Virus record (IMG/VR): IMGVR_UViG_3300042429_000672
Span: 1-22,799 of that record
Origin: a virus
Length of the DNA stretch: 22,799 bases
Reading direction: 5' to 3' (one strand)
Shown here one piece after another: positions 1 through 22,799 of the stretch. Made by a program: the position numbers and the translations under genes. The notes under the pieces are model-generated. The model saw only the letters and a program-made list of their open reading frames with translations, had not been told where the DNA came from and did not search any database. Position 1 is the stretch's first letter; every line of letters starts with the position of its first letter.

Positions 1-67
1 TTTTTGTGGTAACATAGACCCCATAAATTAGGGTTTATCTATCCATTATTGGTAATTAATTGAGGGT

Positions 68-95
68 AAAAAAGCCCCAGAATTTCTTCTGAGGC
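68..95 (-). terminator. Intrinsic terminator ending the leftward transcript
   Basis: Read on the minus strand, a 9-bp stem (GCCTCAGAA paired with TTCTGGGGC, one G-T pair) closes a GAAA tetraloop of the GNRA type and runs directly into six T. It begins 30 bases past the stop of the last gene, so it is the natural end of the leftward operon. Bases 1-67 hold no open frame or RNA gene that I recognise. Confidence 0.85.
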
Positions 96-124
96 CTTCT
101 CAACAATTAAAAACAGAACAGAAA

Positions 125-310
125 TTATTTTTTTAACTCAGTGTTATTTTTTTCTTTATTTGTGTATGGACAATGTCTGCAATGTTCCATTCCACAACAA
201 CTTCCTCTTTCTTTGAGGTATTTCTCGGTAAAATAGACTCTACCATCTTCTAAATAGTAGTCTACGTTCTCTATATAATCTTTATTTCCCATGATGTCTC
301 TAAATTTCAT
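125..310 (-). CDS. Small cysteine-rich protein, DUF5522-like
   Basis: This 61-residue protein has the pattern YYLEDGRVYFTEKYLKERG followed by CCGMEHCRHCPY. That matches my memory of the DUF5522 family, small cysteine-rich proteins common in Bacteroidota whose core reads RGYCCGNGCRHCPY; the function is unknown. The four clustered Cys near residues 38-47 could bind a metal (inference). The Lys/Asn-rich tail looks disordered. It is the last gene before the terminator at 68-95 and supports a Bacteroidota link for the phage. The family call rests on the motif only. Confidence 0.75.
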   Translation of the reverse strand: MKFRDIMGNKDYIENVDYYLEDGRVYFTEKYLKERGSCCGMEHCRHCPYTNKEKNNTELKK

Positions 311-326
311 AGTGCAATATACAATT

Positions 327-506
327 TTATTCTATATTAATTTTAGAAGGAACAATTATTTCTCCTTCATTAAATAAATTTATTACAAATGAATGTGGTA
401 TATTAAACAATTCTGCTATAGTGTTAGGAGATAACATTGGGTAACGTTCTTTATATTCAAATATAAGAAGTTTAGTTTTTAAAGATATTTTAAGTCTTTC
501 TTCCAT
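327..506 (-). CDS. Small helix-turn-helix-like protein (59 aa)
   Basis: A 59-codon frame starts at the ATG at 506, overlaps the end of the upstream gene by 17 bases and stops at 327. Residues 25-50 read LSPNTIAELFNIPHSF then VINLFNEGEIIVP. That is the spacing of a small winged or excisionase-type helix-turn-helix: a TIAELF helix, a turn, then a recognition helix and a GEI hairpin. A DNA-binding regulator is inferred. The frame fills what would otherwise be an empty 180-base gap in a tightly packed operon, which is the main support that it is a gene. Confidence 0.55.
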   Translation of the reverse strand: MEERLKISLKTKLLIFEYKERYPMLSPNTIAELFNIPHSFVINLFNEGEIIVPSKINIE

Positions 507-729
507 TGGATTGTTTTATAAGCTCTCTCTCATCTTCAAATATATATCTGTACTTGACATCTTTATATTCTTCTATGATATATGGGTTCTGTAACTTTCT
601 CCAAAAGTTCTTATCATCTTTAGTTTCCACTGCAAGGATGATGTGACTATCTGTATAACCGCAAACATGTCCTTGATAGTTTTTATGTACAACTAATATG
701 TTTTTATATTTATTGAATACTGCTTCCAT
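490..729 (-). CDS. Hypothetical protein (79 aa)
   Basis: I do not recognise this gene. The 79-residue product alternates short hydrophobic and polar stretches (ILVVHKNYQGHVCGYTDSHIILAVE), which suggests a small beta-rich fold, then has a charged C-terminus. Its start overlaps the end of the upstream gene by 20 bases and its end overlaps the next gene by 17, so it is probably translated by coupling within the same operon. Confidence 0.6.
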   Translation of the reverse strand: MEAVFNKYKNILVVHKNYQGHVCGYTDSHIILAVETKDDKNFWRKLQNPYIIEEYKDVKYRYIFEDERELIKQSNGRKT

Positions 730-1042
730 CTTTGTTTAAATTTAAACTTTTTAATCGATTTTCCAACTCATACTCCACTTTTAAAATAAAGTTGATTTTT
801 TCTTCAAGCTCTTGATCAATAATTCTACCTACAAAAGGCATTAGATCATAAAGATTTGTATACACTCTAGCCATTCCATATTTAGTTTTTATCTGACTAA
901 ATTGGAATCCAGGAATCTTTACAAGATCATTAAATATTTGATCTACATATGTAAGTACAGAAGGCTCACTGATGTCTATTCCATAATGACCTTCTTCAAT
1001 ATATTCTTTGTATTTCTCGTTAAAATCTGATATTGTTCTCAT
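710..1042 (-). CDS. Conserved hypothetical phage protein (110 aa)
   Basis: This 110-residue protein is predicted to be mostly helical, with a central segment EGHYGIDISEPSVLTYVDQIF and IPGFQFSQIKTKYGMARVY. The second segment reads like a conserved core of a phage family, but I cannot name a function. The Leu/Glu-rich C-terminus could form a coiled coil. It sits in an operon of small genes and overlaps its downstream neighbour by 20 bases. The 55 bases before it, back to 1098, hold no other gene. Confidence 0.65.
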   Translation of the reverse strand: MRTISDFNEKYKEYIEEGHYGIDISEPSVLTYVDQIFNDLVKIPGFQFSQIKTKYGMARVYTNLYDLMPFVGRIIDQELEEKINFILKVEYELENRLKSLNLNKDGSSIQ

Positions 1043-1097
1043 TTGTTTTTTTAATTTAAGGGAGACAAATATAATTCATCTCACTGATTATTCCTAA

Positions 1098-1526
1098 TTA
1101 TTCTTTTACAATTTCCTCGTCTGTCACTTCTATTTCTTGAACAACAGGTGTTAATTTTGTCTCTAAGATTTCAAAAGCTTTTTCTATAGCAAATAGCTCT
1201 GCTTCTTTTCTTGTTTTATAAAAAGATTGGTCATCTGCTTCTTCTACAGCCCAAGTAAATCCAAAGTTTTCATGATATTTGATTATTATAATAACATCAT
1301 TCTCATCAAATACATCAAACAGCATTCTTGGATTTGCATCAATCATCACTGCCAGTTTATCATACTGAACTCCTTGCTCACGCATGAAGTTTTTAAAATC
1401 ATCTGGTACAGTTTCATCTTTCAATGATTCAATCATTTGCTCAAGAAACCAAGCTCTAACTACCTCAGCTGTATGTGGGTAATTTTCTAAAAGTTCTAAT
1501 CCTGTTAATTTTTTTTGTATTTCCAT
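1098..1526 (-). CDS. Hypothetical protein (142 aa) with a strong ribosome binding site
   Basis: This is an acidic 142-residue protein. Residues 1-60 are helical, with ELLENYPHTAEVVRAWFLEQMIESL; the middle has a hydrophobic strand VIIIIKYHENFGFTWAV; the C-terminal helix reads YKTRKEAELFAIEKAFEILE. It matches no family I can name. The start is fixed by AGGAGG six bases upstream of the ATG, a textbook Shine-Dalgarno site. That is unusual here, since nearly all other starts lack one, so this gene may be translated more strongly than its neighbours. Confidence 0.7.
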   Translation of the reverse strand: MEIQKKLTGLELLENYPHTAEVVRAWFLEQMIESLKDETVPDDFKNFMREQGVQYDKLAVMIDANPRMLFDVFDENDVIIIIKYHENFGFTWAVEEADDQSFYKTRKEAELFAIEKAFEILETKLTPVVQEIEVTDEEIVKE

Positions 1527-1530
1527 ATAT

Positions 1531-1554
1531 AACCTCCTGCAGATTTTGATCTGC
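1531..1554 (-). promoter_or_regulatory. Shine-Dalgarno site directly behind a 6-bp hairpin
   Basis: On the minus strand, GCAGAT-CAAA-ATCTGC forms a perfect 6-bp hairpin. Its last two bases abut AGGAGG, then six bases, then the ATG at 1526. The Shine-Dalgarno match is seen directly. A role for the hairpin, as an mRNA end stabiliser or a switch on this site, is inference. Confidence 0.6.
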
Positions 1555-1565
1555 CATTTAAATTA

Positions 1566-1769
1566 TTAATAATTGATTATTTTTTTTTTTAATTCTATTT
1601 CAGCTATTTTCCACCAGTCTCTTTCGAAATCAAGTTCATCTAGTGGATCAAGATCTTTGCATGCATTGTATCTAATGTCATACATCAAACTAACTAATCT
1701 ACAGAATTCAGCAGCTTTTTCTGTTCCTACCTCTTCTATAATAACTTCTAATATTTCTCTATTGCACAT
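1566..1769 (-). CDS. Hypothetical protein (67 aa)
   Basis: This small, acidic, helical protein contains TEKAAEFCRLVSLMYDIRYN and DLDPLDELDFERDWW. It has no recognised domain or signal sequence. Its ATG overlaps the end of the upstream frame by 22 bases, typical of translational coupling in this operon. The composition fits a soluble early phage protein; nothing in the sequence shows the function. Confidence 0.6.
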   Translation of the reverse strand: MCNREILEVIIEEVGTEKAAEFCRLVSLMYDIRYNACKDLDPLDELDFERDWWKIAEIELKKKIINY

Positions 1770-2326
1770 AACTGTTTTATTTTATCAAGTTTTAAAATTT
1801 CTTTTTCTTCATCCCAACCTTCCCACACTTCAAAATCATTTCCAACAATTTCAATCAAGTCAATTCCTAGTTTGTCTTCCCAGAAACTAACAAGGTCTTC
1901 AACTTTGTTAAAGATTCTATATTGTAGTGAGATTTCGTCTTTGTGTAATCCATTTCTAGTAATCTTAATCACCTTTGGAAACAGCTTTTGAAACTGTAAA
2001 GATGTTTTTGAATATTTACCTTCTTTGACAAGAACAAAATCATTCTTATACTTGTCATCGAGTTGATAAACAACCACTACAAATCCATCTTCATAATCAT
2101 AGTCTTCAATCACTGCTTTTGTTCTCTCGTATTCACTGTCTAAGAACTCTCTAAACTTATCCAAGTTCTCAGGCTTAAATAATAAATAGATGCATTCATC
2201 ATAACAGTCTTCCTTTCTTGCATCTTTTACATATGCATTAATAAAACCATTTCCTCTAAGAGCGTCTTTAGGTACCTTGAGAGTAGGTACCATAAAGATA
2301 CTAGTTATATTCTTTTTAATCTCCAT
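1748..2326 (-). CDS. Hypothetical protein (about 192 aa)
   Basis: I do not recognise a family. The frame is open from an ATG at 2353, but I prefer the ATG at 2326. It follows the stop of the upstream nuclease gene by one base and has AAAGGA four bases ahead, while the longer start would overlap that gene by 26 bases. The protein is acidic and looks alpha/beta, with DGFVVVVYQLDDKYKNDFVLV in the middle and an aromatic, acidic patch NDFEVWEGWDEEKE near the C-terminus. It follows the PD-(D/E)XK nuclease directly, so a link to that enzyme is possible but unproven. Confidence 0.6.
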   Translation of the reverse strand: MEIKKNITSIFMVPTLKVPKDALRGNGFINAYVKDARKEDCYDECIYLLFKPENLDKFREFLDSEYERTKAVIEDYDYEDGFVVVVYQLDDKYKNDFVLVKEGKYSKTSLQFQKLFPKVIKITRNGLHKDEISLQYRIFNKVEDLVSFWEDKLGIDLIEIVGNDFEVWEGWDEEKEILKLDKIKQLCAIEKY

Positions 2327-2327
2327 A

Positions 2328-3380
2328 TCATCCTTTGATATTAACAATTCCATTAGACAAATAATTCTTGTGGCTTATATTCCATGTGTTAGTAGTGATG
2401 CACCAAGTTAATGCTGCAATAAGATCTCCCACTCCTGGATAAGTTCTACCCTTGTGTACAAATCCTTTATATGCATCATTCATATCACCTTCGTCTAGTG
2501 TATAGATTAATGGTTGATAATAATTTGTGCTGTCACATACAATAAACTTCAGACGTTCCACTTTGTAATCATAATATGGAAGATCTGGATTTTCTGTTAA
2601 ATGCAACATTGCATAATAATATAAGTACGCTTGGATGTACGCTCTTCTGTACAAGTAATATTCTTCATAGAAGTTCTCTACACTCCATGTGCACTTAAGA
2701 TCATATGGTTGAATAGTTTTTTTATCATGGTCGAAAATTACTTTATCCAACATACTCTTGAACTTATGACCATCAATTGTATATCCTTCCACTTGCATCT
2801 GATCTATGATTTCATATCTAGAACTATTTACTAAGTTTACAATAGGTGCTGTAGTGCTATTGATTCTAAGCTGTTCTACAATCTTCTCTGCAATAGATAT
2901 TTCCATAGTGTTCACAACAGTTAGATTCATACTTCTAACTCTTCTGATTTCATTGTAATATATCTCTGCATCAGATCCAATAAACTTATTTACTACAGCT
3001 TCATATTTGATTTTGAATCCAGAATCTTTATATGCTGCTTCTAATAATTCATTCATAGGTGTTCCCACTACACCATTCTCATCTGTAGCATCTCTTGTAT
3101 GTTTATACAATGCTTCTACAAAATCTAACATAAGTCCTGTAGGTGTGGAAGCACAAGATGACATATAAAACTTATCATCAAATAGATGTGGCTCCATTAA
3201 AATTGTTTCCACGATTCTACCCATGTTAGCTGCTGAGCTATCTTTGTCTTCTACCTTCTCTCCAAGAAAGTATTTCTTATAATACTTCTTTCTGTCTTGA
3301 GAGAAATCTTTTAATGAACTAGAGCTGTCCATCATCACTGCTCTGTATTGAGCTTCTGTCTTTGCTGTTCCTTTTATCAT
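2328..3380 (-). CDS. PD-(D/E)XK nuclease, RecB/exonuclease VIII type
   Basis: The 350-residue product is a predicted DNase of the RecB/lambda-exonuclease/Cas4 branch of the PD-(D/E)XK superfamily. Visible motifs are an N-terminal SSSSLKDF helix start (residues 19-26), the G-R-I-V-E element at 54-58, the metal ligand D212 in SMLDKV, the core D227-L-K229 in PYDLKC, and the QxxxY motif at Q250/Y254. Length fits exonuclease VIII-type phage nucleases. Such enzymes resect DNA ends for recombination and could supply substrate for the Sak4-like ATPase and SSB-like protein encoded at 14258 and 12364. The superfamily call is strong; exonuclease rather than endonuclease is inference. Confidence 0.8.
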   Translation of the reverse strand: MIKGTAKTEAQYRAVMMDSSSSLKDFSQDRKKYYKKYFLGEKVEDKDSSAANMGRIVETILMEPHLFDDKFYMSSCASTPTGLMLDFVEALYKHTRDATDENGVVGTPMNELLEAAYKDSGFKIKYEAVVNKFIGSDAEIYYNEIRRVRSMNLTVVNTMEISIAEKIVEQLRINSTTAPIVNLVNSSRYEIIDQMQVEGYTIDGHKFKSMLDKVIFDHDKKTIQPYDLKCTWSVENFYEEYYLYRRAYIQAYLYYYAMLHLTENPDLPYYDYKVERLKFIVCDSTNYYQPLIYTLDEGDMNDAYKGFVHKGRTYPGVGDLIAALTWCITTNTWNISHKNYLSNGIVNIKG

Positions 3381-3381
3381 A

Positions 3382-3672
3382 TTAATTAATTGTTGTTAAT
3401 TTACCATCCCACTTCTCACCATTTAAATACAATTGACCTAGTTTAGTTCTAACTATAACACCTTTTAAAGCACTAAGTCTATCTCTAGTTGTATTTGTAT
3501 TGTATCCACATGTTGTTATCTCTAACACTCTATTATCATTTAGAATTGCTATTGTATGTCCAAATAGTCTCAATTGAGTTGAAAACTCTCCTACATACAC
3601 TTCCATGTTTCTTTTCTTAAATCTCTTATTTGCATAAAAAGCATTTATAGATTCTTCTGTTATTTTTCTCAT
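3382..3672 (-). CDS. Conserved small phage protein (96 aa)
   Basis: The 96-residue basic protein begins MRKITEESINAFYANKRFKK and has a core of NTNTTRDRLSALKGV, then LGQLYLNGEKWDG. This arrangement (basic N-terminal helix, beta strands, an NTTxxRL motif and an LNGxxWDG end) recalls a widespread phage and plasmid protein family of unknown function. The start has the AATTATG context common in this window. It sits one base upstream of the nuclease gene and so is probably co-translated with it. Confidence 0.65.
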   Translation of the reverse strand: MRKITEESINAFYANKRFKKRNMEVYVGEFSTQLRLFGHTIAILNDNRVLEITTCGYNTNTTRDRLSALKGVIVRTKLGQLYLNGEKWDGKLTTIN

Positions 3673-3674
3673 AA

Positions 3675-3824
3675 TTATTTAATTGATTTTAAACTATCTC
3701 CTTTTCTATAGGCTCGTATATCAAATGTTACTCCTGATTGAGAATGATTTACATACTTCTTGTGTAGAAGTTTACCATTCATATAAATGTAACATTCATT
3801 TTCTAAAATCATTGTATACACCAT
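3675..3824 (-). CDS. Micro-protein (49 aa)
   Basis: A 49-codon frame fills the space between two coupled genes. It starts one base after the TAG of the preceding gene (TAGTATGG) and stops two bases before the next ATG. The product, with ECYIYMNGKLLHKKYVNHSQ, looks like two beta hairpins and has a basic tail. No family is recognised. The exact tiling with its neighbours is the reason for calling it a gene. Confidence 0.55.
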   Translation of the reverse strand: MVYTMILENECYIYMNGKLLHKKYVNHSQSGVTFDIRAYRKGDSLKSIK

Positions 3825-3825
3825 A

Positions 3826-3993
3826 CTACTTATAGATTAATATTGCACTATATAATGATATTGAGCTTGTTGGACTTTCAACAGCTACTAAAGACATTGA
3901 TACCACTGTCTTTACTACTTTAGCATCAATTAAATCTTGTAATTCTTTATTTATATTATAAAGTCTTACGTCTTCCCATATGTGTGTTTTCAT
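3826..3993 (-). CDS. Micro-protein (55 aa)
   Basis: This 55-codon frame starts at an ATG that overlaps the upstream stop as ATGA and ends one base before the next start. The N-terminus is helical (ELQDLIDAKVVKTV); the C-terminus reads VSMSLVAVESPTSSISLY and SAILIYK, which suggests a pair of strands. The SPTSxISLYSAI stretch feels like a conserved phage motif, but I cannot assign a function. Confidence 0.55.
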   Translation of the reverse strand: MKTHIWEDVRLYNINKELQDLIDAKVVKTVVSMSLVAVESPTSSISLYSAILIYK

Positions 3994-4220
3994 AATGTTT
4001 GTTTAAATGCTTCTATAATTTGTGGATACAAAGCTCTCACCTCCCTTGGTACTCTTGAGAAAAACCATCGGATTTCAATTTCATAATGATGTCCATTGAC
4101 ATCTAATCCTTGCGGATGCACTAACCAGAAATGATGATATTTTCCTTCATGTTCAACGTGTCCTTCATGAAAAATTTCATGAAATGCAGGTTCTTTATTA
4201 ATCGTTATTGCGTTCTTCAT
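3990..4220 (-). CDS. Histidine-rich hypothetical protein (76 aa)
   Basis: The 76-residue product is rich in His (FHEIFHEGHVEHEGKYHHFWLVH and NGHHYEIEIRWFF) and ends in a helix PREVRALYPQIIEAFKQ. The His clusters sit on predicted strands and could bind metal, though no catalytic motif such as HExxH is present. It overlaps the zinc-ribbon micro-gene upstream by 23 bases and the next gene downstream by four. Confidence 0.65.
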   Translation of the reverse strand: MKNAITINKEPAFHEIFHEGHVEHEGKYHHFWLVHPQGLDVNGHHYEIEIRWFFSRVPREVRALYPQIIEAFKQTL

Positions 4221-4347
4221 AGTTGAAAAGTTTTTTTAAATGTTTATGCATTCTATTTCCGTAGCACCATGGACATGTTCCATTGTTCCTACAGGAGTGA
4301 CTAACAGCTTTAGCTCCAGTTAGCTTCTTCTTAATAGTCCTGCTCAT
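4198..4347 (-). CDS. Zinc-ribbon-like micro-protein (49 aa)
   Basis: A 49-codon frame encodes a very basic protein with SHSCRNNGTCPWCYGNRMHKH at residues 16-36. Cys19, Cys25 and Cys28 with nearby His form a plausible zinc knuckle. The pattern (basic N-terminus MSRTIKKKLTGAKAV, CRNxGxCPWCxGNRxxK) resembles a conserved small phage protein I have seen without function. It may bind nucleic acid (inference). It begins two bases after the previous stop and runs 23 bases into the next gene. Confidence 0.65.
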   Translation of the reverse strand: MSRTIKKKLTGAKAVSHSCRNNGTCPWCYGNRMHKHLKKLFNYEERNND

Positions 4348-4349
4348 TA

Positions 4350-4508
4350 TTAATAGAGTTTAATTCTAAAGCCCCATCTTGATGTAGCCATATAAGTTTC
4401 AAAATAATAGTCTTGCCAGTAATACATCATATCACCAGACACTTTATCGTAGAATGGTGTTCTTGTTGTTTTCACCATTGTACATCTACTTATAAGATTT
4501 TTTATCAT
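4350..4508 (-). CDS. Aromatic-rich micro-protein (52 aa)
   Basis: The 52-codon frame starts at an ATG overlapping the upstream stop (ATGA at 4508-4505). A second in-frame ATG at 4478 would give 42 residues. The body is rich in aromatic residues: FYDKVSGDMMYYWQDYYFETY, then TSRWGFRIKLY. There is no transmembrane segment and no recognised family. Gene tiling at both ends supports it. Confidence 0.5.
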   Translation of the reverse strand: MIKNLISRCTMVKTTRTPFYDKVSGDMMYYWQDYYFETYMATSRWGFRIKLY

Positions 4509-4834
4509 TGTTTAAATATATTAGTGATTTGTTCAAATACCCATTGTGTTAAATAAGCTTGTAATTCGTCTTCTTTTGTACTAGGAGATGTGTCTAATGA
4601 ATCTAATATGTGATTAACAACATGAACAGATTCATGTACAATAATTCCATTAGAAACATTTACACTATCAAAAGCTACAACATAATTATCATCTTCGTCT
4701 AAAAATGTTACAGCATCATATTTACCTTCTGGAATTTTTGTTTTGTATTTTAGATTAACTAAAGCAAAATCTTCAGTGTTTATCACAATCAATTTTCCAG
4801 GAAAGATTGGTATTTTTATTTCTTTTTCTATCAT
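4505..4834 (-). CDS. Putative HExxH zinc metallopeptidase-like protein (109 aa)
   Basis: The 109-residue protein carries H67-E-S-V-H71 in GIIVHESVHVVNHIL, the HExxH signature of zincin peptidases. A downstream acidic residue (E90 in KEDELQAYLTQWVFEQI) sits where a third ligand might lie. The N-terminal half is beta-rich with no known domain. Small phage proteins of this form, VHExxH then an E-xx-AY helix, are common and are usually annotated as hypothetical or ImmA-like. Peptidase activity is inference from the motif. It overlaps the HNH gene by four bases (ATGA). Confidence 0.65.
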   Translation of the reverse strand: MIEKEIKIPIFPGKLIVINTEDFALVNLKYKTKIPEGKYDAVTFLDEDDNYVVAFDSVNVSNGIIVHESVHVVNHILDSLDTSPSTKEDELQAYLTQWVFEQITNIFKQ

Positions 4835-5217
4835 AATTTCTTTTTTGATTGTTTCTCTTTTAATGTTTTTTTATCATGACATGTAGTACATAATACTTGT
4901 AAGTTGTCTTGTTCACAGAACAATCTCTCCACAAATCCTGGAAGATCTTGTGCTGTATTTAATGAACCTGCAGGCTTTATGTGATCTACATTAATATTCT
5001 TTTCAATATTCCAACTTTTGCATTTCTTACATTGGTATTCGTACTTCTGACGTTTATTAGGTCCTTTGTAATCTCTACGTGCATTTAGTTTACATATTGA
5101 TATTGGCTTCCACCATCTACTCTTTTGTCTCAAAGCACTTCTTATGAAGCTCCAGAAGGCTGCCTCACTCATCGTACCATTACATCTTGTCTTTGGGACT
5201 AACACTCTCTTTGCCAT
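4831..5217 (-). CDS. HNH endonuclease
   Basis: The 128-residue protein has the full HNH arrangement: a Cys pair C63/C66 in YQCKKCKSWN, the DH dyad D78-H79 in VDHIKPAG, N105 in DNLQVLC, and a second zinc pair C110/C113 before H114 (LCTTCHDKKT). The basic, Trp-rich N-terminus may bind DNA. It could be a free-standing homing endonuclease or a phage DNA-processing HNH; nothing here separates them. It has its own upstream region with a -7-like box inside an inverted repeat (5225-5276), a layout shared with the GIY-YIG genes. Confidence 0.85.
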   Translation of the reverse strand: MAKRVLVPKTRCNGTMSEAAFWSFIRSALRQKSRWWKPISICKLNARRDYKGPNKRQKYEYQCKKCKSWNIEKNINVDHIKPAGSLNTAQDLPGFVERLFCEQDNLQVLCTTCHDKKTLKEKQSKKKL

Positions 5218-5224
5218 ACGTTTA

Positions 5225-5276
5225 TAATTAAGTTATGTCGCAAATATAGTAAATACTTGCGACAAAACTATAATTA
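5225..5276 (-). promoter_or_regulatory. Inverted repeat over a -7-like promoter box before the HNH gene
   Basis: On the minus strand, AGTTTTGTCGCAA (5269-5257) and TTGCGACATAACT (5243-5231) pair at 12 of 13 positions. Allowing one bulged T, TAATTA on both sides extends the stem to 5276 and 5225. TATATTTG (5248-5241), matching the Bacteroidota -7 consensus TAnnTTTG, lies across the loop and right arm. I see no good -33 TTG at the usual distance, so the promoter is weaker evidence than the repeat. The right arm ends seven bases before the HNH start codon. Confidence 0.55.
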
Positions 5277-5280
5277 ATTA

Positions 5281-6807
5281 TTACTTAATTGTGCTAACAC
5301 GTTTGCTTATTTTAGCTTTCATCTCACTAAGAGAATTAACAATATTAGTTATTTCTGCAGCAGATATAGCTGGCATGTTAAACTCATACTTCTTAGATTC
5401 AGCTGCGAATCCTTCTTTAGCTCTCTCAGCAAGAGATTCTAATTCACGGATAGCATAATCTTCATCTAACTGGATTGTATCAAACATTCCATCATGTAGA
5501 ATTCTAGTAGCTTCTTCTCTTGGTACAGTCATAATTGGAAGATACTCGTAGCATCTACCTTTGTGTGTACCGATACCTACAACCTTCATAGGATTGATAA
5601 GAACAATAACAGATTGATCACCACATCCAACATAGTGAATCTGATCAGCTGTGAAGTGTAAACCTGCAGCAGCACAATCTTGTGTACTCCAGTTACATTG
5701 CTCCATAGGCATACTAGTCACTTGTCCAATACGGATATCAAATGTTTTAGTCCAGTCATCTGTAAATCTATTCTCTTCTCTATTAGGAAGATCTAGATAT
5801 AGTTCAGTTAACCCACCAATCTTTTGACCATGGTCTACAGGAACTGTAGTGGTAAATGCATACTCTTCCACTTCTCCTGTACCATGACATGTTTCACAGT
5901 CAAAATCTTCATCTTCAAATTCATCATACCATGTACCCTCACCATCACAATCTGGACATGTTGTAGCTGTAAGTGTTTCTTCTTTGAACAATTTGTCATC
6001 ATGTACAAGTTTGTATTCACCATTCTCTAAGAACACTGTATACTCATTTGGATTCTTCTTCCATACAGCTTTGACCTTGTTGTAAGTATTAGATACAAAG
6101 TGCACAAGCTCAGGACTTCCATGTAATGTCACAACATTTCTCAATGCTACAACAAAACCTTGTCTAGTGATTCTGAAAGAATTCTCACTCAAGAATCTGT
6201 ATAACTCATGTGCCACTTCAGCTCTTGGATTTAAACAACACCACATAAAGAAGTTTTTCAATGCTACATACTCATCATCATCGTTCAATGCTTCATTAAA
6301 ACTTCTATCATCAGCCATTTGTTGTCCCACTCTATCCACTACACGAATGAATTCTTCTACTAATATCTGAGGCATACTTCTAGATGTACCTGCTAAATAA
6401 ACTGTTGTACCTTCCACTCTGAAATCAGGAAGATCAGAAAGTAATTCTATTCCCTGTTGTAAAGCTTTGATTCTAGCTGCTTCAGCTCTCACTTTCTCTA
6501 CATCTTGTAACACTTCACGAGAAGCTACAATAGCATGAATTTCATGTACACTTCTTGCATTTACAACAGCATGATAATCATCTTCTGTTGCTGCAGGTTT
6601 ACTTAACACACTTCCATCATTCAACACCACTGTAAGTGTGTCATTAGATAATTGAACTCTAAGAAAAGGTTTTTCATACGATTGGTGTATAGGAGCTTCC
6701 TCTTGCTCCATTAAACTTTCTAACTTATCAGCTACCACTTTAGCTATTGCGTTTTCTGCTGTTTGCTTGAACCAGTCTAATGACAGGAATTTATTTGTAT
6801 TACTCAT
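5281..6807 (-). CDS. rIIB: rIIB-like protein with an inserted DnaJ-type zinc module
   Basis: The 508-residue protein looks like a homologue of phage T4 rIIB, the partner of rIIA in the membrane-linked rII exclusion/lysis-inhibition phenotype. The C-terminal half has the elements I associate with rIIB: CAAAGLHFT (residues 378-386), then VIVLINPMKVVGIGT and KGRCYEYLP. The N-terminal 250 residues are helical and acidic. Between them sit two CxxCxGxG motifs (C284/C287 and C304/C307) as in the DnaJ zinc centre, which T4 rIIB is not known to have. rIIA lies two micro-genes upstream. The start has the AATTATG context. Confidence 0.75.
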   Translation of the reverse strand: MSNTNKFLSLDWFKQTAENAIAKVVADKLESLMEQEEAPIHQSYEKPFLRVQLSNDTLTVVLNDGSVLSKPAATEDDYHAVVNARSVHEIHAIVASREVLQDVEKVRAEAARIKALQQGIELLSDLPDFRVEGTTVYLAGTSRSMPQILVEEFIRVVDRVGQQMADDRSFNEALNDDDEYVALKNFFMWCCLNPRAEVAHELYRFLSENSFRITRQGFVVALRNVVTLHGSPELVHFVSNTYNKVKAVWKKNPNEYTVFLENGEYKLVHDDKLFKEETLTATTCPDCDGEGTWYDEFEDEDFDCETCHGTGEVEEYAFTTTVPVDHGQKIGGLTELYLDLPNREENRFTDDWTKTFDIRIGQVTSMPMEQCNWSTQDCAAAGLHFTADQIHYVGCGDQSVIVLINPMKVVGIGTHKGRCYEYLPIMTVPREEATRILHDGMFDTIQLDEDYAIRELESLAERAKEGFAAESKKYEFNMPAISAAEITNIVNSLSEMKAKISKRVSTIK

Positions 6808-6812
6808 AATTT

Positions 6813-6983
6813 TTACTTTAATGTGTTAATTACTATTTCTGCTAATTTTTCTGCATCTTTTTTTATTTTTTCATGATGCGTTTTGTTACTTGGACTAGGA
6901 TTATGTAATCTTTCGTCTGAAACTTGATCAAATATTAGATAAGTTTCAATTGCTTTAATCAGTTCTTCTTTTTTGTTACTCAT
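6813..6983 (-). CDS. Small helical protein between rIIA and rIIB (56 aa)
   Basis: A 56-codon frame occupies the gap upstream of rIIB and ends five bases before its ATG. The protein is a charged helical hairpin: KKEELIKAIETYLIFDQ, a polar turn NPSPSNKTHH, then EKIKKDAEKLAEIVINTL. No family is recognised. Its place between rIIA and rIIB suggests joint expression and perhaps a shared role, which is inference. Confidence 0.55.
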   Translation of the reverse strand: MSNKKEELIKAIETYLIFDQVSDERLHNPSPSNKTHHEKIKKDAEKLAEIVINTLK

Positions 6984-7019
6984 GATTTTTATTTATTAAT
7001 TAATTGTTACTTGTTAATA

Positions 7020-7041
7020 AGAGGGACACGAATGCCCCTCT
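7020..7041 (-). terminator. Hairpin with a TTCG loop between rIIA and rIIB regions
   Basis: The minus strand has AGAGGGGCA-TTCG-TGTCCCTCT, a 9-bp stem with one G-T pair capped by the stable UUCG tetraloop. It begins three bases after a stop codon. The following sequence (TATTAACAAG) lacks a real T run, so this is either a weak terminator or an mRNA-stabilising structure that could set rIIA against rIIB levels. Confidence 0.6.
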
Positions 7042-7043
7042 GT

Positions 7044-7160
7044 TTATTCTTCTTCTTCTTCATCATCCCGAAACTCACAATGCTCCATACAAGCTGGACA
7101 TAAATCTATGTCATCTGCATATTCAGAATATGCACCACAACAATCACTTATCTTTGCCAT
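7044..7160 (-). CDS. Cysteine-rich micro-protein (38 aa), likely zinc-binding
   Basis: A 38-codon frame starts two bases after the rIIA stop with the AATTATG context. Residues 7-28 contain a CC pair, then CPACMEHC, giving a CC-x13-CxxC-x3-C arrangement typical of tiny zinc-ribbon proteins; the tail is a run of Asp and Glu. Proteins of the form CCGA...CPxCxEHCEF are frequent in phages without known function. The hairpin at 7020-7041 follows it directly. Confidence 0.65.
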   Translation of the reverse strand: MAKISDCCGAYSEYADDIDLCPACMEHCEFRDDEEEEE

Positions 7161-7162
7161 AA

Positions 7163-9490
7163 TTAGTCTATTAATTGTTCAACGGTTTCTTCTGTTAACA
7201 CCTCATCATTGATTCTAATGTTGTAATGTTTTAGGTTCACTCTGTGTTTGTAATACTTGAAAAGATCAGTCATTACATTAACTATTGGATCTTGTTCATT
7301 GTAATATCCTATTCTTGCACACAAAGGATTTAAGAATACTAATTTAGTTAATAATTCTCTCATTTCCAAAGCTTCAGGGTACATATTCATATCGAATAAG
7401 TTATTTTCTTCAGCTACGGATAATATAGAATTTAAGAAGTCTTTTGCTGGACCACTTCCTCCAGAATAATTAGGGATAACATAATTATCACCAACATATT
7501 TAGATAGAGCAAGCAACTTCTCACTAAGTTCTGTAGATACATATCCTACTTGAGTGGATCTTTCAAATATAAACCTGTATTCGTCCATCAATTTTCTGAT
7601 GTAACATGCTGTGGCCATTCTTTTGAATGGTGCTGTATTTCCTTCCATAAATGTTTCTAATGATATTAAATTGTGAATCTCTGAATCTTTCAATATAGTT
7701 AATTCTCTTTGAGAAAATGTAACCACTTCCATCTTTTGTTTACTTATAAGACCATATAATGCATCTATTTTTAGATAGTCATCATGGTGAGCATACACTC
7801 TCAACATCTTGTGAGTGTGCATCTCTTCTAACTTATAAGTAATAGGAACGAATTTACAGTTTCTACCATCACTCCATTTCATAAGTTCTTCAGCACGTTT
7901 ACCAATCACCTCTCCTTTAAGTTTAGGACCTCTTGCTACTGATTGACCTGTAGAAGTTACAACTGCTCTCACCTTCTTTCTAGAATCGATGAATGCTTGT
8001 GGCACCTCTAATTCATCTAGATTTATGAAAGATGCAGATATCATACCTATAATAGATTGATATTCTTTAATAACATCTCTCCATTGATTCTTAGGATATT
8101 TCTTTAAGTCTAATAGATGATAATATGTTCTGATGTCAAACTTAGCAGGATTTCCTAATGTCATAGGCTTGCTTGGTTTTACAATAAACACTTTATCACT
8201 GTTACTATAAATGCTTCTTAAATAATCTTTTTTGATTCCTGACACCTTGTCTTGATAATTATACACCTTTGCATCATTGGCAGCTAAAGTTTGAGGTTTC
8301 CAATGCCAATTATATCCTTTTGTAGCATCCATCATTTTCTTATTGTGCAAATAGAACTTAACAGTAAAATCTTCTAATAAATAATTCTTTTTATTAGAGG
8401 TATAGAATGTTGCAAAATCAATAAGAGAAAGTCCTTCCAATTGTGGAGTTTTAACTTGAACAGTTGCATATTCTGAAAGATCATCAATTCTAATAGATGA
8501 ACCATTAAAATCAATATACTTCCCTGATTTCTCTAAGTGATTAATCATAGACTTAATATCACATCCACTCTCTACACTTTCGTTGTATTTATTTATAAAA
8601 TAATCAGCAACATCTGCAAGTTTAGATTTAATAATCTCTTTTGCTTCCTGAGTATATCTGATAGACTCTCTGTTTGGTGTTGGATAGATTCCATCTGTTA
8701 GAGAAAATCTAAGAGCAATAGGAAAGCTTATTCTAGTTACACCTATTTTATCAAAGTCTAATGGATAGTACACATTGTCTAAACATATGTGTAAATGATT
8801 TGCTTGAGATAATTCAGAGAACTGAAAATCAGGATGTCTAGAGATGACAAATTCATTATGTATACTGCTATCAGATGGTACATCAAAATACACATCTTCA
8901 AAATAACAAAGCTGTTCTTTGATCTTTTGTCTAAACTGATACTGATCCTGATACTTAACTGGTACAATCACCTTAACACCGTTTCTCTCTGTTGTAGGAG
9001 TTTCATGAAGAAGATCAATAGTGTTTACATCTTCTCCTTCGTACATCATGTACTTACGCTCCATACCATCTTTTCTACATACAAAATAGAAACTAGAACT
9101 ATAAGCTAGAGGAGCCTTAAATCCGAGTCCCATCATACCTAATTCTGTAGTGGACTCACGCTTAGTAGACTTACCATACTTACTAATAATGTTCTTTACA
9201 TCATCAGCATCTAGACCAATACCAAAATCCTCTACAGAGAATTCATAGTTGTGGCTATTACTTTCTTTAAACGCAACAACAATTGGATCTTTCACTCCAG
9301 CTCTTCTGTGACTGTCTAGAGCATTACTTGCACATTCTCTGATAGTAGAGCCTATATCATCAGAATATAAATTCTTACTTAACATCTGCATCAATATCTG
9401 AGCAGAATCTAAATCTAGTGACATTCCAATTGATTCTTGTGATTGTCCATCAACTAGGACATTTGCTTCTTTCTGTTTTTCTAATATCAT
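7163..9490 (-). CDS. rIIA: rIIA-like GHKL ATPase
   Basis: The 775-residue protein begins with a GHKL (Hsp90/histidine kinase/MutL/gyrase) ATPase domain. The N box is E52-C-A-S-N56 in IRECASNALDSH, the G1 box is D88-F-G-I-G92, and the G2 box is GMMGLGFKAPLAYS (118-131). This size and layout with a long unique C-terminus match T4 rIIA, a membrane-associated protein of the rII locus. The rIIB-like gene downstream supports the assignment. T4 rIIA is about 725 residues. The catalytic boxes look intact, so ATP binding is likely. The role during infection of a Bacteroidota host is not known to me. Confidence 0.8.
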   Translation of the reverse strand: MILEKQKEANVLVDGQSQESIGMSLDLDSAQILMQMLSKNLYSDDIGSTIRECASNALDSHRRAGVKDPIVVAFKESNSHNYEFSVEDFGIGLDADDVKNIISKYGKSTKRESTTELGMMGLGFKAPLAYSSSFYFVCRKDGMERKYMMYEGEDVNTIDLLHETPTTERNGVKVIVPVKYQDQYQFRQKIKEQLCYFEDVYFDVPSDSSIHNEFVISRHPDFQFSELSQANHLHICLDNVYYPLDFDKIGVTRISFPIALRFSLTDGIYPTPNRESIRYTQEAKEIIKSKLADVADYFINKYNESVESGCDIKSMINHLEKSGKYIDFNGSSIRIDDLSEYATVQVKTPQLEGLSLIDFATFYTSNKKNYLLEDFTVKFYLHNKKMMDATKGYNWHWKPQTLAANDAKVYNYQDKVSGIKKDYLRSIYSNSDKVFIVKPSKPMTLGNPAKFDIRTYYHLLDLKKYPKNQWRDVIKEYQSIIGMISASFINLDELEVPQAFIDSRKKVRAVVTSTGQSVARGPKLKGEVIGKRAEELMKWSDGRNCKFVPITYKLEEMHTHKMLRVYAHHDDYLKIDALYGLISKQKMEVVTFSQRELTILKDSEIHNLISLETFMEGNTAPFKRMATACYIRKLMDEYRFIFERSTQVGYVSTELSEKLLALSKYVGDNYVIPNYSGGSGPAKDFLNSILSVAEENNLFDMNMYPEALEMRELLTKLVFLNPLCARIGYYNEQDPIVNVMTDLFKYYKHRVNLKHYNIRINDEVLTEETVEQLID

Positions 9491-9500
9491 AACTCTGTTT

Positions 9501-9836
9501 TTAAATTTCTGTTTTTCTTCTTACTAACCAAATCTGTCTATTATTAAGATCTACTGACACTCTTAAATTGTGCCCATCAGCTGATGGTATCCATGTTTTA
9601 CTAACTCTATTGTGAACAACTCCTTTACTATCAGTGTAAGAATATGTTGTCACTACATCTTGTCTTGTAGTGCATCTAAAGTTTGCATGTAATGGTTGTT
9701 TAGTTCTCCAACTTGTTTTAGTTTTACTCATTGTTGGTGGTGTTAACACTCTTAAATATTTGAAGTATGACTGACAAGATATCATTATCTCATCACCTAC
9801 TTGTAAATCTTGAATTTCAATTAATTGATTTTCCAT
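9501..9836 (-). CDS. Conserved hypothetical phage protein (111 aa)
   Basis: The frame opens at 9875, but the ATG at 9836 is a better start because the longer one lies inside the glycosylase homologue gene; the shorter starts just after its stop. The protein is beta-rich and basic: IQDLQVGDEIMISCQS, FKYLRVL, then TSWRTKQPLHANFRCTTRQDV and DLNNRQIWLVRR. A small barrel fold is plausible. I recall similar LQVGDEI...YLRVL proteins in phages but know no function. It ends ten bases before rIIA. Confidence 0.6.
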   Translation of the reverse strand: MENQLIEIQDLQVGDEIMISCQSYFKYLRVLTPPTMSKTKTSWRTKQPLHANFRCTTRQDVVTTYSYTDSKGVVHNRVSKTWIPSADGHNLRVSVDLNNRQIWLVRRKTEI

Positions 9837-9847
9837 GTTTTCTAATT

Positions 9848-10567
9848 TTAAAAGGGCAGGTCCACGTCTAACCATTGAACACTAAACCCATTGTTTTCTT
9901 CTAATAATCTATTTACTTTTGCAAACACACCTTCTGTATCCCATTCAATTGATTTATAGGAAGCACTAGCAGGATGAGACACTTCAAACACATGTGTAAA
10001 TATACCTGTGTATTTTTTGTATCTAGCTGCGTCCTTCCCTAAAAATATAATAGGAACACCTAAGTGGTTTATAATTCCCTCAAACAGATATTTCACAAGT
10101 GGTTCCCATATTTCCATATGACTTCCTGCTTTGTCTTTCTCTGTAGTTAATGCCGCATTGAACATTAAGACTCCCTGATGAGCTAAGAAGCTCACATCTG
10201 GATTCTCTATAATATTCAAGTTTAGCCCATCGTAGAACTCTCTCTCCATAGCACCATAGAATTGAGCTAATGAAGGTTGAACCTGTTCTGTAACAGAGCA
10301 ACCCATTAGTAATCCATCTGCTACAGGAGCATCATTCTTGAATGTGTGATATGGACACATACCAACCATTACCACTTTAAGATCATCAAGTGATGTTTCT
10401 TTAAAGCATCTCCATACATGCATAGAAATAGGAGCAACTTTCTTACCTCTCTTACTCTCTGCTTTTAGGAATGCATAAATCTTATCACACTCTTCACTCT
10501 CTATGAATGGCTGCAACCTTGCATGCCAGCTTGGATGAAACTTGTCTTTAAACGCTTCCCATTTCAT
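9848..10567 (-). CDS. Uracil-DNA glycosylase family 1 homologue lacking the catalytic Asp
   Basis: The 239-residue protein matches family 1 UDG along its length. The water-activating loop is VVMVGMCPYH (residues 65-74, family GQDPYH), followed by PVADGLLMGCS. GVLMFNAALT (132-141) matches GVLLLNxxLT, with N137 as the uracil-binding Asn, and SHMEIWEPL follows. The Leu-loop region is VSHPASASYK (196-205), with H198 as the catalytic His. The Asp of GQDPYH, which activates water in the known enzymes, is Cys71 here and Gln is Met70. It may be a weak or altered glycosylase, or a DNA-binding UDG-fold protein. Phage UDG homologues act in replication or repair. Confidence 0.8.
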   Translation of the reverse strand: MKWEAFKDKFHPSWHARLQPFIESEECDKIYAFLKAESKRGKKVAPISMHVWRCFKETSLDDLKVVMVGMCPYHTFKNDAPVADGLLMGCSVTEQVQPSLAQFYGAMEREFYDGLNLNIIENPDVSFLAHQGVLMFNAALTTEKDKAGSHMEIWEPLVKYLFEGIINHLGVPIIFLGKDAARYKKYTGIFTHVFEVSHPASASYKSIEWDTEGVFAKVNRLLEENNGFSVQWLDVDLPF

Positions 10568-10728
10568 GATGATAATGATATTTTTCTATGAAAGAACCTT
10601 GTTAATATTCCTTCTAAGTTCTCTACACTTATACATTCTACATCATAATCTCTTGATGCATTTAGCCATTCAATGTTCTCTTTAATTTCTTCTTCGAGTA
10701 TTTCTAACTCGTCATCTGTTGCTCTCAT
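10564..10728 (-). CDS. Acidic micro-protein (54 aa)
   Basis: A 54-codon frame with an AATTATG start ends in an ATGA overlap with the glycosylase homologue gene. The product is an acidic helix (DDELEILEEEIKENIEWLNA) followed by a basic end (LTRFFHRKIS). No family is recognised. A tiny acidic partner coupled to a UDG-fold gene brings to mind Ugi-like or UDG-associated proteins, but there is no sequence resemblance that I can point to. Confidence 0.55.
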   Translation of the reverse strand: MRATDDELEILEEEIKENIEWLNASRDYDVECISVENLEGILTRFFHRKISLSS

Positions 10729-10730
10729 AA

Positions 10731-11126
10731 TTAATAATCTAAAATTCCTGAATCTCTAATTTTCTCGTATAACTCTGTCTTCTGTACAGGAAACAAAGTT
10801 GTTTCTTCTATGAACTCTTTTAGATATTTCTTTCTATTAGATATATCTAAGATGTTCTCCATTCCAAGAGCTTTTTCCACTCTACTTGATATTTCTGTTA
10901 TTGCTGTAGCTCCTTTCTTGAAATGAACCACCTCATCTTCATCTGCAGGTTTAATTAACTTCTCTACATATTGTTCTAAATGTGGAAGAGCTGTTCTAAT
11001 AGAATTCTTTGCTCTTTGTACAAAAAGACCATTCTCATCCATTGTTTCAAACCTTTCTAATAATGCACTAGCTAGTACAAGACTTTCTATCACTACATCA
11101 CTTAATTCTTCTGATGTTAATTTCAT
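10731..11126 (-). CDS. Conserved helical phage protein (131 aa)
   Basis: The 131-residue protein is nearly all helical: ELSDVVIESLVLASALLERFETM, a KNSIRTALPHLEQYVEKLI segment, then a C-terminal region ending KTELYEKIRDSGILDY. It is acidic, with no cysteine motif and no transmembrane segment. It overlaps the gene upstream by four bases. Its place between primase and UDG homologue suggests an accessory role in DNA metabolism; I cannot assign one. Confidence 0.6.
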   Translation of the reverse strand: MKLTSEELSDVVIESLVLASALLERFETMDENGLFVQRAKNSIRTALPHLEQYVEKLIKPADEDEVVHFKKGATAITEISSRVEKALGMENILDISNRKKYLKEFIEETTLFPVQKTELYEKIRDSGILDY

Positions 11127-11299
11127 ATTACTTCTTTTAATGTTAATTCATATTTCTTTCCATCTGAAGTTTCTATAACACCCTCGTGGTCTATATACTT
11201 TACTGTTTTATACACTTCAGTAAAATGAATATTGAGTGATTTAGATATAGCTAATCTAAACCAATGTCCAGCTGTGCTATTTAATTTCCAACTATTCAT
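11123..11299 (-). CDS. Small conserved protein after the primase (58 aa)
   Basis: The open frame extends upstream to 11410 inside the primase gene, but the ATG at 11299 overlaps the primase stop as ATGA. That is the coupling seen throughout this operon, so I start there. The 58-residue product reads NSTAGHWFRLAISKSLNI then TEVYKTVKYIDHEGVIETSDGKKYELTLKEV, a helix followed by a beta meander. Function is unknown. Confidence 0.6.
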   Translation of the reverse strand: MNSWKLNSTAGHWFRLAISKSLNIHFTEVYKTVKYIDHEGVIETSDGKKYELTLKEVI

Positions 11300-12300
11300 A
11301 TTAGTTCTTTTTTTATTAAATATTTTTCTATAACTTTTAATCCATGTGTTTTGGCAAGGTCTGCCCAATCTTTCAAGCCTTCTCCTAAATAAATCTTTGG
11401 CACATTGCAATACTCAAAACCAAACTTTTCAGTTATCAATTGAGAATTCTTCACACCAACCTCATCTGAATCAAACGAAAGAATTTGTCTGTCTGAGTTG
11501 TCTTTTAGATATTCAACGTTCTCTTCAGAGAAACATCCCATACCTTCATTCTGAACAGCACAACAACAAGGATATATTTTTTTCATCACCATGTAATCCT
11601 TCTTACTCTTATTAATGAATGCTACATCACAATCTTTGATGTCAGCTAATCCATCCATCATGGTAATAGGTACATTATTAGGCATCCACTTATTCTTTTT
11701 ATCAGCAAACGGACGATACACTTTCCAATGTCCTTCATATAGATAACCAAATCTCAACTCTGTATCCTTTATAGGAAACTTCTGTTTGTTGAGATAGACA
11801 GTATCAATTGAATACACATTGTTAGCTCTAAGATCATCTATGTCTTGATAATACCCATTCCAATATGCTAGTTCTTCATGTGTGAACTTTCTTGTCTTCA
11901 CTTGAATAAAGAATTCACGCTTAGATGTAGCAGTTGGTTGTGCATAATCAGAAACAATCCTCTCGTAATTTCTTGTAGAGGATCCACTAATAATCCCTAG
12001 GTCAAAATCTCTATCAATCATTAATAAGGCATCATTAAGATTTACATTGAATAACATCATTACGAAATTGAAACATCCACCTTTCTTGCTGGAATCTCCA
12101 AAATCACAATATCTCAACGCTCCTCCTCTATATCCTATAATGAATGATGGATTCTTTTCATTTCTAAAGGGAGAATAAGTAACAACATTAATCTTCCAGT
12201 TCTGATGTGGCATATACATCTTATAGATATCATATTCAGATATCTTTTCCAGTATGCTATCAGGACTTAAGCTTATTCTTTTTCTTCCTTGTATACTCAT
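11296..12300 (-). CDS. DnaG-type DNA primase with a degenerate zinc finger
   Basis: The 334-residue protein has a primase N-terminus, SPFRNEKNPSF (43-53), matching CPFHxEKxPSF, then RYCDFGDSSKKGGCFNFVMM (63-82). A Toprim domain follows: DVAFINKSKKDYMVM (225-239), then LSFDSDEVG (274-282) with the DxD pair. It would make RNA primers next to the DnaB-like helicase. The canonical CHC2 zinc ligands are partly lost (Ser-Pro-Phe-Arg for Cys-Pro-Phe-His), and the Toprim glutamate is not at its usual place. I chose the ATG at 12300, because the longer frame to 12354 would translate through the terminator at 12310-12341. Confidence 0.75.
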   Translation of the reverse strand: MSIQGRKRISLSPDSILEKISEYDIYKMYMPHQNWKINVVTYSPFRNEKNPSFIIGYRGGALRYCDFGDSSKKGGCFNFVMMLFNVNLNDALLMIDRDFDLGIISGSSTRNYERIVSDYAQPTATSKREFFIQVKTRKFTHEELAYWNGYYQDIDDLRANNVYSIDTVYLNKQKFPIKDTELRFGYLYEGHWKVYRPFADKKNKWMPNNVPITMMDGLADIKDCDVAFINKSKKDYMVMKKIYPCCCAVQNEGMGCFSEENVEYLKDNSDRQILSFDSDEVGVKNSQLITEKFGFEYCNVPKIYLGEGLKDWADLAKTHGLKVIEKYLIKKELI

Positions 12301-12309
12301 AGCTTTAAA

Positions 12310-12341
12310 ATAAAAAACCTCTATCAACTTAATGATAGAGG
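12310..12341 (-). terminator. Intrinsic terminator between SSB-like gene and primase
   Basis: On the minus strand CCTCTATCA and TGATAGAGG form a perfect 9-bp stem with a six-base loop, followed by TTTTTTATTTT. It starts 23 bases past the SSB-like stop and ends 10 bases before the primase ATG. It would keep the SSB-like protein abundant and the primase low, with primase expressed by read-through. It also argues against the longer primase start. Confidence 0.85.
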
Positions 12342-12363
12342 CTTTCATTAACAATCAATTGAA

Positions 12364-13230
12364 TTAATAATCGTCACCATCTTCAGAAATATATGCATCA
12401 GAAGCAACTAAGTTATCATCTGCATTATAATCCTGAAGGTCTTTAAATGTGTAATAGTCTTTACAACCATATTCACCTGTAACATTCACTACGAATTTTT
12501 CATGAGCTTTCAAGTCTTTAGGTTTCTTATTTTTAAGACCCTCTTGTACTCTTTTGTTTCCATAATCAACAAGTCTGAATTGTTTTAATGTATAACCACC
12601 TAAGAATGCTTTGTTGTAAATTCCTTGGTATTCTTTAGACTCTCCATCTCTCTCTTTAACTATTACAGTTGCAAGAGCTACAACAGATTTAGACCATTCA
12701 CCACCGATTTGGTCCTTAAGATCTTTTACATTACCACGCATCAACTTCTTCCATTCTAATTGTAGAACAGTTTCTGAATCACGATAGTCAAGATCAGCTA
12801 ACCATGTACGCATGAAATTGTAAAGATCTTCTTCACCTGTATATGCCACTCTGAAATCTCTTCCTTTAGTAAACCATTCAGCAAGATCATTTTCATCTGC
12901 AGCCCAAGAACACATACCAATAGAATTGATATATTGTTTCTTTGTACCATCTTTGTTTTCTCTTTCTTTATCTTCTAAGAAGAATGATGTTTTGAACTTG
13001 TCATCAGAATTAACTTTCTGTAACCAGACATCAACACGTAGATAGCTATTACCATCTTTTGTTTCACCTAAATACTCAGCAGCTTTGCTGTCTTCTTTAA
13101 GTTCCATACCCAGAATGTCTTTAAACTCTTCTGCTGTTGGATTAATTGCAATCACATTTGCTTCTAGTAATCCTGTTTTAAGAACTTTCTCGAATGTATC
13201 GTTAGTTCTTTTCTTTCCACCTATATTCAT
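12364..13230 (-). CDS. Single-stranded DNA-binding protein, crAss-like type (putative)
   Basis: The 288-residue protein has no classical OB signature that I can read, but it resembles proteins annotated as SSB in crAss-like phages: VIAINPTAEEFKDILG, then YLGETKDGNSYLRVDVWL and FKTSFFLEDKERENKDGTKKQ. It ends in an acidic tail (residues 274-288, ending SEDGDDY), the usual feature by which phage and bacterial SSBs recruit partners. The site upstream of the primase, with a terminator directly behind it, fits a protein needed in quantity. The start has the AATTATG context. The function is inferred from context and remembered resemblance. Confidence 0.6.
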   Translation of the reverse strand: MNIGGKKRTNDTFEKVLKTGLLEANVIAINPTAEEFKDILGMELKEDSKAAEYLGETKDGNSYLRVDVWLQKVNSDDKFKTSFFLEDKERENKDGTKKQYINSIGMCSWAADENDLAEWFTKGRDFRVAYTGEEDLYNFMRTWLADLDYRDSETVLQLEWKKLMRGNVKDLKDQIGGEWSKSVVALATVIVKERDGESKEYQGIYNKAFLGGYTLKQFRLVDYGNKRVQEGLKNKKPKDLKAHEKFVVNVTGEYGCKDYYTFKDLQDYNADDNLVASDAYISEDGDDY

Positions 13231-13237
13231 AATTAAT

Positions 13238-13885
13238 TTATTTTAAATAATAAAATTTACTTTGTGTTTTTTGTTTTTTTACTCTTCCTTTAATGTAAGA
13301 ACATATAGTGGGAACAGAAAGATTATGTTGTTTTGCAACATCAGTTAAACTTTCCCATATAATTTCTTCTCCTGATTGAGTAACTTCTTTTATTTTAATT
13401 TTTCTAGTACTTCCTTTACTGATGTTTTTTCTATGCTCATCAGTTATTACTTGTAAAGCTCTTTTTTTTCTTATTAAAGCTTTAGTTTCTTCAGAATGAT
13501 TAAACTCTCCTTTTTTATGTCCTCTATTTTTACATTTAGATAATGCTTCTCTACATTTTTCAGATATTATTCCTGTTTTACCTCCTTTCGTTATATTTAA
13601 TAAATTATTTCCATCCTGTATACATTTATCTATCCAATAAATTTCTTTTTCTTCCCATTCATCAGTAAGAACTTCTTCAAGAATATTTAACTCAGGTCTA
13701 ATACCTAAATCAAGTAAACTTCTTATCCATTCTGCTTTTTCTTTATTTTTTCCTTTTTTCTTATTTTTGGCTTCACCTATATGTCCCCAAAATCTATTAA
13801 AAGGATTTGCAGTTTTTCCAACATATCTAACTTCTTTAGTAGTAGGGTCACATAAAGAATATATGTATACAGTTTTCATTATCAT
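13238..13885 (-). CDS. Free-standing GIY-YIG homing endonuclease with NUMOD-type repeats
   Basis: The 215-residue protein opens with a GIY-YIG nuclease domain: VYIYSL (6-11), VRYVGKT (19-25), R31 and H35 in NRFWGHI, and a catalytic-type Glu in EEKEIYWI (78-85). DNA-binding modules follow: NUMOD3-like GHKKGEFNHSEETKALI (122-138) and a helix-turn-helix LTDVAKQHNLSVPTICSYI (180-198). The genes on both sides look intact, so it is free-standing rather than intron-borne, like the seg genes of T4. A second ATG at 13879 is an alternative start. Codons are AT-richer than in its neighbours, in keeping with mobility. Control by the upstream repeat is described separately. Confidence 0.85.
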   Translation of the reverse strand: MIMKTVYIYSLCDPTTKEVRYVGKTANPFNRFWGHIGEAKNKKKGKNKEKAEWIRSLLDLGIRPELNILEEVLTDEWEEKEIYWIDKCIQDGNNLLNITKGGKTGIISEKCREALSKCKNRGHKKGEFNHSEETKALIRKKRALQVITDEHRKNISKGSTRKIKIKEVTQSGEEIIWESLTDVAKQHNLSVPTICSYIKGRVKKQKTQSKFYYLK

Positions 13886-13939
13886 AACAAGTAGTATTAA
13901 AAGTTTTTGTAAAGATACAAAAAATAATACTACTTGTTA
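13885..13939 (-). repeat. 15-bp perfect inverted repeat enclosing a -7-like box
   Basis: TAACAAGTAGTATTA (minus strand 13939-13925) and TAATACTACTTGTTA (13899-13885) are exact inverted copies separated by 25 bases. The last base of the right arm is the A of the endonuclease start codon. The loop holds TATCTTTA (13917-13910), the same -7-like box as the promoter at 14965-14995. No TTG lies 19-21 bases upstream of it, so the -33 is imperfect. There is no T run after the stem, so this is not a terminator. Confidence 0.8.
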
Positions 13940-13963
13940 AGATTTTTTTAATTTATTTAGTTA

Positions 13964-14245
13964 TTATAATTCTTTTGCAAATCTTTCTTCCCAGATCTTT
14001 CTAGTTTCATATGGATGATCTATATAAGCATTCAATGCTTTCATTCCTTCTTCTATTGTTGAGAAAGGAACTGATTTACATCCCACTTCAATCACACATC
14101 CTATAGATAAAAATCTAATATTGATTTGATATTCTCTAAGACATTCTGATCTTGATGGTCTCCATTCTTTTGCACACTCATCTTGTATCATTGCTCCTCT
14201 TGATAATGCTGGTTCTGGTCTATCTGCTCGAATTGCTTCATTCAT
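13964..14245 (-). CDS. Conserved hypothetical phage protein (93 aa)
   Basis: The 93-residue protein has a polar N-terminus and a compact C-terminal domain with REYQINIRFLSIGCVIEVGCKS, then VPFSTIEEGMKALNAYIDHP and YETRKIWEERF: three strands and two helices. I do not recognise a named family. It begins 12 bases after the ATPase stop with an AAATTATG start, so it is co-transcribed with that gene from the promoter at 14965. Confidence 0.6.
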   Translation of the reverse strand: MNEAIRADRPEPALSRGAMIQDECAKEWRPSRSECLREYQINIRFLSIGCVIEVGCKSVPFSTIEEGMKALNAYIDHPYETRKIWEERFAKEL

Positions 14246-14257
14246 AATTTTTGGTTT

Positions 14258-14929
14258 TTAGTTATAATATTCATTTAATGTTTCAACTACTAATTGTAGG
14301 TTGTTTGGTATTTTTGTTTCTGCAAACATACCATCTGGACTTTTAGCTGGAATCTTTTTGTAACGATTTGTTACAAATTCATAATTTACAGTTCCATCTT
14401 TGTTCTCTTCTACATTAGTGTATAACACCACTGTAAATAGTCCTTCAAGGTTTATTTGAGAATCTATAAGTTTGCCAGAAGTCTTCATCTTGTATCCAAT
14501 AATCTCTCCACTATCTTCGATAGTATCTGGATGAGAAAAGTAGAATACAGTTAAATCATCTCTTAACTGTCTAGCAGTTTTAATCATTGTAACAGTGTCT
14601 TTTGCCATGAGACTAAATTTCTCATAACCTTTTTCAGTTGCTTTATCAAGCATTGTGAAGCCCATTACATAATTACTGTCCTCAAGAATCACTTGTTTAA
14701 TGTGAGGAGCTTTTTCAGAGATAGTTTTTAACAAACGAGAAATCTCGTTAGCATCATCTATTTCTTTGTAATTCTTGTTCTCTGCGTTGTAAAGTTTTTC
14801 AGATCCCTTGAAAGGAAGCTCCTTCTTTGCAACATTGATAATGTACGTTTCTTCTGGATTTAGATGTTTGATACTGGTTGATTTACCAGTTCCAGTGGCC
14901 CCTACAATTCCTACTAATTTCGAACTCAT
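14258..14929 (-). CDS. Sak4-like RecA-fold ATPase (AAA_24 type)
   Basis: The 223-residue protein carries a Walker A motif GATGTGKS (10-17), a Walker B-like strand QVILEDSNYVM with D84, and a sensor-like FYFSHPD (129-135). The C-terminus has VVLYTNVEENKDG and NRYKKIPAKSPDGMF, which I know from phage ATPases annotated as AAA_24 or Sak4. Sak4 proteins are short RecA/Rad51-like recombinases that anneal single strands with the help of SSB. With the SSB-like gene and the PD-(D/E)XK nuclease of this window it could form a recombination module (inference). It has a well-formed promoter 36 bases upstream. Confidence 0.7.
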   Translation of the reverse strand: MSSKLVGIVGATGTGKSTSIKHLNPEETYIINVAKKELPFKGSEKLYNAENKNYKEIDDANEISRLLKTISEKAPHIKQVILEDSNYVMGFTMLDKATEKGYEKFSLMAKDTVTMIKTARQLRDDLTVFYFSHPDTIEDSGEIIGYKMKTSGKLIDSQINLEGLFTVVLYTNVEENKDGTVNYEFVTNRYKKIPAKSPDGMFAETKIPNNLQLVVETLNEYYN

Positions 14930-14964
14930 AATTTTAATTTATTTAATTATTTATTTTTAATATA

Positions 14965-14995
14965 TAAAGATACAAAATAATCTTTTTGATTACAA
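14965..14995 (-). promoter_or_regulatory. Bacteroidota-type promoter before the Sak4-like ATPase
   Basis: On the minus strand TTG (14995-14993), 20 bases and TATCTTTA (14972-14965) fit the Bacteroidota consensus TTG-N19/21-TAnnTTTG except for the last base. The TTG overlaps the final codons of the SF2 helicase gene. A start about seven bases downstream gives an AT-rich leader of about 30 bases before the ATG at 14929. Confidence 0.65.
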
Positions 14996-16075
14996 GTATT
15001 TTATTTTGTTTTTGTTAATACTTTCTAAACTTTTTTTAAGCCAATTCTGTTGAAAAGCTTCATTACTAACAAAAATATGTATGTTAGAATGTTCTGTATC
15101 ATCAAGTAATGATCTTCCTATCATTTGTTCTAAATTCTCTCCATTACTATTAATGGCTGTAATAAGAATATTAGAAAGATTAGGAAATGTAACACCTGCA
15201 GATGCTTTTTTAATAAGACAAAGTTTATTTATACTTCCATCTTGAAATGATTTTAATACAGAGTCATCTTTACTTTTACTATTAAACATGGGAAGTTTAT
15301 ATTTCTCTCCTGTTTTCTCACTAGAGCTAAACAATATAAATCTTTCATTAGGATTAGACTTTATCCAATTACTTACTGCATTAAATAAAGAATCTGTAGA
15401 ATTGATAAATCTCATTCTTTCTAGAGCAGCAAACATTTTTTGTTGCCCACTAGTATTAATAATTCTATTACCAAGTCTATTACATTCTTTCTTTTCTGTA
15501 GATTTCCATTTTTTAGTTTTACCATATTCTATCATAGAAGAAGAATCTAAATCATACTGATGAACAAATATACTAAAATCACTAACAATACCATCTTCAA
15601 TTGCTTGTTCCGTACTATAATTAACAATCATTTTCATTCCTGAATATAATTTTATATTAGAAAGAGTTTCTTGATTGTATGTACCAGAAGCAAATATTAC
15701 ATGTTTGTTATTTTTAGCTATTTCTCCTGCTATTGGTAATTGATTCTCTTCTCCAAGTAAATGAGCTTCATCTATCAATACATATGAATACTTATTATCT
15801 TTTACTTTCTCTAAAGAAGCAAAGGTGGAATAAGTTATTTCTGGTTTAATAGATAGTTCATGTTGAATTAATTCAAATTCTCGTTCCCAGGAAACTTTTA
15901 CGTCTACATTAGGATATAATACAAGAATAGAAGGATTAGTTTCTAAAGAATGTTTATTAATAGATTTGATAAGCATTCTACTTTTTCCACTTCTAACACT
16001 TGATAATACAATTCCTTTACAATTAGCATCTACAATTGTATTTATTATTTTTTGTTGTATTTCATCTTTTGTCAT
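14990..16075 (-). CDS. SF2 helicase, DEAH box, SNF2/UvsW-like
   Basis: The 361-residue protein has the core motifs of a superfamily 2 helicase: motif I SSVRSGKS (25-32), motif Ia VLYPN, motif II D102-E-A-H105 in VLIDEAHLL, motif III ASGT (129-132), and motif VI QMIGRSLL (317-324). The P-loop starts SVRSGKS rather than GxGKT, a known variant in phage helicases. Length is at the short end, so there is little beyond the two RecA domains. A role in branch migration or remodelling of replication intermediates, as for T4 UvsW, is inferred. It starts five bases after the preceding stop. Confidence 0.8.
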   Translation of the reverse strand: MTKDEIQQKIINTIVDANCKGIVLSSVRSGKSRMLIKSINKHSLETNPSILVLYPNVDVKVSWEREFELIQHELSIKPEITYSTFASLEKVKDNKYSYVLIDEAHLLGEENQLPIAGEIAKNNKHVIFASGTYNQETLSNIKLYSGMKMIVNYSTEQAIEDGIVSDFSIFVHQYDLDSSSMIEYGKTKKWKSTEKKECNRLGNRIINTSGQQKMFAALERMRFINSTDSLFNAVSNWIKSNPNERFILFSSSEKTGEKYKLPMFNSKSKDDSVLKSFQDGSINKLCLIKKASAGVTFPNLSNILITAINSNGENLEQMIGRSLLDDTEHSNIHIFVSNEAFQQNWLKKSLESINKNKIKYL

Positions 16076-16080
16076 AATTT

Positions 16081-16413
16081 CTATTTATAATATCCTTTAC
16101 CACCCATTAGTTGTATGTATTCTGAAAGACTCATTTGTGAAGCTATATGTGTTTGTTGATGAACAGCTTGTATCCAAAGACCTTTGTCACCAGTCCAGTG
16201 TGCTTCAGAAATAGATACTCCATCATGTTCAGCCTCTTTAGGTCCAAAGTCTTCAACTTCTTCACCATTCAACAGCTTCTTAATGTAATCAAGTTCTTCA
16301 GTAGCACTAACAGGCATCTTCTTAGCTTTCTCTTTTATCTTCTTCACTTTCTGATGCTCTTGTTTAGCTTTTTGCTGCTGGTGCCATCTGTAATCAAATA
16401 ATTTCTTTTTCAT
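16081..16413 (-). CDS. Hypothetical protein with a basic coiled-coil N-terminus (110 aa)
   Basis: Residues 1-33 are almost wholly basic and Gln-rich (DYRWHQQQKAKQEHQKVKK), a likely helix or coiled coil. The rest is acidic, with EELDYIKKLLNGEEVEDFGP, then EAHWTGDKGLWIQAVHQQT. Its ATG overlaps the helicase stop (TAATG), so the two are probably translated together. An accessory role at the replication fork is possible, but nothing in the sequence shows it. Confidence 0.6.
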   Translation of the reverse strand: MKKKLFDYRWHQQQKAKQEHQKVKKIKEKAKKMPVSATEELDYIKKLLNGEEVEDFGPKEAEHDGVSISEAHWTGDKGLWIQAVHQQTHIASQMSLSEYIQLMGGKGYYK

Positions 16414-17477
16414 TATCTAAGAAAATAAGATTTGTTAGTAATAGCTTCATAATCACTGTCTGTGATGTCTTTCTTTCTTGGGAGCTCCTTGAACATACCA
16501 ATCTGGCCTAAGAAACCAAGACCAATACGCACATCATCTTCTCCATAAGAATTCTTGATTAGTCTAAGACTTCTGAAGTATTTAGCTCCATATCCATCTC
16601 TCAACTTATCAAGGTCATAACCACTTGGATCAGCCACTTTATACCTCATAGGATCAAATAATGCCATAACAATATCAGCATCATTTTGTGTTGCGCTACT
16701 GTCTGCAAAATCTTCTAGTTGAGGTTCTACATCTCCATTCTTTATCCTTGCAGGATTAGAGATGTCACGATTAAACTGGCTAACTACCACTGGTGAATAC
16801 CCATAGAAGTCACGAGCATATCTCAGCTCATCAGACATCTTATCAATAGCTTGCTTTTTGGTAGGCTGTGTTGTAGTGAGTTTCAAAAGACCAATGTGAT
16901 CAATAACCACCATGGTTATTTCATTTGGATCCTCAGGAACATAGATCTTGTTGTATTCATCAAGTTGTTCTATACTCCCTCTCTCTAAAGCATACTTCTT
17001 AAGATCTTTAGCTATACCTACAGGGTTCTCTGGTCCATCAATGATGGTAACAATTTCACTAAGATGATTGATATAGTCTTCATAATACAAGAATAGATCG
17101 TGCTCATCTTTAGTCATCTTCTCAGTCCAACCCAATAGCTTACCTACAGGGATAATGATTCCCTGGTCCAGAAATATCTTACGAGCTACCCACTTGGCCA
17201 TCTTGTAAGTTCTACTACGTTCCATAGATCTATACCACACCTTCACCTTGATACCTGAAGCTATTCCTTCTTTGGACATAGCCCAATCAACAGGATTAAG
17301 AACAAATGCATCATCAATGAATGATGTCTTACCAGAACCTGTAAGTCCACCTACTAGATAATACATACCCTTACGGATACCTACATATCTATTCAGTCTA
17401 TCGAATCCCATAGGGATTCCACCGTTCTTATCACTAAGGCCTTTATCAACCTCTGCTTTTAATAGTTCAAAACTCAT
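16413..17477 (-). CDS. DnaB-like replicative helicase
   Basis: The 354-residue protein is a RecA-fold hexameric helicase of the DnaB/T4 gp41 type, without a large N-terminal primase-binding domain. Motifs are Walker A GLTGSGKT (44-51, K50), the catalytic Glu in WYRSME (E86, the SLEM motif of DnaB), Walker B TMVVIDHIGLL (188-198, D193), VVSQFNRDI (231-239), and the arginine-finger region LEDFADSSATQNDADIVM. It would unwind DNA ahead of the family B polymerase and work with the primase. It overlaps the upstream 209-codon gene by four bases. Confidence 0.85.
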   Translation of the reverse strand: MSFELLKAEVDKGLSDKNGGIPMGFDRLNRYVGIRKGMYYLVGGLTGSGKTSFIDDAFVLNPVDWAMSKEGIASGIKVKVWYRSMERSRTYKMAKWVARKIFLDQGIIIPVGKLLGWTEKMTKDEHDLFLYYEDYINHLSEIVTIIDGPENPVGIAKDLKKYALERGSIEQLDEYNKIYVPEDPNEITMVVIDHIGLLKLTTTQPTKKQAIDKMSDELRYARDFYGYSPVVVSQFNRDISNPARIKNGDVEPQLEDFADSSATQNDADIVMALFDPMRYKVADPSGYDLDKLRDGYGAKYFRSLRLIKNSYGEDDVRIGLGFLGQIGMFKELPRKKDITDSDYEAITNKSYFLR

Positions 17478-18103
17478 ATGTCCGTACCTCCTATTGGTTT
17501 TTGTGGAGATTCTTTGATTTCCTCTCCTAAGTTAATTAATTCTATATAAGCCTCAAAAGCTCTTTGATTTAGATAGGTGACACTGTTTTGCATAAATGTC
17601 ATTCTATTACTACTAGTTTGTAAAGAACTTTCTTTCTTTTGTAATAATTCATAATTGAGAGCAGCTATAAGTTGTTGAGCTGTATATTCTCCTTCAAGGA
17701 TGATTTTATCAAACTTTAGTCTACATTCATCTTTACCTTTTCTAATAGCTCTAGTGCCTGTAAACTTCTTTCCTTTGTATTCAAAGGAATCAGTGCCTGG
17801 ATAAATCTTCCACCATTCTTCAAAATCTGTTGTTGCAGGTTTTCTTCTTATAATTTTACTAGTGCTTTTAGCATTAATAAATTCTAAAAGATCTCTACCT
17901 ACTAATGTGAGCTTTTCATCATCTTTAGTTATCAACGCTTTTCTTATCAAAGACTGATAGACAGAAGCAACTTTCATACTTCCCTCACATAGTGAAGAAA
18001 CATCAAATTGTTCGTCTATCAACTTCAATAAAAATATTACATCTAGATTATAACCTCGTTTGATGAGCTCCTCGAACTGTTCTGGTGTTACGTTCAGCTT
18101 CAT
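17474..18103 (-). CDS. Conserved phage protein next to DnaB, possible helicase loader
   Basis: The 209-residue protein has an N-terminal region (residues 1-75) that reads like a winged helix (LDVIFLLKLIDEQFDVSSL, then SVYQSLIRKALIT and LTLVGRDLLEFI). A conserved-looking C-terminal region contains DFEEWWKIYPGTDSFEYKGK, ECRLKFDKIILEGEYTAQQL and MTFMQNSVTYLNQRAFE. This two-part layout and the four-base overlap with the helicase gene recall replisome organisers and helicase loaders, but I cannot match a named family. The loader role is inference from position. Confidence 0.6.
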   Translation of the reverse strand: MKLNVTPEQFEELIKRGYNLDVIFLLKLIDEQFDVSSLCEGSMKVASVYQSLIRKALITKDDEKLTLVGRDLLEFINAKSTSKIIRRKPATTDFEEWWKIYPGTDSFEYKGKKFTGTRAIRKGKDECRLKFDKIILEGEYTAQQLIAALNYELLQKKESSLQTSSNRMTFMQNSVTYLNQRAFEAYIELINLGEEIKESPQKPIGGTDI

Positions 18104-18263
18104 CTGTTAATATTGGTGTTACTACTTTTATAATTGCAGGTAGACGTTTTTTGTTCTCCTGCTCTTCTTCCCATTGTTGCCATTCCACTTGAATATCGTG
18201 GTGTCTTTCCATGGCATAGATATGATCATTGGGATATTCCCAATCCTCCAGTATCCAATCCAT
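18048..18263 (-). CDS. Hypothetical protein (71 aa), overlapping genes at both ends
   Basis: The frame starts at a TAATG junction with the upstream membrane-protein gene, which supports it, but its last 56 bases overlap the next gene, a longer overlap than elsewhere. The acidic N-terminal part (DWILEDWEYPNDHIYAMERH, then WQQWEEEQENKK) is rich in Trp and charged residues; the C-terminus is basic. No family is recognised. Confidence 0.5.
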   Translation of the reverse strand: MDWILEDWEYPNDHIYAMERHHDIQVEWQQWEEEQENKKRLPAIIKVVTPILTDEAERNTRTVRGAHQTRL

Positions 18264-18538
18264 TACTCAGATTTTCTAGGTCTTCTAACAGGTTTTTTCT
18301 CAACTTGTGCATCATTTGCAACAGTTGGTTTCTTCTTTCTCCTCTTCTTGTACTTTCTTTTAGGCTTTTCAGCTTCATCTGTACAATGTGAGAAAGTTAT
18401 GTTTCTAGGTTCAAACTTAGGACGTACAATCTCCTCTTTAGGAGGATACTCCTTGCTTGAAACATTCATTAAGATAAAACTTAATACTGCCAATAGTGAA
18501 AGTACAACTCCCACTACAATAATTGTATTTGCTTCCAT
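18263..18538 (-). CDS. Small membrane-anchored protein with a lysine-rich tail (91 aa)
   Basis: Residues 5-24 (TIIVVGVVLSLLAVLSFILM) form one clear transmembrane helix at the N-terminus with no cleavage motif. The remaining 65 residues are polar and end in dense Lys/Arg runs (KPKRKYKKRRKKKP), which by the positive-inside rule places the tail in the cytoplasm. Such a tail could tether DNA or a replication protein to the membrane (inference). It sits between the polymerase and helicase genes and starts in AATTATG context. Confidence 0.65.
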   Translation of the reverse strand: MEANTIIVVGVVLSLLAVLSFILMNVSSKEYPPKEEIVRPKFEPRNITFSHCTDEAEKPKRKYKKRRKKKPTVANDAQVEKKPVRRPRKSE

Positions 18539-18543
18539 AATTT

Positions 18544-18801
18544 TTAATTTTTGATTCTTAATCCATAAGCCATGTTAAACCAATCAAATGTGGCAATAGC
18601 TCTGGAATTGTTAAATTTAAAGATTTTTTTTAATAGTGGCATTGCATACTTCCTGAACTGTTCATATTGTTCTGAAGTCATTGTAATGTTAAAATACCAC
18701 TGGTCATCATACAATGTATCTAACATAGTTTTACCAACCATTTCTAATTGGTATTCTATTAGATGTCTTGTAATGTTTTCTCTGTTTACCTTTGCTTTCA
18801 T
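18544..18801 (-). CDS. Conserved hypothetical phage protein (85 aa)
   Basis: The 85-residue basic, helical protein starts in an ATGA overlap with the polymerase stop codon, so its translation is tied to the last polymerase exon. Sequence features are ENITRHLIEYQLEMVGKTML, QWYFNITMTSEQYEQFRKYA and TFDWFNMAYGLRI. I do not know its function. The coupling to the spliced polymerase message suggests a replication role. Confidence 0.65.
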   Translation of the reverse strand: MKAKVNRENITRHLIEYQLEMVGKTMLDTLYDDQWYFNITMTSEQYEQFRKYAMPLLKKIFKFNNSRAIATFDWFNMAYGLRIKN

Positions 18802-19603
18802 TCAAATAGATTTAATTGATTTGGAATAAATACTGTTTTGATTCTCTTACCCTCAGTCTTTATCTTTGTTACTATCCTGTTTGCTTTTTCAATATAGTAA
18901 TCATAATTGACATTGTCAACTGATGCATTCTTTGGTAAGAAGTTACACACTTTACATACCCATTCACCAGCTTCCACTTGACTGATAGCAGCTGCTCTAG
19001 TTTGACATTCAGGGTTCTTCACCTTGAATATCTTATCACCAGTGTTGGATACATAATATCTGATTAGTTTGTTATAGACAGTGGTTTCACCTGTAGATCT
19101 ATTAGTTCCCTCATAATGAAAACTTCTACTGGCCTTCTGTCTTATACAAAAATCATATAGATTAGTATGATTTCTAATAGTATGCTCAACAGGAGTACCA
19201 TGTACAAAGTAATGCTCAAGAGCAATTGGAACCACTCTTGCCGATTTATTCTTGTGTAACTCAAAGTCAGTAAGGAAATCACCTTTCTTTTTAATTTCTC
19301 CATTAGTCATAATTGCTAAATAATCGTTCACCGTACTAAAGATAATCTTGGAATAGTCGGTTCTTTCTAACTCATATTGAGTGATGTCACACCACCACTT
19401 ATTGATATCATGCATCAAAGGAATCAGTTCTTTCTTAATCTTGATAGTTACACCATCTGTGTTTGCAGAGATCACATGTATGCCATTGGTTTCATATTTT
19501 TCAATAAGCATCATTAGACTAAGCTCACCAGTTATTGTGGTGAACATAGTTAATTGCCTATCATATATCCAATTCTGCATATCAGAGCTTTTCGGTTTTG
19601 TTA
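18798..19603 (-). CDS. Family B DNA polymerase, exon 3 (C-terminal part)
   Basis: This exon completes the polymerase: it adds two bases of a Leu codon and 267 residues. It begins TKPKSSD before the first ATG of the open frame (19580), so that ATG is internal. IYDRQLTMFTTITGELSLMM is the helix after motif B. ISANTDGVTIK is motif C, with the catalytic second Asp of DTD kept and the first replaced by Asn, a common phage variant. The basic motif HKNKSARVVPIALEHY marks the start of the thumb. The stop overlaps the next gene by four bases. Confidence 0.85.
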
Positions 19604-19784
19604 CCCTATAGGCTTTTTATCCTATAGTTCTTACAGTTCTTTTTCCTGTAAGCCCAGCATATATTTTCACCCACTTGGGGTGTCGGACACTCGTGGCGGT
19701 TTATATTCTTTGGAAGGTCCCAAAGTTTCACCCACTATGCGTTACACTGACATAGACTTTTTATTTTCTATGTTTAGCACGGTA

Positions 19785-20618
19785 TTAGGAATCACACCCT
19801 TCACCGTTTTTGCCCAATTTTTCAACATGAATTGCTTCATGAAGCGGCTGATTGCTAAATATCAGTCCTTTATATAATTTACCAGTTTTACATGATTTAT
19901 TAATGTTTCCTGAAGACAAGAACTTAATAGGAATACCCATTCTTTCTTTTTCAAATCTACTTTTTATTGGTAGATTGTTTTCTTCAGTAGTAGACCATTC
20001 TTCAATGTCTTTTGAACATCTAAAATCTGTAAGAAAATTACAATTTGCATCGTACACATAAACTTTAGGAGAATTATCTCTTTGTTTTTCACCTTGTAAT
20101 CTATATTTATTAAGAACTTTTTCTGATATAGTTTTTTTCACATTTTTTAAATATGAATAATCTATTTCTCCTTGTTTTTTTTCTTTATTCCAAGGTGTAT
20201 GTCCTTTTTTAAAATTAGATTGTATTTCTCCAGAAGCATATCTTCTTTTCATTGTCTCAGCTCTCTTTAATATTGTCTCTTTTGACATATTTGGAGTACC
20301 TGACGCTAAAGGATTAATATTGTACAAATCATCAAAATTGTGTTGATTTATCCAATACTGCTCTTGTTCTAAAGTTAAATGTTTCTCAGTATTTTCTATA
20401 ATTGAGGCACAAAAACTAGTTTCACCATATTTGTTAAAAGCATTTTGTAAATGTGCATTTTTATGCTTATTTGCTCTTAACATAGATACATGATGTTCTA
20501 TTCTTTTTATAACTCGCATTACAGAAGATCCAATGTATATTTTACCATTCATTAGATTTTCGATAACATAAACTCCAGGTTTTTCTGAAGAACAATTATG
20601 CGCTATTGTAATTTCCAT
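19785..20618 (-). CDS. Intron-encoded GIY-YIG homing endonuclease (intron 2)
   Basis: The 277-residue protein has a GIY-YIG domain with GVYVIE (15-20; Val for Ile), KIYIGSS (26-32), an R39/H42 pair in IKRIEHH, and a Glu-rich EQEQYWI (84-90). Intron-endonuclease DNA-binding modules follow: KKGHTPWNK (137-145) and a NUMOD1-like YVYDANCNFLTDFRCSKDI region. It would cut the uninterrupted polymerase gene and drive intron homing. Its last dozen codons (ending NGEGCDS) run into the intron core, so protein and ribozyme sequence overlap. A start-proximal hairpin and promoter lie at 20620-20665. Confidence 0.85.
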   Translation of the reverse strand: MEITIAHNCSSEKPGVYVIENLMNGKIYIGSSVMRVIKRIEHHVSMLRANKHKNAHLQNAFNKYGETSFCASIIENTEKHLTLEQEQYWINQHNFDDLYNINPLASGTPNMSKETILKRAETMKRRYASGEIQSNFKKGHTPWNKEKKQGEIDYSYLKNVKKTISEKVLNKYRLQGEKQRDNSPKVYVYDANCNFLTDFRCSKDIEEWSTTEENNLPIKSRFEKERMGIPIKFLSSGNINKSCKTGKLYKGLIFSNQPLHEAIHVEKLGKNGEGCDS

Positions 20619-20634
20619 AAGTAAGAATTTTTTA

Positions 20635-20665
20635 CAAACTTACTAAAACTTTCCGTAAATTCAAA
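20635..20665 (-). promoter_or_regulatory. Bacteroidota-type promoter for the intron 2 endonuclease
   Basis: TTTG (minus strand 20665-20662), 19 bases, TAAGTTTG (20642-20635): an exact match to TTTG-N19-TAnnTTTG. The -7 box overlaps AGTAAG (20644-20639), which pairs with CTTACT (20625-20620) one base before the ATG at 20618. A message begun here would lack the left arm of that hairpin. Confidence 0.7.
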
Positions 20666-20695
20666 GAACTAAATTAAATTTAACAATTTCTTAAC

Positions 20696-20878
20696 AACCG
20701 TATACAGAGTTAACTGCAAGTTTAAGGGCTCCTACAATTCCTTTAATCTTTTTATCCTTCTTAGCAAGTGGTTTAAGCTCTAATCTCTTCTCAAACATCT
20801 GTTTGTATCCCCTAAGGAATTCCTTACCCAAATGAGCAGGAAACTGCCCATTATTGATGATGATGGCTGGGTAGTATG
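20696..20878 (-). CDS. Family B DNA polymerase, exon 2 (motif A end to motif B)
   Basis: The 183-base exon contributes CA, 60 codons and a final T. It runs from the YYPAIIINNGQFPAHLG half of motif A to KLAVNSVYG, the Kx3NSxYG motif B that binds the incoming nucleotide. The fingers between them are only about 60 residues, so there is no room for the TPR2 insertion of protein-primed polymerases; this enzyme probably uses RNA primers. The open frame with an ATG at 20903 is not a gene, since its first eight codons lie in the intron. Frame continuity with exons 1 and 3 is exact under the proposed splice sites. Confidence 0.85.
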
Positions 20879-20931
20879 CATCCCAGCTCCTGTAACCTTT
20901 CAATTACAGCTGGACTATATCATCATTTAAC

Positions 20932-21588
20932 TTATTTTAATTCTTTTTTCCAAACATAACCATAGATAGATGGTTTATGACCTGAACACACTGAATAAAT
21001 TTGTTGCCATTTGTAATTTTTATTTTCTTCTGTAATTTCACTTACAGAATTCCATTTCTTTACAAACTCTCCATCTTTTGTATACTGATAAATATTATAC
21101 TTAGTTGTAGATTCTGAAACTCTTTTTGCCATTTCTTTAGTAGCCTCTGGATTATCTTTCCAATATGTATGACTAACCTTTAGTCTTTCTTTTGAATCTT
21201 TAAATCGTTTAATCTGAGCTTCACTACATTTGTTTCTTGTTTCTTCTGAAACAATGCAATTAGTTTCTGAATCTAATCTAATATTGTATCCTTTATTTCT
21301 ATCAGTACAATTGTAAGACATCTGCCAATATAATTCTTGTGTTTTTAATAAGTCAAACGGTACATATTCTACTACAAAATATTCAAAGTTTTCTCTACCA
21401 TATTTGTGCCATGCATTTATTAAGTGATCATTTTCATTATCTCTATTTTTTTTATTGAGATTATTTATATGTTGTCTGATCCTTCTGTATATACATTTAG
21501 CCTTTCCTATATAGACTTTATTATTTACTTTGTTTCTTATGCAGTATATACCGCTTTGGTTTAAATGCTCTTTTCTATTTAATTTCAT
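20932..21588 (-). CDS. Intron-encoded GIY-YIG homing endonuclease (intron 1)
   Basis: The 218-residue protein has GIYCIR (13-18), KVYIGKA (24-30), R35/R36 and H40 in YRRIRQH, the YG-x-NFEYFVVE strand, and QELYWQM (84-90) with the catalytic-type Glu. The C-terminal 60 residues form a NUMOD1-like module: IYQYTKDGEFVKKWNSVSEI, ending SIYGYVWKK. It would promote homing into motif A of intron-free polymerase genes. It resembles the intron 2 enzyme in plan but not closely in sequence, so the two introns probably arrived separately. The gene has its own promoter and a start-codon hairpin (21587-21618). Confidence 0.88.
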   Translation of the reverse strand: MKLNRKEHLNQSGIYCIRNKVNNKVYIGKAKCIYRRIRQHINNLNKKNRDNENDHLINAWHKYGRENFEYFVVEYVPFDLLKTQELYWQMSYNCTDRNKGYNIRLDSETNCIVSEETRNKCSEAQIKRFKDSKERLKVSHTYWKDNPEATKEMAKRVSESTTKYNIYQYTKDGEFVKKWNSVSEITEENKNYKWQQIYSVCSGHKPSIYGYVWKKELK

Positions 21589-21604
21589 GTTCTATACTTT
21601 TTTA

Positions 21605-21635
21605 CAAATATAAAACATTAGATGGATAGAACCAA
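21605..21635 (-). promoter_or_regulatory. Bacteroidota-type promoter for the intron 1 endonuclease
   Basis: TTG (minus strand 21635-21633), 20 bases, TATATTTG (21612-21605), a full match to the -7 consensus. The first four bases of the box belong to the left arm of a 10-bp inverted repeat, ATGTTTTATA (21618-21609) with TATAGAACAT (21596-21587), whose right arm includes the AT of the start codon. Confidence 0.7.
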
Positions 21636-21855
21636 GTCATTCATGTTAATTAAATGTTAAATGTTCCCTGTTTAGTCTCTGAACCTTGATCTATTTCAAA
21701 ATAGACCCTTGGCTGCGGATTGTCCAATCTTAACCTTTTTTACCATACCTGAGTAATTACTTCAGCCGCTACATATATTTCTATTGTAGTTTGGTAGGTT
21801 AAGCTCTAAGGAGATTCCCGTCAATTTAAGGAATTTTAGTTACGCCATAGTATTA

Positions 21856-22799
21856 ACGAAACATCCCAATCGATTATCTCGTACTCTTCATCAGCCTCAA
21901 ACACTTTAGGTTTGTTCTCTGTATGAAGACCACCTTTCATAAAAGAATATACATTTCCATAGAAATCTATATGCTCTTTGAAATCATCTTGTAAGCCAAG
22001 TTGCATCTTTGTAATCTTCTTTAAGAAATCTTTAAGTTGATCAGTTTCAAATGTTACATACTTAGCAATACAATTCTTTACGTTAATGCTCTTTCTGAAG
22101 TATCCCTTCTTTGGAAGTTCTCTGTAATCTATTCCTTTCTCAGAACAGTAATACTTCTTAATCATTTCATCCCCTATCTTACTATCTGAATAGTTCATAC
22201 ATGGAATACCAAACTCTGATTCAATGTCTTGTCTCAGCTCTATTTGATTATTCCCTTTGTATAAAGGATGATCAGTCTGTCCAAGAGTTATCTTGTAGAA
22301 TTCATACGTAGCATCAACATCATTATAACAATAGTCAACAGTCATATCAACTTCTTCTTTTGTCATATTAGTCTTGGTGTGATGAATAGGCATCTCTTCA
22401 ATGTTCTCTAGGTCCATCTCAAACTCTAATCTCTTCAAGCTCACCATTCGATTTTTATTATCATAATGGTGTATCTTAAACAAATCAAGTTGCTTCAATG
22501 ATAACTCGTGTTCTCTGTATTCTGGGAACACATCATAATTAGCATCATGGATAACATCAGCTGCTTTCTGTGCTATTTTTGCACATATTTCTAGATTTGA
22601 TAGTTCATGCCAATATTCATGGTTTCTTAATACCCATTCAACAACTTGACTATCAAAGCGTAGATTATTATACCCTACCCAATAAGCATCAGCATTAGCC
22701 TCTGTGTATCTAACAAACTTATCTAGTTCGTTTTTCCATTTAGACACTTGAAAGCTCTTACCAGCTTTACCAGGCACCATACAAACTATTAAGAATAGT
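21856..22799 (-). CDS. Family B DNA polymerase, exon 1 (3'-5' exonuclease domain, partial)
   Basis: The frame is open to the window edge, six codons beyond the ATG at 22780. That ATG is therefore probably internal, and the Exo I motif (DxE) lies outside the window. Visible are Exo II YWVGYNNLRFDSQ (NxxxFD), Exo III DYCYNDVDATYEFY (YxxxD), the KGGLHTE motif linking exonuclease and palm, and the first half of motif A, IIDWDVS, with the catalytic Asp. The last codon is split at the intron (T then CA, Ser). In the unspliced message the frame continues for five foreign codons and stops. Proofreading replicative polymerase of the crAss-like type is the best reading. Confidence 0.88.

Follow-up and report, generated by a model that had tools for sequence, protein, structure and literature searches.

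Two predicted mobile group I introns at motifs A and B of a phage family B DNA polymerase gene

The window, which is the whole 22,799-nucleotide stretch of viral DNA analyzed here (IMG/VR record IMGVR_UViG_3300042429_000672), carries on its minus strand a family B DNA polymerase gene that is split into three exons. Very probably, this single phage gene is occupied by two independent mobile group I introns that excise themselves and spread by homing. The polymerase would thus offer a clear natural case of a core replication enzyme that is assembled by two unrelated ribozymes.

A polymerase gene in three exons

Exon 1 (positions 21856 to 22798, minus strand) encodes the exonuclease domain up to the DVS of motif A, exon 2 (20697 to 20878, minus strand) extends from the YYP of motif A to the NSVYG of motif B, and exon 3 (18798 to 19592, minus strand) runs from KSSD to the end of the gene and holds motif C (ANTDG). 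The gene is 5'-incomplete, with roughly 15 codons lying off the window, the first exonuclease motif among them; the joined protein comprises 639 amino acids in the window and about 653 in full. A preliminary description of this DNA had proposed three exons in one polymerase frame with two intervening stretches, and this architecture is confirmed, each stretch containing a GIY-YIG open reading frame.

The joined protein matches phrog_1252 (E=1.5e-134), and intron-free relatives align with exon 1 without a break. One intact relative (L012) contains Exo I-III and then motifs A, B, and C in order, as the series DIE, NNLRFD, YCHND, DVSSYYP, KLAVNSVYG, ANTDG. A Pfam search of the polymerase matched no polymerase family, and searches of PDB by sequence and of solved structures by sequence profile were likewise empty. 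The folds nearest to a structure model are all those of family B polymerases; the model is of low confidence (mean pLDDT 56.7) and was used for fold class alone.

It is very unlikely that the gene is dead or its insertions unspliced, with another polymerase replicating the phage or the exons serving as separate polypeptides. Each gene fragment does have an open reading frame, and splicing of both introns is deduced from sequence. However, all three exons are open, the protein is 83-94% identical to close intron-free relatives, and ribozyme pairing is preserved through compensating changes. Separate exon peptides would scatter motifs A, B, and C over three molecules, and six related contigs of ~115 kb were searched for a family A polymerase and none was found. 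Because no unspliced product unites motifs A, B, and C, and because no family A polymerase was found, it is fair to infer that replication depends on splicing.

Splice junctions and empty sites

The first junction joins 21856 to 20878 (T/CA) within motif A, reading DVSS/YYP, and intron 1 splits the codon for the second serine of DxxS[YL]YP. The exact empty site occurs in 76 intron-free relatives, which have a continuous open reading frame with DVSSYYP at this point (DVTSYYP in one). This junction is precisely the one given in the preliminary description.

The second junction joins 20697 to 19592 (GGT/AAA), and intron 2 (20696 to 19593, 1104 nucleotides) therefore falls between codons, directly after the NSVYG of motif B. 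Group I rules, namely that U precedes the 5' splice site and that the intron closes with G, were applied in choosing it. This is the sole join that keeps these rules and yields NSVYG-KSSD without an insertion, and NSVYG/KSSD is the reading in all 76 intron-free relatives. Six intron-bearing alleles (counting L003, which is of the same strain), two of them with a 289-nucleotide intron, give the same junction, and the boundaries are unchanged in L011, L097, L120, L106, and L107.

The preliminary description had instead joined 20696 to 19603 (T/TA), which would place intron 2 at 20695 to 19604 and insert LTKP between NSVYG and KSSD. That join leaves the frame open and also has a U before the cut and a G at the intron end. 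However, LTKP is found in none of the 76 intron-free relatives, TAACAAAACCG is the conserved 3' end of the intron throughout the intron-2 family, even in unrelated genes, and the corrected junction is also obtained from five further intron loci in other phages or assemblies. The earlier join is accordingly very improbable. Comparison with intron-free polymerases thus upholds the residues predicted at the first junction and not those at the second; likewise, two group I introns do lie at motifs A and B, but intron 2 does not interrupt a codon. Boundaries placed by eye or from the reading frame alone can err by several residues, as happened here.

Intron 1

Intron 1 (20879 to 21855, minus strand) is a 977-nucleotide group I intron that ends in G, as do all 17 alleles. 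Its guide (21839 to 21849, minus strand) consists of UAUG followed by GCGUAAC. The latter (21845-21839) pairs with GUUUCGU of the 5' exon to form P1, and UAUG (21849-21846) pairs with CAUA of the 3' exon to form P10, as read from an alignment of 12 sequences. All 12 distinct sequences have a U.G pair at the 5' splice site.

The 5' half of the catalytic core (21663 to 21836, minus strand) includes P3, P4, P5, P6, and the 5' strand of P7, and P5 carries a long, branched extension. Pairs of the core, with P3-P7 and P4-P6, are kept in 12 distinct sequences and are mostly invariant. The core matches the Rfam model RF00028 with 43.4 bits (E=4.6e-10), which is below the gathering score of 50 because of the endonuclease insertion. 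An Rfam search of the whole window gave no match, and intron 1 was found only when short stretches were used. An intron fills this site in 16 further loci for which the boundaries were determined, and in part in L108 and L112.

Intron 2

Intron 2 (19593 to 20696, minus strand) also ends in G. Its catalytic core (19599 to 19822, minus strand) extends from P3 to P9.1 and scores 210.9 bits with the R1 covariance model. The intron is assigned to group I because its helices covary in 25 relatives, those concerned being P3, P4, P6, P7, P7.1, P8, P9, and P9.1. The alignment of these 25 sequences has 52 pairs, with 99.5% of cells paired and 34 pairs changed on both sides; none of 500 shuffles scored as high, and slid controls gave 33-42%. 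P7 switches from A-U to G-C along with its bulged base. One hairpin between P7 and P3', termed P7.1, covaries and fits the IA class. Subgroup IA1, which is characterized by P7.1 without P7.2, is a possible assignment.

The guide GCCG (19845 to 19848, minus strand) is located downstream of the endonuclease gene and pairs with CGGU of the 5' exon in a short P1 of only four pairs. The same order of guide, P2 hairpin, and P3 is seen in a Leptolyngbya phage intron and in mini-introns. A candidate guide, AUUGU, upstream of the endonuclease gene was rejected because L106 and L107, whose introns lack the endonuclease, and the Leptolyngbya phage intron all place the guide downstream. A search for P10 in intron 2 found none.

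An intein was rejected because the exons are in different frames with stops between them, and a group II intron was set aside on the basis of the intron ends (no GUGYG start, and a terminal G). That intron 2 is some other element outside group I, as the lack of an RF00028 match at E<=10 might suggest, is extremely improbable given the covariation-supported P3/P7 pseudoknot, P4-P6, bulged P7, P8, and P9, the presence in all six alleles of a U preceding the 5' splice site and of a final G, and an intron in L190 (about 8738-9002) that both R1 (84.7 bits) and RF00028 (70.5 bits) match. The R1 model was not trained on the L190 intron, and the double match links the intron-2 family with the group I introns of Rfam.

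Endonuclease genes

The GIY-YIG homing endonuclease gene of intron 1 (20932 to 21588, minus strand) is located in the P8 loop (PF01541, E=5e-10), and that of intron 2 (19785 to 20618, minus strand) is in the P1 loop (PF01541, E=1.5e-9). Both exceed the curated cut-off of 56 for TIGR01453, a model of group I intron endonucleases, with 75.8 bits for intron 1 and 87.1 bits for intron 2. The last ~25 codons of the intron 2 gene also encode the guide and strands of P2, P3, P4, and P5, and its stop codon falls in J5/4. The 289-nucleotide version of intron 2, which has no endonuclease gene, retains the stretch from guide to P5.

A match to a Bacteroidota-type promoter precedes the intron 2 endonuclease gene, which is a hint; the window contains two such matches where 1.2 are expected, so there is no excess over chance.

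Distribution and homing

Both introns are found in the window, L011, L106, and L107, whereas intron 1 occurs alone in, for example, L099-L105 and L109-L116, and intron 2 alone in L097 and L120. The two-intron gene does not arise by chance, because it recurs in two independent assemblies that are 100% identical (L002 and L003) and in the diverged phage L011. Intron 2 of L011 has one difference in 1104 nucleotides, whereas exon 3 beyond 100 nucleotides is 82.9% identical. Similarly, intron 1 of L108 is 99.4% identical compared with 85.8% for exon 1, and intron 1 of L099 is 97% identical in a phage with 71% protein identity. Both introns recur at the same two sites, also singly, and resemble each other much more closely between phages than the surrounding exons do, which indicates that both spread by homing.

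The two sites are occupied by these introns even in polymerases that share as little as 55% identity, and members of the intron-2 family sit at motif B in polymerases whose identity is just 33-40%. These observations support the earlier proposal that homing endonucleases target conserved sites. The further suggestion that such sites are unable to drift is correct at the protein level but fails at the DNA level: the site-1 stretch has 30 spellings among 76 intron-free alleles, none equal to the intron-bearing spelling. An intron also is present near motif A in L250, at an approximate position.

Because empty, single, and double alleles exist in closely related phages, this single gene offers two sites at which to trace homing, the co-conversion of exons, and the loss of endonucleases.

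An intron family missed by Rfam

The intron-2 family is common in phages, and the Rfam model fails to recognize ~40 members that share the fold. The absence of an RF00028 match therefore reflects the reach of the model and not what defines the class. RF00028 searches are the starting point both for a recently published survey (PMC11878797) and for a recent database of introns (PMC11835236), so a common phage intron family unseen by this model is a practical gap.

The chances are about even that intron 2 belongs to a large branch of IA-type phage introns that is mostly uncatalogued and invisible to Rfam, and in which the endonuclease gene can overlap the ribozyme. If so, Rfam-based counts would overlook many of the introns that interrupt phage genes for polymerase, tape measure, capsid, and helicase proteins. 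In such a branch the endonuclease gene can extend across the guide, P3, P4, and P5 and terminate in J5/4, and translation and splicing would therefore be mutually exclusive.

Proposed mechanism

In the pre-mRNA (22798-18798, minus strand), intron 1 (21855-20879) would fold with P1 (GUUUCGU/GCGUAAC), P10 (CAUA/UAUG), and a P3/P7 core, and intron 2 (20696-19593) would adopt a core of IA type in which P7.1 separates P7 from P3. Each intron is predicted to excise itself by two transesterifications started by guanosine, and the joins at T/CA and GGT/AAA would yield an unbroken polymerase. Each GIY-YIG protein would cleave its own site where no intron is present, and repair would bring in the intron plus a little flanking exon. 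Splicing of both introns and cutting at intron-free sites are proposed from the sequence data.

Comparison with known systems

Introns with DNA-cutting genes in phage replication genes are an already known kind of parasite. The DNA polymerase genes of phages SPO1, Bastille, and phiNIT1 carry self-splicing group I introns with homing endonucleases, and splicing has been demonstrated for several of them (PMC11878797); the SPO1 and Bastille introns also are cited elsewhere (PMC3984707). As in the present gene, two introns interrupt the phiNIT1 polymerase gene (PMC11878797). However, these are other phages with a different polymerase (phrog_17 rather than phrog_1252), and their introns mostly encode HNH or LAGLIDADG endonucleases, whereas both introns here encode GIY-YIG proteins (PMC11878797).

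The crAss-like phages of the Zeta and Delta groups have family B polymerase fragments with group I introns between them, and one Zeta polymerase comprises four fragments (PMC7886860). Compared with that account, both sites, folds, and intron-free alleles are resolved here, and the window phage is not placed as crAss-like. A search of six related contigs for the terminase PF03237 was negative, and no phage family is therefore assigned. The td intron of T4, with I-TevI, is similar in being a group I intron with a GIY-YIG gene that partly also encodes ribozyme pairs (PMC3073962). In td the overlap involves P6a, P6, and P7 (PMC3073962), whereas the intron 2 gene is housed in the P1 loop and shares sequence with the guide and P2-P5.

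The DNA polymerase gene and its exon-intron boundaries

The window is the complete IMG/VR virus record, a linear fragment of 22,799 bases. Its minus strand includes a DNA polymerase gene (22798 to 18798) with three exons and two intervening stretches, each of which contains a GIY-YIG ORF. The 5' end of the gene, roughly 15 codons, lies outside the window. The split gene proposed in the preliminary description holds. The joined exon protein matches the PHROG 1252 DNA polymerase family over nearly its full length (E=1.5e-134). An intact relative of 653 amino acids (L012) contains the family B motifs DIE, NNLRFD, YCHND, DVSSYYP (motif A), KLAVNSVYG (motif B) and ANTDG (motif C) in that order, and the folds closest to a low-confidence model of the polymerase are all family B polymerases.

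With exon 3 as the query, 80 relatives of 72-100% identity were found. The introns are present in L002 and L003, separate assemblies of the window phage, and in the diverged phage L011, and nearly all remaining relatives are continuous across both insertion sites. Each of the 76 intron-free alleles encodes an uninterrupted D-V-S-S-Y-Y-P (D-V-T-S in one) at site 1, so the originally proposed junction, 21856|20878, is exact. Intron 1 (20879..21855) is therefore 977 nt and interrupts motif A inside the codon for its second Ser. At site 2, the same 76 alleles encode N-S-V-Y-G-K-S-S-D (V-F-G in one). The junction first placed at 20696/19603 is therefore wrong, as it yields NSVYG-LTKP-KSSD. The residues of intron-free relatives are reproduced by 20697|19592, which satisfies both group I rules and is cut identically in five other intron-bearing loci. 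Intron 2 (19593..20696) is thus 1104 nt and is located between codons, immediately 3' of motif B, so that only intron 1 interrupts a motif codon, as had been suggested for both.

The preliminary description also held that the introns occupy sites that cannot drift. This fails at the DNA level, because the seven codons at site 1 have 30 spellings among the 76 intron-free alleles, although many site 1 alleles are related and the counts are not independent events. In these alleles, the two serines are mostly AGT TCT or TCT AGT, and GTTTCGTCA occurs in none of the 76. The alleles bearing intron 1 (17 of 17) have GTTTCGT|C[AG]TA, which agrees with the P1 and P10 pairings of the intron. Intron 1 is thus accompanied by an exon spelling of its own, which it either brings along or requires. 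This pattern could reflect either co-conversion or selection for pairing.

Structure of intron 1

The Rfam group I model matches intron 1 at 21836-21663 (43.4 bits). All of 12 distinct sequences retain a U.G pair in P1 at the splice site. P3, P4, P6 and P7, as well as a long branched P5, are maintained with low variation, with P9 looser than the other helices. A possible P10 pairs CAUA with UAUG, by using bases adjoining the guide. The model match and the kept pairs show the group I fold of intron 1. The endonuclease gene is located in the P8 loop. Directly upstream of this gene (21600-21640, minus strand) is an element consisting of TTGG, about 18 bases and TAYATTTG, which is present in most of 17 sequences and is similar to a Bacteroidota promoter.

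Intron 2 and its family

An Rfam search of intron 2 gave no match. A DNA search located its last 230 bases, at the 3' end, in numerous phages and genes, including a RecD-like helicase gene (Bacillus phage), the tape measure genes of phages of Staphylococcus, Arcanobacterium and Streptococcus, a capsid gene, DNA polymerase genes (Leptolyngbya and Alicyclobacillus phages) and a polymerase/primase gene. An alignment of 25 family cores supports P3, P4, P6, P7, P7.1, P8, P9 and P9.1, with 99.5% of 1284 cells paired and changes on both sides in 34 of 52 pairs. None of 500 shuffles matched this pairing, which falls to 33-42% when partners are slid by 1-3 columns. Within P7, A(C)GCAUA/UAUGCU becomes G(A)GCAUA/UAUGCC, such that pair and bulge change together. 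This covariation demonstrates the fold of intron 2. Class IA of the group I introns is marked by a hairpin that lies between P7 and the second P3 strand. P7.1 and P7.2 are listed as class features elsewhere (PMC3984707).

A covariance model built from the 25 cores (R1) matches the window at 19822-19599 (210.9 bits), with no match at intron 1. R1 also locates cores in some sixty other viral loci, every one of them preselected by a short sequence pattern; among polymerase loci, it matches only the three already known to contain intron 2. The Rfam group I model has no match at E<=1 in 16 of the R1-positive loci. Ten more loci together gave one sub-threshold match (30.8 bits) at a family core, and twelve annotated phages gave none at a family core. 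An intron in L190, absent from the R1 alignment, is matched by both models and thus ties the family to group I.

Several loci have additional features. L190 contains several group I introns and CRISPR direct-repeat arrays (RF01327; 728-1542 and 4182-4538), which on a viral IMG/VR contig may be host DNA beside a prophage. A family core in L174 (1851-2055, minus strand) lies within a phage tRNA array and may interrupt a tRNA gene, because a sequence resembling a tRNA T arm (GGTGTTCGAATCACC) follows its 3' end; ARAGORN predicted ten tRNAs in L174, none at the core position. A Bacillus phage (L082:1-1826) has a family intron whose insertion point, GGT|AAA TCT, falls among the codons for Walker A in a RecD-like helicase and is similar to the window motif B site, GGT|AAA AGC. 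Another phage polymerase, in L219 (8122-13424), is apparently interrupted three times by intervening sequences and has two R1 matches.

Endonuclease genes

The intron 2 endonuclease gene occupies the P1 loop, and its last 25 or so codons (about 19860-19785) overlap ribozyme pairing elements, namely an extended P1 (second strand), the guide GCCG, P2, P3 and P4 (first strand of each) and P5. The gene stops within J5/4. A 289-nt form of the intron at site 2 (L106, L107) has lost the gene and retained the overlapping stretch, as would be expected of sequence that the RNA requires. In the Leptolyngbya phage intron, a LAGLIDADG gene terminates at the same UAA, so genes of two unrelated endonuclease families share a single end point in the ribozyme. 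Two other window ORFs are apparently free-standing between genes. One (13238-13885, minus strand) is the third GIY-YIG ORF and is related to the endonucleases of the introns, and the other (4831-5217, minus strand) is an HNH ORF.

Mobility and proposed function

Intron 1 is found at site 1 in at least 18 other contigs, whose polymerases have 55-92% identity, and intron 2 at site 2 in L011, L097, L120, L106 and L107. Phages with neither intron, one or both occur. Even polymerases that are only 33-40% identical (L182, L231) have family cores at the position of motif B. The introns are more alike than the exons and have been transferred recently: intron 2 of L011 has one difference in 1104 bases, whereas exon 3 past its first 100 bases is 82.9% identical, and the corresponding values for L108 are 99.4% (intron 1) and 85.8% (exon 1). 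L108 and L011 share one source metagenome and may each be half of a single phage, with the break falling within intron 1.

We propose that both introns self-splice in a reaction started by guanosine, that the GIY-YIG proteins cut empty alleles, and that phage replication depends on splicing. This dependence is likely because no unspliced product unites motifs A to C, and because six related contigs, each about 115 kb long, yielded no family A polymerase.

Relation to known systems

Phage DNA polymerase group I introns with endonuclease genes are well known, as in SPO1 and Bastille, and phiNIT1 resembles the window in having two introns in its DNA polymerase (PMC11878797). Two further reports describe another such intron in cyanophage Pf-WMP3 (PMC3428280) and PolB in several pieces in crAss-like phages (PMC7886860). 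The window case is therefore of a known kind. Conserved genes, DNA polymerases included, are preferred intron targets (PMC3984707). Less ordinary is the size of an intron family invisible to Rfam, whose group I model has already been termed incomplete (PMC11878797) and was the starting point for an intron database (PMC11835236). Endonuclease genes that overlap ribozyme pairs are also known, for example in td (PMC3073962), which is similar to intron 2 in this respect.
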